This document shows positions 1 to 64,000 of a DNA stretch of 64,000 nt, in pieces. The stretch comes from Snuella sedimenti (GTDB lineage Bacteria; Bacteroidota; Bacteroidia; Flavobacteriales; Flavobacteriaceae). The first letter of the stretch is position 1, and each line of letters opens with the position of its first letter. The translations under genes and the position numbers were made by a program. The notes below the pieces were generated by a model, which was given only the letters and a program-made list of their open reading frames with translations, made no database searches and had not been told where the DNA came from. The stretch lies in contig NZ_JAELVQ010000003.1 of assembly GCF_016428595.1 (NCBI RefSeq), positions 124,001 through 188,000 of the forward strand, read 5' to 3'.

Positions 1-471
1 ATTAAAAACTGAGACCTGCCCTTCAAATTTATAAATGGCTCCAAAAACTAGGGGTTTGTTCGCTATAATACAGGCATCATTAATAAGGTAGCGTGTTTCA
101 AAATTATCGGTACCATCAACTATAATGTCGTATTGCTTAAATAAGTTTACGGCATTTTTATAGCTTAGTTGTTCAGGATAGGCTTTAATATTTATGGCAT
201 CATTTAAATCTTGTAAGCGCTTTTTTGCTGCCTCAGCTTTATTTTGGCCGAGTGATGCTGTGCCAAATAACACCTGACGTTGTAAGTTAGTTATGTCTAC
301 CACATCAAAGTCAATAATACCTATTGAACCAATACCTGCTGCAGCAAGATATTGTAATATAGGACAGCCTAAACCGCCAGCACCTACTACAAGTACTTTT
401 GCATTGGACAGTTTGTCTTGACCCGACTGGCCAATTTCGTTAAGAATGATATGTCTGCTGTATCTGTTCAT
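1..471 (-). CDS. moeB: MoeB/ThiF/HesA-family adenylyltransferase (partial, 3' end outside window)
   Basis: The reading frame starts at 471 (an in-frame stop lies just upstream) and runs off the left edge of the window, so only about 157 N-terminal residues are seen. They begin MNRYSRHIILNEIGQSGQDK and contain the Rossmann nucleotide-binding loop VVGAGGLGCP followed by DFDVVDITNLQRQ, the hallmark of E1-like enzymes. MoeB adenylates the C-terminal glycine of MoaD so that it can accept sulfur for molybdopterin synthesis. It lies directly downstream of moaD in a molybdenum cofactor operon, which favours MoeB over ThiF. Whether a rhodanese domain follows cannot be seen here. Confidence 0.88.
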   Translation of the reverse strand, partial: MNRYSRHIILNEIGQSGQDKLSNAKVLVVGAGGLGCPILQYLAAAGIGSIGIIDFDVVDITNLQRQVLFGTASLGQNKAEAAKKRLQDLNDAINIKAYPEQLSYKNAVNLFKQYDIIVDGTDNFETRYLINDACIIANKPLVFGAIYKFEGQVSVFN

Positions 472-489
472 TGTTATTGTTCATTTTAT

Positions 490-723
490 TTAGCCTCCAG
501 CATATGGTGGTAAAAGGGCTATTTCGTTTCCTGAAAGCTTGGTGTTTACAGGAACTAACACTTGATTTTGTGCTACTTGAAAATTTTTGTGCTTTAGAGC
601 TGGATATTTTGAAAATAAATTTTCTAAAAGTTCGGAAACTAATACGCCAGAAAAGTTAATAGACTCCTCATGGCATTGTGTTGCTTCAGTTAATAATCCA
701 AAGTATTTAATGGTAATGGTCAT
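490..723 (-). CDS. moaD: MoaD, molybdopterin synthase sulfur-carrier subunit
   Basis: A 77-residue ubiquitin-fold protein that begins MTITIKYFGLLTEAT and ends in ALLPPYAGG. The C-terminal Gly-Gly is the diagnostic tail that is adenylated by MoeB and thiocarboxylated, and family members are about 75-85 residues long. Its start overlaps the end of mobA by four bases, which suggests translational coupling. The adenylyltransferase gene follows 18 bases downstream. Together they provide the dithiolene sulfurs of molybdopterin, needed by the NapA nitrate reductase encoded on the opposite strand nearby. Confidence 0.9.
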   Translation of the reverse strand: MTITIKYFGLLTEATQCHEESINFSGVLVSELLENLFSKYPALKHKNFQVAQNQVLVPVNTKLSGNEIALLPPYAGG

Positions 724-1292
724 TGACGTATTGCTTTTAATTGTTCGGGCGTATTGATGTTGTTTGTAAAAACATCATTTTCTGCATCTAAAGAAACAGA
801 CTTAACCTTGCATTGGTTAACACCATATTGTAAGCGTCGTTCCCCTTCTTGTAATAGTTTAAAAAAATGGTATTCACATTGTTTTTTATATAGTGCTATT
901 AAGGGCATGGTTTTACCTTTACTTTCTATTTGAATAACCTCTGAATTGTTATCATAACTATCTATTAGTTTATTTAAGGTGCCTGTATTAATTAAGGGGA
1001 CATCGCAACTTAAAACTAAGTTAAATTCTGTTTTAGAATGTTTTAAGCCGGTATACACACCAGCTAGGGGGCCAGCATTTTTAATAAGGTCTTCAAAACG
1101 TTTAAAGCCAAAAATGTCATAAGCAGAATGATTGGAAATTACAATGATCTCACCGACTAGAGGGTGGAGGGCATTTGCAATATGTTGAAAGAAAGGCATC
1201 CCTTTAAACATGATTAAGCCTTTATCGGTTCCCATTCGGGAACTTTTGCCTCCGGCCAGAATAATACCAGTTATGTTTTTCTTATCAATCAT
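720..1292 (-). CDS. mobA: MobA, molybdenum cofactor guanylyltransferase
   Basis: A 190-residue nucleotidyltransferase with the N-terminal signature LAGGKSSRMGTDKGLI (residues about 13-28), which binds the GTP phosphates, and SCDVPLI, the metal-binding Asp motif, near residue 95. MobA attaches GMP to molybdopterin to give the bis-MGD form used by DMSO-reductase family enzymes. This fits the presence of NapA, which needs bis-MGD. It is a cytoplasmic protein of usual length. It sits between the ModE-like regulator and moaD in the same operon. Confidence 0.9.
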   Translation of the reverse strand: MIDKKNITGIILAGGKSSRMGTDKGLIMFKGMPFFQHIANALHPLVGEIIVISNHSAYDIFGFKRFEDLIKNAGPLAGVYTGLKHSKTEFNLVLSCDVPLINTGTLNKLIDSYDNNSEVIQIESKGKTMPLIALYKKQCEYHFFKLLQEGERRLQYGVNQCKVKSVSLDAENDVFTNNINTPEQLKAIRQ

Positions 1293-1311
1293 TTCTTGCT
1301 AGCATTGTATT

Positions 1312-1650
1312 TTAAATGGTTTCCAGTTTTTTAAGCTGCTCATCTAAAAAGTTCCAACAGTTTTTGTTAATGTCGTCAAATAGAACGATTAGTTTTTTTC
1401 CATAGTCTGTTAGCTCTGCACCCCCGCCTCCCTTACCACCGGTGCTATTGATGGTTACAGGTTGTTTTGATGTTTTATTGACCGAATCGATGAGGTGCCA
1501 AGCCTTTTTATAGGACAAGTTAAGTGATTTAGCTGCTTTTGATAGGGATCCGGTCTCCGCAATGGCTTTTAAGAGTTGTATACGGCCTTCTCCTAAAAAG
1601 ACATGCCCTTCAGATTCTATCCATATTCTACTTTTAATAGTATACTGCAT
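1312..1650 (-). CDS. ModE-type winged-helix molybdate regulator, DNA-binding domain only
   Basis: A 112-residue protein matching the N-terminal LysR-like winged helix of ModE: GRIQLLKAIAETGSLSKAAK, then LSYKKAWHLIDSVN (recognition helix) and a glycine-rich wing TGGKGGGGAELTDYGKKL. E. coli ModE has about 260 residues with two C-terminal molybdate-binding MOP domains. These are absent here, so molybdate sensing, if any, must work differently. Its position within a Moco operon suggests control of molybdenum genes or nap, but this is inferred. The gene follows moeA by 10 bases. Confidence 0.85.
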   Translation of the reverse strand: MQYTIKSRIWIESEGHVFLGEGRIQLLKAIAETGSLSKAAKSLNLSYKKAWHLIDSVNKTSKQPVTINSTGGKGGGGAELTDYGKKLIVLFDDINKNCWNFLDEQLKKLETI

Positions 1651-1660
1651 AGTTTTTAAT

Positions 1661-2839
1661 TTAAACGGGTAATAAAATTACCTCTACAAAATCGTTTATC
1701 TTAACATGGAATAGGTCTTCAGGGATATAAACCAGGGCATTCGATACAGCAAATGTTTGTAACATGGCCGAACTTTGTCCTTCTAAAATACTAACCCCAT
1801 CATTTTGATAAATAGCCTTTAAAAACTGGGCGCGATCGCCTTGTTTCTTAAATTCTGAAAGCGATTTAACCTTAATTCTGGGCAGTTCAGTAATTTGTTC
1901 GCCTGTTATACGTTGCAAGGCAGTGTATACATAAACATAAAAGCAGGTAAGTGCTGCCGCAGGGTTACCAGGTAAGGCAAACACAGAAGTATTATCCTTT
2001 TTTCCAAAAAATAGTGGTTTGCCTGGTTTTTGTTTTACTTTATAAAAGCATTGTTCTACATTTAAAGACTTTAGAGCCGTTCCAACAAAATCGTAATCAC
2101 CTACCGAAATACCTCCGGTAATAATTACCAGATCATTTTGTTCTATAAGCTCCTTAAGCTTAGAAAAGGTATTGTTGTAGTCGTCTTCAATTTTATGAGT
2201 ACTAACATCGTAAAATTTAAGTCCATACAAAGCACTTAGTAGCATGCTAGAGTTACTTTCGTATATCTTTCCATGAGACAAGGGTTGTCCTGGAGCAATT
2301 AATTCGTTGCCAGTAGTTAAAATGGCAATACTTGGTTTTTTTAATACAGAAACTTCTTTGATTCCCAAAGCACTTAAATAACCAATAGCTGCAGGTGTTA
2401 ATTTAGTACCTCTTTTTAGAGCTAAATCACCTTTTTTTACTTGCTCACCAAGCGGCCGAATATTATGTTCGAGTGAAGGCTGTGCTTCTATGGTTAGTCC
2501 ATTGCCGTTTACAGTTACTTTTTCTTGCATTATTACTGCATTGGCAGTGTTGGGAACTGGAGCTCCGGTAAATATACGTACGGCCTCTCCTTGTTTTAAA
2601 GTTGGTGCAATAGTATCACCAGCTTTAACCTCTCCAATTAATTTATAAGTTAGGTTGTCATGAAGATTTATAGCATAACCATCCATGGCCGATTGCCTAA
2701 AAGGGGGCATGTTTATTGGAGAAAAAACATCTTCGCATAAACGATAAGTATTTGATTTCTCAACTGGTTTTGTTGTTTTCTCCCCAAGAGATGTCGTTTT
2801 GGACTTTACTATTTCTAATGCTTTTTTTACAGCAATCAT
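1661..2839 (-). CDS. moeA: MoeA, molybdopterin molybdotransferase
   Basis: A 392-residue cytoplasmic enzyme that inserts molybdate into adenylylated molybdopterin. Visible family motifs are PPFRQSAMDGYAI near residue 45, IFTGAPVPNTANAVI, the MPT-binding domain motif TTGNELI near 175, GGISVGDYDFV near 241, and KQKPGKPLFFG with ALPGNPAAA towards the end. Domain order and length match MoeA. It is the first gene of the minus-strand Moco operon and is divergent from napD with 168 bases between them. A TAnnTTTG -7 box lies about 21 bases before its start. Confidence 0.93.
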   Translation of the reverse strand: MIAVKKALEIVKSKTTSLGEKTTKPVEKSNTYRLCEDVFSPINMPPFRQSAMDGYAINLHDNLTYKLIGEVKAGDTIAPTLKQGEAVRIFTGAPVPNTANAVIMQEKVTVNGNGLTIEAQPSLEHNIRPLGEQVKKGDLALKRGTKLTPAAIGYLSALGIKEVSVLKKPSIAILTTGNELIAPGQPLSHGKIYESNSSMLLSALYGLKFYDVSTHKIEDDYNNTFSKLKELIEQNDLVIITGGISVGDYDFVGTALKSLNVEQCFYKVKQKPGKPLFFGKKDNTSVFALPGNPAAALTCFYVYVYTALQRITGEQITELPRIKVKSLSEFKKQGDRAQFLKAIYQNDGVSILEGQSSAMLQTFAVSNALVYIPEDLFHVKINDFVEVILLPV

Positions 2840-2859
2840 ATCGATTCGTTATGTCTTTG

Positions 2860-2867
2860 CAAATATA
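2860..2867 (-). promoter_or_regulatory. Bacteroidetes-type -7 box for the moeA operon
   Basis: Read on the minus strand, this is TATATTTG, an exact match to the Bacteroidetes primary-sigma -7 consensus TAnnTTTG, about 21 bases upstream of the moeA start. A clear -33 TTTG at the usual distance was not found. The same 168-base divergent gap must also hold the napD promoter. There is an ATAAA-N6-TTTAT inverted repeat within it, around 2942-2957, that could be a regulator site. Confidence 0.45.
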
Positions 2868-3007
2868 ACGAAACGTTTTTTAATTTAAGTATTTGTAAGC
2901 GATAAGAATTTATTTAGAATAAATGTAAATAGGTGTTTTATGATAAATGTCAGTTTATTTTTTTGTAATTTAAATGAGTTTTACGGTCTTATTAAACGCA
3001 ATTATAG

Positions 3008-3247
3008 ATGCCTATAAAGAGCTATTTAGCACATCCACATACAGGGAAAAAAAACGCACTGATTACTGCCTTATCTAAAATCGCTAATTGTGAAGTTATC
3101 CCTGCTGAAAATAGAGATTTACTTATTGTCGTTACCGACACCAATAGTAAAGTTGAAGACGAAAATTTAAAAGAAACAATAGAAGCAATAGAAAGTTTAA
3201 AGTTGCTGGTGATGGTTTCTGGATTTGATACACCTAAACAAGATTAA
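3008..3247 (+). CDS. napD: NapD-like chaperone for periplasmic nitrate reductase
   Basis: A 79-residue cytoplasmic protein. Its small ferredoxin-like pattern (ISKIANCEVIPAENRDLLIVV, then a helix, then LKLLVMVSGFD) and its position directly before napA fit NapD, which binds the NapA Tat signal and holds it until cofactor insertion is finished. Similarity to E. coli NapD by eye is modest, so the call leans on length, fold pattern and context. Only six bases separate it from napA. It opens the plus-strand nitrate reductase operon. Confidence 0.72.
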   Translation: MPIKSYLAHPHTGKKNALITALSKIANCEVIPAENRDLLIVVTDTNSKVEDENLKETIEAIESLKLLVMVSGFDTPKQD

Positions 3248-3253
3248 ATAATT

Positions 3254-5581
3254 ATGTACACATCTTTAACCAATAGACGGAGTTTTATAAAGAAAATGGC
3301 AATTATGTCGGCAATGACAGCTGCTGCGGGATTGTTTCCTGGAATACTGTTTGCAAAAGAGCAGGAAGCTAATTTACCGAAAGGCGCTAATTTGGATTGG
3401 AAGAAAACGCCCTGTAGATTTTGTGGCGTGGGTTGTGGTGTTTTAGTTGGGGTTGAAAATGGAAAAGCGGTTGCTGTTAAGGGAGATCCTAAGTCGCCTG
3501 TAAATAAGGGTTTATGCTGTGTTAAAGGCTACCATTCTGTCATGTCGATATATGGCAAGGATAGACTAACAAAGCCTTTAATAAAGAAGAATGGTAAGTA
3601 TGTTGAGACTTCCATGAAAGAAGCTTTGGATTTAATAGCAACCAAAATGAAGGAAACTATTAATGATCACGGTAAGGATGCCGTATCGATTTATGGATCG
3701 GGACAGTGGACCATACCAGACGGTTATGTAGCTTCAAAATTGTTTAAGGGGTGTATAGGAACTAATAATGTAGAGGCGAATGCACGCCTATGTATGGCCA
3801 GTGCTGTAACAGGGTTTTTAACATCCTTTGGTTTAGATGAACCTATGGGGTGTTATGAAGATATCGATCATGCAGATGTTTTTTTCCTTTGGGGGAACAA
3901 TATGGCAGAAATGCACCCTGTATTATTTTCCCGCTTACTGGACCAGCGTTTAAAACGCGGTGTGAAAATTATCGATTTTGCCACCCGAACCACGCGGACT
4001 AGTATGGCTGCTGACAAGTCAATCATTTTTAAGCCTCAAACCGATTTAGCAGTTGCTAATGCTATTTGCTACGAGATTATAAAGAACGGTTGGGTGAATA
4101 CAGCTTTTGTAGAAAAGCATTGTAGCTTTAATAAGGGTTTGACAAATATGGGATATGGTCTAGAGGACGGTTATAAGTTTAACGATAAACCAGAAAAAAT
4201 TGATTTTGAGTCATATAAAACTTTCTTGGAGGATTACACGCCAGAAAAAGTAGAAAAGATTTCTGGAGTATCGGCAAAAGACATCAAGTACATGGCGGCC
4301 TACTATGGCGATCCAAACAAAAAAGTAATGTCTTTATGGTGTATGGGAATGAATCAGCATACACGTGGTACTTGGATTAATAATTTGGTGTATAATATTC
4401 ATTTGTTAACAGGTAAGATATCGACTCCGGGCAACAGTCCGTTTTCTTTAACCGGTCAGCCAAGTGCTTGTGGTACTGTTCGGGAAGTTGGAACCTTAAC
4501 CCATAAGCTGCCCCACGGTGTGGTAATGAATAAAGAACATAGAGAACATGCTGCTAAAATATGGGATGTTCCCGTTGAAAATATCCCTTCTAAACCTACT
4601 TATCACACTGTTGAAATGTTTAGGGCATTAGATAGGGGCGATATACGGTTTATGTGGATTCAGGTTACCAACCCTATGGTAACCATGCCAAAACTTAAAC
4701 GTTATCGGGATGCAACTAAGAAAGAAGGTCGTTTTATAGTTGTCTCAGATATTTATCCGACACCAACAACCGATATTGCAGATGTTATTTTACCATCGGC
4801 TATGTGGATAGAGCGAGAGGGTATGTATGGTAATTCGGAAAGACGTACACAATACTTCGAACAAATGATTGATCCGCCGGGAGAAGCTATGAGTGACACT
4901 TGGCAACTTATAGAGGTAGCCAGAAGATTGGGGTATGAAAAACAATTCTATTATAAAAAGGAAACACATATAGAAGAGATCTATAATGAATATAGAAGGC
5001 ACCACGAAGGTAAGAAACATGCCATGGCACCTTTAGAAGTGTTAAAAAGTCAGCCGGGAGCGCAATGGCCTTATGTAGATGGGGAATCAACACAATGGCG
5101 TTTTAATGCAAAATACGATCCTGCTTGTAGTAACGGTGAAGATTTTCATTTTTATGGCAAACCGGATGGCAAGGCTGTTATATGGCAACGTCCGTATGAG
5201 CCAGCGCCAGAAGTACCCGATAACGAATATCCATTTTGGTTGAGTACCGGACGTGTGGTAGAGCATTGGCATACGGGGTCTATGACCCGTAGAATACCGG
5301 TATTGCACCGTGCTATGCCGCATGCTTATGTAGAACTGAACCCAGAGGAAGCTAAGCAAATGCAGATACGAACTGGAGATAAAGTAAAATTAACCACAAG
5401 ACGTGGCGAAATTGTTTTACCAGCTTCGGTTAATGAGCGTGGTGTGCCAGAAAAGGGACAAGTGTTTGTGCCGTTTTTCGACGAGAACATGTTGATAAAT
5501 GACGTTACATTAGATGCCTTTTGTCCTATTTCGAAACAACCCGATTATAAAAAATGTGCTGTAAAAGTCGAAAAGGTTTAA
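3254..5581 (+). CDS. napA: NapA, periplasmic nitrate reductase catalytic subunit
   Basis: A 775-residue bis-MGD enzyme that reduces nitrate to nitrite in the periplasm. The N-terminus has a twin-arginine signal (R8-R9 in TNRRSFIKKM, then a hydrophobic stretch to about residue 34). The [4Fe-4S] ligands are C54, C57, C61 and C89 (CRFCGVGC ... GLCCVKGY). The molybdenum ligand is expected to be C180 in NARLCMASAV, the NapA-type position. The C-terminal domain carries the molybdopterin-binding stretch STGRVVEHWHTGSMTRR. Length is slightly below that of E. coli NapA (828). It is followed by napB with three bases between them. No frameshift is seen. Confidence 0.95.
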   Translation: MYTSLTNRRSFIKKMAIMSAMTAAAGLFPGILFAKEQEANLPKGANLDWKKTPCRFCGVGCGVLVGVENGKAVAVKGDPKSPVNKGLCCVKGYHSVMSIYGKDRLTKPLIKKNGKYVETSMKEALDLIATKMKETINDHGKDAVSIYGSGQWTIPDGYVASKLFKGCIGTNNVEANARLCMASAVTGFLTSFGLDEPMGCYEDIDHADVFFLWGNNMAEMHPVLFSRLLDQRLKRGVKIIDFATRTTRTSMAADKSIIFKPQTDLAVANAICYEIIKNGWVNTAFVEKHCSFNKGLTNMGYGLEDGYKFNDKPEKIDFESYKTFLEDYTPEKVEKISGVSAKDIKYMAAYYGDPNKKVMSLWCMGMNQHTRGTWINNLVYNIHLLTGKISTPGNSPFSLTGQPSACGTVREVGTLTHKLPHGVVMNKEHREHAAKIWDVPVENIPSKPTYHTVEMFRALDRGDIRFMWIQVTNPMVTMPKLKRYRDATKKEGRFIVVSDIYPTPTTDIADVILPSAMWIEREGMYGNSERRTQYFEQMIDPPGEAMSDTWQLIEVARRLGYEKQFYYKKETHIEEIYNEYRRHHEGKKHAMAPLEVLKSQPGAQWPYVDGESTQWRFNAKYDPACSNGEDFHFYGKPDGKAVIWQRPYEPAPEVPDNEYPFWLSTGRVVEHWHTGSMTRRIPVLHRAMPHAYVELNPEEAKQMQIRTGDKVKLTTRRGEIVLPASVNERGVPEKGQVFVPFFDENMLINDVTLDAFCPISKQPDYKKCAVKVEKV

Positions 5582-5584
5582 ACT

Positions 5585-6280
5585 ATGAAACGATTAGGTA
5601 TCATATCATTATTTGTGCTTTTGTTTATTGCCTTTATAGCTGTTTGGGACTTAAGTTATCGACAAGGTCTGGAAGCTGCTTATATTCCAATAGATAATGG
5701 AACATCAATACCATTGATTCCTTCAGAAGAAGGCGTGTTTAAGCGCTCAGAATTTGCTCTGGATTATATATACAATATGCCTGTCGATGAGACTCATCAG
5801 CGTTCGTTACAAACCTATTATAACAATCGTGCGTTTCATGGAGCGCCGCCAAGTATACCGCATCCTGTTATCGACGAGCGAAGTATGGGGGAAAAGCAAT
5901 GTTTAAAATGCCATCAAAATGGCGGCTTTGTGGATAACCTTAGGGCTTATGCACCAGTAACACCACATCCTGAAATGATTAATTGTAGGCAGTGCCATGT
6001 GCCACAACATACAGATGATGTGTTTAAAGGAACAAACTTTAGCAAAGGAGAAGTTACTTTGGTGGGGGTAAATAATGCCTTGCCAGGCAGTCCTCCAGTT
6101 ATTCCACATCAAATACAAATGCGTGAAAATTGCTTGGCTTGCCATGCAGAGCCAAGTGCTCCAAAAGAAATCAGAGTATCGCACCCCAATAGGGTTAACT
6201 GTCGACAATGCCATGTGCCAAGCAATAAAGAATTGGTGCAAGGTGAAATATTTAAAAGAAACAACAATGCATATGAATAG
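5585..6280 (+). CDS. napB: NapB-like cytochrome c with four heme motifs (duplicated NapB module)
   Basis: A 231-residue protein with an N-terminal membrane anchor or uncleaved signal (residues 4-21). It has four CxxCH motifs: C106-H110 (CLKCH), C134-H138 (CRQCH), C183-H187 (CLACH) and C206-H210 (CRQCH). Standard NapB has two hemes. Here residues about 88-150 and 169-224 look like two copies of the same module, each with PPxIPH, CLxCH, a PH/SH histidine and NCRQCHVP. It passes electrons to NapA. It follows napA by three bases and overlaps the next gene by eight bases. Confidence 0.88.
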   Translation: MKRLGIISLFVLLFIAFIAVWDLSYRQGLEAAYIPIDNGTSIPLIPSEEGVFKRSEFALDYIYNMPVDETHQRSLQTYYNNRAFHGAPPSIPHPVIDERSMGEKQCLKCHQNGGFVDNLRAYAPVTPHPEMINCRQCHVPQHTDDVFKGTNFSKGEVTLVGVNNALPGSPPVIPHQIQMRENCLACHAEPSAPKEIRVSHPNRVNCRQCHVPSNKELVQGEIFKRNNNAYE

Positions 6281-6890
6281 TTTTAAATGGTTTGTTTTTG
6301 CTGCGGCTTTTGTGTTATGCTTTCTGTCATGCAAACAGCATCATGACGAGTATCATGGTGTTATGGATAAAATAGAAGCAGAAGGAAAACAGTATCATGG
6401 TGTAAGTGTTTCTTCTGAAGATTATTTACAAGGGATAGAAATGATTGAGATTACTGAAGGCGATCATACATTTTTAATTCCAGAACGTAAAAGTCATATT
6501 AAATCTTTTAAGTGTACAGAATGTCACACTAAACCTTTAAAAGAATTGCAAAAGGGATTGTATAAAAAAGCGCATTGGGATATAGAATTGGACCATGCAA
6601 ATTCCAATACCATGAATTGTATTACGTGTCATGATGCCAATAACATGGATGCATTGAGAAGTTTAACGGGCAATAATATCGATTTTAATAGAAGTTATAA
6701 TCTGTGCAATCAATGCCACACCAAGCAGTTTGAAGATTGGAAGGGTGGGGCGCATGGAAAGCGCATAGGCGGTTGGGCACCTCCACGGGCGGCAATGACT
6801 TGTGTGAATTGCCATAATCCGCACAAACCACATTTTGAATCCAGGTGGCCAGCTAGATATAACACGCAAAAAGTAAAGGAAAGAGAGTAA
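6273..6890 (+). CDS. Tetraheme c-type cytochrome lipoprotein, probable electron donor to NapAB
   Basis: The start at 6273 (an alternative ATG is at 6267) gives 205 residues with a lipoprotein signal ending LCFLSC20. Four CxxCH motifs follow at C81, C116, C145 and C177. The C-terminal part, CNQCHTKQFEDWKGGAHGKR through CVNCHNPHKPHF, resembles small periplasmic multiheme electron carriers. The frame is open upstream to 6075, but that part lies within napB and has no signal peptide, so it was excluded. Placed between napB and the NrfC/NrfD-like pair, it probably relays electrons from the quinol dehydrogenase to NapB. Its membrane or lipid anchor would hold it at the periplasmic face. Confidence 0.82.
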   Translation: MNSFKWFVFAAAFVLCFLSCKQHHDEYHGVMDKIEAEGKQYHGVSVSSEDYLQGIEMIEITEGDHTFLIPERKSHIKSFKCTECHTKPLKELQKGLYKKAHWDIELDHANSNTMNCITCHDANNMDALRSLTGNNIDFNRSYNLCNQCHTKQFEDWKGGAHGKRIGGWAPPRAAMTCVNCHNPHKPHFESRWPARYNTQKVKERE

Positions 6891-6924
6891 GTAACACCGT
6901 TAATTGTAATAATAAAAATTAGGT

Positions 6925-8004
6925 ATGAGCAGTAAAAGCAAAAAATGGTTTTCTTTAAATCTGGGTAAAAAGGATAAGCACTCAGAAAATGGTTGCGGTT
7001 GCGGGAAAACCTCTGGCGGTTGTGGTTCTCATGACCTGACCATAGGAGAAGAAACAAAGAAGGATGGTTTCGATCAAGTGTTCGATGTAAAAATGAGCCG
7101 TCGTACGGCCTTTAAACAGCTTACAGCCAGTTTGGCAATAGGAGCAGGGGCGATTAGTACATCTTGTAGTATGATTAGTGGTGATGAGACTAAGGAACAG
7201 GCGCAAATAGACTGGGAAGAACAGTTTAAAGGGAACTATAAATTGATGACCGATGAAGAAAAAAAAGCAACAGTGGACAGGTTGGTAAGATCGTATCAAT
7301 TAAGAACAGGAAAAACCTTAAACATGTCTTCAAAAAATGCCGAACCGGATGTGCTATTCGGTTATGCATTTAACATTTCTAAATGTCAAGGCTACATGGA
7401 CTGTGTTACAGCTTGTGTTGAAGAGAATAACCAAGATAGAAACTCTCAAATGCAGTACATACGTATTCATGAAATGAAAGATGGAAAAGGATTTAATTTT
7501 AATGAAGCCGACGACAATTATTACCATGAAGTACCGGCCGAAGGGCATTTTTATATGGGGACACAGTGTTTTCATTGTGATAATCCACCTTGTGTAGAAG
7601 TGTGTCCAGTACAAGCAACCTGGAGAGAGGACGATGGGTTGGTTGTAGTAGATTACGATTGGTGTGTAGGATGTCGCTATTGTATGGCAGCGTGTCCTTA
7701 CGATGGAAGGCGTTTTAATTGGAGCAAACCAGAGGTGCCCGAAGCTGAGGTTAATAAAAATCAGCATTATTTAGGAAACCGTATGCGAAAAAAGGGGGTG
7801 ATGGAAAAATGTACGTTTTGTGTACAGCGCTCAAGGGCTGGTAAAAACCCTGCCTGTGTTGAAGCTTGTCCTACAGGGGCTCGTATATTCGGAAACTTAC
7901 TTGACCCAAACAGTACCATTCGATGGGTACTTGAAAATAAAAAGGTATTTCGTTTAAAGGAAGATTTGGGTACCGAACCGAAGTTCTGGTATTTTATGGA
8001 TTAA
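6925..8004 (+). CDS. NrfC/PsrB-like periplasmic iron-sulfur subunit with extended Tat signal
   Basis: A 359-residue protein. The twin-arginine motif MSRRTAFKQL is at residues 57-66, far from the start, and is preceded by a hydrophilic tail with C24, C26 and C33. Late Tat signals of this type are known in Bacteroidetes Moco/FeS proteins. Three full ferredoxin-type cysteine sets follow (C215-C227, C247-C257, C296-C315). The first set is C154, Y157, C160, C164, so one expected cysteine is replaced by tyrosine. It probably transfers electrons from the membrane NrfD-like partner encoded 10 bases downstream to the tetraheme cytochrome and NapB. E. coli NapG would be the nearest functional analogue. 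Confidence 0.82.
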   Translation: MSSKSKKWFSLNLGKKDKHSENGCGCGKTSGGCGSHDLTIGEETKKDGFDQVFDVKMSRRTAFKQLTASLAIGAGAISTSCSMISGDETKEQAQIDWEEQFKGNYKLMTDEEKKATVDRLVRSYQLRTGKTLNMSSKNAEPDVLFGYAFNISKCQGYMDCVTACVEENNQDRNSQMQYIRIHEMKDGKGFNFNEADDNYYHEVPAEGHFYMGTQCFHCDNPPCVEVCPVQATWREDDGLVVVDYDWCVGCRYCMAACPYDGRRFNWSKPEVPEAEVNKNQHYLGNRMRKKGVMEKCTFCVQRSRAGKNPACVEACPTGARIFGNLLDPNSTIRWVLENKKVFRLKEDLGTEPKFWYFMD

Positions 8005-8014
8005 TTATTGTTAC

Positions 8015-9232
8015 ATGAGACGATTAAAAGTTTTTAGAAGTTTAGTTAAAGATAGCCTAGATACCATTACCCATGGTTCAAGAAAGTACCATTTATGGAT
8101 GGCATTGTTAACTTTTATAATGCTAGTAGGGATGTATTGTTATTCCATTCAGTTGGAGCAAGGCTTGAGTGCTACGGGGATGACCGATCGGGTAAGTTGG
8201 GGCTTATATATTTCTAATTTCACCTTTTTAGTTGGCGTTGCAGCTGCAGCGGTTATGCTCGTAATGCCTACCTATGTACTCAAAGATGTCGATTTTAAAC
8301 AGGCCGTATTAATTGGAGAGGGGCTTGCAGTCGCGGCGCTTATAATGTGCTTGGCTTTTGTTGTAGCCGATATGGGAGGGCCATCGGTACTATGGCATAT
8401 GATACCGGGAATAGGTGTTTTTAATTTCCCTAATTCTATGCTAACCTGGGATGTATTGGTGCTTAATGGATATCTGTTTATTAATATAACTATTCCTTTT
8501 TATATTTTATTTAAACATTACCAAGGTAAAGAAGCTAAGTCTAATGTGTATGTTCCGGGTGCTTTTTTGTCTGTTTTTTGGGCAGTAGGGATTCACTTAG
8601 TGACAGCTTTTTTGTATCAAGGGCTTCAGGCACGTCCTTTCTGGAACAATGCCTTATTGGGACCACGCTTTTTAGCCTCTGCTTTTGCTGCAGGACCTGC
8701 GCTTATTATTTTGGTTTTAGCAATTATAAGAACTTTCACAGCTTTTAAAATTGAAGATAAAACCATAAAGAAAATAGCAATGGTGGTTACGGTGGCAGCT
8801 CAAATTAACTTAATCATGTTAGTTTCTGAACTGTTCAAGGAATTCTATGCGCCAACACATCATAGTGAAAGTGCTTACTATCTGTTTTTTGGATTACATG
8901 GAAAAGATGCATTGCTACCATGGATATGGACCGCCATTCCATTAAATGTATTAGCTACGGTTTTGTTGACATTCCATAAATTAAGGAATAATTTTAAAGT
9001 GTTGTTCTTTGCGTGTTTTATATTGTTTGTAGCTATTTGGATAGAAAAAGGGTTTGGGTTAATTGTGCCTGGATTTATACCTGGTCCATATGGTAAGATA
9101 GCCGAGTATACGCCAACACTTATAGAAATAGGTGTGACCTTGGGAATATGGGCTTTGGGGGCATTTGTCTTTACTATTTTGGCTAAAACAGCTATAGGTA
9201 TTGAAATTGGAAAACTCCGATATAAAAATTAG
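8015..9232 (+). CDS. NrfD/PsrC-family membrane quinol-oxidising subunit
   Basis: A 405-residue polytopic membrane protein with about ten hydrophobic segments, starting with a cytoplasmic tail and MALLTFIMLVGMYCYSIQLE. It contains NrfD-family features such as GLYISNFTFLVGVAAAAVML and FGLIVPGFIPGPYGKIAEYT. Members bind quinol and pass electrons to a periplasmic FeS subunit, here the gene immediately upstream. This pair replaces the NapC or NapGH quinol dehydrogenases found in proteobacterial nap operons, none of which is visible in this window. It is the last gene of the operon. Confidence 0.87.
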   Translation: MRRLKVFRSLVKDSLDTITHGSRKYHLWMALLTFIMLVGMYCYSIQLEQGLSATGMTDRVSWGLYISNFTFLVGVAAAAVMLVMPTYVLKDVDFKQAVLIGEGLAVAALIMCLAFVVADMGGPSVLWHMIPGIGVFNFPNSMLTWDVLVLNGYLFINITIPFYILFKHYQGKEAKSNVYVPGAFLSVFWAVGIHLVTAFLYQGLQARPFWNNALLGPRFLASAFAAGPALIILVLAIIRTFTAFKIEDKTIKKIAMVVTVAAQINLIMLVSELFKEFYAPTHHSESAYYLFFGLHGKDALLPWIWTAIPLNVLATVLLTFHKLRNNFKVLFFACFILFVAIWIEKGFGLIVPGFIPGPYGKIAEYTPTLIEIGVTLGIWALGAFVFTILAKTAIGIEIGKLRYKN

Positions 9233-9352
9233 ATAAAATTCCATTTCTTGTATTAAAAGTCCTTAAATATTCGAATTGAACAAGAATAGCATATAACTTT
9301 TATAGAACTCTTAAAAATAAGTAGTTCGTTAATTTTATTAAGTAATAATACT

Positions 9353-9360
9353 TATATTTG
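9353..9360 (+). promoter_or_regulatory. -7 box and inverted repeat upstream of the Fnr-type regulator
   Basis: TATATTTG matches the TAnnTTTG -7 consensus and lies 37 bases before the TTG start at 9398. Just upstream, ATAAGTA (about 9318-9324) and TACTTAT (about 9349-9355) form an inverted repeat overlapping the box, so it could be an operator. No convincing -33 element is visible. Confidence 0.42.
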
Positions 9361-9397
9361 TTTTGGTTAGGTTGTTTGTTATAAGTTATAATTACTA

Positions 9398-10156
9398 TTG
9401 TATACTGCTGTTGTAAATACCGTTTCTACTTCAACTCGTAAGCGTACGTCTTATGATATTTCTTGTAAAGCATGTGAAAACCACAATTGTTTAATCAAAA
9501 GAAATTTAAGTGCATTAGAAAACAGTAAACTGGCTATCGAAAAGAACAATCTGAGATGTAAAAAGGGACAGCAGTTTACTATTGAAGGAGCCCCTGTTAA
9601 TGGACTCTTCTTCATTTTAAAGGGTAAAGTTAAAGTGTTCAGGACGGGAATTAATGGTAGGGAACAAATTGTACGCTTTGCCAAAGACGGAGAGATTATT
9701 GGACATCGCGGTTTTGGAACAGAAGAGCATTACCCTATTGGAGCTATTGCTTTAGAAGACACTACACTATGTTATTTTTCTAAAAACAATTTGCAGCAAG
9801 CCTTGCTGAGTAATCCTAAATTTGCATATGACTTTATGCTCTTTTATGCTAATGAGCTAAACAGGAGTGAATCTAAGGTCAAGACCATTTCTCAAATGAC
9901 CGTTCGTGAACGTGTTATTGATACGTTGCTGTATATTAATAGAAAGTTTGGTGACAATAAAGGGTTTCTTGATGTGTTTTTAAGTAGGCGCGAATATGCC
10001 GAATATGCTGGAACGACCGAAGAACAGGTTATTAGAGTGTTCTCGGCTTTAAAAAAGGAAAATCTTATTGTTACCAGAGGAAAAAAAATTGGCATTGTTG
10101 ATTTAGAACTCCTTAAAAACGAAATTAGCGAACATAATTTCTATTTTGATAGCTAG
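9398..10156 (+). CDS. Crp/Fnr-family regulator with N-terminal cysteine cluster
   Basis: A 252-residue regulator. The N-terminus has C23, C26 and C31 (SCKACENHNC) plus C52, the arrangement expected of an Fnr-like oxygen-sensing FeS cluster. A cyclic-nucleotide-binding-type beta barrel follows (GLFFILKGKVKVFRTG), then a long dimer helix and a Crp-type helix-turn-helix (SRREYAEYAGTTEEQVIRVF). No ATG precedes the cysteines in frame. The start is therefore TTG at 9398, with a stop codon three codons before it. Its place directly after the nap operon suggests that it controls anaerobic nitrate respiration. This is inferred from context. Confidence 0.85.
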   Translation: MYTAVVNTVSTSTRKRTSYDISCKACENHNCLIKRNLSALENSKLAIEKNNLRCKKGQQFTIEGAPVNGLFFILKGKVKVFRTGINGREQIVRFAKDGEIIGHRGFGTEEHYPIGAIALEDTTLCYFSKNNLQQALLSNPKFAYDFMLFYANELNRSESKVKTISQMTVRERVIDTLLYINRKFGDNKGFLDVFLSRREYAEYAGTTEEQVIRVFSALKKENLIVTRGKKIGIVDLELLKNEISEHNFYFDS

Positions 10157-10192
10157 TCTTAATTTCATTTGCTTATTCCATTTATATTAGTT

Positions 10193-10356
10193 TAACGTGA
10201 ATAATGTTTAAGAGCCCTAATGCCTCTTCGTGTGAAATTCTGGAAGAATTTAGTATCGAGAAGTACTCTTAGTAAGGGATTTATTTGTTTTCGATACACC
10301 AAATCACAGATTTGCCACTCAAACTGACATAAATTCTCTATCCATTATTCACGTTA
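10193..10356. repeat. Palindromic intergenic element with 14-bp perfect inverted termini (MITE-like)
   Basis: TAACGTGAATAATG at 10193-10206 is the exact reverse complement of CATTATTCACGTTA at 10343-10356. Inside, the inner pair GTATCGA (10253) and TCGATAC (10291) shares the same centre near 10275. Two side hairpins lie symmetrically about that centre (AAATTC/GAATTT centred near 10243, CAAATC/GATTTG centred near 10307). No reading frame is present. A MITE or other dispersed palindromic repeat, or a structured RNA, are the possible readings. Confidence 0.55.
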
Positions 10357-10663
10357 GTCTTACATGTTTTAAAGCACTGTAAAAGAGTTGTTTTTGTTTG
10401 TTTTATGTTTTTTTGACAGGTTTCAATATGTGATAAAGGATGTTGCAGTATGGGGGATATCATATAAAAGCAATATGGTTACTTATATATTTGCTAAGTA
10501 AAACAAGTGTAAATACTTAGTTTTTAAAGTTTGCTTTTAGAACATACCGTTTATTGTAACACAGAAAGCGTCTTATAGATTTTTAGAACGTTAGAAGTGT
10601 ATTTAATGATGATAAACAACTTGAAACATGAGATATGTCATAAGTTAGAAAAAAGACTACCTA

Positions 10664-10671
10664 TATATTTG
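10664..10671 (+). promoter_or_regulatory. -7 box for the outer-membrane barrel gene
   Basis: TATATTTG matches the Bacteroidetes -7 consensus TAnnTTTG and would give a leader of about 57 bases before the ATG at 10734. A second identical box is at 10486-10493. No clear -33 TTTG was found for either. Confidence 0.4.
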
Positions 10672-10733
10672 CTAATCATGAATTAATAATAAACTTTAAA
10701 ATAGATTTATAAACAAACCGATTAAAAGTAAAA

Positions 10734-12011
10734 ATGAAAAAAATGAAAAGACAATACATAATTTTAGGACTGTTATTAGGATGCTTGCAATTGGTACAGG
10801 CTCAGTTTACTTTAGATGGTGAATTTAGACCGCGTACAGAATACCGTAATGGCTATGGTAGTTTAATTGCTGATGATGCCGATGCTGGTTTTGGTATCTC
10901 AACCCGTATACGATTAAATGCAGGGTATGAAGTAGATGCTTATAAATTTTATGTAAGCTTTCAGGATATTATGGTTTGGGGAGAAAATAGACAAATTTTG
11001 CCATACGATCAAAACAATTCTTTTGCCGTTTTTCAAGCTTGGGCAGATATTAATTTGGGTGATGGTTTTTCTGCCAAACTAGGGCGTCAAGTTATTTCTT
11101 ACGACGATCAACGTATTTTTGGTGGATTGGATTGGGCACAACAAGGAAGAAATCATGATGCCGCCTTACTAAAATATAAAAAAGGAAGTTTTTTAATGGA
11201 TATTGGATTGGCTTTTAATCAGGATTATTCAAACCCAACTGGGTTTCAGTCTGTCGGAACAGCTTATAATACCACAGGATTCTTTTCTTATAAGAGTATG
11301 CAATATGTATACTTGAAACAAGCTTGGGAACATTTCTCGGGAAGCTTGTTATTTCTGAATAACGGATTCCAAAAATTTGAAGCCGATGATGTAACACCAA
11401 ACGGTGTTAATGGTCTACAAACGGTAGGAACGCATTTAGATTATAAGGCAGGTAGCTTCGGGATTGCTGCTAATGCATTTTTGCAAACAGGGGATGTTGT
11501 AAAAAGCGCTTATCTTCTAGGATTGGATCTTACGTACAAAGCCTCTTCTAAAGTAGGGCTTGGTGCAGGACTCGAAATTATAAGCGGTAATGATGTATCG
11601 ACCTCAAAAAGTGAAGCCTTCTTTCCTCTATATGGTACAAACCATAAGTTTAACGGATTTATGGATTACTTTTATGTAGGGAATCATGCCAATAATGTAG
11701 GGTTGTTAGATGTGCATGTAAGTGCTAATTTTAAACTAGGAGACAAGTCAAGTCTTTTTGTAAAAGCACTAAACTTTAGTAGCGACCGGGAATTGGCCAG
11801 TGGTGAAAAATCTTTGGGGACTGAGTTGGATTTGGTTCTTTCACAGGCATTTAAAGGTTATGCCTTAAAGATAGGCTATTCGCAAATGTTTGCTGCCGAT
11901 GGCATGTATGAGTTGAAGGGTATTACTGAAAATGCTGCCGCTAATAGTCAAAGTTGGGCATGGGCTATGTTGGTAGTAAAACCAAAGTTTTTAAATGGAG
12001 GTACTAATTAA
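10734..12011 (+). CDS. Outer-membrane beta-barrel protein, alginate-export (AlgE-like) family
   Basis: A 425-residue protein with a signal peptide (MKKMKRQYIILGLLLGCLQL, cleaved about VQAQ) followed by alternating short amphipathic strands. Typical stretches are LDGEFRPRTEYRNGYG, STRIRLNAGYEV and FAVFQAWADINLGDGFSAKLGRQ. The pattern, with LGRQ, a DQRIFGGLDWAQQGRNHDA-like segment and a long barrel, resembles the alginate-export family. Being next to the nap operon, it may be a diffusion channel for a respiratory substrate such as nitrate, but no sequence evidence identifies the substrate. It is followed by a strong terminator, so it is likely a single-gene unit. Confidence 0.72.
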   Translation: MKKMKRQYIILGLLLGCLQLVQAQFTLDGEFRPRTEYRNGYGSLIADDADAGFGISTRIRLNAGYEVDAYKFYVSFQDIMVWGENRQILPYDQNNSFAVFQAWADINLGDGFSAKLGRQVISYDDQRIFGGLDWAQQGRNHDAALLKYKKGSFLMDIGLAFNQDYSNPTGFQSVGTAYNTTGFFSYKSMQYVYLKQAWEHFSGSLLFLNNGFQKFEADDVTPNGVNGLQTVGTHLDYKAGSFGIAANAFLQTGDVVKSAYLLGLDLTYKASSKVGLGAGLEIISGNDVSTSKSEAFFPLYGTNHKFNGFMDYFYVGNHANNVGLLDVHVSANFKLGDKSSLFVKALNFSSDRELASGEKSLGTELDLVLSQAFKGYALKIGYSQMFAADGMYELKGITENAAANSQSWAWAMLVVKPKFLNGGTN

Positions 12012-12064
12012 TGCTCATAAGATAGACTATGAATTAATAAGACATACAGTTAATTATTAAAAAA

Positions 12065-12092
12065 GAATCTCTTAAACGAGATTCTTTTTTTT
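12065..12092 (+). terminator. Rho-independent terminator after the barrel gene
   Basis: GAATCTC and GAGATTC form a perfect 7-bp stem around a 6-base loop, extended by an A-run on the left and followed by eight T residues. It ends transcription from the gene finishing at 12011. Confidence 0.85.
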
Positions 12093-12120
12093 GCCATTAT
12101 TTGTTATCTCCTCAATAAAA

Positions 12121-12138
12121 ATAAGGAATCTTCCTTAT
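12121..12138. promoter_or_regulatory. Operator-like palindrome upstream of the tlpA pair
   Basis: ATAAGGAA and TTCCTTAT are perfect 8-base inverted arms separated by two bases, 58 bases before the start at 12196. A closely similar string (AAGGAATnTTCCnTATAA, 16 of 18 bases equal) is found at 26627-26644 upstream of the M16 protease gene. A protein-binding site is plausible, but the regulator is unknown. Confidence 0.4.
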
Positions 12139-12195
12139 AAAAACCTGTAAGGGGATAAATACCTTTACCCTATAAATAAAACTAAATAATAAACA

Positions 12196-13350
12196 ATGAA
12201 GAAGTATATTGTAGTATTAGGGGTTATAGTAATGGGGTTTTATTCATGTAAAGAACAACCAGAACAACCTCAAGTACGTAAAATCCAAGTTAAAGGACAT
12301 ATAAAGTTTGCCGATGCTAATGATAAGTTCGGGATTTCACTAACAAAGCGCAACGATGATAATGAATATGATGTTGTTAAAGAAGTTGTTTTGGATTCAG
12401 CAAACAATTATGCGTTTGAATTAGAAACTGATACCCCCGATTTTTACACTTTAGATGTGTATAAACAGCAACGTGTTGAATTTTATGCAGATGACGAAAA
12501 TTTAGAAATCAATTTCAGAGGTGTCGATACGGCAAAAATCAAGATAAAAAATCCACCTCACGTACATATTTCCGGAGGCGAAAAGAACAATGTTTTAAAC
12601 GCATTGCACTGGGCTTCTTACCAAAATTACCAATACATGATAGCGACAGGACAGGCGCAATATAGAGCTTCTTTATCCGACTGTAAAGAATGGAAAGATG
12701 ATGCGGCAAAAGCTTGGGATATTATGTATGATGTGTACGAAAGGGATATTAAAAACATCATTGCCATGTATAAAGATCAACCTACTGCTGTAAAGGTATT
12801 GCAAAGTTTATCATGGAAAAAACATAAAGACTACATGGTCGAGCAATATGATGAATTAGCCAAAAAATTTCCAAACGTCGCATATATTCAAAATGCTAAG
12901 TCGGATTTATTGGATAAAATTGAAAGCGTAGCAAAGACCGAAATAGGAAAAGTTGCTCCCGATTTTACTTTTCCCGATATTAATGGAAAGGATGTATCGC
13001 TTAGTGATTTTAAAGGAAAGTATGTGTTAATCGATTTTTGGGCGTCATGGTGCGGCCCCTGTAGAAAAGAGTCTCCAAATGTGCAAAAGCAATATCAATT
13101 ATATAAAGATAAGGGCTTTGAAGTGGTAAGTGTTTCTATAGATAAAAAAGAAGAAGATTGGAGAAAAGCCGTTAAGGAAGATAAACTAAAGGGCGCTTTA
13201 TTATTGGCCCAAGACTCCAAGAAAATTATGAAAGACTATGTGTTTTCAGGAATTCCTTATATGGTTTTACTAGATAAGGAAGGGAAAGTAATGGCCTTAA
13301 ATTTACGTGGCGAAGCCTTACAGGAAAAACTAAAGGAAGTCTTTAAATAA
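12196..13350 (+). CDS. TlpA-like thiol-disulfide oxidoreductase lipoprotein
   Basis: A 384-residue protein with a lipoprotein signal (MGFYSC18). It has an N-terminal beta domain of the DUF4369 type (KIQVKGHIKFADANDKFGIS) and a C-terminal AhpC/TSA-thioredoxin domain beginning APDFTFPDINGKDVSLSDFK. The redox motif is WCGPC, with cysteines at about 286 and 289, and the cis-proline segment is SGIPY. Such proteins reduce or exchange disulfides in the periplasm while anchored to a membrane. A paralogue follows 67 bases downstream. The natural substrate is not evident. Confidence 0.85.
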   Translation: MKKYIVVLGVIVMGFYSCKEQPEQPQVRKIQVKGHIKFADANDKFGISLTKRNDDNEYDVVKEVVLDSANNYAFELETDTPDFYTLDVYKQQRVEFYADDENLEINFRGVDTAKIKIKNPPHVHISGGEKNNVLNALHWASYQNYQYMIATGQAQYRASLSDCKEWKDDAAKAWDIMYDVYERDIKNIIAMYKDQPTAVKVLQSLSWKKHKDYMVEQYDELAKKFPNVAYIQNAKSDLLDKIESVAKTEIGKVAPDFTFPDINGKDVSLSDFKGKYVLIDFWASWCGPCRKESPNVQKQYQLYKDKGFEVVSVSIDKKEEDWRKAVKEDKLKGALLLAQDSKKIMKDYVFSGIPYMVLLDKEGKVMALNLRGEALQEKLKEVFK

Positions 13351-13417
13351 CCTATTGGAATTAAGATTTGCTCTAAAGAATTTGTTATAAAATAACTAAA
13401 CATATTAATACATAAAA

Positions 13418-14644
13418 ATGAAATTATTTAAAACAGTATTGCTATTACTTTTTTCTTTTGTTACTGCTTTTGCAGATAATAATAAAGGTAATGTTGAAGC
13501 AGAAGCATTCACGATAACTGGCGATTTAACGAGTTACTATACAGAAGGAACAATTAAAATTGTTGGCTACCCAAAAAAGGCATCGAGTGGTGGAGGTGGA
13601 ATAATGATGATGGGAGGTTCAACTCCTAATGAAATTGTATATGCTGAAGGACCAGTTACAAAAGGAACGTTTAAAATATCGGGCAAAATAAGTAAGCCAC
13701 AAAACGTTTATATCTATATCAATGCCAAAAACAAACAGGGGATCTTGATGGGCGCTACAAAAGGAATGAATTTTATTCTTTCTTCTGGCGATTTTAAAAT
13801 GACATTAGGTGATAGGCCAGGTGTTTTTACAATGACTGGCGGCGATAATAGGTTTAATGAAATTATTTTTGCTTATAAATCTGCCCCCGAATATATAGAA
13901 TTACAAGATAGTTATGGAAAAATTTATACCGATTATAATAGCAAGACCGAAGCCGAAAAAGCAAAGGTGAATGACGAAGCAGTTAGGATCTCGGGCGAAA
14001 TGATTGATTATCAATTGGCTCATTATCTTCATGTTGCCAAAACCGTAAAAGATAAAGATGTTTTATTAATGCTGTTCGACAGTGCTTCTTATGGAGGGCC
14101 TTGGATAGAAGAAACTCGTAAAGCCTTAATAAATATTTGTGTAGAGGATGCCCAAATTAAAGATATTATTTTTAAAGCTATTGATGCAGGAAAAGCTAGG
14201 GCGGCAAAAAATAAAGTAGGGGTAGGAAGCGATATGAACTCATTTTATGCAGAAACCTTAGAGGGGAAAGCCATTTCTCTTAAGGACGTTTGTTCAAAAG
14301 AAGAAAATAAATTTGTATTGCTAGAGTTTTGGGCATCTTGGTGTGGGCCTTGTCGTTCAGAAATACCACATATGAAAGAAGCTTATTCAGAGTATAACCC
14401 CAAAGGATTCGAAATTTTCTCATTTACTATCGACGATTCGAGAGCGGCATGGCAAAAAGCATCAAAAGAAGAAAATCTTCCTTGGATAGATAGTGGGATG
14501 GGAACAAAAACAGGACCCAAAGAATTGTACGGAATTACCGGGGTTCCAGCTAATTTTTTGGTAGATACTTCTACGGGTAAAATTGTTGCTATAAATTTGA
14601 GAGGTGAAAAACTAACGCAAAAATTGAAGGAATTACTGGATTAG
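13418..14644 (+). CDS. TlpA-like periplasmic thioredoxin with DUF4369-type N-domain
   Basis: A 408-residue protein with a cleavable signal peptide (MKLFKTVLLLLFSFVTAFA). The N-terminal domain is a DUF4369-like beta sandwich containing an unusual glycine/methionine-rich loop (SSGGGGIMMMGGS, about residues 49-61). The C-terminal thioredoxin domain has WCGPC at about C309/C312 and cis-Pro in TGVPANF. It resembles the gene just upstream in order of domains and is probably cotranscribed with it. A large hairpin follows the stop codon. Its substrate is unknown. Confidence 0.83.
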   Translation: MKLFKTVLLLLFSFVTAFADNNKGNVEAEAFTITGDLTSYYTEGTIKIVGYPKKASSGGGGIMMMGGSTPNEIVYAEGPVTKGTFKISGKISKPQNVYIYINAKNKQGILMGATKGMNFILSSGDFKMTLGDRPGVFTMTGGDNRFNEIIFAYKSAPEYIELQDSYGKIYTDYNSKTEAEKAKVNDEAVRISGEMIDYQLAHYLHVAKTVKDKDVLLMLFDSASYGGPWIEETRKALINICVEDAQIKDIIFKAIDAGKARAAKNKVGVGSDMNSFYAETLEGKAISLKDVCSKEENKFVLLEFWASWCGPCRSEIPHMKEAYSEYNPKGFEIFSFTIDDSRAAWQKASKEENLPWIDSGMGTKTGPKELYGITGVPANFLVDTSTGKIVAINLRGEKLTQKLKELLD

Positions 14645-14690
14645 CATGTAATGATAAGTGGAGATCGCCTAACAAGTAGATTGGATATGA

Positions 14691-14730
14691 CAAGGCGTGC
14701 AGTTGAAACATTTCGACTGCACGCAACTTG
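14691..14730. terminator. Strong hairpin between convergent genes (probable bidirectional terminator)
   Basis: GCGTGCAGTTGAAA at 14695-14708 pairs with TTTCGACTGCACGC at 14711-14724 (13 of 14 pairs canonical, one G-U wobble). The stem is extended by CAAG/CTTG outside a 2-base bulge. There is no T-run, so it may act as a stem-loop in both transcripts or be a REP-like unit. It lies between the plus-strand tlpA gene (ends 14644) and the minus-strand response regulator (ends 14762). Confidence 0.55.
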
Positions 14731-14761
14731 ACAAAGCGGTATGAAGCCTTTGTAGGTGGGG

Positions 14762-15433
14762 TTACTTAAAAACGGACTGGTATAGTGATTCTATTAAGGA
14801 TCTGTTTTTTATGGCTATGGCCTGTAAATTGTTATAACCGCTAATATCCAGTTTTTTTGCAATATTCGTGCGATGGTTATCGATGGTTTTAGGGCTGTTA
14901 AACAAGGCTTCTGCAATTTCTTGGGTAGAAAGGTTTTCCGATATTTTAAAGAGTATTTTTATTTCAGTTTTTGTCAGTTCTTTTAAATTATCCATTAAAT
15001 GCTCGGTATCTACAATATCGCTTTCGTGCCTTTCAAAAAACGCCCTGCAATTGCGCCCCCAGTAATAATTTCCTTTCTTTAATTCGTTTAGGCAAATTTT
15101 AATTTCTTCATGCATGCCATCCTTAAATAAAAAACCATTAGGTTTTAAATTTTTGGCTTGAATTAATGTGGGGATATTCATAGAGTTGGTAAGTAATACA
15201 ACGCGCTTTTCAGGATAGTGTGTCTTTATGAATTCTAAAGCCTTTATACCATTAACAACGGGCATTTCTAAGTCTAAAATAAAATAGTCTGCAATTTCAA
15301 TATTATCAATTACATCTTGCCCATTTTCGGCCTCCATAACAACTTTAAAGTCTTCAAATGAATCCACAAGGATTTTTAAACCCAACCTAACAATATAATG
15401 GTCGTCTGCTATGAGTACTTTTAACTTATCCAT
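14762..15433 (-). CDS. NarL/LuxR-family response regulator
   Basis: A 223-residue two-component regulator. The receiver domain has the acidic pocket D10-D11 and the phospho-acceptor D54 in YFILDLEMP. A conserved K lies in NGFLFKDG. The C-terminal LuxR-type helix-turn-helix reads LTKTEIKILFKISENLSTQE and then SPKTIDNHRTNIAKKL. It lies four bases downstream of the TPR sensor kinase gene, its likely partner. The pair is divergent from the DUF6242-like/susC/susD genes, so control of that locus is a reasonable guess but is not shown by the sequence. Confidence 0.9.
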   Translation of the reverse strand: MDKLKVLIADDHYIVRLGLKILVDSFEDFKVVMEAENGQDVIDNIEIADYFILDLEMPVVNGIKALEFIKTHYPEKRVVLLTNSMNIPTLIQAKNLKPNGFLFKDGMHEEIKICLNELKKGNYYWGRNCRAFFERHESDIVDTEHLMDNLKELTKTEIKILFKISENLSTQEIAEALFNSPKTIDNHRTNIAKKLDISGYNNLQAIAIKNRSLIESLYQSVFK

Positions 15434-15437
15434 ATGG

Positions 15438-17612
15438 TTAATGCATTGGTTTTAATTGCAAAATAAATATAGATCCCTCAGGTTCATTTTTTTCATAAAT
15501 AATTTGAGAATCAATATTTGTTAGCATTTTTTTACACAAAGATAACCCAATTCCATAACCTTCTTCTTTATCTGTGCCCGAAAAGCTGGGTACACGTTCA
15601 ATATTGCTTTTTAATAGATCATGTATTTCTTCTTTAAATCCTATGCCAGTATCGGCTATTCTAACTTGTATTAGAGTGTCTGGTAGCTCTTTTATGTCTA
15701 TGTGGATTGAACCACTGGTGTTGGTAAACTTTACTGCATTAGACAGTATGTTTCGCAGGGCGAAATCTATAATGTTTAAATCAGATTTAATTGTATAGGG
15801 TTCATGTTTAGAAGGAAAAATGACCGTTAGGTTTTTCGCAATAATGGAACTTTCCATTAGCTTTAGATTGGCTTCGACTAATTCGGTTAACGACACCTTA
15901 CTTATTTTAACCTGCACTCCAGACGATTGACTAATAATCCAGTTTAATATATTATTTAAAAAATGAAGCAGATTACTCGTGCTAGTTTCAATTGCGGTTA
16001 GGTTATTTTGTAACTCAGCCTTACTTAGTGAGTTTATGTGATTACGTAGGATAGTTAATAGATTGTGTAAGTTGGTAATCGGACTTTTAACATCGTGAGC
16101 AATAATGGAAAGTAACTGATCTTTAATTTTATTGAGGCCGCTAAGTTCTTTTCGCTGTGCTTTAATTTCTTGATTGGTAAGGGTTAACTTTTTGTATTGT
16201 GCATTTATTTTTTCATTTTGAATAGACAACAAACGCTGCGATTTTTTGTTTAAAAAATAAAGGCGGGATATTAAGATTAGTACCAGTATAATAAGGGCGG
16301 AAAACAGGATCAAACCCTGAAATTGCTGTTGCTTGTTCTTTAAATTTAATTTGTTTAGTGCCAGGTTTATTTCTAAGTTCTTTAAATCCTGTTCCTTTTG
16401 TTTGAGGCTGTATTGAATTTCAATTTGCTCTTTTTGGCTTATCAATTGATCATTCTTAATCTCATTGTCGTATTTTAAATAATCTTCAAGATATACTAAA
16501 GATAAAAGAGCGTTTTGTTTGCTTTTTTCTATTTGGTATAAGCTGTAAAAAGTATCCTTTAATAACTCATGATTTGTGATACTATCCTTTTCTTTTATGA
16601 TTTTATGATAATAAAAAGCAGCCTTGTTAAAGTCTGAGGTTTCCTGAAAGTATTGCCCGATATGGAAGGAAGCTTCCGAAGCTACTTGTAAATAGTTGTG
16701 ATCCAAAGCCAAATTGTAAGCTTTCATATAATATTTTAGAGCTGCATTTTTTTCGTTTTTCAGATAAAAGATATCACCTAAACGTAATAGGATGATACTA
16801 CGGTCCTTATTTAAGTCGAGGTGTTCATAACCTTTAAGTGCATCGTGGTAGTAATGTGTGGCCGAATCCAGTTCTTTTAAATCAACGAAGGTTTTTGCAA
16901 GGTTTACCTTGGCTTTAAATATTCTTAGAGTATCGGTATTTTTATTGGCATCTTGCAATGCAGCTTCAAACGAGTTTAAGGCATTTTGGTAATCGGTTAA
17001 GTTAAGACTAACGGTTCCAATGTTCATAAAGTATTTATAGCGGTCTATCTTAACTTTTAAGTCGGTAATAATGTCATAACACTGTAAATAGGATTGTAAA
17101 GACCGTTTGTAGTCGCCTATATTGTTGTAAAGCAATCCTAAATTATTGAGAACTGTAAATATATTGTCTTTGTCGTTTAGTTTGGTATAGAGATCCAGTG
17201 CCCTTTTGTAATGGTCCTCAGCCTTAACTGGGTGATTTAAATCGGTTTCTACCAGTCCTCGTAACGTATGGTAAAGTGCTCTGTGGTTCTCGGTCATTTC
17301 GATAGATTCGATAGCGTCTAAAATATTCAAGGACTTGTTGTAAGCTTCATTTATGTAAAGAGCTGTAATGTAGTTGGATCCAATTTTAAATTTTAATTCA
17401 GGATTTAGATCAGCATTAAAATAACTAAAAGCTTTTTCTGCATAGGACAGGCCTGTTTTTGGGTTTTTGTTAATGCTTTTATAGTAATTAATAGATAAGC
17501 TATCTATGGTATTTAACATAGGAGCTGATATCTGTTGTTTTTGGCAATAAGAAGGAATGTACCACAATAAAAGGGCAATAGAAATGCATAAGGTATGATT
17601 GCGGAACTTCAT
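15438..17612 (-). CDS. TPR-domain sensor histidine kinase
   Basis: A 724-residue protein. An N-terminal signal segment is followed by about seven tetratricopeptide-like repeats (for example HYKRALDLYTKLNDKDNIFT and NNLGLLYNNIGDYKRSLQSY) in the periplasm. A transmembrane helix (GLILFSALIILVLILISRLYF) and a coiled coil follow, then the HisKA domain with H506 in IIAHDVKSP and the HATPase_c domain with N (LRNILSNAVKFTN), G1 (IADTGIGF) and G2 (GYGIGLSLCKKM) boxes. This architecture is common in Flavobacteriia. The response regulator gene follows immediately. The ligand is unknown. Confidence 0.9.
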   Translation of the reverse strand: MKFRNHTLCISIALLLWYIPSYCQKQQISAPMLNTIDSLSINYYKSINKNPKTGLSYAEKAFSYFNADLNPELKFKIGSNYITALYINEAYNKSLNILDAIESIEMTENHRALYHTLRGLVETDLNHPVKAEDHYKRALDLYTKLNDKDNIFTVLNNLGLLYNNIGDYKRSLQSYLQCYDIITDLKVKIDRYKYFMNIGTVSLNLTDYQNALNSFEAALQDANKNTDTLRIFKAKVNLAKTFVDLKELDSATHYYHDALKGYEHLDLNKDRSIILLRLGDIFYLKNEKNAALKYYMKAYNLALDHNYLQVASEASFHIGQYFQETSDFNKAAFYYHKIIKEKDSITNHELLKDTFYSLYQIEKSKQNALLSLVYLEDYLKYDNEIKNDQLISQKEQIEIQYSLKQKEQDLKNLEINLALNKLNLKNKQQQFQGLILFSALIILVLILISRLYFLNKKSQRLLSIQNEKINAQYKKLTLTNQEIKAQRKELSGLNKIKDQLLSIIAHDVKSPITNLHNLLTILRNHINSLSKAELQNNLTAIETSTSNLLHFLNNILNWIISQSSGVQVKISKVSLTELVEANLKLMESSIIAKNLTVIFPSKHEPYTIKSDLNIIDFALRNILSNAVKFTNTSGSIHIDIKELPDTLIQVRIADTGIGFKEEIHDLLKSNIERVPSFSGTDKEEGYGIGLSLCKKMLTNIDSQIIYEKNEPEGSIFILQLKPMH

Positions 17613-18004
17613 AGATCATTTACTCGATAATCGAGGTTTAAATACGTCGATACTTGTTTCTAAATCAACATGGTTTACCCTATAAAAGCCTTGTGACTTT
17701 TTATGAGGTAGTTTGCTATAACAAAAATATATGATTTTTTCCATTTGCAAGCTCACGTAATATAAACGAAAGAATCAAGTGTTATTGAATTGGTTGCCAA
17801 TATGTGCTTAAGTTTTGTAGAGAAACTATTAAAATAGCTAATCTATAAACTATATAAAGATAAAAAATGAGGATTTGTCCCTATATATTTATTAGCCATT
17901 AGTTATAGGTTTGTCATTAAGTAAATGTAAATATTTTATTAACAGCAGGTTATGTTGATTGTAGCCGAAAGAATTAATTAACTATCTAAATTTTGTTTAA
18001 AATT
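17613..18004. other. 392-base divergent intergenic region
   Basis: It separates the sensor kinase from the DUF6242-like gene and must hold both promoters. Visible signals are a 13-base palindrome, CTCGAT-A-ATCGAG, around 17624, and TAGGTTTG (TAnnTTTG type) near 17911, facing the plus-strand genes. No gene is seen. Confidence 0.4.
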
Positions 18005-19450
18005 ATGAAAACAAACCAAAAATTAAAGAGCCTATTCTCTATAATAGTATTGGCAGGTGGGCTTCTTGTAACTACAAGTTGTCAAAAAGATGATCCTTTA
18101 AGTGATTTAACAGGTATTTTGTCGTTTGAGTTTACTAACGATATAATTAAAGATTATCCTTTTACAGTAGATAACGGATCATTTGTGATAAAAAATGTGG
18201 ATAGTTTGCCTTATCAGTTTGACGTTAGCAGCTTAATAGCTGAGTTTAGTGTTATTTCTGGATCTACAATAACTGTCAATGGAGTAGCGCAAACCAGTGG
18301 TGTTACTGCTAACGATTTTAGTAATGCCATTACCTATGTAGCAACAGCCGAGGATGGTGTAACAACAAGAACCTATAAGGTTGAAGTAAATGTGGCACAA
18401 TTAAATCCAGAGGCAGTACAATGGAACCAAAAGAGTCCAAATGCATTCGATAATGCTTATGAAACTCAGGAGTACTTTTACTTAAACGGTAAGCATTGGG
18501 TTGTTGTAGGGAAAAAGTTCCAGTGGTTTGCCAGCTCACCAGAAGCTTCATTATATAGTTCTGAAGATGGTATTACCTGGACAGAAGAAACACCAACAGG
18601 AGATTTTCCAGTAGGATATGATCACAATATCATCGTAGAGGGCAATAAGGCTTATGTTGTTGGATATGTTAGTGGAGTTGACACTTGGGGAGCCGATCAA
18701 CCAACGTTAGAAAACAATTTGTTTACTACAGAAGATGGTATTAACTGGACAAAAGCCGAAGCGGCATTAGATGTTGCAAGAATTTTATCACCTGTTTATG
18801 TTTTAGACGGAAGCATTTATGCACATGGAGGAAACTTGCAAGGTGGATTTGGTGCCTTTACGGGGTCAAAACCAATTGGAGCGCCATTCTTTCCAGCTGC
18901 TAGTGTTAGTTCAACCACCCTTGTGTCTACAGACGGCGTTACCTTTACGGCAAGTTCAGATTATACCTCAGAAATGCCAAAAAGAACCTTGGCATCAGGT
19001 TACGTTTACGATGGTAAGATGTATGTTGCAGGAGGCTTAGGATTGGACGGTTATCCACTAAGTGACGTATGGTCGTCTACCGATGGTGTTACATGGGCAC
19101 AAGTATCGGACGGTGCTTTTACTGCAAGAATTAAGGCAAGTACTGCGGTGTACGATAATAAAGTATGGATGTTCGGAGGACAATTGGTCGATGGAACTTG
19201 TACAAATGAGATATTGGTTTCCGAAGATGGTGGTGTTACATGGACTGCAGTAGCAGCCGAAAAAGCGTTGCCAGCTAACTTTAAGGCTCGTTGTAATGCA
19301 GATGTTACTGTAGATGAAGAAGGTAACCTGTGGATAGTTGGAGGTGAAGCTGTTGATGCTGTAACCTACACGGACGAAGGTTATGTAGACACTATAACGT
19401 ATTCTGTCTTAACAGATGTTTGGTCTGGTAAGTTAAATAAGTTAGACTAA
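18005..19450 (+). CDS. DUF6242-like lipoprotein with repeated 'EDG-W' (galactose-oxidase/kelch-like) motifs
   Basis: The ATG at 18005 is preferred over a TTG four codons upstream. The product (481 residues) has a lipoprotein signal ending VTTSC. A cadherin-like N-domain (about residues 35-130) of the DUF5018 type is followed by five repeats of the form SSEDGITWTE, TTEDGINWTK, STDGVTFT, SSTDGVTWAQ and SEDGGVTWTA, expected to form a beta-propeller. This matches the DUF6242 family of Bacteroidetes surface lipoproteins. It is followed by a terminator-like stem-loop and then susC/susD. A role as surface binding protein for the SusCD substrate is inferred. Confidence 0.72.
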   Translation: MKTNQKLKSLFSIIVLAGGLLVTTSCQKDDPLSDLTGILSFEFTNDIIKDYPFTVDNGSFVIKNVDSLPYQFDVSSLIAEFSVISGSTITVNGVAQTSGVTANDFSNAITYVATAEDGVTTRTYKVEVNVAQLNPEAVQWNQKSPNAFDNAYETQEYFYLNGKHWVVVGKKFQWFASSPEASLYSSEDGITWTEETPTGDFPVGYDHNIIVEGNKAYVVGYVSGVDTWGADQPTLENNLFTTEDGINWTKAEAALDVARILSPVYVLDGSIYAHGGNLQGGFGAFTGSKPIGAPFFPAASVSSTTLVSTDGVTFTASSDYTSEMPKRTLASGYVYDGKMYVAGGLGLDGYPLSDVWSSTDGVTWAQVSDGAFTARIKASTAVYDNKVWMFGGQLVDGTCTNEILVSEDGGVTWTAVAAEKALPANFKARCNADVTVDEEGNLWIVGGEAVDAVTYTDEGYVDTITYSVLTDVWSGKLNKLD

Positions 19451-19486
19451 AAACAATTTATTGAATTTAGGAACTTGAATTAAAGT

Positions 19487-19533
19487 GATAAAGCATTCTT
19501 GTTAATATATAGGTTTAATACGAATGCTTTATC
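19487..19533 (+). terminator. Stem-loop between the DUF6242-like gene and susC
   Basis: GATAAAGCATTC and GAATGCTTTATC form a perfect 12-bp stem with a 23-base loop, followed by TTTAAT. It would end or attenuate transcription before susC and so could set the ratio between the two units. Confidence 0.55.
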
Positions 19534-19598
19534 TTTAATAAATAACCTTTTACTTGACAGTAAATTGAGAGGATCGATTATATAAACGATTTAAAGGA

Positions 19599-22500
19599 AT
19601 GATTAAAAAGACAATTTTATTAGTAATTGTGGTGGTATTTGGTACATCCCTGTTTTATGGACAGAATATCACCAAAGCTCAAACAATAAAGGCTATTGAA
19701 GTTCAAGGGACGGTCATTGCAGAAGAGGATAATCAACCTGTATTGGGAGTTACAGTACTGGTAAAAGGAACTACCAAAGGCGTGGCTACAGATTTTGACG
19801 GTAAGTTTACAATAGCCTTGAATGTGGGAGACATTTTGATCTTTTCATCTTTAGGTTTTGAGACCAAAGAACTTGAGATAACTGAAAAAAAAGCCCTTAA
19901 GGTATATTTAAAATCAAGTATTGAAGCTTTGGAATTAATTACCGTGGTGGGTTACGGTGTTCAGGAAAAACGCGACTTAACTGGAGCTATAGGAACAATA
20001 AAAGCCAAAGACCTAGATAAGACGATTCCTAGTTTTGATAATGCACTGGCAGGAAAAATAGCAGGAGTTCAGGTGATTTCCAGTTCGGGAGCTCCAGGTA
20101 GTGCAACTGCCATTACCATTAGGGGGATAACGTCATTAAACGCAAACAGCAATAATCCCTTAATAGTGATAGATGGTGTGCCCGTATATGGTACCAATAG
20201 ATCTAATAATACAGTAGGTTTTGAGAGGTCTTCAATATTAGCATCAGGTTTTGGAGGAACTTTTGTGGCCAGTACCTTAGAGAACAAATCGGAATTTGAA
20301 AGAAACCCTTTGGCTATGTTAAACATGAACGATATAGAATCTATTGAGGTTTTAAAAGATGCATATGCTACGGCTATTTATGGTTCAAGAGGTGCAGCCG
20401 GAGTTATATTGATAACAACAAAGAACGGGACGTCCAAGAAGCCGCGCATTAGTCTCAATTATACGACAACATTTAATGATCCAATAGACACCCCATCGTT
20501 ACTATCGGCAAGCCAATATTCCAATTTTTACAACCTTTATACCGAAGGGAATAATTATCCGCTAGAGGCTGAAACGAACTGGTTGGATAGTGTGTTACAA
20601 ACTGGTATTACCAGTAACGTAAATATATCTGTTTCCGCTGGTGACGATAAGTTGAAGTACTTTGTTAGTGCATCTTATCTAAATCAGGAAGCCTACATTG
20701 TAAATCAGGATTATAAAAAATATAGTTTTCGTGGTAATGCCGATTATAAGTTGACCAATACGTTGAAATTGGGCTTAAATGGAACAATTAGCTATACCGA
20801 TAACGCTGCATTGAATGCGCAAAGTATTTATAGAAATGCCGTATTAAAAGGGCCAAATTTAGCTGCAAAGAACGACGACGGTTCTTATAAATTTGGATTT
20901 TCGCCAAATCTTAATGGGTTAAGGGATAATCCGTTGGCACAAGCATATAAGGACAGGAATTATGTGAAAGACGATCGTGTTATTGGCAATGTGTATTTGG
21001 AATATAAACCTTTTAGGTGGTTAACACTAAAATCTGAAATGGGTATCGATGTACTAAATTCTAAGTCCTATAGTCGTTTAATAAGCAGACCTGTTGATCT
21101 TGAAGGAGGAAGTGCAACACAAACAAAAAGGAACAACAAAAAGTTCGTAGTTAATAACACCGCTTCCATAGTAAAAGTTTTTAATAACATTCATTCGATT
21201 AACAGTGTAATAGGGCAGAGTTTTGAAACATCACGAGAAGAATCTGCTTCTATTTTTGGGGGGGATTTTGCCAGTGACCATATATTGGACATATACCAAG
21301 CGGGAAGAGTTGGAGGAAATCCAGAACCAATTATAAGAGAATGGGCTTTGTTTTCTGTGTTCGGACGCTTAAACTATCAATATGATCACAAGTACTTAGC
21401 AGGAGTTACTTACCGTGTAGATGGTTCGTCGCGTTTTAGTAAAAACAATCGCTATGTAGGTTTCCCTTCTTTTTCATTAGGTTGGAGAGCATCTGAAGAA
21501 GCATTCCTGGAGAATGTGAATTGGTTGGATCAATTGAAGTTTAGGGGGAGTATTGGTTTTTCAGGTATTGACGGGACTAGTGGTTATTATGGAGATCAAG
21601 GACAATATGAACTATTACGTGCAGGCGATAGACGTTTGTTGTATTACTTAGATTCCGAAATATTACAAGTTGTACAGCCTAATAACCCCAACCTTAAATG
21701 GGAACGTACCAAAACGATTGATTTAGGATTGGATTTAGATTTGTTTGGGGAAAAGGTGAGCCTTACGGTTGATTATTATTATAAAAAGATATCCAATCTG
21801 TTATATGCCTCGGCCGTACCGTGGTACCAAGGATATGCCATACAGCAACAAAACATTGGTGATATGGAGAACCGTGGTTTTGAGGTTAATTTAAGTACGG
21901 AGAACATAGCAAATACTAACTTTAGTTGGGTTACCAATTTTAATATCTCCAGAAATACCAATAAGATATTAAAACTTAATTTTGAGGGGAGCGATACCGG
22001 AGGTGCAGCTTTGGGCTATAAGTATTTTGCCGAAGGTCAACCAGCAGGTCAGTTCTTTTTATACGATTGGGCAGGTGTTAACCCATTAACAGGTAATCCG
22101 CTTTGGAATTATCCAGATGGTACACAAAGTGAAGTACATCCAGCTTCCAGGTTTTCTCCAATTAGAAACAATCCTCATGTAGCACGGAAACCTATGGGAG
22201 ATGCCTTACCAGATTTTTTTGGAGGGCTTACGAATACATTTAGATATAAAAATTGGAAACTAGAAGCTTTCTTTTCGTTTTCTTATGGAAGTCAGTTGTA
22301 TAATGGTACTAAAGCCCTACAGTATACCTATTCAACACAGGAAGCTAACAATTTGAGTCCCGATATACTGGATTACTGGAAGATTGCCGGACATAGAACA
22401 GACATACCAAGTATAAACAATGCTTCTATTGAAGACACTGGATTTGGTAGTAGGGTCGATTATATATCAGGACGTGATTCCGATCGCTTTTTGGAAGACG

Positions 22501-22745
22501 GCTCCTATATACGTTTGAAGAATATTAGTCTAACTTACAATGTGCCAAAATCATTTTTGGAAAATAACTTTCTTAAGAGTGCATCTATCTTTATCCAAGG
22601 GAATAATCTATTAACATTCACAAAATATTCTGGATTGGATCCAGAGGTAAGTGCCTTTGGGTCATCGGCATTATTAAGCGGCTATGATGAGTTAACATTG
22701 CCCCAGTCGAAGTCGTATAGTATAGGTGTAAATATTGGATTTTAA
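19599..22745 (+). CDS. SusC/RagA-family TonB-linked outer-membrane transporter
   Basis: A 1048-residue protein with a signal peptide. It has a carboxypeptidase-regulatory-like N-domain (VQGTVIAEEDNQPVLGVTVL ... ATDFDGKFTI, residues about 35-105), then the SusC signature GYGVQEKRDLTGAI and a plug (NALAGKIAGVQVISSSGAPG ... NPLIVIDGVP), and a large barrel with FLEDGSYIRLKNISLTYNVP near the end. SusC proteins import large ligands with a SusD lid, encoded 11 bases downstream. No glycoside hydrolase, lyase or esterase is seen near it, so the ligand is not obviously a polysaccharide. Confidence 0.93.
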   Translation: MIKKTILLVIVVVFGTSLFYGQNITKAQTIKAIEVQGTVIAEEDNQPVLGVTVLVKGTTKGVATDFDGKFTIALNVGDILIFSSLGFETKELEITEKKALKVYLKSSIEALELITVVGYGVQEKRDLTGAIGTIKAKDLDKTIPSFDNALAGKIAGVQVISSSGAPGSATAITIRGITSLNANSNNPLIVIDGVPVYGTNRSNNTVGFERSSILASGFGGTFVASTLENKSEFERNPLAMLNMNDIESIEVLKDAYATAIYGSRGAAGVILITTKNGTSKKPRISLNYTTTFNDPIDTPSLLSASQYSNFYNLYTEGNNYPLEAETNWLDSVLQTGITSNVNISVSAGDDKLKYFVSASYLNQEAYIVNQDYKKYSFRGNADYKLTNTLKLGLNGTISYTDNAALNAQSIYRNAVLKGPNLAAKNDDGSYKFGFSPNLNGLRDNPLAQAYKDRNYVKDDRVIGNVYLEYKPFRWLTLKSEMGIDVLNSKSYSRLISRPVDLEGGSATQTKRNNKKFVVNNTASIVKVFNNIHSINSVIGQSFETSREESASIFGGDFASDHILDIYQAGRVGGNPEPIIREWALFSVFGRLNYQYDHKYLAGVTYRVDGSSRFSKNNRYVGFPSFSLGWRASEEAFLENVNWLDQLKFRGSIGFSGIDGTSGYYGDQGQYELLRAGDRRLLYYLDSEILQVVQPNNPNLKWERTKTIDLGLDLDLFGEKVSLTVDYYYKKISNLLYASAVPWYQGYAIQQQNIGDMENRGFEVNLSTENIANTNFSWVTNFNISRNTNKILKLNFEGSDTGGAALGYKYFAEGQPAGQFFLYDWAGVNPLTGNPLWNYPDGTQSEVHPASRFSPIRNNPHVARKPMGDALPDFFGGLTNTFRYKNWKLEAFFSFSYGSQLYNGTKALQYTYSTQEANNLSPDILDYWKIAGHRTDIPSINNASIEDTGFGSRVDYISGRDSDRFLEDGSYIRLKNISLTYNVPKSFLENNFLKSASIFIQGNNLLTFTKYSGLDPEVSAFGSSALLSGYDELTLPQSKSYSIGVNIGF

Positions 22746-22756
22746 AGTTAAGGATT

Positions 22757-24166
22757 ATGAAAAACGTACGAATTAAAATTATAGTATTTATAGGACTTTT
22801 AGGAGTGATGTCATGTGATAGTCAGTTGGATCTGGCACCTGCAGATGTATATATTGAAAAAGACGTGTTTGAAACTTCAGAAACTGCTGAAATGGCAATT
22901 TCAGATCTTTATCACAAACTTTTTCTGGCTTCCGTAGGACCTACTCATGTAATACCCGATGCCTCATTACCTTATGTCGGATTACCAGCTATAAGCTCTT
23001 ATGCTAATTATTTTGGAGGAAATTTAACGCCTACGGATGGTCAGGTAGAGAATATTTGGAGGACCTATTACGAAGCTATTAATGTGGCCAATGTATTTAT
23101 TGATAAAGTGCCCGTTTTTGGACAGTATGATGAAACTTTAGAGCAGCAACACATCGCAGAAGCTAAATTTAATAGGGCATACTGCTATTGGGCTTTATTG
23201 TGTTTTTATGGACATGGTGCCCTAACTGGTAATAATGATGGATTAGGAGTACCATTGCAGTTAACTCCTTACGATGGTTTTAACCAATCCGATTTAATAC
23301 CGAGAAACACTAACGGAGAAGTGTATGCGCAAATTATATCAGATTTAACAGATGCGGTTCAAGGTTTGCCAGAAACATACGAGACTCAGTTGAAAACACG
23401 TGTTAGAGCGACTAAAGCAACAGCGCAGGCAATGCTATCGAGAATATATTTGTACCATAGGGATTATGAATCCTGTGATGAAGTTTCCTCAGCAGTTATA
23501 GCAAATACCAATTATAAGCTAGAGCCTGAACTATTGGATTTGTTTCCGCTTAATACAGACGGGACAACCTCTAGTTTTAGCGATGAGGTTATTTTTGGAT
23601 TTCCTGTAAGTGCTAACGGAGGAAACTTTCAATACGGAACGCATTCTATATACTATTATAACAAATTTATATGGGTAGATGCTGATTTTATTGAAAGTAT
23701 GGATCCTTCTGATGAGCGAAGAACAGATCTTATCTTTCAAGGCAATCCAAATATTACCAATCCTAATACGGCTAATGAGAAAACAACTTTCAAGTTTAAT
23801 AATTCAGAACAACGTGATGATGTTCAGATGATCCGTCTGGCAGAAATACTATTGAATAAAGCTGAAGCATTAACACAACTGGAAGGTGTTAATGGGGAAA
23901 CCATAAATTTATTAAACCAAATAAGGGAACGGAGCGGGTTAAATCCTGTTCAAGAAAGTGATTTTGATTCTAAAGAAGCTTTATTAACAGCACTTTATAA
24001 CGAACGTTATATTGAAACCGCTTTCGAAGGTCGTGGACGTTTTGATTTTATTAGAACGGGTAGACCTTTGCGAAATCCTGATTTAACAGAGAACCAAAAA
24101 GTATTTCCTATTCCCCAGCGAGAGATTGACCTTTCTGAAGGTATTCTGGTTCAAAATCCAAATTAA
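22757..24166 (+). CDS. SusD/RagB-family lipoprotein
   Basis: A 469-residue surface lipoprotein with signal ending LGVMSC. SusD family features include the TPR-like helical core (AEAKFNRAYCYWALLCFYGH), PLxLTPYDGFNQSDLIPRNT and the C-terminal LAEILLNKAEALTQLEG ... LYNERYIETAFEGRGRFDFIR. It caps the SusC barrel and takes part in ligand capture. It directly follows susC, as is nearly universal for the pair. Confidence 0.93.
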   Translation: MKNVRIKIIVFIGLLGVMSCDSQLDLAPADVYIEKDVFETSETAEMAISDLYHKLFLASVGPTHVIPDASLPYVGLPAISSYANYFGGNLTPTDGQVENIWRTYYEAINVANVFIDKVPVFGQYDETLEQQHIAEAKFNRAYCYWALLCFYGHGALTGNNDGLGVPLQLTPYDGFNQSDLIPRNTNGEVYAQIISDLTDAVQGLPETYETQLKTRVRATKATAQAMLSRIYLYHRDYESCDEVSSAVIANTNYKLEPELLDLFPLNTDGTTSSFSDEVIFGFPVSANGGNFQYGTHSIYYYNKFIWVDADFIESMDPSDERRTDLIFQGNPNITNPNTANEKTTFKFNNSEQRDDVQMIRLAEILLNKAEALTQLEGVNGETINLLNQIRERSGLNPVQESDFDSKEALLTALYNERYIETAFEGRGRFDFIRTGRPLRNPDLTENQKVFPIPQREIDLSEGILVQNPN

Positions 24167-24305
24167 ATTAGTTAAGAGGAACATTTAAAACAAATTAAAC
24201 AAGTGGAAACAGGATGTTTAAAGTGGTCTTTAAGCATGGTAGCGCAATGATTATTTTGAATATCTACAGTCTCATATAACCATTTAAAAACAATAAAAAT
24301 ATAAC

Positions 24306-25547
24306 ATGAAAATTGTATCAAGAACAATAGTGCTGGCATTTGCCTTAATTTTAAGTATTTCAGTAAATGCTCAGGAACATCATATAGCCTTTTTAAAGCA
24401 ACCAAAATGGAAGAAGGTATTAAAAATGGCGAAAAAGCAAAACAAACCCATTTTTGTAGATGCTTATACTACCTGGTGTGGGCCTTGTAAAATGATGGAC
24501 AGGGATGTCTTTACGAATAAAGAAGTAGCCGATTTTTTCAACGAAAGCTTTATCAATGTAAAAATGGATATGGAAAAAGGGGAAGGGAACCAGTTAAAAC
24601 TTGACTGGGAAATAAAAGCTTTTCCAACTTTGCTATATTTTAATACTGATGGAGAAATTCAGCACCGTGTGGTCGGCGCTTTTGGTGTGGACGAATTTAT
24701 GAACTATTCTAGTATGGCTTTAGATGAAAATAAGATGGCCATAAACCTCCAAAAACGTTATGATGCTGGAGAGCGTGAAGGAGCTTTTATGTATGATTAT
24801 TTAGTGTCGCTTAGATTGGGTTATCATAAAGAACTGGAAAAGAAGGTAGCCTATGATTATTTGGGATCTTTGTCAAACGATGACTTGTTAAAAAAGGAAA
24901 ACTGGAACGTTGTAAAGTATTTTATGAAGGATCCAACATCGAAAGGGTTTCAGTTCTTAGTTAAGAATCAGGATAAATTAGCCAAAGTTATTAGTGATGA
25001 TGAGGTAGCTGCTAAATTCTATAATACCATAGACAAGCAAATAGAATCATGGTCGTTTTGGTATGGAGATAAGCCGTTTGAAACAGAAAAAGAAACCAAT
25101 TTAATTGCTTTTTTACAACACTCAAACTACGATAAAGCCCCTGTTTTATTAGGGAAACTTCTTGCAAATAAGTATAAAAGATTGGAGGATAAAGAACAAT
25201 ACTTAAGTACTTTGGATTATATAGTAAAATTTAATCTTGCCGAAGGGTCTAGTAGAATTGTTCAATATGCCAATAATGTTATGGATACGTACGAAAGCGA
25301 TCGTGCATGGGCAAAAGCATTGCTATGGCTAAAAATAGCAGAAGCCAAAGAAACAAGAGTAGAGCATAAAGTAGCTGTTTTAGAGGCTAAAAGTAAAGTG
25401 TTGGAAAAATTAGGAAATAAAACCGAAGCCGAATTGGCAGCCCTTGCCGCTAAAAAAGCAGATAAAGAAGCTGAAAAAGCAGGAACTAAAATACATTCAA
25501 TTCCTGCTATGAAAATGACAGGGATGACCCCAAAGAATACGAAGTAA
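24306..25547 (+). CDS. Periplasmic thioredoxin-domain protein
   Basis: A 413-residue protein with a cleavable signal (MKIVSRTIVLAFALILSISVNA). The N-terminal thioredoxin domain has WCGPC at C58/C61, followed by KMMDRDVFTNKEVADFF, which resembles the DsbD-gamma/thioredoxin_7 type. The C-terminal 250 residues form a helical region ending in an Ala/Lys/Glu-rich coiled stretch (AELAALAAKKADKEAEKAG). It lies 139 bases after susD and may be part of that locus. Its target is unknown. Confidence 0.8.
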   Translation: MKIVSRTIVLAFALILSISVNAQEHHIAFLKQPKWKKVLKMAKKQNKPIFVDAYTTWCGPCKMMDRDVFTNKEVADFFNESFINVKMDMEKGEGNQLKLDWEIKAFPTLLYFNTDGEIQHRVVGAFGVDEFMNYSSMALDENKMAINLQKRYDAGEREGAFMYDYLVSLRLGYHKELEKKVAYDYLGSLSNDDLLKKENWNVVKYFMKDPTSKGFQFLVKNQDKLAKVISDDEVAAKFYNTIDKQIESWSFWYGDKPFETEKETNLIAFLQHSNYDKAPVLLGKLLANKYKRLEDKEQYLSTLDYIVKFNLAEGSSRIVQYANNVMDTYESDRAWAKALLWLKIAEAKETRVEHKVAVLEAKSKVLEKLGNKTEAELAALAAKKADKEAEKAGTKIHSIPAMKMTGMTPKNTK

Positions 25548-25562
25548 TAAATTTAAGCAAAC

Positions 25563-25627
25563 AAAAAAGTGGCTGGAACGATGTGCTCTCAAAGATAGAA
25601 GATTACATGAATTAGCCACTTTTTTTA
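25563..25627 (+). terminator. Terminator-like stem with long loop
   Basis: AAAAAAGTGGCT (25563-25574) and AGCCACTTTTTT (25614-25625) are perfect inverted repeats with a 39-base loop and a T-run. It follows the thioredoxin gene ending at 25547. The long loop is unusual for an intrinsic terminator. Confidence 0.55.
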
Positions 25628-25641
25628 TTAAGATTAAAACT

Positions 25642-26151
25642 ATGAAGAAATACTGTGTTGTAATGTTGGTATTAGTAGCAATGGTTAATTTGGGGTATTC
25701 CCAAATGACACCTGCAAAACAAATTCCTCCCAATGTTACCCAACAAATAAAAATTAAAGCGCCAGTACAGGTTGTCTATGATTACTTAAGAACGTTTGAT
25801 AATGTCAATGAATATGCTAGCGATCTGGTTTTAACCAGTAAAATAGTATTAAGGGCAAACAACCCACAGCGAGAAGTGGTTTTTAAAAACGGAAACAAGC
25901 GTTTGGAAGAATTGGCTATAATAGCTCCGAAAGCGAACAAATTGGGCGTAAAAGTAATGAACCCAGATAATAGGTTTTCAAGATACTTTTACTATTTCGA
26001 GATCCGTCCCAAAGGGGCTCATATAAGTAAAGTAACGCTTAAAGCTTATTATGGTCTTAATGATAATACTTTAAGTAAAGCAGTTAAAAAAGAGGTGCAA
26101 AATGAATTTAAAATAATTTTAGAAGGGTTAAAAAACCATTTCGAAAATTAA
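25642..26151 (+). CDS. Secreted SRPBCC (START/polyketide cyclase-like) domain protein
   Basis: A 169-residue protein with a signal peptide (MKKYCVVMLVLVAMVNLGYSQ). The mature part starts with IKIKAPVQVVYDYLRTFDNV, the typical first strand and helix of the SRPBCC helix-grip fold. It ends with a long helix (VKKEVQNEFKIILEGLKNHF) that would close the hydrophobic pocket. It probably binds a small hydrophobic ligand in the envelope. No catalytic residues can be assigned. It lies between the thioredoxin gene and a small membrane protein. Confidence 0.68.
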   Translation: MKKYCVVMLVLVAMVNLGYSQMTPAKQIPPNVTQQIKIKAPVQVVYDYLRTFDNVNEYASDLVLTSKIVLRANNPQREVVFKNGNKRLEELAIIAPKANKLGVKVMNPDNRFSRYFYYFEIRPKGAHISKVTLKAYYGLNDNTLSKAVKKEVQNEFKIILEGLKNHFEN

Positions 26152-26241
26152 AACTTTAACACTCTTTAATATTTCTATTTAAGTTTGGTAAAGGTATTAT
26201 CGTTTTAAAAAATTACTTTTGTAACAAAGGACATTAAGACA

Positions 26242-26529
26242 GTGAACGTTTTTTTTGGAAATATACAAGATTCAATAGTTGTAAAAGATACAGCCAAAAC
26301 TATAAAAGCCGCTAAAATTTTGCCAGCTGCCAAAATTAATAGCGAAGAGGGGGCTATCATTCCTAAAGAGGCTATATCTATGATCAAACTACAACCTTCA
26401 ATGCCGTTAGAGCAAAAGGAAGATACACCTGTATTAACCTATGTTATGATAGGTGTTGTACTTATTATTGTTTTTATTTTAGTTAGAATTGTACTTAAAA
26501 AGATAAAGGCCAGTCGAGAGACCAAATAG
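26242..26529 (+). CDS. Small single-span membrane protein, function unknown
   Basis: A 95-residue reading frame that starts with GTG at 26242. It has a polar N-terminal half rich in Lys/Ala (AKTIKAAKILPAAKINSEEG) and one transmembrane helix near the end (VLTYVMIGVVLIIVFILVRI), with a basic tail KKIKASRETK that should remain in the cytoplasm. A hairpin terminator follows 26 bases after the stop, which supports a real gene. I do not recognise the family. Confidence 0.55.
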   Translation: MNVFFGNIQDSIVVKDTAKTIKAAKILPAAKINSEEGAIIPKEAISMIKLQPSMPLEQKEDTPVLTYVMIGVVLIIVFILVRIVLKKIKASRETK

Positions 26530-26555
26530 AGATTAGAAAATAATGATATTTTTAA

Positions 26556-26581
26556 GGGACTTCGAAAAAGTCTCTTTTTTT
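26556..26581 (+). terminator. Rho-independent terminator
   Basis: GGGACTT and AAGTCTC pair (one G-U) around CGAAA and are followed by seven T residues. It ends the unit finishing at 26529. Confidence 0.78.
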
Positions 26582-26958
26582 GTTTTTTAATACTTGAGAT
26601 AAAAGAGGGTAAAGAAGTCTAAAATTAAGGAATATTCCCTATAATCAACTTTTCTTTATTAAATAACTTTACGCCTAGAAAGATGTTTTGTTTTATTTGC
26701 CAAAGCACTTGCAAGGTTATATTTTATTGGGAGGGATTGGCGTATTCGTAATTCATAAAATTATCTTAAAAATTAAATTAGGCTAGGGGTTTCTACTAGT
26801 TTTGGAGTCTAGTTGTAAAATGATCCCATTGTAGTATTAAAATGGTGCAAATATATGTAAAAGATAAATTAACATAGTATTAACGTGATTAAAACCACCC
26901 TTTTTAGAAGTAATCACGTTTTATTATAAAAGAAACTAAACGTATTAAAAATTTAAAA
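26582..26958. other. Intergenic region upstream of the M16 protease
   Basis: No gene is seen in these 377 bases. It contains AAGGAATATTCCCTATAA (26627-26644), similar to the palindrome at 12121. It also has a perfect 10-base inverted repeat, AACGTGATTA (26882-26891) and TAATCACGTT (26911-26920), 39 bases before the protease ATG, whose stem-loop would fall in the leader RNA or act as an operator. Confidence 0.45.
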
Positions 26959-29766
26959 ATGAAAAAAACAGTTACCGTATTAGCATTTTTAGTATTGGGT
27001 TTATATAATGGTTTGTCACAAACCATAAATCTCAATGACAAATTACCTACAGATACAAAAATTAAAAAAGGGGTTTTGCCAAATGGCATGACTTATTATA
27101 TCCAAAATACAGACGTAGTAAAAGATGCAGCTAGTTATTATATCATTCAAAACGTGGGGTCTGTACTCGAAAACGATGAGCAGCAAGGATTAGCACATTT
27201 CTTAGAGCATATGGCATTTAATGGGACCGAAAATTTTGAAGGTAAAGGCATTTTAAATACCCTTCAAAAACACGGAGCCGTATTTGGAAAAGATATTAAT
27301 GCCTATACGTCATTTGACGAAACGGTGTATAACATGAATAATATTCCCAATACAGAGGAATTAATAGATACTTGCTTACTGGTATTACACGACTGGTCGC
27401 ATTATTTACTGTTAACCGATGAAGAGATTGATGCAGAGCGAGGGGTTATTAAAGAAGAGTGGCGTACGCGCCAGTCTGGACGTATGAGGATACTTAAGAA
27501 ACAATTACCTGTTATGTTTAATAACACCATTTATGCTAATCGTATGCCTATTGGTTTAATGGATGTGGTCGAAAATTTTGAATACAAAGCCTTAAGGGAT
27601 TTTTATCACGATTGGTACCGCACCGATTTACAGGCCATTGCCATTGTAGGGGATGTAGATATAGATGATATTGAGCAAAAGATTAAAGACTTGTTTTCGG
27701 ACATTCCAGCTGTTGAAAATCCAAAAGAACGCATTTTAGTAAGCATACCGGACAATGATGAAATGTTATACGCTATGGTGATGGATGAGGAAGTGACGAC
27801 ATCCCAAATAAGTTTTAATATTAGACATCCAAGATCCTTGGAGGATGAAACAGTTGCCGATTTAAAAGAATCTCTACTAAATAGCATGGTAACGAGTATG
27901 TTATCAGCGCGTATAAAAGAAGTTACGCAAAAACCAGATGCTCCCTTTTTGGGAACTTGGATTAGTTATGGGAAGCATTCGAGAACAGCGAACGCGTTTA
28001 GCGTAACCATTTCACCTAAGCCAAATAACCAACATGAAGCCTTTAAAGCGGCGCTAGAAGAAGTGAACCGTGCTGTGAAGTTTGGTTTTACAAAGGAAGA
28101 GGTCGATCGCACCATAGTGCAGTTCAAGAATTATTATGAAAATCAAATAGCTAAGGAGGACGATCGCAGTCATGGGACTATAGTACAGACGATGCAACGT
28201 AACTATTTGGATAACGATGCTATGATAGGAATAGAAGACGAGTACACTATTGTTAAGTCCTTATTCGAAACATTAAGTGAAGATGGAGTTCATAAAAGAA
28301 TAAAAGATTTATACACCAAGAACAATAGATTTGTAACCGTTATAGGAGTAGAAGGCAGGAACAATTTAACTAAGGAAGAAGCCGCACGTATCATTCAAGA
28401 TGTAGAAAATGATGCAAACCTCGAACCATATACCGATGGATTTGCTGGAAAGACCTTAATTTCTGGTGTAAATATAACGGCAGGTAGCATTGTATCCGAA
28501 GACAAAAATGAAGCCATTGGTTCAACTACTTATAAGTTGAGCAATGGTATAACAGTACATTACAAGTTTGCCGATAAAAATAAAAATGATGTTAAATTAA
28601 GTGCTGTAAGTTATGGAGGCCTTTCTTTAGTTGAAGATGAAGATTTACCATCAGCAGAATACACAACAACTATTGCACAAAAATCGGGACTTGGTGACTA
28701 TTCGGCTGTGGATTTAAGTAAAGTACTGGCCGGAAAATCGGCTTCAACCAGTGTAGGTATTTCAAATTTAAGTGAGAGTATTAGTGGCTCATCGGTGACG
28801 AAGGATGTAGAAACGATGCTACAGATGGTTTATCTACGATTTGAAAAACCACGATTTGACGAGGACGCTTTTAAAGTGTTTCAGAACCAAATAGATAATT
28901 ATATCATTAGAAAGTCGAAAGATATCAATTCAAAAATAGCAGACAGTGTTACTGTAACATTGTATGGAGATAAGAATCCAAAGCATAGGTTATTCACTAA
29001 AGAGTATGCCAACGAAATAAACTTCGATAAGATAAAAACAATCTATAAGCAACGCTTTAACAATGCAGCCGATTTTGAGTTTTTTATTGTAGGGGATGTT
29101 CAAGAAGAACAATTAGAACCTTTATTGGAACAATATATAGCAAGCATTCCTACAAACAAGGTTGTTGAAAAATGGCAGGATAATTCGGTAAATTGGGTTA
29201 GCAATACTATTGATAAAGATGTGTATTTAACAATGGAAGACCCTAAGAGTACGGTGAAAATTGCTTATAAAAATGAAATTGATTACAATTTAAAAAATGC
29301 TTTGTTGGCAAGAGCTTTAGGCGACATTCTAAAATTACGATACACAGAAACATTAAGGGAAGAAGAAGGTGGCACTTATGGGGCTGGCGCGAGTGCTTGG
29401 GTGTCTAAACGACCCAAAGAAGAGGCCATGATTGGTATAGGTTTTGATTGTAATCCCGATAAAGTAGAAAAACTATCCACAATAGCTCATAATGAACTTA
29501 AAAAAATAGCACAAGGAGTTATTAATCAGGAAGATCTGGATAAAACGACTACTAATTATTTAAAAGAAAGAAAGCAGCAAGAAGGTTATAATAGCTACGA
29601 CATGAACGTGTTAACTACATTCTATCGCGAAGGTTACAATATCAATGATCCAGAGAGTTTTGAAAATATAGTTAAAAGTATAACGGCAGAACAATTAAAA
29701 GCATTTACGGCTAAAGTATTGGATAATGCAAAATCGTATGAGATTATAATTAAACCTAAAGAATAA
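26959..29766 (+). CDS. M16-family zinc metalloprotease (pitrilysin/insulinase type)
   Basis: A 935-residue protein with a signal peptide. The inverted zinc motif HFLEH is at residues 80-84 (GLAHFLEHMAFNGTENFEG), and the distal glutamate lies in EIDAERGVIKEEW near residue 160. Four-domain M16 architecture is supported by the second half (TYKLSNGITVHYKFADKNKN ... YTETLREEEGGTYGAGASAW), where the R/Y substrate-closing residues sit. It degrades unfolded peptides in the periplasm or at the surface. It may process peptides brought in by the nearby SusCD pair, but that is inferred. A perfect terminator follows. Confidence 0.92.
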   Translation: MKKTVTVLAFLVLGLYNGLSQTINLNDKLPTDTKIKKGVLPNGMTYYIQNTDVVKDAASYYIIQNVGSVLENDEQQGLAHFLEHMAFNGTENFEGKGILNTLQKHGAVFGKDINAYTSFDETVYNMNNIPNTEELIDTCLLVLHDWSHYLLLTDEEIDAERGVIKEEWRTRQSGRMRILKKQLPVMFNNTIYANRMPIGLMDVVENFEYKALRDFYHDWYRTDLQAIAIVGDVDIDDIEQKIKDLFSDIPAVENPKERILVSIPDNDEMLYAMVMDEEVTTSQISFNIRHPRSLEDETVADLKESLLNSMVTSMLSARIKEVTQKPDAPFLGTWISYGKHSRTANAFSVTISPKPNNQHEAFKAALEEVNRAVKFGFTKEEVDRTIVQFKNYYENQIAKEDDRSHGTIVQTMQRNYLDNDAMIGIEDEYTIVKSLFETLSEDGVHKRIKDLYTKNNRFVTVIGVEGRNNLTKEEAARIIQDVENDANLEPYTDGFAGKTLISGVNITAGSIVSEDKNEAIGSTTYKLSNGITVHYKFADKNKNDVKLSAVSYGGLSLVEDEDLPSAEYTTTIAQKSGLGDYSAVDLSKVLAGKSASTSVGISNLSESISGSSVTKDVETMLQMVYLRFEKPRFDEDAFKVFQNQIDNYIIRKSKDINSKIADSVTVTLYGDKNPKHRLFTKEYANEINFDKIKTIYKQRFNNAADFEFFIVGDVQEEQLEPLLEQYIASIPTNKVVEKWQDNSVNWVSNTIDKDVYLTMEDPKSTVKIAYKNEIDYNLKNALLARALGDILKLRYTETLREEEGGTYGAGASAWVSKRPKEEAMIGIGFDCNPDKVEKLSTIAHNELKKIAQGVINQEDLDKTTTNYLKERKQQEGYNSYDMNVLTTFYREGYNINDPESFENIVKSITAEQLKAFTAKVLDNAKSYEIIIKPKE

Positions 29767-29845
29767 ATTAATAGGCTTCATTCGCTAAACTTTTTTAATA
29801 AACCGATATATTTGAATTAGTCACTCAAAATAAGTGAAGAAGCCT

Positions 29846-29876
29846 AAGAAGGATTGCTTAGATGGCAATCCTTCTT
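29846..29876 (+). terminator. Rho-independent terminator after the M16 protease
   Basis: AAGAAGGATTGC and GCAATCCTTCTT form a perfect 12-bp stem with a 7-base loop, followed by T residues and an A-run. It separates the protease from the DsbC-like gene. Confidence 0.85.
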
Positions 29877-29991
29877 TAAAAAAATAAATCCAATAAATTT
29901 GCAGTAAGTAAAGCATCCATTATTAAAAATGTAATCATACAACAGAATGGTTGTTTGGGTGTTACATCTTACTATTAAAAAATAAATATAG

Positions 29992-30441
29992 ATGAAAAAA
30001 ATAATTGTAGTACTGTTTTTAAGTTTAAGTATCGGTGCAATGGCACAAATCCATAATCCAGTAAAGTGGACAACCAATACCGTTAAAATTTCCGAAACCG
30101 AATACGAATTAGTAGCAACAGCAACGATAGAAGGCGAGTGGCATTTGTATTCTCAGTCAGTTCCTGAAGATGGTCCCTTTCCTACAAAATTTATTTTTGA
30201 AGGTAATGGTAACTATCTTAAAAAGGGAAATACAAGCGAAGGTAAAGGGCATACTATAGACGATCCTGTTTTTGGGATGCGTATTAAGTATTTTGGACAT
30301 AAAGCGGATTTTAAACAGCGTATAAAATTAAAATCTAAAGAAGATTTTGATGTAAAAGCAACCGTAGAATTTATGGTATGTAACGATACACAGTGTTTGC
30401 CACCAAATGAAGTCGATTTAGAATTTAAAGTCGTACAATAA
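29992..30441 (+). CDS. Secreted DsbD N-domain-like (DsbC/DsbD_N) protein
   Basis: A 149-residue protein with a signal peptide (MKKIIVVLFLSLSIGAMAQ). The mature domain aligns by eye with the N-terminal domain of the DsbD homologue just downstream. Shared blocks are VKW, TEYxLxxTAxI, HLYSQxVP, GHTxxDPVF, IKYF and EFMxCxDxxC. The final pair C-N-D-T-Q-C probably is the redox disulfide that accepts electrons from DsbD. It ends 30 bases before the DsbD start codon, giving a tandem duplication of the module as a free protein. Confidence 0.78.
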   Translation: MKKIIVVLFLSLSIGAMAQIHNPVKWTTNTVKISETEYELVATATIEGEWHLYSQSVPEDGPFPTKFIFEGNGNYLKKGNTSEGKGHTIDDPVFGMRIKYFGHKADFKQRIKLKSKEDFDVKATVEFMVCNDTQCLPPNEVDLEFKVVQ

Positions 30442-30471
30442 TTGAACTATTATCAACAACCTTCCTTAGAA

Positions 30472-32430
30472 ATGAAAAGATTCCTTACCTCACTACTACT
30501 TTTAATTAGTTTTGTTAGTTTCTCACAGATGATCCCAGAAGTGAAATGGAAGACCTCTGTAGAAAAACTGTCTGATACCGAATATAATTTAATAACAACA
30601 GCTGTTATACCACATGGGTTTCATTTATACTCTCAAACGGTGCCAGACGGTGGTCCAATACCAACCAGTTTTATTTATGATGACGCCAATGGAGCTTTTA
30701 AAATAATAGGAAACACAACAGAGGAAAAAGGGCATACTGTTAATGACCCTGTTTTTGAAATGGAAATCAAGTATTTCGAAAACAAAACCGTATTTAAGCA
30801 ACAGATAGAAGTTTTAGGAGATAAGAAAACTTTAGAGGCTTTTGTTGAATTTATGATTTGTGATGACGAGCGATGTTCGCCTCCAACAGAAATAGACTTG
30901 GTGTTCAATCTTGCAGGAGAAGGAAAAACGAGCGTAGGAGAGTCATCGGTTGGCACAGTGACCAAATCAACATCAGGAAAAGAATCCAAAAAAGGATTAT
31001 GGGCTATTTTCTTTATAGCATTTTTATCAGGGTTCGCAGCCTTATTAACACCCTGTGTATTCCCTATGATCCCTATGACGGTTAGTTTCTTTACTAAGCA
31101 GAGTAAAACCAAAGCAGCAGGTATTAAAAATGCCATTATTTATGGTATTTGTATCATTGTTATTTATGTATTGTTAGGGACGGCGGTAACAGCTATGTTT
31201 GGAGCGGATGCATTAAATGCATTAGCAACTAATGTATGGTTTAATATCATCTTCTTTTTACTGTTGGTAATTTTTGCAGTGTCCTTTTTAGGGGCTTTTG
31301 AAATTATGTTACCCAATTCTTGGGCTAACAAAGTAGATTCTCAAGCCGATAGAGGTGGCCTAATAGGTATTTTCTTTATGGCGTTGGCTTTGGCAATAGT
31401 ATCTTTCTCTTGTACGGGGCCTATTGTTGGAACCTTGTTGGTAGAAGCAGCGTCCAAGGGAGGTTTAGCACCTATTATCGGTATGTTAGGCTTCTCGTTG
31501 GCGATTGCATTGCCTTTTGCCCTGTTTGCGGCCTTTCCTGGCTGGTTAAATTCGTTGCCAAAATCTGGAGGATGGCTAAATACGGTAAAAGTAGTTCTTG
31601 GGTTTTTAGAACTGGCTTTAGCATTTAAATTTTTATCGCAAGCCGATTTGGTGTTGCAAGCGCATATTTTGGAACGGGAGGTATTTATCGCGATATGGAT
31701 TGCTATTTTCGGAGCCTTGGCTTTTTACCTTTTCGGAAAAATACAACTACCGCACGATTCGCCATTAACACATATTTCTGTGGGGCGCTTGGGGCTTGGT
31801 CTTTTTGTTCTATCGTTCACCATTTATATGATTCCGGGACTTTGGGGAGCGCCTTTAAACTTAATTAGTGCGTTTCCTCCTCCATTAGAATATAGCGAGT
31901 CTCCTTATGGGGTTGGATATTCTAAAGTAGCAAGTGGTTTGGTATCTGGAGATGCTCATGCCAATCTTCCTGATGGTGCACATTTATTGGCGCCGCATGA
32001 TATATTGGCGTTTAACGATTACGATAAAGGATTAGCTTATGCTAAGAAAGTTGGTAAACCGGTTATGATTGATTTTACAGGATGGGCATGTGTAAACTGT
32101 AGAAAAATGGAACAGAATGTATGGCCTAAGGATGGTATTTTAAATATTTTGAAGAACGATGTAGTTTTAATATCATTGTATGTAGACGATAAACGTAAAC
32201 TTCAAGATGACGAAGTTGTGGAGTCTCAATTAAAACCTGGTAAAAAACTAAAATATATTGGTCAGAAATGGAGCGAATTGCAAACGATTCGGTATAAGGC
32301 CAATTCACAGCCATTTTATGTACTTATGGATCATGAAGAAAATAATTTGATCGATCCAGTAGCCTATACCCCAAACGCAGATGATTATCTTGCTTGGTTA
32401 AAAAAGGGTATAAGCAATTTTAACAAATAA
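30472..32430 (+). CDS. DsbD-like thiol:disulfide interchange transmembrane protein
   Basis: The ATG at 30472 ([19 protein letters not shown], a signal peptide) is preferred over a TTG ten codons upstream. The 652-residue product has a periplasmic N-domain with ICDDERC, and then about eight membrane helices with the paired cysteines in [11 protein letters not shown] and [11 protein letters not shown]-terminal thioredoxin domain follows with redox motif CVNC at about C540/C543 ([13 protein letters not shown]). DsbD carries electrons from cytoplasmic thioredoxin to periplasmic thiol proteins. This matches TrxB and several TlpA-like proteins in the same region. The next gene follows after 43 bases. 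Confidence 0.92.
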
Positions 32431-32473
32431 AAAATCAAACAACTAACCAATAAAAACAATAAAACTTAAACTA

Positions 32474-33487
32474 ATGAAAAAAACACTGTATGTTGCTGCA
32501 ATAGCTTTGGCCTTTGTAGCTTGTAAAGAGCAAGAACCTAAAGATTATGTAACCTTATCCGGAACCATAACCGATAAAAACTCGGATTCATTAGTGGTAC
32601 GTTCCAGAACATACCAAAAGAAAATAGATATCGGTGCCGATGGGACTTTTTCAGATACGCTAAAAGTAGAAAAAGGAACTTACAACTTATTTGATGGTAA
32701 GGAATCTACAACCATATTTTTAGAAAATGGATTTGATATTAAGCTAACACTGGATACCAAGCAATTTGATGAAACGATCACTTATTCCGGTATTGGGGAA
32801 GACGTTAATAATTACTTAGCTAAAAAGGCTCTATTGCAAGAAAAAGTGCTTTATAATTTTGATTTGTACGATTTAGAAAAATCCGATTTTGAAAAAGAGA
32901 CGAATACCGTTTTTGAATCGATGACAGCTTTGTTAGAATCTACAAAAAACTTAGACTCAACGTTTGTAGCAGGTCAAAGCAAACAAATTGATGGTCTTAA
33001 GGAATATGTGGTTACAAATTATGAAGACAAGCAGTATACAAAAACGGTATTAGCAAAGGGGAAGCCGTCTCCTAAATTCTCCAATTATGAAAATAATGCA
33101 GGAGGTACTACGTCCATTGATGATTTAAAAGGCAAGTATCTTTATGTTGATGTTTGGGCAACGTGGTGTGGTCCATGTAAAAGGGAAATCCCATTTTTAA
33201 AAGAAGTAGAGAAAAAATACCATGGTAAGAATATTGAGTTTGTTAGTATCTCTATAGACAAGCAAGCCGATAAGGAAAAATGGAAAACAATGATTGCCGA
33301 GAAAGAACTTGGAGGCACCCAATTATTAGCAGATAGTGATTGGAGATCTAAGTTCGTACAAGATTATAAAATAAAGGGAATTCCTCGATTTATTTTAATT
33401 GCTCCCGACGGAAACATTGTGTCTGCTGATGCACCAAGACCTTCTGATAAGCGGCTAATAGACCTGTTTGCAGAACTAAAGATATAA
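32474..33487 (+). CDS. TlpA-like thioredoxin lipoprotein
   Basis: A 337-residue lipoprotein (signal MKKTLYVAAIALAFVAC). An N-terminal DUF4369-like domain (YVTLSGTITDKNSDSLVVRS) is followed by a C-terminal TlpA domain starting at SPKFSNYENNAGGTTSIDDL, with WCGPC at C232/C235 and cis-Pro in IKGIPRF. It is probably reduced by the DsbD protein encoded upstream and could keep periplasmic or cytochrome c thiols reduced. It is ended by a strong hairpin. Confidence 0.85.
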   Translation: MKKTLYVAAIALAFVACKEQEPKDYVTLSGTITDKNSDSLVVRSRTYQKKIDIGADGTFSDTLKVEKGTYNLFDGKESTTIFLENGFDIKLTLDTKQFDETITYSGIGEDVNNYLAKKALLQEKVLYNFDLYDLEKSDFEKETNTVFESMTALLESTKNLDSTFVAGQSKQIDGLKEYVVTNYEDKQYTKTVLAKGKPSPKFSNYENNAGGTTSIDDLKGKYLYVDVWATWCGPCKREIPFLKEVEKKYHGKNIEFVSISIDKQADKEKWKTMIAEKELGGTQLLADSDWRSKFVQDYKIKGIPRFILIAPDGNIVSADAPRPSDKRLIDLFAELKI

Positions 33488-33517
33488 CAGTAAAAGTTTT
33501 AGTTGATTGTTTTAGTG

Positions 33518-33570
33518 AAAAGAATCGCTTTAATATGTTTAAGTTTTAAATAATATTAAAGTGGTTCTTT
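33518..33570 (+). terminator. Long stem-loop terminator
   Basis: An 18-base left arm starting AAAGAATCGC pairs with ATATTAAAGTGGTTCTTT at 33553-33570 (two G-U pairs), with a loop of about 16 bases. Only a short T-rich tail follows. It separates the TlpA lipoprotein from the aminotransferase gene. Confidence 0.6.
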
Positions 33571-33586
33571 ATTAATTTTTCGAACT

Positions 33587-35101
33587 ATGAATGCTATCAA
33601 TACCCTTAAAAAAGTTTTAAAAAAGACTAACAGATCAAATTTGGAAGCTTATTTTAAACCATTTAGAGATAACATTGTTGGAATTGACCAAGAGTTTACT
33701 TCTCCTTATGGTAAACAAAAAATAATATATTCCGATTGGACGGCTAGTGGGAGACTTTATAAACAAATAGAAGATAAGCTACATCACGAGATAGGGCCTT
33801 ATGTAGCAAATACCCATACCGAAACCTCTATTACTGGGTCGGCTATGACCTTGGCGTATCACAACGCCAGAAATATCATTAAAGAGCACGTTAACGCCTC
33901 TAAGGACGACGTATTGATTACTGTTGGAACAGGTATGACAGGGGCCATTAATAAATTTCAGCGTATTTTGGGTTTAAAGGTGTCCGAAAACCTCAAAGAC
34001 CATACACAAGTACCTGAAGTATTACGCCCTATTGTATTTATTTCACATATGGAACACCATTCTAATCAAACCTCATGGTTAGAGACCATTGCTAGGGTAG
34101 AAGTGATTCCATGTGATAGAGAAGGTCTTATTTGTTTAAACAGTTTTGAAACGTTGTTACGAAAATATGCCGATTGTCCAATTAAAATAGCTTCGGTAAC
34201 AGCCTGTTCTAATGTTACTGGAATTAAAACCGATTACCATAAAATTGCTGGCTTGGTACACCAATATAATGGTTTATGCTTTGTCGATTTTGCCTGTTCG
34301 GCTCCTTATGTAGCTATTAACATGCATCCCGACAATGATGAGGAATATTTGGATGCTATTACGTTTTCACCACATAAGTTCTTAGGTGGACCAGGAGCAT
34401 CGGGCGTGCTTATCTTCAATAAAAAACTGTATAAGAACATGGTGCCCGATAACCCGGGAGGAGGTACCGTGTCCTATACCAATCCATGGGGAGACCATGA
34501 TTATATCGATGATATAGAAACTCGTGAAGACGGTGGTACCCCAGGATTTTTACAGGCTATTCGTATCGCATTGGCCATTCGTTTAAAAGAACAAATGGGG
34601 GTAAAGCAAATATTAGATCGTGAGCACGAATTGAACAAGCGTATATTTAAAGCACTTTCTAAGATTAAGAACTTGCATATTCTTGCAGAAAAACATACCG
34701 ATCGCTTAGGTGTGTTTTCATTCTATATTGACGATGCACATTATAATTTGGTCGTTAAATTGCTAAATGATCGCTTTGGGGTACAAACCAGGGGAGGATG
34801 TTCATGTGCGGGTACTTATGGACACTTTTTGCTTAATGTTGATTTGCCAAAATCTAAAGCTATTGAGCAAAAAATTTTAGAGGGATGCCTCATTGAAAGA
34901 CCGGGCTGGATACGTATGTCAATTCACCCAACAATGACCAATGATGAAATTGATTTTATATGTGATGCCATAAAACAAGTTGCCAAGAATATTAAAGTAT
35001 GGGGAATGGATTACGAGTATCATGCATCTAAAAATGAATTTATTCATAAAGGAAATAAAGTTGTAGAAAAAGAGATTACTAAAACGTGGTTTAACTTATA
35101 A
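33587..35101 (+). CDS. Class V aminotransferase-fold PLP enzyme (cysteine desulfurase-like)
   Basis: A 504-residue PLP enzyme. Motifs are YSDWTASGRL near the start, the histidine-rich MEHHSNQTSWLE, the PLP-binding aspartate FVDFACSAPYVA, the Schiff-base lysine in FSPHKFLGGPGASG, and a cysteine-bearing loop TRGGCSCAGTYGH like that of desulfurases. It is longer than SufS/IscS (about 400 residues), with extra N- and C-terminal sequence, so it may act on a different substrate. It lies 12 bases before trxB, which suggests a sulfur or thiol role. This is inferred from context. Confidence 0.82.
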   Translation: MNAINTLKKVLKKTNRSNLEAYFKPFRDNIVGIDQEFTSPYGKQKIIYSDWTASGRLYKQIEDKLHHEIGPYVANTHTETSITGSAMTLAYHNARNIIKEHVNASKDDVLITVGTGMTGAINKFQRILGLKVSENLKDHTQVPEVLRPIVFISHMEHHSNQTSWLETIARVEVIPCDREGLICLNSFETLLRKYADCPIKIASVTACSNVTGIKTDYHKIAGLVHQYNGLCFVDFACSAPYVAINMHPDNDEEYLDAITFSPHKFLGGPGASGVLIFNKKLYKNMVPDNPGGGTVSYTNPWGDHDYIDDIETREDGGTPGFLQAIRIALAIRLKEQMGVKQILDREHELNKRIFKALSKIKNLHILAEKHTDRLGVFSFYIDDAHYNLVVKLLNDRFGVQTRGGCSCAGTYGHFLLNVDLPKSKAIEQKILEGCLIERPGWIRMSIHPTMTNDEIDFICDAIKQVAKNIKVWGMDYEYHASKNEFIHKGNKVVEKEITKTWFNL

Positions 35102-35113
35102 TTTGAAACGATT

Positions 35114-36076
35114 ATGTCAGAAACAATAGAACATGTAAAATGTTTGATCATAGGGTCCGGTCCAGCGGGTTATACGGCAGCAATCTATGCGGCGCGCGCT
35201 AACATGGCACCGGTATTGTACCAAGGGACGCAACCGGGTGGACAGTTAACAACTACTAATGAAGTTGAAAATTTCCCAGGATATCCAGATGGAGTTACAG
35301 GGCCAGAAATGATGATGCAACTACAAGCTCAAGCACAACGTTTTGAAACTGATGTGCGCGATGGTTGGGTTACCAAGGTGGACTTTTCGGGGCCCGTGCA
35401 TAAGGTGTGGGTAAACGGCACCAAGGAGGTCCACTGCGATACGGTGATCATCTCTACGGGTGCAACGGCGAAGTACCTAGGCTTGGAGTCCGAACAAAAG
35501 TATTTGAAGTTGGGCGGCGGTGTGTCGGCCTGTGCCGTTTGTGACGGTTTTTTCTATCGCAACCAGGAAGTCGTGATCGTAGGGGCAGGTGACTCGGCCT
35601 GTGAGGAGGCCCATTACCTATCCAAGCTCTGTAAAAAAGTGACCATGTTGGTACGTCGTGATGAGTTTAGGGCGTCCAAGATCATGGAAGCCAGGGTAAG
35701 GAATACCGAGAACATCGAGATCCTTTTCAATACCAATACCGATGAAGTGCTTGGGGACGGCCAAGTGGTAACCGGTGTTCGCACAAAGAACAACATAACG
35801 GGGGCGCTTACGGAGATTCCGGCCACCGGCTTTTTTGTGGCAATAGGCCACAAGCCCAACACCGATATCTTTAAGGATTACCTGGACTTGGACGAGACCG
35901 GGTACATCATTAACGTACCTGGGACATCAAGGACCAACGTAGAGGGCGTGTTTGTCTCGGGCGACGCGGCCGACCACGTGTACCGTCAGGCGGTTACGGC
36001 TGCAGGTACCGGTTGTATGGCGGCATTGGACGCGGAACGGTATTTGGCAGCTAAGGAAGCTGTTGTGCACGCTTAA
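35114..36076 (+). CDS. trxB: Thioredoxin reductase, with a GC-rich mosaic block
   Basis: A 320-residue flavoprotein that reduces thioredoxin with NADPH. Motifs are the FAD loop GSGPAGYTAAIYAARA, the redox pair C140/C143 (SACAVCDGFF), the NADPH loop GAGDSACEEA and the FAD-binding VSGDAADH. Length and order are normal and the frame is intact. The odd point is composition: from about 35350 to 36045, lines count at 52-68% GC by eye, against about 45% in the first part and below 40% in neighbouring genes. This suggests replacement by homologous recombination from a GC-richer relative. A perfect terminator follows. Confidence 0.95.
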   Translation: MSETIEHVKCLIIGSGPAGYTAAIYAARANMAPVLYQGTQPGGQLTTTNEVENFPGYPDGVTGPEMMMQLQAQAQRFETDVRDGWVTKVDFSGPVHKVWVNGTKEVHCDTVIISTGATAKYLGLESEQKYLKLGGGVSACAVCDGFFYRNQEVVIVGAGDSACEEAHYLSKLCKKVTMLVRRDEFRASKIMEARVRNTENIEILFNTNTDEVLGDGQVVTGVRTKNNITGALTEIPATGFFVAIGHKPNTDIFKDYLDLDETGYIINVPGTSRTNVEGVFVSGDAADHVYRQAVTAAGTGCMAALDAERYLAAKEAVVHA

Positions 36077-36099
36077 AATAATTAGAACCTATTTTAAAT

Positions 36100-36135
36100 A
36101 AACAAAAGCAATGCGAAAACGCATTGCTTTTGTTT
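36100..36135 (+). terminator. Rho-independent terminator after trxB
   Basis: A 16-bp perfect stem, with left arm AAACAAAAGCAATGCG, loop AAAA and right arm CGCATTGCTTTTGTTT. It also lies at the end of the minus-strand regulator gene and can serve both directions. Confidence 0.85.
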
Positions 36136-36196
36136 ATTGCAAATCTGATTTCTATGATACCTCTAAACAATTTTATAGTAAGAGAGGGAAGTAATA

Positions 36197-36748
36197 TTAT
36201 AAGAGCTTTATTTCTACTTCACTAAGTAAATCGTTGAAAGTATTGTTCTCTACAATATCTAATACAATTTTATTGGATTTGTGATTTCTTAAAATGCTGC
36301 TAACTATATTGCTGTAGTAGTGTGAACCATGAATCACCTTAGTTAAAGCTTGAATTAAATCTTCATACAAAAAGTCATTTTTAATTAAAAACCCATGAGG
36401 TTTTAACATTTTAAAGTTGTTGTAGAGCTTGCGGTCATCATCTTCAGAAGTTAAAATAATGAGCTTTGTTCGGGGATTTAGTTGTTTTATCTTGATTCCC
36501 AGATCAATTCCCGATATTATTCCTGGTCTGTTAGTAGAAAATAAATTATAATCTAGGAGAACAAGATCATAAGGCGTTTCATCTAATGTTTCATTAATTT
36601 TTATATCAGCAGCTATATAGTCATGTGCGATATCTACATTAAATTTGAATTTGTTGTTTCCTGAAGCAATTTGGTTTAGAGCCATTTTATAAGCTTCAAT
36701 AATAATAGGGTAATTCTCTAAGATGAGAACATTTAACGGTTGAACCAT
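36197..36748 (-). CDS. Response-regulator receiver protein lacking a DNA-binding domain
   Basis: A 183-residue protein with a receiver domain: acidic residues near the N-terminus, phospho-acceptor Asp in YDLVLLDYNLF, a T/S in IILTSEDDD, and K in PHGFLIKND. Flavobacterial relatives usually continue with a helix-turn-helix after about residue 150. This one ends at LLSEVEIKLL, and I found no recognisable HTH in the other frames downstream before the trxB terminator. It may be a truncated regulator or a receiver-only protein. It has no adjacent kinase. Confidence 0.75.
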   Translation of the reverse strand: MVQPLNVLILENYPIIIEAYKMALNQIASGNNKFKFNVDIAHDYIAADIKINETLDETPYDLVLLDYNLFSTNRPGIISGIDLGIKIKQLNPRTKLIILTSEDDDRKLYNNFKMLKPHGFLIKNDFLYEDLIQALTKVIHGSHYYSNIVSSILRNHKSNKIVLDIVENNTFNDLLSEVEIKLL

Positions 36749-36832
36749 AAACGATAATAATTTATAATGCGCTATAAGCTAGATTTGTAGCGAACGGAGC
36801 TAATCTATTAGGTTTATAGAAAACAGTGTTAG

Positions 36833-36863
36833 GGAAACACCTTGAATTTTTCAAGGTGTTTCC
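36833..36863. terminator. Hairpin upstream of the receiver gene
   Basis: GGAAACACCTTGAA and TTCAAGGTGTTTCC form a perfect 14-bp stem with a 3-base loop. It lies between the receiver gene start and the hip locus, and on the minus strand would block read-through from hipT into the receiver gene. Confidence 0.65.
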
Positions 36864-36892
36864 TTAGAAATTTAGGTAATAGCTAAAAAAGT

Positions 36893-36928
36893 AAAACTCC
36901 CGTAAACTAGATGTTTACAGGGGTTTTT
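36893..36928. terminator. Terminator-like hairpin similar to the one next to tRNA-Ser
   Basis: AAAACTCCCGTAAAC pairs with GTTTACAGGGGTTTT around TAGAT, with one wobble and one mismatch, followed by TTTTTG. Its right arm and the GGAGGAA that follows (36931) resemble the terminator at 38905-38939 and the tRNA-Ser 3' end at 38964. See the finding on a possible island. Confidence 0.55.
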
Positions 36929-37030
36929 GAGGAGGAAAGGGGGGTGTTTTGTGCTATATATTACTGTAAGTTAGTGTCTTATGGTTTTATTCTCAATTAA
37001 GGTAACTGATTTAGACTCCTTTTTTTCGTA

Positions 37031-37246
37031 CTAAATACCAATAAATTGTGTGTCGTTAGGGGCAACTGGCTTTATTTCAGTATCGATTTTAGTATCAAAA
37101 GCGAAATGCTTTACTTTAACTAATCCACTTATTCCTTCTACATCTAGTAATTGACTCCCATCAGAGTTATTTATGATGTTGGTAATTAAAAAAAATCACC
37201 TCTTGCTGTTATTTGTTGACCTACTGATATAGATTTTACGTTTATT
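37031..37246 (-). pseudogene. Remnant of an unidentified gene, frameshifted at an A8 run
   Basis: On the minus strand, one frame gives INVKSISVGQQITARGDFF and then a stop. A one-base shift at the run of eight A residues (37188-37195) opens a second frame of about 53 codons (ITNIINNSDGSQLLDVEGIS ... PNDTQFIGI) that ends in TAG at 37031. Both halves look protein-like and the shift lies in a homopolymer, so this is likely a broken or truncated gene. There is no start codon. The family is not recognised. It sits directly downstream of hipT. Confidence 0.45.
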
Positions 37247-37261
37247 TAATTCAAATAATTT

Positions 37262-38212
37262 TTAAAGAGTTAAATCTAACTGTTTCGCTCTGTTTTCTAT
37301 TAGTGCTATTAAAGTGCTTTTGTTTTCCTCACTTAAAAAGCTATAGGCGATTAATTCTTGCCACTGTTGCATACCTTTTTCTATACGATTCCATAGGTTT
37401 TCAATAGCTTTAGCAGGGATTTGTGCTTTGGTCATGGCATCGTTAAAATCTAGGCGTTTAATTTTACGCTTTTTTCCGTTAAGGTTTAGTGCTAATTCTT
37501 CTTGATCTTCCGGAATCAATAATTTAACCGCTACCATATCATAGGTTGGTGCCAATGCATAGTGTTTACTGTCTTTTGCTATGAGTGAAAAGTTTTTTAA
37601 ATGCATATCGTTATTTCCAATCAGGAAAGAAACAATAACTTGCTCATAAAACTTTACGGCATCCAGTAACGGGTTTTGCGCATAGGTTATGATGGTCTTT
37701 GCAATTTGCTCGTAAGATCCACGATATTTATGTTCTGTAAGACGCTCTGTGAATTGGCAAGCATCTTCCATTGGGTACTTTTCGTTATTTGCAGTACGAT
37801 CTATACGCTTGGTTAAATAGGCTAAAGCGCCATCTTTTAATGGGATTAATAAAAAGGGTACTGTTGCTATACCGCAAGCTTGTGCCAATAACATGCATAG
37901 TGCCTCAATTTCTGGCATTTGCGGATACATATGAAATGGTGGTTTTAAAATATACCTGCCATTCAATGCACCTACAATGGTTAACCTATTTTGAGTATTT
38001 TCTTGTGTGAAACCTAATGATAATTTTGGTTGCACACCGGTAACAATGATGCGTTGTGCTACGTTTTCTTTTGCCAACGCTTCGATTTGAGACATCTCAT
38101 ACTCTAATTTTAGTACAGGCGTATCTTCTTGCCAAAATGCTGTTAGGCAGTTTTGATGGTAGTTTATGCCACCATCTTCTAGTTTTTTATGACATGCTAA
38201 ACAATAGTTCAT
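37262..38212 (-). CDS. hipT: HipT-type serine/threonine kinase toxin
   Basis: A 316-residue HipA-like kinase without the HipA N-terminal subdomain, which is a separate gene upstream. The N-terminus carries a zinc-ribbon-like set (C4, C7, H19, C22). The glycine-rich loop is GVQPKLSLG (residues 59-67). The catalytic motif is NNDMHLKN with D202 and K206, and the metal-binding Asp is D225 in PTYDMV. In E. coli HipT two loop serines are autophosphorylated. The residues just before GVQPK here are V57 and T58 rather than Ser-Ile-Ser. It overlaps hipS by four bases. The E. coli toxin phosphorylates TrpS; the target here is unknown. Confidence 0.85.
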   Translation of the reverse strand: MNYCLACHKKLEDGGINYHQNCLTAFWQEDTPVLKLEYEMSQIEALAKENVAQRIIVTGVQPKLSLGFTQENTQNRLTIVGALNGRYILKPPFHMYPQMPEIEALCMLLAQACGIATVPFLLIPLKDGALAYLTKRIDRTANNEKYPMEDACQFTERLTEHKYRGSYEQIAKTIITYAQNPLLDAVKFYEQVIVSFLIGNNDMHLKNFSLIAKDSKHYALAPTYDMVAVKLLIPEDQEELALNLNGKKRKIKRLDFNDAMTKAQIPAKAIENLWNRIEKGMQQWQELIAYSFLSEENKSTLIALIENRAKQLDLTL

Positions 38213-38526
38213 ACCTTCTCTATAATGCTAATATTGCCAATACAATCTCTACATGTAGTTAATAATATGCCCATGCGGTCTCTTGGGTTAATTTTCCAAT
38301 TTTTATGAGCTATGTCTAATAACCAACCTTCCGGAATTAAACCATCGAAGAAAGGGAATAGGTATTCGGCACTAAACGCTTCTTCTTGTAATGGTAACGT
38401 CAAACTCACTGCTAATGTACTTTCATTTTCTAGGTATGCTTTGTCATACTTGAAATGATAGCCATTATCGTCCTCGGTTAATATACCAGCTAACGTTTTA
38501 TTTACCCAGATTTCTCCTTGTCTCAT
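38209..38526 (-). CDS. hipS: HipS, HipA N-terminal-domain-like antitoxin
   Basis: A 105-residue protein equal to the N-terminal subdomain of HipA, with the typical FPFFDGLIPEGWLLDIA segment and the C-terminal CIGNISII. In the hipBST systems described from E. coli, this small protein, not HipB, neutralises the kinase. The gene order hipB-hipS-hipT is the same here. It overlaps hipB by 29 bases and hipT by four, so all three should be translated from one message. Confidence 0.85.
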   Translation of the reverse strand: MRQGEIWVNKTLAGILTEDDNGYHFKYDKAYLENESTLAVSLTLPLQEEAFSAEYLFPFFDGLIPEGWLLDIAHKNWKINPRDRMGILLTTCRDCIGNISIIEKV

Positions 38527-38737
38527 CGCTTATAGGTGTTGGTGTTAGTGTATGTCCAAAAAATAATAATACCTGATTTACTTTATCGGTCATTACATTT
38601 GGTTTTCCCTGTTCGAGTTCGCGTACAAAACGCAATCCTACACCTGTGAAGTCTGATAACTCTACTTGTGTTAGATTTGCTTTTTTGCGTCTATCCCTTA
38701 CAAATTGAGCTATTGTATTTTTCCTATCCCATTCCAT
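38498..38737 (-). CDS. hipB: HipB-like XRE-family DNA-binding protein
   Basis: A 79-residue helix-turn-helix protein (IAQFVRDRRKKANLTQVELS, then GLRFVRELEQGKPN). It is the first gene of the hip operon and should repress it by binding the three repeated operators just upstream (38743-38840). The start codon lies only five bases from the nearest operator. The tail TPTPISDETRRNLGK overlaps the hipS start. Length is typical of HipB. Confidence 0.87.
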   Translation of the reverse strand: MEWDRKNTIAQFVRDRRKKANLTQVELSDFTGVGLRFVRELEQGKPNVMTDKVNQVLLFFGHTLTPTPISDETRRNLGK

Positions 38738-38742
38738 TGTAT

Positions 38743-38840
38743 TATACCTTTATGGGTACAATATAGTGAATTATTTTAAAATTATACCTTAAAGGGTGTA
38801 AATGTTTTAATATTGCTGTGTTTGTACCTTATAGGGTGTA
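38743..38840. promoter_or_regulatory. Three HipB-type operators at exact 40-bp spacing
   Basis: Three near-identical 18-base palindromic sites share TRTACCTTWWDGGGTRYA: 38743-38760, 38783-38800 and 38823-38840. Starts are exactly 40 bases apart, about four helical turns, so bound dimers would lie on the same face of the DNA. The first overlaps the expected hipB promoter. The sites are most likely bound by HipB, by analogy with hip operons. Confidence 0.75.
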
Positions 38841-38866
38841 ACAATTAGTCTTGATCCACTTTTAGG

Positions 38867-38896
38867 ATGATATTATTTGATATCAAATAATATCAT
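38867..38896. repeat. 30-bp perfect palindrome
   Basis: The left half ATGATATTATTTGAT is followed directly by its exact reverse complement. It lies between the hipB operators and the tRNA terminator. It has no spacer and no T-run, so it is more likely a binding or recombination site than a terminator. Confidence 0.7.
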
Positions 38897-38904
38897 ATAA
38901 AATA

Positions 38905-38939
38905 AAAAACCCTGTAAATCAATTATTTACAGGGTTTTT
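38905..38939 (-). terminator. Rho-independent terminator downstream of tRNA-Ser
   Basis: A perfect 15-bp stem, AAAAACCCTGTAAAT and ATTTACAGGGTTTTT, around a 5-base loop. It is 23 bases beyond the tRNA 3' end on the minus strand. Confidence 0.85.
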
Positions 38940-38962
38940 GTCGCCTTTTATAGGACTTTTCG

Positions 38963-39047
38963 CGGAGGAAGAGGGATTCGAACCCCCGGAGGTGTGACCC
39001 TCAACAGTTTTCAAGACTGCCGCATTCGACCACTCTGCCATTCCTCC
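38963..39047 (-). tRNA. tRNA-Ser (anticodon UGA)
   Basis: Read on the minus strand, the 85-base gene starts GGAGGAATGGCAGAGTGGTC and ends CCCTCTTCCTCCG. The acceptor arms GGAGGAA/TTCCTCC pair fully. The anticodon loop CTTGAAA holds TGA (complement of 39011-39013). The long variable arm (GAGG...CCTC) is typical of class II tRNA-Ser, and the T arm is GGTTCGAATCC. CCA is not encoded. tRNA-Ser genes are common integration sites, and the hip locus lies on its 3' side. Confidence 0.95.
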
Positions 39048-39350
39048 TAGAGCGCCTCATCAGCTATTTGCTGAATGCGGGTGCAAATATAGAATCCTTT
39101 TTTAATTCTTTCAAGTAAAATTGAATTTTTTTGAAAATAAATTTTCTCCTTTTACATCAAACTTATCAACTGGATTATTTAAGCGTTCAGAATTAATGGG
39201 TTACTTTTTAAAACTTCATTTGAAACGTTCGATTTCGATATACTGTTTGGTGTTTTACGGTTTTTAGAATCGGAAAAAACTTTATTTTACAATCTATAAT
39301 GCTAGAAAACGGACTTCAAATCTTATTTTTGCATAAACATACCAATGCTA

Positions 39351-39980
39351 ATGGATACGATAAAATATTTGGAATGGCGTTATGCCACTAAAAAGTTTGA
39401 TACAGGCAAGATATTGACTGATAATAAGCTAAATGTTTTAAAGCAGGCATTTAACTTAACAGCAACTTCCTTTGGTTTGCAAACTATCAAACTTGTTATA
39501 GTTGAAAATAAAGAATTAAGGGAAGCGTTAGTGCAATATTCATACAATCAAAAACAAGTTATGGAGGCATCACATTTGCTAGTGATATGCATCCAGCGAG
39601 ATATTGTTGAAGATGATGTTAATGACTATTATAAGAATATAAAAACAACACGCGATACTCCTGAAACGATATTGGATCCTTACAAGAAAGAACTTATTAA
39701 AACAGTAAAAGGAATGTCGGTAGAAGAACGTCAGCAGTGGTCAAAAAATCAAGCTTATATAGCTTTAGGAAATTTGATGACGGTTTGCGCAGTAGAAGGT
39801 ATTGACTCTTGCCCCATGGAAGGCTTTGTTTCCGATGATTATGATAACATGCTTAAGTTAAGTGAAAAAGGCTTAAAATCGGTTTTGTTATTGCCTGTTG
39901 GCTACCGTTCACATGATGATATGTTTGCAGGTTTTGAAAAAGTAAGAAGACCGTTAGCAGAAACCATTATAGAATTATAA
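39351..39980 (+). CDS. NAD(P)H-dependent nitroreductase-family oxidoreductase
   Basis: A 209-residue flavin enzyme of the NfsB/YdgI type. The N-terminus MDTIKYLEWRYATKKFDTGK carries the FMN-binding WRYATKKFD motif, the reason for choosing the second ATG (the first is at 39345). Further features are SFGLQTIKLVIVE and GIDSCPMEGF, and the final GYRSHDDMF near the FMN phosphate site. Such enzymes reduce quinones and nitro compounds using NAD(P)H. The aminotransferase gene follows 22 bases downstream and may be cotranscribed. Confidence 0.87.
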   Translation: MDTIKYLEWRYATKKFDTGKILTDNKLNVLKQAFNLTATSFGLQTIKLVIVENKELREALVQYSYNQKQVMEASHLLVICIQRDIVEDDVNDYYKNIKTTRDTPETILDPYKKELIKTVKGMSVEERQQWSKNQAYIALGNLMTVCAVEGIDSCPMEGFVSDDYDNMLKLSEKGLKSVLLLPVGYRSHDDMFAGFEKVRRPLAETIIEL

Positions 39981-40002
39981 ATATTAGATAAATAATAAAA
40001 AT

Positions 40003-41205
40003 ATGCCCGGATTTGAATTATTTGGTAGTGCAGAACGCAAGGAAGTACATGATGTTTTAGAAACTGGTGTGCTAATGCGCTATGGCTTTGATGGAATGCG
40101 CAATAGCCATTGGAAAGCCAAGGAACTGGAAAGTGAGTTGAGTAATGTTTTACAATCAGACTATGTGCAATTGGTGTCTAGCGGTACGGCAGCCGTATCA
40201 GTCGCTTTAGCAGCAGCTGGCGTTGGAGCAGGCGATGAGGTTATTATGCCAACCTTTACATTTGTAGCGAGTTTTGAAGCCATTATGATGTTAGGAGCAA
40301 TTCCTGTTTTGGTGGATATTGATGACACGCTAGCATTGAGCCCAAAAGCTGTTGAGGAAGCCATTACCCCTAAGACCAAAGCTATTATGATTGTGCAAAT
40401 GTGTGGTAGTATGGGGGACATGTCGGCTTTACAAGATATTTCCAAACGACACGATTTACTTTTAATTGAAGATGCCTGTCAGGCGATAGGAGGAAGCTAT
40501 CAGGGAAAGCCTTTGGGAAGTATAGGTGATCTGGGATGTTTTTCTTTTGACTTTGTAAAAACCGTTACCTGTGGAGAAGGAGGAGCTGTAATAACGAGTA
40601 ATAAAAATTATTACACACATGCTGATCACTATAGTGATCATGGTCATGATCACATAGGATTGGATAGAGGAGTTGAAACCCATCCGTTTTTAGGCTATAA
40701 TTTCAGAATTTCGGAGTTACATGCTGCCGTTGGATTGGCACAAGTAAGGCGCTTACCTGAATTTTTATCGATTCAGAAGGCTAATCATAATATTTTGAGA
40801 ACAGCACTTTCTGAAATTCCAGAAGTTACGTTTAGAACAGTCCCTGATGGCGGAGTGGAAAGTTATGCGTTTTTAAGTTTCTTTTTGCCCGATTTGGAGT
40901 TGGCACGTAAGGCATCAAAGTCCTTAAAAGAAGCTGGTGTAGATGGTTGTTTTCATTATTATGATAACAATTGGCATTATGTACGTAAATGGGAACATTT
41001 AAAGGAATTAAAATCCTTATATCCAATAGCAGCTGAAGTTAAGACAGGTTTAGAGTATCTAAAAACCAAAACGTTTGTTAAGTCCGATCATTATATAGGT
41101 AGAAACATTTCATGTCTGATAAAACTATCATGGACAGAAGCAGAGGTTAAAGAACGCGCGAAAAAAATGGTTAAAGCAATAAAAGATACTTTAATAGTTG
41201 CTTAG
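40003..41205 (+). CDS. DegT/DnrJ/EryC1/StrS-family aminotransferase
   Basis: A 400-residue PLP-dependent aminotransferase of the sugar-modifying family. Motifs are QLVSSGTAAVSVAL (phosphate cup), DEVIMPTFTFVAS, IEDACQAIGG with the PLP aspartate D157, and the Schiff-base lysine K186 in FSFDFVKTVTCGEGGA. LGYNFRISELHAAVGLAQ is also present. Members make amino sugars for cell-surface glycans or act on related keto compounds. No other sugar nucleotide gene is nearby, so the substrate is open. Its stop is one base from the end of the convergent ribB gene. Confidence 0.9.
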   Translation: MPGFELFGSAERKEVHDVLETGVLMRYGFDGMRNSHWKAKELESELSNVLQSDYVQLVSSGTAAVSVALAAAGVGAGDEVIMPTFTFVASFEAIMMLGAIPVLVDIDDTLALSPKAVEEAITPKTKAIMIVQMCGSMGDMSALQDISKRHDLLLIEDACQAIGGSYQGKPLGSIGDLGCFSFDFVKTVTCGEGGAVITSNKNYYTHADHYSDHGHDHIGLDRGVETHPFLGYNFRISELHAAVGLAQVRRLPEFLSIQKANHNILRTALSEIPEVTFRTVPDGGVESYAFLSFFLPDLELARKASKSLKEAGVDGCFHYYDNNWHYVRKWEHLKELKSLYPIAAEVKTGLEYLKTKTFVKSDHYIGRNISCLIKLSWTEAEVKERAKKMVKAIKDTLIVA

Positions 41206-41206
41206 C

Positions 41207-42352
41207 TTAATAATTCACATACTCTACAATTTCCAGGCCGTAACCAACTAGACCTACACGTTTGGTTTGTTCGGCGTTGGAGATTAAGCGTAACTTATGA
41301 ATATTTAGATCATGGAGAATTTGTGCCCCAATACCAAAATCTCTGGTATCCATATTAATTCGTGGCGCTTTGGCTATTTTATGGGGAAGCTGATTGTCTT
41401 TTAAAAAGGATAAACGCTTTAGTAAATTCATAGATTGAGATTCCTGATTAATGAATAAGATAGCTCCACTGCCTTCATCATTTATAACCTTGAACATGTC
41501 ATCTAATTGTTTGTCGGCATTATTGGTTAAGGTTCCAAGAATATCATTGTTAACCAATGTAGAGTTTATTCTGGTAAGTACAGGTTCGTCATCTTTCCAT
41601 TGGCCTTTGGTTAAGGCTATATGCACCTGATTATTGGTTGTTTGTTGGTAAGCTCTTAGTCTAAAGCTGCCAAAGCGGGTCTCAATTTGAAAATCTTCTT
41701 TTTTATCAATCAACGAATCGTGTTGCATTCTGTAGGCCACCAAATCTTCAATGGAAACAAGTTTGATATCCAGTTTTTTGGCTACCTCAATGAGTTGGGG
41801 TAAGCGTGCCATGGTTCCATCATCGTTCATGATTTCAACAATCACACCAGCAGGATTTAAACCTGCTAGTCTTGCAAAATCTATAGCTGCTTCGGTATGC
41901 CCTGTACGTCTTAGTACACCTCCTTCTTTTGCGACCAAAGGAAAAATATGCCCCGGACGGGCTAGTTCAAATGGTTTGGTAGAAGGGTCGGTAAGTGCTT
42001 TAATGGTTTTTGCCCTATCACTAGCAGAGATGCCAGTGGTAACCCCATTACCCCTTAAGTCTACCGATACGGTAAAGGCCGTTTCCATGGGATCGGTGTT
42101 ATTTCGAACCATCATGTTAAGCTCTAAGTCCTTACATCTGTTTTCGGTAAGTGGCGCACATATAAGGCCTCTACCGTGTTTGGCCATAAAGTTTATCATT
42201 TGAGGTGTCACCTTATCGGCAGCAGCTACAAAGTCTCCTTCATTTTCTCTATTGGCATCGTCTACAACTATAATAACCTTTCCATTTCTAATATCGTCTA
42301 TGGCGTCATGAATGGTATTTAGCTCGAACTTAGCAGTATTATTTGTCGTCAT
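41207..42352 (-). CDS. ribB: RibB DHBP synthase fused to a degenerate GTP cyclohydrolase II domain
   Basis: The N-terminal half (residues about 1-205) is 3,4-dihydroxy-2-butanone-4-phosphate synthase with DDANRENEGDFV, GRGLICAPL, RRTGHTEAAIDF and PAGVIVEI. The C-terminal half follows the GTP cyclohydrolase II fold, but the zinc cysteines and the catalytic RQEGRGIGL motif are missing (NQESQSMNLLKRL is in that place), so only RibB activity is expected. The ATG at 42352 is favoured because a -7 box at 42372-42379 leaves no leader for the ATG at 42367. It forms one end of a minus-strand block with lptF/G downstream of lolA and ftsK. Confidence 0.88.
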   Translation of the reverse strand: MTTNNTAKFELNTIHDAIDDIRNGKVIIVVDDANRENEGDFVAAADKVTPQMINFMAKHGRGLICAPLTENRCKDLELNMMVRNNTDPMETAFTVSVDLRGNGVTTGISASDRAKTIKALTDPSTKPFELARPGHIFPLVAKEGGVLRRTGHTEAAIDFARLAGLNPAGVIVEIMNDDGTMARLPQLIEVAKKLDIKLVSIEDLVAYRMQHDSLIDKKEDFQIETRFGSFRLRAYQQTTNNQVHIALTKGQWKDDEPVLTRINSTLVNNDILGTLTNNADKQLDDMFKVINDEGSGAILFINQESQSMNLLKRLSFLKDNQLPHKIAKAPRINMDTRDFGIGAQILHDLNIHKLRLISNAEQTKRVGLVGYGLEIVEYVNY

Positions 42353-42371
42353 GGTATCTTTAATCATAGTG

Positions 42372-42379
42372 CAAAGATA
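42372..42379 (-). promoter_or_regulatory. -7 box for ribB
   Basis: On the minus strand this reads TATCTTTG, matching TAnnTTTG, 19 bases before the preferred ribB start. A TTG about 22 bases further upstream may serve as the -33 element. Confidence 0.5.
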
Positions 42380-42382
42380 TTC

Positions 42383-44383
42383 TTATTTTAAAGAATCTAA
42401 ACAATTAAATTTTAAGTCTTCCTTGATTTTAGCGTTTAAGAATACATAACTAATCATGTATAATGGAAATCCTATTATTAAAAGCGCTAGACTTGGGCGT
42501 TTTCTTCCTTTGCTCATGTGTTTGTAAAAAGAAGACATGTTTAGTAGTGATTTTATGTAATAAATTACAAACAATAAAAGAGATACCAAACTAAGTTGGA
42601 TTGAAGCCGTTGCCAGCGAAGGTAATTTATTGTTTCTAAATACAAAAAATAAAATGAGGAGTACAACACCAACACCATATAAGAGTATGGAAAACTTGGT
42701 GTGATCCTTATAGTTTTTGACTATTGTTTCCGAAGTGAGATACGCTTTGTTTAGTGGCAACCCGTCATCAATTAGCTCTTTAGTTGAAATACCACGATAG
42801 TTTAAAATTTTAATGGCTTCAAAGCAGCAATCAGCTTCATGTCCCTGTGTTTCATAATTTATTATGAGATCGATTAAACGATCATTAGTGTATGAATTCA
42901 AGAACTTGTAATCGACACTGTTTTTTTCTTTAATGTTTAAAACTTTTTTTAATGGTTCTATAATACTATCTAAATCAAATAGACCTTTGTCGGCTGTGGC
43001 TCGTTTGGTCAAAAATATGCCTAATGGAAGCATGACAAGTGTCGAGAACCAACTGGCTAATATGGGGTTAAAACTCCCATTTTTAGCACTATTAGTAGCA
43101 AAAATACCTATAAAGTGGTAGGTTAGAAAAAGTAAAATAGCAATAACCATTGGTAAACCAATACCGCCTTTTCTAATTAATGCGCCAAGTGGGGCGCCAA
43201 CAAAAAACAAGATGATACAAGCAAAGCCTAGGGCAAATTTTTCGTGTAATGCTATAATGTGTCTGTTAAAAGAGACTTTAGCAATTTTTGAGGTGCTTTT
43301 TTTGGTTTTAATGAGTTGTTGTGTGGAGACAACCGATTTTTGAGCAACATCAACAATTTGTGTTTTTGCTTTCGTATCGAAAAGTTCTAAAATTTCACCA
43401 GTATAAATAGAGTCCTTTTTTTGTTCGGCAACTGTTTTTTTGATTGCTTTTGCTACAGGTGCTCGCTTGGGCGTTGTTTTATAAACATTAGATCGTTTGT
43501 ATAAGTTTGATGTTAGCGTTTCATGGTTGCTATATTGTTTTTCTATAAGCGAATCAATGGTGTAATCCAGATCTCTTATATTTAGCATGTTATATCTGTC
43601 GTCATACGATTTGTCTTCAAGGTCAACTTTATTAAATTCCGTTAGGTCAATATTAAAATCATACTTTTCAAAGGAGGCTTTAGCAAATGGATGTTTTTTT
43701 CTTTCTGTTGCATTTCTTTTAGAGATGTCTTCATAGTAATTGCCGTCAAACAGTATTAGTTTAACTACATTGGACTTTTCTTCTCCAACTAGCTCACCTG
43801 TTTTAGAGGTTATGGTTGCAGCATTGGTTCTTCCGTCCGAACCTTTTTTATGTATAATAACGTCTTCCAGGTATTGGCCTCTGTCTCCGCTTTTCTTCTT
43901 TACTTTAATGTTATAGTTGTCTCCTATATTAGTGAACTGCCCTTCTGCAATGGCCATCCCAGGCTTTAATTTAGCAATATTTCTTCTTAGATTATACGAA
44001 TTGTATTCAGCCCATGGAATTACGTTATTGGAAAAGAAAAAAGTTGTAATACCTAGTATAACAATAAAGACGCTTAAACCAGACATAGCACGTTGTAGTG
44101 AAATACCCGTTGATTTCATTGCTGCAAACTCATAGTTTTCGGCAAAACTACCAAAGACCATAATGGAGGATAGCAAGATAGTAAGCGGTAGTACTAGCGG
44201 AATTAGCTTGGGCATAAAATAGATTAAAAACTTTGCGACAACTATTATATCTAAATCTTTCCCTGCAAGCTCTTTTATGTAAAGCCAAATAGTTTGTAGT
44301 ATAAAAATCATTATGAGTATAATAAATACACTCATAAAGGTTTTAAGATAAGTGGTTAGTATGTACCGATCTAATATTTTCAC
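42383..44383 (-). CDS. LptF/LptG-family (YjgP/YjgQ) lipopolysaccharide export permease
   Basis: A 666-residue inner-membrane protein. It opens MKILDRYILTTYLKTF, the usual start of these permeases, with helices to about residue 120, a large periplasmic beta-jellyroll domain, then helices (FALGFACIILFFVGAPLGAL ... GLPMVIAILLFLTYHFIGIF). The extra C-terminal part with two more helices (LLYGVGVVLLILFFVF) makes it longer than E. coli LptF (366) and is typical of Bacteroidetes. It helps move LPS from the inner membrane to the LptA bridge. lolA and ftsK lie upstream on the same strand. Confidence 0.88.
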   Translation of the reverse strand: MKILDRYILTTYLKTFMSVFIILIMIFILQTIWLYIKELAGKDLDIIVVAKFLIYFMPKLIPLVLPLTILLSSIMVFGSFAENYEFAAMKSTGISLQRAMSGLSVFIVILGITTFFFSNNVIPWAEYNSYNLRRNIAKLKPGMAIAEGQFTNIGDNYNIKVKKKSGDRGQYLEDVIIHKKGSDGRTNAATITSKTGELVGEEKSNVVKLILFDGNYYEDISKRNATERKKHPFAKASFEKYDFNIDLTEFNKVDLEDKSYDDRYNMLNIRDLDYTIDSLIEKQYSNHETLTSNLYKRSNVYKTTPKRAPVAKAIKKTVAEQKKDSIYTGEILELFDTKAKTQIVDVAQKSVVSTQQLIKTKKSTSKIAKVSFNRHIIALHEKFALGFACIILFFVGAPLGALIRKGGIGLPMVIAILLFLTYHFIGIFATNSAKNGSFNPILASWFSTLVMLPLGIFLTKRATADKGLFDLDSIIEPLKKVLNIKEKNSVDYKFLNSYTNDRLIDLIINYETQGHEADCCFEAIKILNYRGISTKELIDDGLPLNKAYLTSETIVKNYKDHTKFSILLYGVGVVLLILFFVFRNNKLPSLATASIQLSLVSLLLFVIYYIKSLLNMSSFYKHMSKGRKRPSLALLIIGFPLYMISYVFLNAKIKEDLKFNCLDSLK

Positions 44384-44513
44384 AGGTTCTTAATCTTATT
44401 AATTTATTTGTTAAACAAATTAATTATAAAATTGAGAACGTGAATACTCACTGCGTTCTCGTATTGAGTTTTCTAAAAAGCGATGATAAGCTATAATATG
44501 TTTCAATGTTAAG

Positions 44514-45149
44514 TTAATCGAGGTTATTGATATAGTAATCTTTGTATTTATCGGCATCAAAGGTAAATAAGCTTTTCGATATTGGCTCATTAGTTTTAAA
44601 AGAATTGACCGTAAGGGTTGTTTTTGTCCCGTTTTTACCAATTTGGATAAGGTTGTATATGTGCTTTGTTTGTACATCGATACCTAAAAGAATATGTTTT
44701 ATTTCTGAATTCGAATCAATGGGCGTTAATTTTACGTACTGTATTTTTCTGCCTTTAACATTTTGTTCGATATCTAAATTGTAAGTGTAGCCATCCTCAT
44801 AAAAGGATAACATTTTACTGGGTGTAATACTATCCTCTTCGTTATCACTTTCGGAAGAAATGGTTACTTCTTCGTCCTCAGGGCTAATATTATATAAGGT
44901 TTGCCCATTAAAAAGCCGAGTGACACCAAGAATATTTAATTTGTATTTGTCACCTTGTAAGATGACGTCACCACGGGTTTCCTGTTTGATGTTTTCGGAA
45001 GTGTTCTCCAGTACGTACTTGAAGTCTATAGCTATATTATCATAGCTTTTTACTTTTTCGGAAACTTCATTTAAAAGGGCTTTGCCTTTATTTTGAGAAA
45101 AAGCATTAAATGTTAAAGTGAAAAATAATATAGTAATTAAGATTCTCAT
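44514..45149 (-). CDS. lolA: LolA-like outer-membrane lipoprotein carrier
   Basis: A 211-residue periplasmic protein with a signal peptide (MRILITILFFTLTFNAFSQ). The fold pattern follows LolA: NEVSEKVKSYDNIAIDFKY, LQGDKYKLNI, LFNGQTLYNI and a C-terminal FTFDADKYKDYYINNL. LolA carries lipoproteins from the LolCDE complex to the outer membrane. It starts 10 bases after the end of ftsK. An imperfect hairpin with the arms GAGAACG/CGTTCTC lies in the 130-base gap before the LptF/G gene. Confidence 0.87.
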   Translation of the reverse strand: MRILITILFFTLTFNAFSQNKGKALLNEVSEKVKSYDNIAIDFKYVLENTSENIKQETRGDVILQGDKYKLNILGVTRLFNGQTLYNISPEDEEVTISSESDNEEDSITPSKMLSFYEDGYTYNLDIEQNVKGRKIQYVKLTPIDSNSEIKHILLGIDVQTKHIYNLIQIGKNGTKTTLTVNSFKTNEPISKSLFTFDADKYKDYYINNLD

Positions 45150-45159
45150 TTTGTTTTAA

Positions 45160-47556
45160 TTATATTTCGTTTTCTAAAAGTTGGTCTAAGGCTGCTAAAT
45201 CTGTTACCAAAACTTGTCGGGCTTTACTACCTTCAAAAGGGCCTACAATACCTGCTGCTTCTAATTGATCTATTAATCGTCCGGCGCGGTTATATCCTAA
45301 TTTTAATTTTCTTTGTAATAAGGAAGCAGAACCTTGTTGGGCTGTTACAATTACAACGGCTGCCTCTTTAAATAGCTTGTCCCTATCCGAGATGTCTACA
45401 TCAAGACTTGTGCCACTTTCTTCTCCAATGTACTCTGGTAACAGGTAGGCGTCTGGATATGCTTTTTGGGAGCCAATATAATCGGTTATTTTTTCGACCT
45501 CGGGCGTGTCTACAAATGCACATTGTACGCGAATAACATCATTTCCTTGAGTGAATAGCATGTCTCCACGACCTATCAACTGGTCGGCACCAGAACCATC
45601 TAATATCGTTCTGGAATCAATTTTTGAAGTCACACGAAATGCAATACGTGCCGGGAAATTAGCTTTGATAATACCTGTAATAACATTCACCGAGGGACGT
45701 TGGGTGGCAATGATTAAGTGAATGCCGATAGCACGTGCCAGTTGGGCTAAACGAGCAATAGGCGTTTCTACTTCTTTTCCGGCTGTCATAATCAAATCGG
45801 CAAACTCATCTACTACTAGAACAATGTATGGTAAAAACTGATGTCCATCGTTAGGATTTAGTTTTCGAGCCTTAAATTTCGCATTGTACTCGGCTATGTT
45901 TCTACACATAGCATTTTTAAGTAACTCATAACGGTTATCCATTTCAATACAAAGCGAGTTCAATGTATTAATAACTTTGGTGTTATCAGTTATAATAGCA
46001 TCTTCACTATCAGGTAATTTCGCTAGGTAATGACGTTCAATTTTATTGAATAAGGTTAGCTCTACTTTTTTAGGATCTACTAAAATAAACTTTACTTCAG
46101 CTGGGTGTTTTTTGTATAAAAGCGAGGTTAATACTGCATTTAATCCAACCGATTTTCCTTGACCCGTAGCCCCTGCCATAAGTAAGTGGGGCATTTTGGC
46201 AAGATCGACAACAAAGGTTTCGTTACTAATGGTTTTTCCTAAAGCTATAGGTAATTGCATTTCGGAATTTTGAAACTTCTTTGAAGCGATTACCGAACGC
46301 ATGGAAACAATAGTCGAATTTTTATTGGGTACTTCAATACCAATAGTGCCTTTGCCCGGAATAGGGGCTATAATACGAATACCTAAAGCAGCAAGCGACA
46401 AGGCAATATCGTCCTCTAAGTTTTTAATTTTTGATATACGAATCCCTGCATCAGGAACGATTTCATAAAGTGTTACTGTTGGACCAATGGTTGCTTTTAT
46501 ACTTGCAATGCCAATTTTATAATTGTTAAGGGTCTCAACAATCTTATTTTTATTTTCCTCAAGTTCTTCCTGATTAATGGTAATACCCTCGGTATCATAT
46601 TTTTTTAGGAGTTCAAGGGGTGGGAATTGGTATTTGGCAAGTTCCAAAGTGGGATCGAATAACCCAAAATCTTCAACCAGTTTATTGGAAAGATTATCTG
46701 TTTCGGAAAGTTCTTCGGCAACGTGTTCTACTTCTATTTTTAAGTCGGATGGGTCGTCTTCATCGATAGCTTCTTCTTCCTTTTGGGAAACATTAACCTC
46801 TAGTGTTGTTGGTTCTTGTTTGGGAGCTTCTTTAACAATTGGGTCATCATTACCTAAAGGGATTTCAAAAGCAGATTTAATCGCTTCAGCTTCTTCCGTT
46901 AGGTTGTTGTCGAAAGCTATGGTAAGGTCTTCTTCTATATCCGACAGTTCATTTTTAATGTTCTTTTTGGCAGATGAAAATAAGTTTGTAATGCTTTGAA
47001 ATGTTACTTTAAAGCGTATTGCTAGGTAACTTATAAAAGCAAATAGTAATAAGAGTGAAGTGCCTATTTTTCCTATGTAGTCTTGTAGAAATACATTAAT
47101 TTCAAAACCAACCGTGCCGCTAAGCGTACCATTGATGCCGCCAAAGAAACCAAAAAAGACAGATAACCATAGCATTACTAAAAGGCCCCAAAACCAATGT
47201 TTTCTTAATTTGGCTTTGTTGCTGTTAGTGAGTACAAATATACCTGTTAGTACTGTTAGGCCAGAAAGTATGAATGCAGCAATACCAAAACCCTGCTGTA
47301 TGAAAAAATAGCTTAGCCAAGCGCCACTTTTACTGAGCCAATTTTTAGCTTTTACATCTCTGGAGGTAAATTCGTTTAAGGTACTTTGGTCGGCGTTGCC
47401 AGTAAACAAATGCGATATAAAAGCTATACATAAAAGTAATCCAAAAAGTACTAAAAAGCTTCCAATAACTAACTTTTGCTGGTTGGATAGCTTAAAACTT
47501 GGAATTCTTAATTTTTTTCTAGGTGTTTTTTTAGCCTTGGTCTTTTGTTTTGCCAT
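45160..47556 (-). CDS. ftsK: FtsK/SpoIIIE DNA translocase
   Basis: A 798-residue protein. Four N-terminal membrane helices (for example LVIGSFLVLFGLLLCIAFIS) are followed by a charged acidic linker (about residues 200-290). The motor domain has Walker A GATGQGKSVGLNAV and Walker B LPYIVLVVDEFADLIM. The C-terminal gamma domain is a winged helix (SASLLQRKLKLGYNRAGRLI) that reads KOPS-type polarity sites. It moves chromosome ends through the division septum. Length is normal for Flavobacteriia. Confidence 0.94.
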   Translation of the reverse strand: MAKQKTKAKKTPRKKLRIPSFKLSNQQKLVIGSFLVLFGLLLCIAFISHLFTGNADQSTLNEFTSRDVKAKNWLSKSGAWLSYFFIQQGFGIAAFILSGLTVLTGIFVLTNSNKAKLRKHWFWGLLVMLWLSVFFGFFGGINGTLSGTVGFEINVFLQDYIGKIGTSLLLLFAFISYLAIRFKVTFQSITNLFSSAKKNIKNELSDIEEDLTIAFDNNLTEEAEAIKSAFEIPLGNDDPIVKEAPKQEPTTLEVNVSQKEEEAIDEDDPSDLKIEVEHVAEELSETDNLSNKLVEDFGLFDPTLELAKYQFPPLELLKKYDTEGITINQEELEENKNKIVETLNNYKIGIASIKATIGPTVTLYEIVPDAGIRISKIKNLEDDIALSLAALGIRIIAPIPGKGTIGIEVPNKNSTIVSMRSVIASKKFQNSEMQLPIALGKTISNETFVVDLAKMPHLLMAGATGQGKSVGLNAVLTSLLYKKHPAEVKFILVDPKKVELTLFNKIERHYLAKLPDSEDAIITDNTKVINTLNSLCIEMDNRYELLKNAMCRNIAEYNAKFKARKLNPNDGHQFLPYIVLVVDEFADLIMTAGKEVETPIARLAQLARAIGIHLIIATQRPSVNVITGIIKANFPARIAFRVTSKIDSRTILDGSGADQLIGRGDMLFTQGNDVIRVQCAFVDTPEVEKITDYIGSQKAYPDAYLLPEYIGEESGTSLDVDISDRDKLFKEAAVVIVTAQQGSASLLQRKLKLGYNRAGRLIDQLEAAGIVGPFEGSKARQVLVTDLAALDQLLENEI

Positions 47557-47619
47557 TAATGCCTTTTAGTTTAAACAAAAATACAAATTACAAACGTTTA
47601 TCCTAAGTGAATTAGTATT

Positions 47620-47988
47620 TTAAAAAATCTTGGGAACATAGATTGTCAAGCCAATTATAATAGCAAAAAGAGCGGCTATAAAAACCGCACCGGCTGCTAT
47701 ATCTTTTATGAATCCTATTTTGTTATGGTGTTCGGGATGGATAAAATTCGCAATTTCTTCTATGGCAGTATTTATGCCTTCTATACTCATAACAAGTCCA
47801 ATGGCTAAGAGTTGAACAATCCATTCATTTGTAGAAATATGAAAATAGAACCCCGCAGCAGTAACTAAAATAGCGATTGCAAATTGGATTTTAATACTTG
47901 CTTCTGTTTTTAAAAGCAGAAAGGCTCCTTTAAAGGCATACCCGATACTTTTTAAGCGGTTGACAAAAAAGGAGTCTTTTTTTGACAT
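47620..47988 (-). CDS. dgkA: Diacylglycerol kinase (DgkA type)
   Basis: A 122-residue three-helix membrane enzyme that phosphorylates diacylglycerol or undecaprenol. The signature is EGINTAIEEIANFIHPEHHN followed by KIGFIKDIAAGAV, which matches the E..N.AIE....D catalytic pattern of the family. It lies 63 bases before ftsK and 18 bases after tpx on the same strand. Confidence 0.92.
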   Translation of the reverse strand: MSKKDSFFVNRLKSIGYAFKGAFLLLKTEASIKIQFAIAILVTAAGFYFHISTNEWIVQLLAIGLVMSIEGINTAIEEIANFIHPEHHNKIGFIKDIAAGAVFIAALFAIIIGLTIYVPKIF

Positions 47989-48006
47989 CTGTTTCGTAGC
48001 AATAGA

Positions 48007-48507
48007 CTATTTTAATGCGTTCAATGCCGATTTATAGTCTGGTTCTGTAACAACATCGTAAACTTGTTCGGTGTGCAGTACTTTGCTGTTCTCATCCAAT
48101 ACAATAATACACCTGGATAGCAAACCCCTAATGGGGCCATCGACATATTCTAGATTGTAATTTTTTCCAAAATTACCATTTCTAAAATCAGAGAGTACTT
48201 CTAAATTTTCTATGCCTTCGGATTCACAAAACCTGCCATTTGCAAAAGGAAGGTCTTTAGAGATGCATAAAATTTTAGTGTTTTCCAATTTGCTAGCTTC
48301 TTCATTGAATTTTCTAACAGAATTGGCACATGTGCCTGTGTCTAGACTATGGAAAATGTTTAAGATAACTTTAGAACCTTTATAGTCATTTAACGTTACG
48401 TCTGATAAATCTGTTTTTGTTAATTCAAAATCAGGAGCTACCGAACCTATTTTAGGAAGTGAACCTATTGTGTTTATTAGGGTGCCTTTTAATGATACTG
48501 TTGCCAT
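48007..48507 (-). CDS. tpx: Thiol peroxidase (Tpx)
   Basis: A 166-residue 2-Cys peroxiredoxin. The peroxidatic cysteine is C60 in SLDTGTCANSV and the resolving cysteine is C94 in FANGRFCESEG, the same positions as in E. coli Tpx (61 and 95). It reduces hydrogen and alkyl peroxides using thioredoxin. It belongs to a row of peroxide and thiol genes on this strand. Confidence 0.94.
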   Translation of the reverse strand: MATVSLKGTLINTIGSLPKIGSVAPDFELTKTDLSDVTLNDYKGSKVILNIFHSLDTGTCANSVRKFNEEASKLENTKILCISKDLPFANGRFCESEGIENLEVLSDFRNGNFGKNYNLEYVDGPIRGLLSRCIIVLDENSKVLHTEQVYDVVTEPDYKSALNALK

Positions 48508-48580
48508 AATGTTATTTGTTTTTAAAAATTTAAAAATAGGAATATTTAATCTTTTAATGCTTTAAAAATACACAAATAAA

Positions 48581-48618
48581 AAGAACGCTTTGCTTATTTA
48601 TTTAAGCAAAGCGTTCTT
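48581..48618 (-). terminator. Rho-independent terminator
   Basis: A perfect 16-bp stem, AAGAACGCTTTGCTTA and TAAGCAAAGCGTTCTT, with a 6-base loop and TTTTTATTT on the minus strand. It closes the peroxiredoxin-thioredoxin-DUF6952 operon and separates it from tpx. Confidence 0.88.
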
Positions 48619-48647
48619 AACATTTCATTTAAAGTTAAAAAAGACGT

Positions 48648-48905
48648 CTAGGAGTCAATAGATTCCAGTACACGTTTCATAAAGCCGTTTAATGCTTCTT
48701 TTTTTGGTGTGCCTTCTTTTATTGATTTATGAACCTCTATTGCGCCATACATGTTAGAAATAAGTTCACCAATTACATCTAGTTCTTCGTCTTTAAGAGA
48801 AGATACTTCGGTTAAGGCTTCGAGGGTTTCGATGGCTTCAATTACAAAGTCTTCATCGTTCTCTTCTATAAACTGAGTGAGATGTTTAATTACTGGTAAC
48901 TTCAT
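48648..48905 (-). CDS. DUF6952-like small protein
   Basis: An 85-residue acidic, helical protein (LTQFIEENDEDFVIEAIETL ... ELISNMYGAIEVHKSIKEG). It has no signal peptide, membrane helix or cysteine. In Flavobacteriia such a gene regularly follows peroxiredoxin and thioredoxin genes, as it does here, and the start overlaps the thioredoxin gene by 20 bases. A role in peroxide defence is inferred from context only. Confidence 0.75.
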   Translation of the reverse strand: MKLPVIKHLTQFIEENDEDFVIEAIETLEALTEVSSLKDEELDVIGELISNMYGAIEVHKSIKEGTPKKEALNGFMKRVLESIDS

Positions 48906-49197
48906 TTACTAATTCTTTTAAAACTTCAAACTTATTGGTTTGAACCTGATTAACAAAAACGCCGTTTTTAAAGGCGGCGAATGTTGGCAAATTATCAACT
49001 GTTGCTAGTTTTCTTGATTCAGGAAATTTTTCAGCATCAGCGATGATAAAGGTTGTGTCTTCATTCTCGGAAGCCAATTTTTTGAATTTAGGCTTCATAA
49101 TCCTGCAATTCCCACACCAAGTTGCAGCATATTGAACAACTACAGTGTTATTGCTATTTACAATATCTTGCAGGTTGTCTTGCGATAATTCTTGCAT
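48886..49197 (-). CDS. Cytoplasmic thioredoxin
   Basis: A 103-residue protein with a single thioredoxin fold and redox motif WCGNC (YAATWCGNCRIMKPKFKK). The cis-proline is in NLPTF. It probably reduces the peroxiredoxin encoded 11 bases upstream. Use of Asn in the motif instead of the usual Pro would make it a different redox strength. No signal peptide is present. Confidence 0.9.
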   Translation of the reverse strand: MQELSQDNLQDIVNSNNTVVVQYAATWCGNCRIMKPKFKKLASENEDTTFIIADAEKFPESRKLATVDNLPTFAAFKNGVFVNQVQTNKFEVLKELVNEVTSN

Positions 49198-49208
49198 GTT
49201 CTGGATTT

Positions 49209-49847
49209 TTAGTGAGATGCCAAGTAGTTTGCAACACCGTCTCTGTTAGCATTCATAGCGTCTTTACCTTCTTCCCAGTTAGCAGGGCAAACTTCTCCTT
49301 TTTCTTGTACGTGGGTTAAGGCATCGATAAGACGCAAATATTCTTGAACATTTCTGCCTAATGGCATGTTGTTGATACTTTCGTGTTGTACAAGGCCATC
49401 TTCGTCTATTAGATAAGTTGCTCTATAGGTTACATTGTCGCCTTCTACTTGAACAGTTCCGGTTGCTTCATCATAGGTTTCGTTTGTAATATCTAAAATA
49501 CCTAGGATGCTAGAAAGGTTTCTGTTGCTATCAGCTAAAAGAGGGTAGGTTACACCTTCAATGCCGCCATTATCCTTAGGTGTGTTTAGCCAGGCAAAGT
49601 GAACTTCAGGAGTATCACAAGATGCTCCAATTACAATAGTGTTGCGCTTTTCAAATTCGGCTAAAGCAGCTTGAAATGCATGCAGTTCTGTTGGACAAAC
49701 AAAAGTGAAATCTTTAGGATACCAGAAAAGTAAAACTTTTTTCTTGTTGTTAACAGCTTCTTCTAGAACGTTCACTTTAAAAGTGTCGCCCATTTCGTTC
49801 ATTGCGTCAACGTTTAAATCTGGAAATTTTTTTCCTACTAATGCCAT
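49209..49847 (-). CDS. 2-Cys peroxiredoxin (AhpC/Prx1 type)
   Basis: A 212-residue enzyme. The peroxidatic cysteine is C51 in DFTFVCPTELHAF and the resolving cysteine is about C187 in GEVCPANW. It reduces peroxides with electrons from thioredoxin, encoded next to it. A TAnnTTTG -7 box lies about 39 bases before its start, making it the first gene of the operon. No AhpF gene is present in this window, consistent with thioredoxin as the donor. Confidence 0.93.
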   Translation of the reverse strand: MALVGKKFPDLNVDAMNEMGDTFKVNVLEEAVNNKKKVLLFWYPKDFTFVCPTELHAFQAALAEFEKRNTIVIGASCDTPEVHFAWLNTPKDNGGIEGVTYPLLADSNRNLSSILGILDITNETYDEATGTVQVEGDNVTYRATYLIDEDGLVQHESINNMPLGRNVQEYLRLIDALTHVQEKGEVCPANWEEGKDAMNANRDGVANYLASH

Positions 49848-49885
49848 GTGTTTTTATGTTTAATTATTATTAATTTTCAATACCG

Positions 49886-49893
49886 CAAATATA
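49886..49893 (-). promoter_or_regulatory. -7 box for the peroxiredoxin operon
   Basis: On the minus strand this reads TATATTTG, matching TAnnTTTG, about 39 bases upstream of the peroxiredoxin start. No clear -33 TTTG at the usual spacing. Confidence 0.42.
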
Positions 49894-49956
49894 AAACACA
49901 AAGGACGTTTTTAATACTATTTAAATTTTAATTTCTTATTGATATATAGATATAAA

Positions 49957-51477
49957 TTATACGATTGATTTAGAAGTATAGGGATTAGTTATTTTAGGAA
50001 CAAGCTGTTTGATCTTAATAGAAAAAGCGGCAAACAATAAAGTCATAAATGGACTTAACCAGTTAAATATGGCAAAGACAAAATAATCGGCAACAGGTAC
50101 GCCTAATACTCCCGATTGGTATGCGCCACAAGTGTTCCAAGGGACAAGTACACTGGTTACGGTGCCAGAATCTTCTAGGGTTCTACTTAGGTTTTCGGGA
50201 GCCAACCCACGATCCTCATATGCTTTTTTGAACATTTTACCGGGAACGACAATTGCTAAATACTGATCGGAAGCCGTAACATTTAAAGTAAGGCAACTGG
50301 CTACTGTACTGGCAAATAAACCAAAGGTAGATGTCGCTAAGTTTAACAGTGCCTGACTTATTCTGGAAAGTGCTCCTATAGCATCCATAATACCGCCAAA
50401 AACCATGGCGCAAATAATTAACCAAATGGTGCCAAGCATGCCGCTCATGCCTTTTCCGGATGCTGAAAACAAGTCTTTTAAAGTTTCATTTTCTGTTGCG
50501 ATACTGGTTTTTACGGTTATGGCATCCATAATGCCTTTGTAAGCGGACTCAAAAGTAAGGCTATCTGCTCCGGCAATTTGCGTTACAACCTGAGGTTGAA
50601 AAATAACAGCAAAAATGCCTCCAAGCAAGGTGCCAATTAATAAGGCTATTAGTGGTGATGTCTTTTTTACTATAAGTACGATTACTATTATTGGAACTAA
50701 GAATAGCCAAGGCGTAACGTTAAAAGCCTTGCTAATGTCATTTAATAACAGCGATGTGTCCGCTACTCCAGATGTGTCTTGCGTGAAACCTAAAAGAATA
50801 AATACAATTAAGGTTATGCTTATAGTAGGTACGGTAGTTAAAGACATGTATTTAATATGTGAAAAAAGTTCGCCGCCAGCCATAGCGGGCGCTAAATTTG
50901 TTGTATCGCTTAAGGGAGACATTTTATCTCCAAAGTAGGCTCCCGATAAAATGGCACCTGCTGTCATACCAAGCGATACGCCCAATGCTTCTCCGATACC
51001 TATTAAAGCTATTCCAACAGTTGCAGAGGTAGTCCAGCTACTTCCGGTAGCTATGGATATAATGGCGCAAATAATAACACAAGCTCCCAGAAATATAGTG
51101 GGGTTTAAAATTTGTAAACCATAATATATCATAGAGGGAATAACCCCACTAATGAGCCAAGTACCCGCCAATGCTCCTACCATCAATAAAATTATAAGGG
51201 CTCCGGTTGTGGATTTAACGTTTTCGGCTACTTCATCAATCATTTGGGTAAATGATACTTTATTATAAATACCAACAACAGCTGCCACAGCTCCACCAAG
51301 AAGTAATATAAATTGATTACTTCCACTAAGCGCATCATCACCATAAACAAAAACATTGTAAGCTAACATACCTACTAAGGCAAATACCGGAATTAATGCT
51401 TCCCAGATATTTAATTCTCTATTCTCAATAATATGTTCGTCTTGCGGTTGTTTAGGCGTTATGTCTTGGCTATTCAT
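49957..51477 (-). CDS. nhaC: NhaC-family Na+/H+ antiporter
   Basis: A 506-residue membrane protein with about 11 hydrophobic segments. Family features include GSSWTTSATVGIALIGIGEA and GAILSGAYFGDKMSPLSDTT, and the C-terminal ATSTFGLFASTVASC and VLVPWNTCGAYQSGVLGV. It exports sodium in exchange for protons, typical for marine flavobacteria. It is transcribed alone, divergent from the gene at 51586. Confidence 0.9.
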   Translation of the reverse strand: MNSQDITPKQPQDEHIIENRELNIWEALIPVFALVGMLAYNVFVYGDDALSGSNQFILLLGGAVAAVVGIYNKVSFTQMIDEVAENVKSTTGALIILLMVGALAGTWLISGVIPSMIYYGLQILNPTIFLGACVIICAIISIATGSSWTTSATVGIALIGIGEALGVSLGMTAGAILSGAYFGDKMSPLSDTTNLAPAMAGGELFSHIKYMSLTTVPTISITLIVFILLGFTQDTSGVADTSLLLNDISKAFNVTPWLFLVPIIVIVLIVKKTSPLIALLIGTLLGGIFAVIFQPQVVTQIAGADSLTFESAYKGIMDAITVKTSIATENETLKDLFSASGKGMSGMLGTIWLIICAMVFGGIMDAIGALSRISQALLNLATSTFGLFASTVASCLTLNVTASDQYLAIVVPGKMFKKAYEDRGLAPENLSRTLEDSGTVTSVLVPWNTCGAYQSGVLGVPVADYFVFAIFNWLSPFMTLLFAAFSIKIKQLVPKITNPYTSKSIV

Positions 51478-51585
51478 AAATGAAAGGTCGTTAAATGATT
51501 TGATCTTGTAATGTTACGATTTTGATTATTAATGTGCAAATACAATGACTTGTGTACATTTGTATTTTATGAAGTGATTTAAAAT

Positions 51586-52608
51586 ATGGATTCTTTAACC
51601 CAAATTGTACTTGGGGCTGCTTGTGGCGAAGCTGTTTTAGGAAAAAAAATAGGCAATAAAGCATTGTTGTTTGGTGCCATAGGGGGAACTATTCCAGATT
51701 TGGATGTGTATGTAGGGAACTTGTTGTATGGTAACGCTATTGATGCTATGCTTTTTCATAGAGGCTTTATGCATTCTATTTTGTTTTCTGTTATTGGCGC
51801 TTTTTGTTTTGGTTGGTTAGCCTATAAGTTTTATAATTCCGGGAGGCGTTTAAATACAACAACACAAAAAGATTGGATATGGATATGCTTTCTGGCTCTA
51901 TTTACACACATTGTATTGGATTGTTTTACCCCTTATGGAACACAAATGCTAGTGCCTTTTTCCGAATCCAGAATAGCCCTCAATAATATAGCTGTGGTAG
52001 ATCCCATTTATACGCTACCGTTTTTGGTGTGTATGATTGTTTTAATGTTTTTTAAGCGAACAAGTAAAAAGCGAAGGATTTGGTTAAAGTTAGGGGTAGG
52101 GGTTAGCACGGCGTATATGGTATTGACGCTTTGTAATAAATTGTATGTCAATTATATTTTTAAGCAATCATTGATTGAAAATAATATACCTTTTTCAAGG
52201 TGTAGTACGCAACCAGCTATATTTAATAATGTATTATGGTATGGTATCGCTGAAACGGATACAACTTATGCTATAGCAAACTATTCGTTGTTAGATACTA
52301 AAAACCGTTTTTTGGATTTTAAATATTTACCCAAACAACGCGCCATTCAAGTTGCAGGTTATAGCGATTTAAGACGTTTGGCTAAGTTTAGTAATGGGTA
52401 TTACAGCATCTATAAAATAGATGATGAAACATATCAATACAATGATTACCGCTATCCTTTATTAGATAGCAATGACCCAAACTCCTCTGTTTTTAATTTG
52501 CAACTTTTTAAGGAAAACGACCGATTGAACATGAAACCTTTTAAGCCTAAATTCGATAACTTTGAAGTTGTTATGTCAAAGTTGTGGCAGCGCATTAAAG
52601 GAATTTAG
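51586..52608 (+). CDS. Membrane-bound metal-dependent hydrolase (YdjM/LexA-regulated type)
   Basis: A 340-residue protein starting MDSLTQIVLGAACGEAVLGK. Metal-binding motifs are GGTIPDLD, FHRGFMHSI and HIVLDCFTPYGTQ, and there are four hydrophobic segments in the first 180 residues. This is the usual arrangement of the YdjM family. The C-terminal 160 residues are soluble and may be periplasmic. A -7 box TACATTTG at 51555-51562 lies 24 bases before the start. Substrate unknown. Confidence 0.82.
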   Translation: MDSLTQIVLGAACGEAVLGKKIGNKALLFGAIGGTIPDLDVYVGNLLYGNAIDAMLFHRGFMHSILFSVIGAFCFGWLAYKFYNSGRRLNTTTQKDWIWICFLALFTHIVLDCFTPYGTQMLVPFSESRIALNNIAVVDPIYTLPFLVCMIVLMFFKRTSKKRRIWLKLGVGVSTAYMVLTLCNKLYVNYIFKQSLIENNIPFSRCSTQPAIFNNVLWYGIAETDTTYAIANYSLLDTKNRFLDFKYLPKQRAIQVAGYSDLRRLAKFSNGYYSIYKIDDETYQYNDYRYPLLDSNDPNSSVFNLQLFKENDRLNMKPFKPKFDNFEVVMSKLWQRIKGI

Positions 52609-52620
52609 GCGTTTAAGGTT

Positions 52621-53820
52621 TTAAACTATGTTAAGTACTTCCATACACTTAAGCATCATTTGAAAGGTACGTTCAATATCGGCATCCAATCCTATAGAAA
52701 AACGTATTAATCCGTCACTGAGTCCCATGGACTGTTGTTCTTCAAGTGGAATTTCGGACGATGTTGAGGTTCCCGGGGCGCTAAACAAAGTTTTGTAAAA
52801 ACCAAGGCTCACAGCTAGATAACCCAAATTTTTGTCTTGCATCATTTCCATAAGCTCATTGGCTTTTTCTAAGGAACCAACATCAATTGTTAGCATACCT
52901 CCAAAGCCATATTGGGCATTCATCATACTTTTGAATAGTTCATGTGATGGGTGTGATTTTAGACCTGGGTAGACTGTTTTTAAGCCTTTTGCTTCAAACT
53001 TTTGGGCAAGGTACAAAGCATTTTTACTGTGCTGTTGCATTCTTATGTGTAAGGTTCTCAAGTTTTTTAAGATGGAAGCCGCCCTTAGACTATCCATAGT
53101 TGGCCCGAGGAGCATGGAAGCGCCGTCATTAACATTTCGTAAAGTATCTATAAATTCTTGTGAACCACAAACAACACCACCAACAGTGTCACTCGAACCG
53201 TTAATGAATTTAGTTAAGCTGTGTATAACAACATCGGCTCCTAGAATGACAGGAGAAATGGACAAGGGAGAAAACGTGTTGTCTACAACGAGCTTTAAAT
53301 TGTGCTTTTTTGCAATAATGGACAGCCCTTTTATGTCTGCAACTTCTAATAGGGGATTGCTTACGGATTCACAATACAGAATCTTAGTGTCTTTAGTGAC
53401 AGCCCTTTCAACAGCTTCTAGGTTTGTGATATCAACAAAAGACGTCCTGATATTAAATTTTGGTGTAAAGTTTTTCAAAAATGCATAAGTACCCCCATAA
53501 ATCGTTCTGCTTGAAACGATATGGTCTCCGGCATTGCATAATTGCAAAATAACAGGTGTAATAGCTCCCATTCCTGAAGCGGAAACATTAGCCGTTTCGG
53601 TACCTTCCATGGCAGCCAAGGCCTCTCCTAAATATAGATTGGAAGGCGATGAATGACGAGAATAGAGGTAGCAGCCATCGGCATTGCCTTCAAAGGTGTC
53701 GAACATTGTTTTGGCTGAGAGAAAGGTATAGGTTGAAGAATCTGAAATCGACGGGTTAACACCTCCGAATTCTCCAAAGTATTGTAAATCTTGAATGTTA
53801 TTTGCGGGTTTAAAAGCCAT
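52621..53820 (-). CDS. Trans-sulfuration PLP enzyme (methionine gamma-lyase / cystathionine lyase family)
   Basis: A 399-residue Cys/Met-metabolism PLP enzyme. Motifs are YSRHSSPSNLYLGEALAAME, VDNTFSPL (PLP Asp region), VIHSLTKFINGSSDTVGG with the Schiff-base lysine, and RFSIGLDADIE. It cleaves or forms C-S bonds. Which of methionine gamma-lyase, cystathionine gamma-synthase or lyase cannot be decided by eye. It is divergent from an Lrp-type regulator, a common control arrangement for this family. Confidence 0.87.
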   Translation of the reverse strand: MAFKPANNIQDLQYFGEFGGVNPSISDSSTYTFLSAKTMFDTFEGNADGCYLYSRHSSPSNLYLGEALAAMEGTETANVSASGMGAITPVILQLCNAGDHIVSSRTIYGGTYAFLKNFTPKFNIRTSFVDITNLEAVERAVTKDTKILYCESVSNPLLEVADIKGLSIIAKKHNLKLVVDNTFSPLSISPVILGADVVIHSLTKFINGSSDTVGGVVCGSQEFIDTLRNVNDGASMLLGPTMDSLRAASILKNLRTLHIRMQQHSKNALYLAQKFEAKGLKTVYPGLKSHPSHELFKSMMNAQYGFGGMLTIDVGSLEKANELMEMMQDKNLGYLAVSLGFYKTLFSAPGTSTSSEIPLEEQQSMGLSDGLIRFSIGLDADIERTFQMMLKCMEVLNIV

Positions 53821-54177
53821 TGTATTTAAGTTTATTTTATAGCAAAAATGCTTATAAACAGATTATAAAACAATATAATATTTTTTATTATGAAAATAAA
53901 ACTATATAATAAGTATTTTTTAGATATATTTACTGTGTAATATGTATGGATGTAAATTTTAAGAAAAATATTAATTAAACACTATTGTGTCAGTGGCAGT
54001 TCAAATTGTCACATCAAGCATTGGTTGGAAAGAAAATATATTTTCTTTGAAAGTGCCTTACAAAGCAAGTCGAGATGTTTTTACCAACCTTTCGACTGCG
54101 CTATTGGGGACAAAGCATAATTCTTTAACAAAGCTTCTTATGCTGGCATAATAGTGATTATACGAAAAAGAATAATT
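53821..54177. other. Divergent intergenic region with several palindromes
   Basis: No gene is seen. A perfect 20-bp palindrome AAAGAAAATATATTTTCTTT spans 54029-54048. Further inverted repeats are GGTTGG (54023)/CCAACC (54084), AGTCGA (54068)/TCGACT (54092) and AGCATAA (54114)/TTATGCT (54138). They are likely operator or structured repeat DNA. The promoters of the PLP enzyme and the Lrp gene must lie here. Confidence 0.55.
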
Positions 54178-54636
54178 ATGATATTTGATGAAACAGATAA
54201 AAAATTACTGGCTTTATTACAACAAGATTGTAAACAAACCAACAAAGAACTATCTAATAAATTAAATTTGTCGGTTACTGCTGTGTACGAGCGGATAAAA
54301 AAGCTTGAAAAGGGAGGGGTTGTAAATAATTATGTCGCTTTAATTAACAAAGAAACTATAAATAAGTCTTTTGTGGCATTTTGTCATATTAAGTTAGTAC
54401 AGCATAGCAAAGATTTTGTAATACGTTTTGAAAAGGAAGTTTCTACTATTGATGAGGTACTGGAGTGTTATCATATAAGTGGTGATTACGACTATTTGCT
54501 AAAGGTACTTGTAAAGGATATGGCATCATTTAGGGAGTTTATGGTTAAAAAATTAACAACGATCAATCATATTGGTAGCACCCATAGTATGTTTGTAATC
54601 AATGAGGTAAAACATACCACTGCCATTACTATATGA
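54178..54636 (+). CDS. Lrp/AsnC-family transcriptional regulator
   Basis: A 152-residue regulator from the ATG at 54178 (a GTG eight codons upstream is also possible). The N-terminal helix-turn-helix is MIFDETDKKLLALLQQDCKQ and NKLNLSVTAVYERIKKLEKG. The C-terminal RAM domain (AFCHIKLV ... ECYHISGDYDYLLKVLVKDM) binds amino acids. It faces away from the trans-sulfuration enzyme gene and probably controls it. The next gene overlaps by four bases. Confidence 0.92.
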   Translation: MIFDETDKKLLALLQQDCKQTNKELSNKLNLSVTAVYERIKKLEKGGVVNNYVALINKETINKSFVAFCHIKLVQHSKDFVIRFEKEVSTIDEVLECYHISGDYDYLLKVLVKDMASFREFMVKKLTTINHIGSTHSMFVINEVKHTTAITI

Positions 54637-55265
54637 TTATGAACGGATTGATTTATAAAGGGGTAGAGTTTTTTGTTTTATTTATTTTACTACCAATTAG
54701 TTTTGCGGTACAGTATCCTATATGGATTAAAATGTTGCTTGGTACTATGGGATTTGTTTATGTCGCATACGTGTTATTAAAGGTTGAAAAACTAAAGTTT
54801 AAAGTAAACCCGACACTTCGCTGGAGGTCGTTTTGGAAAGCCGTATTTGTTAAGCTAGCAGTTATAGTGGTGCTTACAAGCTGCTTCGTTTGGTTTACCA
54901 ATAAGGAGATGCTTTTTCAGGTATTGTTTGAAAACGCTCTTCTTTGGCTGTTTTTTGTGTTTGTTTACAGTGTGTTTTCGGTATATCCCCAAGAGTTGGT
55001 GTATAGGACGTTTTATTTTCAACGTTATAAGGTTTTGTTTAAGAATGAATCCTTATTCGTTTTTTTAAATGCCGTCGTATTTGCCTTAGGGCATTTGTTT
55101 TTTAAAAATAATCTGGTGATTGTATTGACTTTTTTAGGAGGTCTATTGTTTGCTATAACTTTTAAAAAAACCAAATCAACGTTACTGGTTTCTATAGAGC
55201 ATGCCATTTATGGTAGTTGGTTGTTTACTGTAGGGATGGGTAGTATGTTGGGCTTTCCTGTTTGA
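54633..55265 (+). CDS. CPBP-family intramembrane protease-like protein
   Basis: A 210-residue membrane protein with about six hydrophobic helices. The CPBP (Abi) motifs are visible in order: PQELVYRTFYFQRY (usual EExxxR; here the first Glu is Gln), FALGHLFFKN (histidine) and SIEHAIYGSW (second histidine). It overlaps the Lrp gene by four bases and so is likely translated with it. The substrate is unknown. The change of the first Glu to Gln is worth noting. Confidence 0.78.
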   Translation: MIMNGLIYKGVEFFVLFILLPISFAVQYPIWIKMLLGTMGFVYVAYVLLKVEKLKFKVNPTLRWRSFWKAVFVKLAVIVVLTSCFVWFTNKEMLFQVLFENALLWLFFVFVYSVFSVYPQELVYRTFYFQRYKVLFKNESLFVFLNAVVFALGHLFFKNNLVIVLTFLGGLLFAITFKKTKSTLLVSIEHAIYGSWLFTVGMGSMLGFPV

Positions 55266-55315
55266 TCAAAAAGGAACTCTTAGAGGCGTTTGCTTTTAAG
55301 GGTAAAAAGTCTAGC

Positions 55316-56020
55316 TTATAAACAAGCATCCCATAGCGCGTCTTTGGGTAAGGGAGCCGTAATAAGAATCGGTTCTTTTTTTATTGGATGTGTGAAGGTA
55401 ATTTGTCTTGCATGCAGGTGGATGCTCGCATCTGTATTACTTCTGTCGAATCCATATTTAAGATCTCCTTTAATAGGACAGTCAATGCTTGAAAGTTGGG
55501 ATCGTATTTGGTGGTGCCTACCTGTTTCCAAATTTATTTCCAATAAAAAATAGTTGTTAAGTTGTTTTAGAAGTTTGTAATGTAGGATGGCTTTTTTGCT
55601 ATTGTTAACTTCTTTTTTAAATGCCGTAGATTTATTGTTCTTTGGGTTTTTTCTTAACCAATGCGTAAGTGTATCCTGTTCTTTTTGAGGTTTGTTTTTT
55701 ACGATAGCCCAATAGGTTTTTTTTGCTTCTTTGTTAGCAAATAGCTTATTGAGTCTTGGTAAAGCTTTGCTTGTTTTTGCAAACATAACGATACCAGTGG
55801 TAGGTCTGTCCAATCTATGCACGACTCCTAAATATACGTTTCCAGTTTTATTGTACTTTTCCTTTAAAAATTCTTTAACCACATCGCTTAATGGTTTGTC
55901 ACCGGTTTTATCGCCTTGTACAATGTCGCCAGCGCGTTTATTTACAACGATAATATGGTTGTCTTCGTAAAGAACCTGTAAGTTTGATTTGTTGGATAGG
56001 ACTTTAGACGTATTGGACAT
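55316..56020 (-). CDS. RluA-family pseudouridine synthase
   Basis: A 234-residue RNA-modifying enzyme. Motifs are IVVNKRAGDIVQGDKTGDK, the catalytic HRLDRPTTGIVMFAKT (with the Asp) and INLETGRHHQIRSQL. No S4 domain is present, so it is the short RluA/RluC-like form. Target uridines cannot be assigned. It lies downstream of the four-helix-bundle gene and panB on the same strand. Confidence 0.9.
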   Translation of the reverse strand: MSNTSKVLSNKSNLQVLYEDNHIIVVNKRAGDIVQGDKTGDKPLSDVVKEFLKEKYNKTGNVYLGVVHRLDRPTTGIVMFAKTSKALPRLNKLFANKEAKKTYWAIVKNKPQKEQDTLTHWLRKNPKNNKSTAFKKEVNNSKKAILHYKLLKQLNNYFLLEINLETGRHHQIRSQLSSIDCPIKGDLKYGFDRSNTDASIHLHARQITFTHPIKKEPILITAPLPKDALWDACL

Positions 56021-56030
56021 TTTAGATCAG

Positions 56031-56060
56031 TTAGATATTTAGACTTGTTAGATATTTAGA
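56031..56060. repeat. Tandem repeat of TTAGATATTTAGA
   Basis: The 13-base string occurs at 56031-56043 and 56048-56060, a period of 17 bases. It lies between the four-helix-bundle gene and rluA, immediately before the rluA start. Related TTAGAC/TCTAA strings occur at the other side of the same gene. Confidence 0.7.
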
Positions 56061-56078
56061 TGGGTTGTGTAACTGATT

Positions 56079-56429
56079 TTATTTTAGTGTTGATTTAAAT
56101 TTTGAGATCATTTTTATAATTTCACTTAATTCTTTGCTTGACTCCTTGAGTTCTAATTCTGTAATAAAGTTTAAATCGAAAGAAATAAGTAATTGTGTCT
56201 CTATTTCATAAGCAGAACCTAAAGTTATTTCAAGAAAACGACAGAAGTCTTTATTCGATTTTCTAGAAGATCCTTCGGCAATATTTGAAGGTATAGAAAC
56301 TGAAGCTCTTCTTAATTGGTTGGTTAAGCCAAATTTTTCTGATTCGGGAAACTTAGAAGTTAAGTCGTAAATGTTAGAACAAAAACATCTACTTCTTTTC
56401 CATATTTCTAATTCTTTAAATCTATGCAT
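56079..56429 (-). CDS. Four-helix-bundle protein (23S rRNA intervening-sequence/S23 type)
   Basis: A 116-residue helical protein: FKELEIWKRSRCFCSNIYDL, then FPESEKFGLTNQLRRASVSI, PSNIAEGSSRKSNKDFCRFL and a final amphipathic helix. This is the family (avd-like) originally seen within 23S rRNA intervening sequences. It lies between panB and rluA in an otherwise ordinary context, flanked by short TCTAA-type repeats, which suggests an inserted accessory gene. Its function is unclear. Confidence 0.88.
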   Translation of the reverse strand: MHRFKELEIWKRSRCFCSNIYDLTSKFPESEKFGLTNQLRRASVSIPSNIAEGSSRKSNKDFCRFLEITLGSAYEIETQLLISFDLNFITELELKESSKELSEIIKMISKFKSTLK

Positions 56430-56512
56430 CTATTGAATCTATAATATCTATTCCAAAACACATTGGCAGTCTAAAAAACTAATACGGTCTAAGAGTCTAA
56501 TAAAGTCCATAT
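56430..56512. repeat. TTAGAC/TCTAA-rich spacer between panB and the four-helix-bundle gene
   Basis: On the minus strand, TTAGAC occurs three times and related TATTAG once within about 80 bases, close to the string repeated on the far side of the gene. It looks like a low-complexity repeat that travels with this gene type. Confidence 0.5.
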
Positions 56513-57331
56513 TTAATACTGCTCCGTCTCATTAGGAAAGTCTAACGATTTTACATCGTCAACATATTGCGAAATGGCATTGGTCATATCTTCGTATAGA
56601 TTCATATAACGACGTAGAAAACGCGGGTTGAATTCATGTGTCATACCTAGCATATCATGAAGTACTAACACTTGACCATCAACACCATTTCCAGCTCCAA
56701 TGCCAATGATGGGGATACTTACGTTTTCGGCTACTTGTTTTGCTAGCTTGGCAGGTATTTTCTCAAGAACGATGGCAAAGCATCCAACGCGTTCTAACAT
56801 TTTGGCGTTTTCAATTAGGTCTAGAGCTTCCTGTTCTTCTTTGGCACGAACGGTATAGGTTCCAAATTTATAAATAGACTGAGGTGTTAAGCCCAAGTGT
56901 CCCATAACGGGAATTCCGGCATTTAAGATGCGTTTTATGGAGTCTTTAATTTCTTTGCCACCTTCAACTTTTACAGCGTGAGCACCACTTTCCTTCATGA
57001 TTCTAATGGCAGACCGTAAAGCTTCTTTAGGATCACTTTGGTAGGTTCCAAAAGGTAAATCGACTACAATTAACGCCCTGTCTATAGCCCTAATTACAGA
57101 AGACGCATGATAAATCATTTGGTCTAATGTAATAGGCAGTGTGGTTTCGTGTCCAGCCATGACGTTACTAGCCGAATCACCAACTAAAATGACATCGACT
57201 CCTGCACCGTCAACAATCTTGGCCATAGTATAATCGTAAGCAGTAAGCATTGATATTTTTTCGCCATTAGCTTTCATATCAACTAATGTTTTAACCGTAA
57301 TGCGTTTGTATTCCTTTTTAGCAGTAGACAT
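56513..57331 (-). CDS. panB: 3-methyl-2-oxobutanoate hydroxymethyltransferase
   Basis: A 272-residue enzyme that makes ketopantoate in pantothenate/CoA biosynthesis. Motifs are [32 protein letters not shown] (metal-binding Asp), DLPFGTY, AVKVEGG and [20 protein letters not shown]. Length is typical. The remaining pan genes are not in this window. It is transcribed alone or with the four-helix-bundle gene and rluA. Confidence 0.95.
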
Positions 57332-57450
57332 GTCTTTTTATTACTGATTTTGATAGGGTGTAAAAGTAATAAATTAAACTGTTAAACTTTTCTTTAATGG
57401 TTTAGTTTCTTAAAAGCGATAAACTATTTTAGAGGGAAAAATAATAACAT

Positions 57451-57912
57451 ATGGTACGCGGCATACTTTATTTGATAGTTATAATGACCTCTACATTGTA
57501 TGGTCAGGAAGATGAAAAGAACAATGTAAAGGCAACGGTCGACACTTTTTTTGAAGCATTTCATAAAGGTGATACGGTGTTGCTTAAATCGGTGATGGCC
57601 GATAAAATACGTTTACAAACAGCTTATAAAAACAATGAAGGAAAGGATGTTTTAGTAACCGATGAACCACAAAAACTTATTGATGCCATTGCAAACAGAC
57701 CAGCCGACCAGAAATGGGATGAGCGCCTATTGGAATACAATATTCAGGTAGATGGAAATATGGCCAATGCCTGGGCGCCCTATGAGTTTTGGTTTAATGA
57801 TAAGTTTAGTCATTGTGGTGTCAACTCCTTTCAGTTGTTTAAAGATGGAGAACATTGGAAAATTATTTATTTGATGGATACTAGGCGAGGTGGGGGCTGT
57901 CATACTAATTGA
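57451..57912 (+). CDS. Secreted NTF2-like (SnoaL/DUF4440-type) protein
   Basis: A 153-residue protein with a signal peptide ending about TLYGQ. The mature part has the cone-shaped NTF2 pattern: VKATVDTFFEAFHKGDTVLL, a middle strand set (YNIQVDGNMANAWAPYEFWF) and a final FQLFKDGEHWKIIYLMDTRR. Two cysteines lie in SHCGVNS and GGGCHTN. The ligand or reaction is unknown. It is divergent from panB. Confidence 0.8.
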   Translation: MVRGILYLIVIMTSTLYGQEDEKNNVKATVDTFFEAFHKGDTVLLKSVMADKIRLQTAYKNNEGKDVLVTDEPQKLIDAIANRPADQKWDERLLEYNIQVDGNMANAWAPYEFWFNDKFSHCGVNSFQLFKDGEHWKIIYLMDTRRGGGCHTN

Positions 57913-57933
57913 ATTTGAATAAGGTATTTAAAT

Positions 57934-58215
57934 TTAGGCAGTGTTTCTTAGTTTTTTGATTTTAGTTATATAAGTGCTAATTGTTAAGTTCAAATAATTT
58001 ATAAAATGGTCGTAGGACTCTTCATTTACTGGAATAGCTTCGTGAGCTATTTTGTGTATCAAACTTTTGAATTCTCGTATATCATTGTCAATTGGATTGG
58101 TGATTGATCTATCAGAGTACTGTTTGTAAAATGTCTCACATATATTGTTTATTTGACTGATTACTTCCGTATTAAAGTACGTGGTTTTGGGAGGTATAAA
58201 TTTTAAATTCTCCAT
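57934..58215 (-). CDS. Small hypothetical protein
   Basis: A 93-residue helical protein (VISQINNICETFYKQYSDRS, EFKSLIHKIAHEAIPVNEES, HFINYLNLTISTYITKIKKL). No signal peptide, membrane helix or known motif. It follows another small reading frame on the same strand by 21 bases, which supports both being real. I do not recognise the family. Confidence 0.55.
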   Translation of the reverse strand: MENLKFIPPKTTYFNTEVISQINNICETFYKQYSDRSITNPIDNDIREFKSLIHKIAHEAIPVNEESYDHFINYLNLTISTYITKIKKLRNTA

Positions 58216-58236
58216 AACTTCAAAAGATATCTTAGG

Positions 58237-58500
58237 TTAACGAAAGTGCTTTTTTCTCCATTCCGGGTATGTTGACATTCCATAAGAAAGTAATTCAAAG
58301 ATTTCTTCATCTAATTTAGGATATGGTAGGGTATTATTTTCTTCCAAAACCACATGAATATAATCGGAAACTATTCTTGATAATCTTCTACTGTAATATT
58401 CCTGATATGTGCCTTCAAATTTTGTATCTAAAGAGATAAATCTTATGTTTTCTTTAAATCTAGATAGTAATTTAGTCATAATTGTTGTTTTTTCTTTCAA
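58237..58500 (-). CDS. Small hypothetical protein
   Basis: An 87-residue charged, helical protein (80 residues if the ATG at 58479 is used, MTKLLSRFKENIRFISLD). It ends with ELLSYGMSTYPEWRKKHFR. No known motif is visible. It is the first of a two-gene unit with the next small frame, between sdaA and the NTF2-like gene. Confidence 0.5.
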   Translation of the reverse strand: MKEKTTIMTKLLSRFKENIRFISLDTKFEGTYQEYYSRRLSRIVSDYIHVVLEENNTLPYPKLDEEIFELLSYGMSTYPEWRKKHFR

Positions 58501-58568
58501 AATTACTAAAAAAGAAGGAAGAAATAAAATTGATTAGTTTTATAGTAATTACTTGGTAATGTTACTAT

Positions 58569-59993
58569 CTAACAATCGGTTAAATTGACACCTACAGCAA
58601 GTCCGCCTTCAGATGTTTCCTTGTATTTGGTATTCATATCTTTAGCGGTTTCCCACATGGTAGAAACTACCTTGTCCAAAGGAACTTTAACGTTGTTGGG
58701 ATCTGTTTCAAGTGCCAGTTCGGCAGCGTTAATTGCTTTGATGGCTCCCATGGAATTGCGCTCTATGCAAGGTATTTGAACCAAGCCTCCAATAGGGTCG
58801 CAGGTAAGTCCCAAATGGTGTTCCATGGCAATTTCGGCAGCAACAATAACCTGTTCAGGAGAGCCTCCCAGTAATTCACACAAACCAGCGGCAGCCATTG
58901 CCGAAGATACGCCAATTTCTGCCTGGCAACCACCCATGGCAGCCGATATGGTGGCGCCCTTTTTAAAAATACTGCCTATTTCACTAGCTACCAATAAAAA
59001 TTTCTTAACGTGTTCAAAATCGGCTTCGTGATTTTCTATCACCATATAGTACATAAGCACAGATGGAATAACACCGGCACTTCCATTGGTTGGCGCAGTG
59101 ACCACACGACCAAGAGAAGCATTCACTTCGTTAACGGCTAGGGCAAAGCAACTTACCCACTTAAGAATCTGACGAAATTTCACTTCGGTTTTACGTATTA
59201 TCTGTAGCCAAGTTTTAGGTGAGTTATAAGGTAAATCCCCTTTTAGTTTTTGGTGCATGTCATACGCCCGACGTCTAACGTTAAGTCCTCCAGGGAGGTT
59301 GCCTTCAGTATGACATCCAGTATACATACATTCCAGCATGGTATGCCAAATACGCTGTAATTCGGAATTGATTGTGTCAATATCCCGAATGGATTTTTCG
59401 TTTTCCAAAACTACCTCAGAAATAGGCAAACCTAATTGGTGGCAATATTTTAATAGCTCACTCCCTGTTTGTGCTGGATATGGAAAAGTACAGTTGAAAA
59501 TGATTTTGTTGTTCTCTGCCGATTTTCGTTCTTCTTGGACCACAAAGCCGCCTCCAATGGAATAATAGGTCTCACTGGTTTTAATGCCTTTGGCAAACGC
59601 CGTGAATGTGATGGCATTGGCATGAAATGGTAAAAACGATTTGTTTAGTCTAATGTCTTTTTCTGCATCAAACGGTAAGGGTCTTGTATTATTTAGTACC
59701 AGTGTCTTTGTACTCTTTATAGAAGCAATAATGTTGTTTATGTTATCTACGGGAATATATTCTGGATCGGCTCCACTTAAGCCGAGCATCACGGCTAGAT
59801 CGGTAGCATGCCCTTTTCCTGTTAAGGACAAGGAACCATAGAGGTCTATTTCTACTTTTTCAACACTATCGAAGGTATTGGTGGCTTTTAGTTTGTCGAT
59901 CCATCGTTCGGCTGCCCGCCAAGGGCCTAAGGTATGTGAACTAGAAGGACCAATACCAATTTTAAGCATGTCAAAAACAGAAATACATTCCAT
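58569..59993 (-). CDS. sdaA: L-serine ammonia-lyase (iron-sulfur dependent)
   Basis: The start at 59993 ([20 protein letters not shown]) is preferred over an upstream ATG at 60035. The 474-residue product has the N-terminal [11 protein letters not shown] signature, a middle linker, and the C-terminal domain with [31 protein letters not shown] and [19 protein letters not shown], whose cysteines hold the [4Fe-4S] cluster. It deaminates serine to pyruvate. This is the fused single-chain form. The MITE-like element lies just upstream. Confidence 0.93.
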
Positions 59994-60014
59994 ATAAGAT
60001 TCAGTAATTAGATT

Positions 60015-60180
60015 TAGAGACTGTTTAAATTCCACCTTTCGGTTTTGTTATGCCCCTTTTTTCACCACTTTTCGTTATGAAAATCCTCATTTAGCGCTGC
60101 TAAACTCCGGTTTTAAAGCCTTAATTGGCAAAAAAATGACCTATAACAAATTTCAAAAACGAATTTTAAACAGTCTCTTA
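60015..60180. mobile_element. MITE-like element, a near-complete imperfect palindrome
   Basis: Left end TAGAGACTGTTTAAATTC (60015-60032) and right end GAATTTTAAACAGTCTCTTA (60161-60180) are near-perfect inverted repeats. Inner pairs TTTGTTAT (60044)/ATAACAAA (60143) and a central hairpin TTTAGC-GCT-GCTAAA (60090-60104) share exactly the same centre, near 60097. It has no reading frame. A target-site duplication was not clearly seen. The structure suggests a non-autonomous transposable element. Confidence 0.7.
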
Positions 60181-60279
60181 GTTTAAGTTTAGTTTATGTG
60201 ACAAAAATAAATCTTTAAACAATATGGAATATTGAATAGTAAAAAAATAACAAATGACAAGGTGTCATATTTTTTGTCA

Positions 60280-60296
60280 TGGCATAATCATTGACA
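60280..60296 (+). promoter_or_regulatory. Sigma-54-like -24/-12 promoter with upstream palindrome for dnaK
   Basis: TGGCAT at 60280-60285 and TTGACA at 60291-60296 have the spacing of the sigma-54 consensus (TGGCAC-N5-TTGCA), with the second GC changed to GA. ATGACA-AGG-TGTCAT, an inverted repeat, lies at 60254-60268 just upstream. No CIRCE element is present. The dnaK ATG is 53 bases downstream. Confidence 0.45.
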
Positions 60297-60348
60297 TATG
60301 TGTTATGAATTTAAAATGAACATTCAACACAATAAAGTATAAGATATT

Positions 60349-62262
60349 ATGAGTAAAATTATTGGAATCGATTTAGGAACAACCAACTCTTGCGTTTCGG
60401 TAATGGAAGGTAACGAGCCTGTTGTAATCCCGAACTCAGAAGGTAAGCGTACTACACCGTCTGTAATCGCATTTGTAGAAGGAGGAGAAATCAAGGTTGG
60501 TGATCCTGCTAAGCGCCAGGCTGTAACTAACCCTAAAAAAACAGTTTATTCAATTAAACGTTTTATGGGTAATAAATATTCTGAATCCAAGCATGAAGCA
60601 GAACGAGTACCGTATACAGTAGTAAAAGGGGATAATGATACGCCACGAGTAGATATAGACGGACGTTTGTATACGCCTCAAGAATTATCAGCTATGATTC
60701 TTCAAAAGATGAAGAAAACAGCTGAGGATTATTTAGGCACATCGGTAAGTGAAGCTGTTATTACCGTACCAGCATATTTTAACGATGCACAGCGTCAGGC
60801 TACAAAAGAAGCAGGTGAAATTGCAGGATTGAAAGTTCGTAGAATTATTAACGAACCTACAGCTGCTGCATTGGCTTACGGTATGGATAAGAAAGGTACC
60901 GATCAAAAGATAGTGGTATTTGATTTTGGTGGGGGAACGCACGATGTATCTATCCTAGAATTAGGAGATGGTGTATTTGAAGTATTGTCTACCGATGGAG
61001 ATACGCACTTAGGGGGTGACGATGTTGATGAGAAGATCATTAACTGGTTGGCAGATGAGTTTAAGGCAGAAGAAAACTTAGACCTTCGTCAAGATCCAAT
61101 GTCTTTACAACGTTTAAAAGAAGCGGCAGAAAAAGCTAAGATAGAATTGTCGTCTTCTGAGCAAACAGAAATTAACTTACCATATATCACAGCAACAGCC
61201 ACTGGGCCAAAGCACTTGGTACGTAGTTTAACACGTTCAAAATTTGAGCAATTAATCGATGATTTGGTTAAGCGTACCATCGAGCCATGTCAGTCTGCAT
61301 TAAAAGCAGCCGGACTGAGTAAAGGCGATATCGATCAAATTATATTGGTAGGTGGTTCTACACGTATTCCTGCAGTTCAAAAAGCGGTTGAGAGCTTCTT
61401 TGGAAAAGCACCAAGTAAAGGTGTTAACCCAGATGAGGTAGTATCGTTAGGAGCTGGTATCCAAGGTGGTGTTTTAACAGGAGATGTTAAGGACGTATTA
61501 CTTTTAGATGTAACGCCTTTATCACTTGGTATTGAAACAATGGGTAATGTCATGACAAAACTTATTGAAGCCAATACAACCATTCCGACCAAGAAATCAC
61601 AGGTTTTCTCTACAGCAGCCGATAATCAGCCATCAGTAGAGATTCATGTGCTACAAGGAGAGAGAGCTATGGCAGCAGATAATAAGACTATTGGTCGTTT
61701 CCATTTAGATGGTATTCCACCAGCACAAAGAGGAGTGCCTCAAATTGAAGTGACTTTCGATATCGATGCCAACGGTATTATTCACGTAACTGCTACAGAT
61801 AAAGCGACTAATAAAACGCAAAACATTCGTATTGAAGCTTCTTCAGGTTTAACGGAAGAAGAAATCGAAAAAATGAAAGCGGATGCAGAAGCAAATGCTG
61901 AAGCGGATAAAAAAGCAGCTGAGAATGCTAAGAAGTTAAACGAAGCGGATTCTATGATCTTCCAAACTGAAAAGCAATTAGCTGAATTTGGTGATAAGTT
62001 ATCTGATGATAAAAAGAAACCTATCGAAGATGCTTTAGAAGAACTTAAAAAGGCTTATGAAACTAAAGATTTGGCAGTTATCGAGCCAGCTTTAGAGAAA
62101 ATAAACGAAGCTTGGAAAGTTGCATCCGAAGAGATGTACAAAGCACAAGCAGAAGCGCAACAGCAACAAGGTGGCGATGCCGCTCCAGGACCAGATGCAA
62201 GTCAGAATGGACAAGGCGAAGGAAGTGATGTTGAAGACGTGGACTTTGAAGAAGTCAAGTAG
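60349..62262 (+). CDS. dnaK: Chaperone DnaK (Hsp70)
   Basis: A 637-residue Hsp70. Motifs are [18 protein letters not shown] at the N-terminus, [39 protein letters not shown] and [20 protein letters not shown]. The substrate-binding domain follows, and then a Q/G-rich tail ending in [11 protein letters not shown], the typical DnaK tail that binds co-chaperones. The stop is TAG at 62260. An identical DFEEVK-stop is encoded again 47 bases downstream (62289-62309), evidence of an insertion. No grpE or dnaJ gene lies next to it in this window. Confidence 0.97.
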
Positions 62263-62309
62263 CTTGTCCTGAGCCAAGTCGAAGGGTAGACTTCGAAGAA
62301 GTGAAATAA
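62242..62309 (+). repeat. Duplicated dnaK tail around a short inserted repeat
   Basis: GACTTTGAAGAAGT (62242-62255, in dnaK) is repeated as GACTTCGAAGAAGT (62289-62302), one difference in 14. The second copy would read DFEEVK-TAA in its own frame. Between them is CTTGTCCTGAGCCAAGTCGAAGGG, read as 62263-62286, similar to dispersed CTGAG...GTCGAAGG repeats of many bacteria. This looks like insertion of a repeat with a direct duplication of its target. Confidence 0.7.
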
Positions 62310-62372
62310 AGTTTGAAGCTTGAAGGCAGAAAACGCAAGTTAAATGTCTAAAAGGCTGAAATTAGAAAAAAG

Positions 62373-62400
62373 GCGCAACTAGAAATGGTTGCGCTTTTTT
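62373..62400 (+). terminator. Rho-independent terminator after dnaK
   Basis: GCGCAAC and GTTGCGC form a perfect 7-bp stem (extended by A/T pairs) around an 8-base loop, followed by TTTTTTT. Confidence 0.83.
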
Positions 62401-62473
62401 ATTGTTTTATAACTGTTTGTAATTGGTATTGATTTTATTGAAGTGATTAAAACTTTACACACTTAGTGAGATA

Positions 62474-63868
62474 CTACCGTTTCTTATTAAAGTCTTTCAT
62501 CCCTTTAACATCTTTAAATTTATTAAGCATAAGATTTTTATGTATTCTATAATTGATATTCATCCAAAACCCTTCATCCCATAAAGGATCCATTAAACCA
62601 GATTCCCATGCTTCCAATTCATCTGTTAAATCGTCATAAGTTTTTGGGGCTAACTTAGACAAATCGAAAGTCTCTCCTAGGTCATTTTTTAAATTATACA
62701 TTCTACTTCCAAAACTGTCTAATCTAATAAGTTTTTCATTTCCAATTCGAACTGCTGCCGTATTTAATTTTCTCCAAAATAATTTTTTATGGGGATCCCC
62801 TTTTTTATTGCCTTTCAAATAAGGTAACAAGTTTACGCCGTCCAATTCTAAATTACTATTAATGCTTGCAGCAGCAATGGCTGTAGTAAAAATATCTAAT
62901 GACGAGGTTAATCCGTCAAAAGAAATGTTCTCTTTTATTTTGTTTTTCCAACTTACAACAAAAGGAACTCTATGCCCTCCTTCATATTTATTACCCTTAA
63001 AACCTTTTAAAATTCCATTATTAGATTGGTTGGTGGTTGCACCTCCATTATCACTTAAAAAGAATATAAGCGTATTCTCCAATTGCTTTGTAGTTTCTAA
63101 TTTAGCAATCAATTTTCCAATATTCTCATCTAAAGACCAAGTCATAGCAGCCAATTTTTGCCTTGGATGATTTTGAAACATTTTCAGGTGTTCTGGCTTA
63201 GCTTCCATTGGAGTATGTACGGCATTATAAGCTAAGTACATAAAAAATGGCTCATATTTATTTTCTTCAATGTATGTTAAAGCTTTATTAGTTAACACAT
63301 CTGTTAGATAGCCTTTAAATTTTTGCCGAACACCGTTATGTTGTAGCATATTCTTTTCAGTAGGATTATCTATCGGAAAATAAGATCTACTTCCCGATAA
63401 AAATCCATAAAAATCATCAAAACCTCTTTCATTAGGATGATCATCTTCATTATATCCTAGATGCCATTTTCCTAATGCAATAGTTCTATAATGGTTATTT
63501 TTAAAAACATTTGCTAAAGTTGGCACACCATTCGGTAGACCAATTTCTCCAGATTCTTTATTCCCTGTTCCATTCGCTTCAAAACCAAATCGTTGTTGAT
63601 ACCTTCCTGTTAACATACCTGCTCTTGAAGGTGCGCATACAGACGCAGAAACATGTGCATCGGTAAAGACAATTCCATTTTTGGCCAGATTATCTATATT
63701 AGGGGTTTGTAAATCTTTACATCCCATAAAGCCAAAGTCTGCATATCCGGCATCGTCAATAAGAATTACTATTATATTTGGTTGCTTTGATTCATTTATC
63801 TGTCCAAAACAATAAGATTTTGGAATTGTAAATAGTACAACTAAAAAAAAACAAATTTTTAAATTCAT
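62474..63868 (-). CDS. Type I (formylglycine) sulfatase, S1 family
   Basis: A 464-residue protein with a signal peptide (MNLKICFFLVVLFTIPKSYC). The formylglycine signature C-A-P-S-R appears in SVCAPSRAGMLTGRYQQRFG. Metal-binding residues are in LIDDAGYADFGFMG and LSDNGGATTNQSN, with GKWHLGY in between, as in S1 sulfatases. It removes sulfate esters, for example from marine algal polysaccharides. It stands alone here, facing dnaK, with no other carbohydrate-active gene in the window. It must be matured by a sulfatase-modifying enzyme encoded elsewhere. Confidence 0.92.
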   Translation of the reverse strand: MNLKICFFLVVLFTIPKSYCFGQINESKQPNIIVILIDDAGYADFGFMGCKDLQTPNIDNLAKNGIVFTDAHVSASVCAPSRAGMLTGRYQQRFGFEANGTGNKESGEIGLPNGVPTLANVFKNNHYRTIALGKWHLGYNEDDHPNERGFDDFYGFLSGSRSYFPIDNPTEKNMLQHNGVRQKFKGYLTDVLTNKALTYIEENKYEPFFMYLAYNAVHTPMEAKPEHLKMFQNHPRQKLAAMTWSLDENIGKLIAKLETTKQLENTLIFFLSDNGGATTNQSNNGILKGFKGNKYEGGHRVPFVVSWKNKIKENISFDGLTSSLDIFTTAIAAASINSNLELDGVNLLPYLKGNKKGDPHKKLFWRKLNTAAVRIGNEKLIRLDSFGSRMYNLKNDLGETFDLSKLAPKTYDDLTDELEAWESGLMDPLWDEGFWMNINYRIHKNLMLNKFKDVKGMKDFNKKR

Positions 63869-64000
63869 ATAAGGTGGTTTTAATTAAGAATACAGATTTG
63901 GCTCACTATCAGTCTAGACATATAATTAAGGAACTCTATCTAATAAAAAAATCAACTTTGAATTATGTAGATTTTTTCAGGACTAAACAGGTTTGTTGGA

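Follow-up and report, generated by a model that had tools for sequence, protein, structure and literature searches.

Why does a gene for a core redox enzyme stand out from its neighbours by high GC, and which of its parts is the native one? The question is raised by trxB, a thioredoxin reductase gene of Snuella sedimenti (genome G000), lying in the window, the whole stretch of 64,000 nucleotides analysed here. An earlier note on this DNA had taken the sharp GC-rich block at 35350–36045 for what was probably a piece of a GC-richer flavobacterium that had replaced residues ~79–310 within an otherwise native gene. Our analysis partly supports that reading: the gene is a true recombinant, with a different anatomy.

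By its sequence, the window gene is a bacterial thioredoxin reductase (TrxB), predicted to reduce thioredoxin with NADPH. The PF07992 domain (Pyr_redox_2, 2.1e-45) spans residues 9–300, and the protein is 91% identical, among the matches listed, to relatives of annotated type in named flavobacteria. A second trxB is present in the same genome on contig C39 (L035 8536–9495; GC3 0.63), with 94% DNA and 97% protein identity to the window copy. The features are as follows; the per-segment nucleotide identities to C39 (96% and 97%) are unreliable for rows of changed length, some rows having been aligned without gaps.

30472..32430, + strand: DsbD-like gene (DsbD_TM, 3.5e-25), same row as trxB, order as in G333 and G138
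32474..33487, + strand: thioredoxin-like protein gene (Thioredoxin_8, 5e-19), same row as trxB, order as in G333 and G138
33587..35101, + strand: SufS-like aminotransferase class V gene (Aminotran_5, 2.9e-47), 12 bp 5′ of trxB, marking locus 2
35114..36076, + strand: mosaic trxB, thioredoxin reductase of 320 aa; open frame; Pyr_redox_2, 2.1e-45; second genome copy at 97% aa
35114..35251, + strand: 5′ part of trxB, codons 1–46, C39-like; 96% nt to C39; 50.0% GC; GC3 0.43; first 56 bases the same in both copies
35252..35353, + strand: AT-rich, apparently native-like tract, codons 47–80; 33 of 59 differences from C39 in bases 141–240; GC3 0.15; 92% nt to Algibacter L049
35354..36073, + strand: GC-rich part of trxB, codons 81–320, C39-like; 97% nt to C39; 54.3% GC

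Composition and mosaic structure of the window gene

The compositional contrast is robust to recounting. The 60-base lines at 35401, 35521 and 35941, estimated by eye at 55%, 52% and 68% GC in the earlier note, contain 55.0, 51.7 and 68.3%; the frame is intact, as the note had said; and the block at 35350–36045 reaches 54.0% GC by direct count. In a scan with 2638 sliding windows of 696 bp (24-bp steps), none clear of trxB matches this value, and the 99.9th percentile outside trxB is 44.7% GC. The GC3 of trxB is 0.57 vs 0.22–0.37 in the 41 other non-overlapping ATG open reading frames of at least 150 aa in the window. With 0.57 and 0.63 in its two copies against at most 0.37 in the other window genes, the composition of trxB is foreign to the genome. 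Relative to the trxB GC3 expected from flank GC, by a fit to 79 rows of other genomes, the excess was +5.1 residual SD for the window copy, +6.3 for the C39 copy and +4.9 for the trxB of another genome, G241. Expression-driven codon use was rejected as the cause, the markers rpoB (GC3 0.25) and recA (0.32) of S. sedimenti being AT-rich at third positions.

The low GC ascribed by the earlier note to the first 230 bases belongs only to 35252–35353 (39.2%; GC3 0.15); the 230 bases together have 46.1%, and 35114–35251 has 50.0%, although its first 60 bases have 40%. The step into the block does lie where it was placed, at a right breakpoint near 35353. Over codons 1–46, 47–80, 81–200 and 201–end, GC3 is 0.43, 0.15, 0.68 and 0.63 in the window copy and 0.52, 0.74, 0.67 and 0.60 in the C39 copy.

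Alignment of the two copies reveals sharp tracts of differing divergence. Of their 59 differences, 33 are packed into gene bases 141–240 (window 35254–35353), a clustering not equalled in any of 20,000 permutations (at most 21 per 100-bp stretch in the shuffles), with breakpoints at 35239–35254 on the left and 35353–35392 on the right. At the sites that distinguish C39 from Algibacter L049, the window copy sides with L049 in 26 of 39 cases within bases 127–278 and in 6 of 232 elsewhere. Triplet tests with L049 and eight comparators behaving alike gave 0/2000 permutations each; because G105, discussed below, is among the nine, they demonstrate a tract that is not C39-like and not the clade from which it came. 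Since the window copy is ~97% identical to C39 outside these 100 bp, the GC-rich sequence is the background of the gene and the ~100-bp AT-rich tract the exception. Intragenic recombination, as proposed, is thus borne out by both scan and triplets, and the proposed extent is not: codons 1–46 as well as 81–320 are GC-rich, and only codons ~47–80 look native. The C39 copy is the likely immediate template of the GC-rich parts. Outside the tract the two copies differ at 26 of 857 sites; any conversion was therefore not recent, or involved more than one event.

Two trxB loci across genomes

A BLAST comparison of the 64-kb window with the 11.9-kb C39 returned a single match, the trxB coding sequence, whose homology begins 2 bp ahead of the start codon and breaks off 4 bp short of the stop codon. 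High GC ends where this homology ends. Locus 1, carried by C39 in S. sedimenti, consists of a presumably lipocalin-like gene, trxB and tRNA-Pro; a Pfam search of the first gene gave no match. This gene adjoins trxB in many relatives, and tRNA-Pro(GGG) lies 3′ of trxB in both C39 and Tamlana L047. Locus 2, with the order DsbD-like, thioredoxin-like, SufS-like and trxB, is found in the window and in G333 and G138; SufS also adjoins trxB in G006, G148 and Flavobacterium hibernum L072. G400 has the closest SufS (89%), yet without trxB 3′ of it. Given this single match and the presence of both loci in other genomes, the loci are long-standing and separate, with homology confined to the trxB coding sequence.

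Further observations concern the surroundings of these loci. In L043 and L046, trxB occupies a gene place to which we assign the names DUF4097 and PspC; a trxB at this place in S. sedimenti was rejected, its PspC-like gene lying on contig C45, where no trxB match was reported. A stretch similar by eye precedes trxB in C39 (L035 8466–8535) and in L129, L130, L139, L142 and L140; before trxB of the locus-1 type it reads TTGATAACTT or TTAATAACTT, GTAAG, then TACTTTTG or TACATTTG, and judged from sequence it is probably a promoter with a regulator site. The window gene, 12 bp 3′ of SufS, lacks this stretch. The end of C39 (L035 9622–11917) carries tRNA-Pro(GGG) and then a tyrosine recombinase (Phage_integrase), resembling the edge of an integrated element, with a neighbouring frame that we take to be ParB-like. 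In the window, three adjoining minus-strand frames of 316, 105 and 79 aa at 37262–38737 presumably form, by resemblance, a HipBST-like toxin–antitoxin system of a split HipA kinase and a HipB-type regulator.

Exchange between the loci can be read in G333 and G138, two genomes of a single genus with near-identical trxB copies at both loci. The paralogues differ at 48 sites in G333 and 31 in G138, whereas the same-locus orthologues differ between the two genomes at 108 and 122 sites, and the pairs therefore represent concerted evolution. In G333, bases 361–720 form a 360-bp identical tract, and 41 of the 48 sites fall before it. The GC3 of these genes is an ordinary 0.29–0.33; conversion alone therefore does not make trxB GC-rich. 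In G006, with 174 differences between its two copies, recent conversion is not visible.

Kinship of the tract and of the GC-rich sequence

As the earlier note had anticipated, the parts of the gene differ in their closest relatives. The tract is 92% identical in nucleotides to Algibacter L049, and its protein is identical to the locus-2 TrxB of G006, a value subject to the same alignment limit as the per-segment identities above. Codons 47–80 of the window copy lie nearer to 23 Algibacter-like rows than to a second set of 12 (p 1e-4 for aa, 0.005 for nt); as the rows are related rather than independent, both p-values are too small. Of the 23, the rpoB tree supplied 20 and the TrxB tree three named rows. 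Neither set is preferred by the C39 copy or by the other window segments. On these comparisons, codons 47–80 appear native-like and closest to Algibacter-like flavobacteria.

The remainder of the gene points elsewhere. The full-length TrxB tree took in the TrxB rows with 80% identity or more and four outgroup rows, together 81 of the 138 distinct genes. In it both S. sedimenti copies group with G105, a distant flavobacterium (support 99/92), and they do so without codons 47–80 (96/93); the tree of the GC-rich part comprised 48 of the 81 rows. The two copies are each other's nearest in the tree. In the rpoB tree the genome is instead placed with G182 and G361 (96/90), inside an 18-genome clade (99/96), and with rpoB and recA together it stays in this Algibacter-like clade (96/96) without a resolved sister; the rpoB and recA trees covered 30 genomes. 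These markers reject a grouping of S. sedimenti with G105 (p-AU 0.028, bootstrap not fully settled), and TrxB held with G182/G361 is rejected without codons 47–80 (p-AU 0.022). Forcing TrxB into the 23-row Algibacter-like set was not rejected (p-AU 0.078), and for this reason a foreign origin of the GC-rich trxB is likely rather than proven. The GC-richer flavobacterial source proposed earlier stays probable to that extent, as far as foreign kinship goes; no donor was found in the searches below.

Among 397 family genomes (at most two candidates scored per genome) no foreign match exceeded 77% nt identity, and none exceeded 76% among 295 relatives of G105 (cut-off 1e-170), a set that overlaps the first in part. 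The best hit of a scan of one genome per species in GTDB (84,980 species) had 91% aa identity among the matches listed, and the relative at 91% has a GC3 of 0.20. Donors on mobile elements were rejected: plasmids gave 761 matching records with a best of 66.6% aa, phages 59 records (best-ranked 58.5%, one further record in the 60–80% band) and viral contigs 5 loci with a best of 73%.

G241 complicates the picture. Its trxB (L155 7656–8636) is a single copy at locus 1 with GC3 0.56 among neighbours of 0.34–0.43, and its TrxB groups with that of its genus-mate G400 (98/75). Being unpaired, its GC-rich gene cannot be explained by present conversion; having no clear displacement, it does not show by GC-richness a transfer from afar. 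G241 thus speaks against both simple stories. A GC-rich origin common to G241 and S. sedimenti was rejected, identity to C39 being at most 82% in any 60-bp bin. On contig C14 of G241 (L226 3600–18124), genes of GC3 0.44–0.58 stand beside genes of ~0.3 in a run that surrounds SufS-like and DsbD-like genes and resembles a GC-rich island.

Origin of the mosaic

We favour, with moderate confidence, an account in which a GC-rich trxB of probably foreign origin took the place of the native gene at one locus. Interlocus gene conversion would then have brought it to the other, with a remnant of the native gene left behind. The genome would have retained trxB at two old loci, locus 1 on C39 and locus 2 in the window. 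The GC-rich trxB of an unsampled flavobacterium would have replaced the native coding sequence at one of them by homologous recombination, and recombination between the loci, homologous across the coding sequence only, would then have carried it to the other. Codons 47–80, ~100 bp, may be what patchy conversion of the window copy spared of the older, AT-rich gene. Interlocus conversion, whose pattern G333 and G138 display, is what we infer for S. sedimenti, together with the direction and order of events and the donor. The absence of a donor above 77% nt in the searches, the p-AU of 0.078 and the GC-rich G241 gene (GC3 0.56), which nevertheless groups with a genus-mate, count against this account, as do the 26 differences that already separate the GC-rich copies outside the tract. 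A replacement starting exactly at the start codon is likewise unusual for random breakpoints and counts against it. The tract may also have come in later from an Algibacter-like strain instead of being a remnant.

GC could also have risen in place, through repeated conversion of two copies with GC-biased repair, within the coding sequence only and from no foreign donor. The coincidence of high GC with the limits of interlocus homology speaks for such a rise, as do the donor searches among 397 family genomes and 295 G105 relatives and the indecisive foreign placement (p-AU 0.078). We nevertheless regard it as unlikely, given that G333 and G138 convert strongly at a GC3 of only 0.29–0.33, that G241 is GC-rich with a single copy and that the C39 copy groups with G105. 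A duplication of a GC-rich trxB into locus 2, followed by import of ~100 bp from an Algibacter-like strain, is similarly improbable: trxB stands at locus 2 in other genomes and is therefore no fresh insertion there, and the duplicated piece would have had to begin no more than 2 bp from the start codon and to finish 4 bp short of the stop codon. Such an import would fit the 92% identity of the tract to L049, which exceeds that of any other segment to any relative, and the lack of trxB behind the nearest SufS, in G400.

The single foreign piece of the earlier note, swapped in for residues ~79–310 of a native gene, is contradicted by the whole GC-rich gene on C39 and by codons 1–46, which also match C39 (96% nt, under the alignment limit given above). 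Despite the fitting right breakpoint at ~35353 and the probably foreign GC-rich part, we give it very little credence. An assembly error or contamination, with C39 or the mosaic not belonging to the organism, might be suspected in a genome of 57 contigs where C39 is only 11.9 kb long and ends in an integrase region. Estimated contamination is, however, 0.47%, the flanks of C39 have the same GC (0.35) as those of the window gene, its genes are arranged as at locus 1 of relatives, and the mosaic sits at 159 kb on a contig of 240 kb, all of which make an artefact highly improbable.

Mosaic genes, of which those for the penicillin-binding proteins of pneumococcus are the usual example, form when foreign DNA enters by homologous recombination. 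The window trxB resembles them in its intact frame, sharp breakpoints and parts of different kinship; unlike them, it was likely templated directly by another trxB of its own genome. GC-biased gene conversion raises GC where two copies can convert each other, and trxB is likewise raised in GC over the stretch convertible between copies; the converting pairs of G333 and G138, in contrast, are not GC-rich. In the literature collection searched, no paper mentions thioredoxin reductase together with flavobacteria and gene conversion. Duplicated bacterial genes, tuf for example, are known to evolve in concert through gene conversion (Wang and Chen 2018, PMC6053082). As far as the main text of that survey of concertedly evolving prokaryotic genes describes them, such systems share with trxB two copies at separate places, greater likeness within a genome than between species and homology confined to the gene; they differ in that trxB has, in addition, a GC-rich copy of probably foreign origin and a tract left unconverted. 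Neither trxB nor thioredoxin appears in that main text.

The case carries a caution for reading composition: a GC-rich block inside a gene may be its background and the AT-rich remainder the exception. The GC-rich outliers S. sedimenti and G241, set against the converting but ordinary G333 and G138, make GC-biased conversion vs transfer testable. More broadly, and as a tentative proposal that we hold somewhat short of even, trxB of Flavobacteriaceae may occupy two loci that repeatedly evolve in concert, so that a foreign allele entering at one is copied to the other and a core redox enzyme is replaced genome-wide, S. sedimenti being caught with ~100 bp of the old gene. If so, conversion between the two trxB loci could be read directly from sequence in three genomes, and the case would show by what route both genomic copies of such an enzyme can take on a foreign allele.
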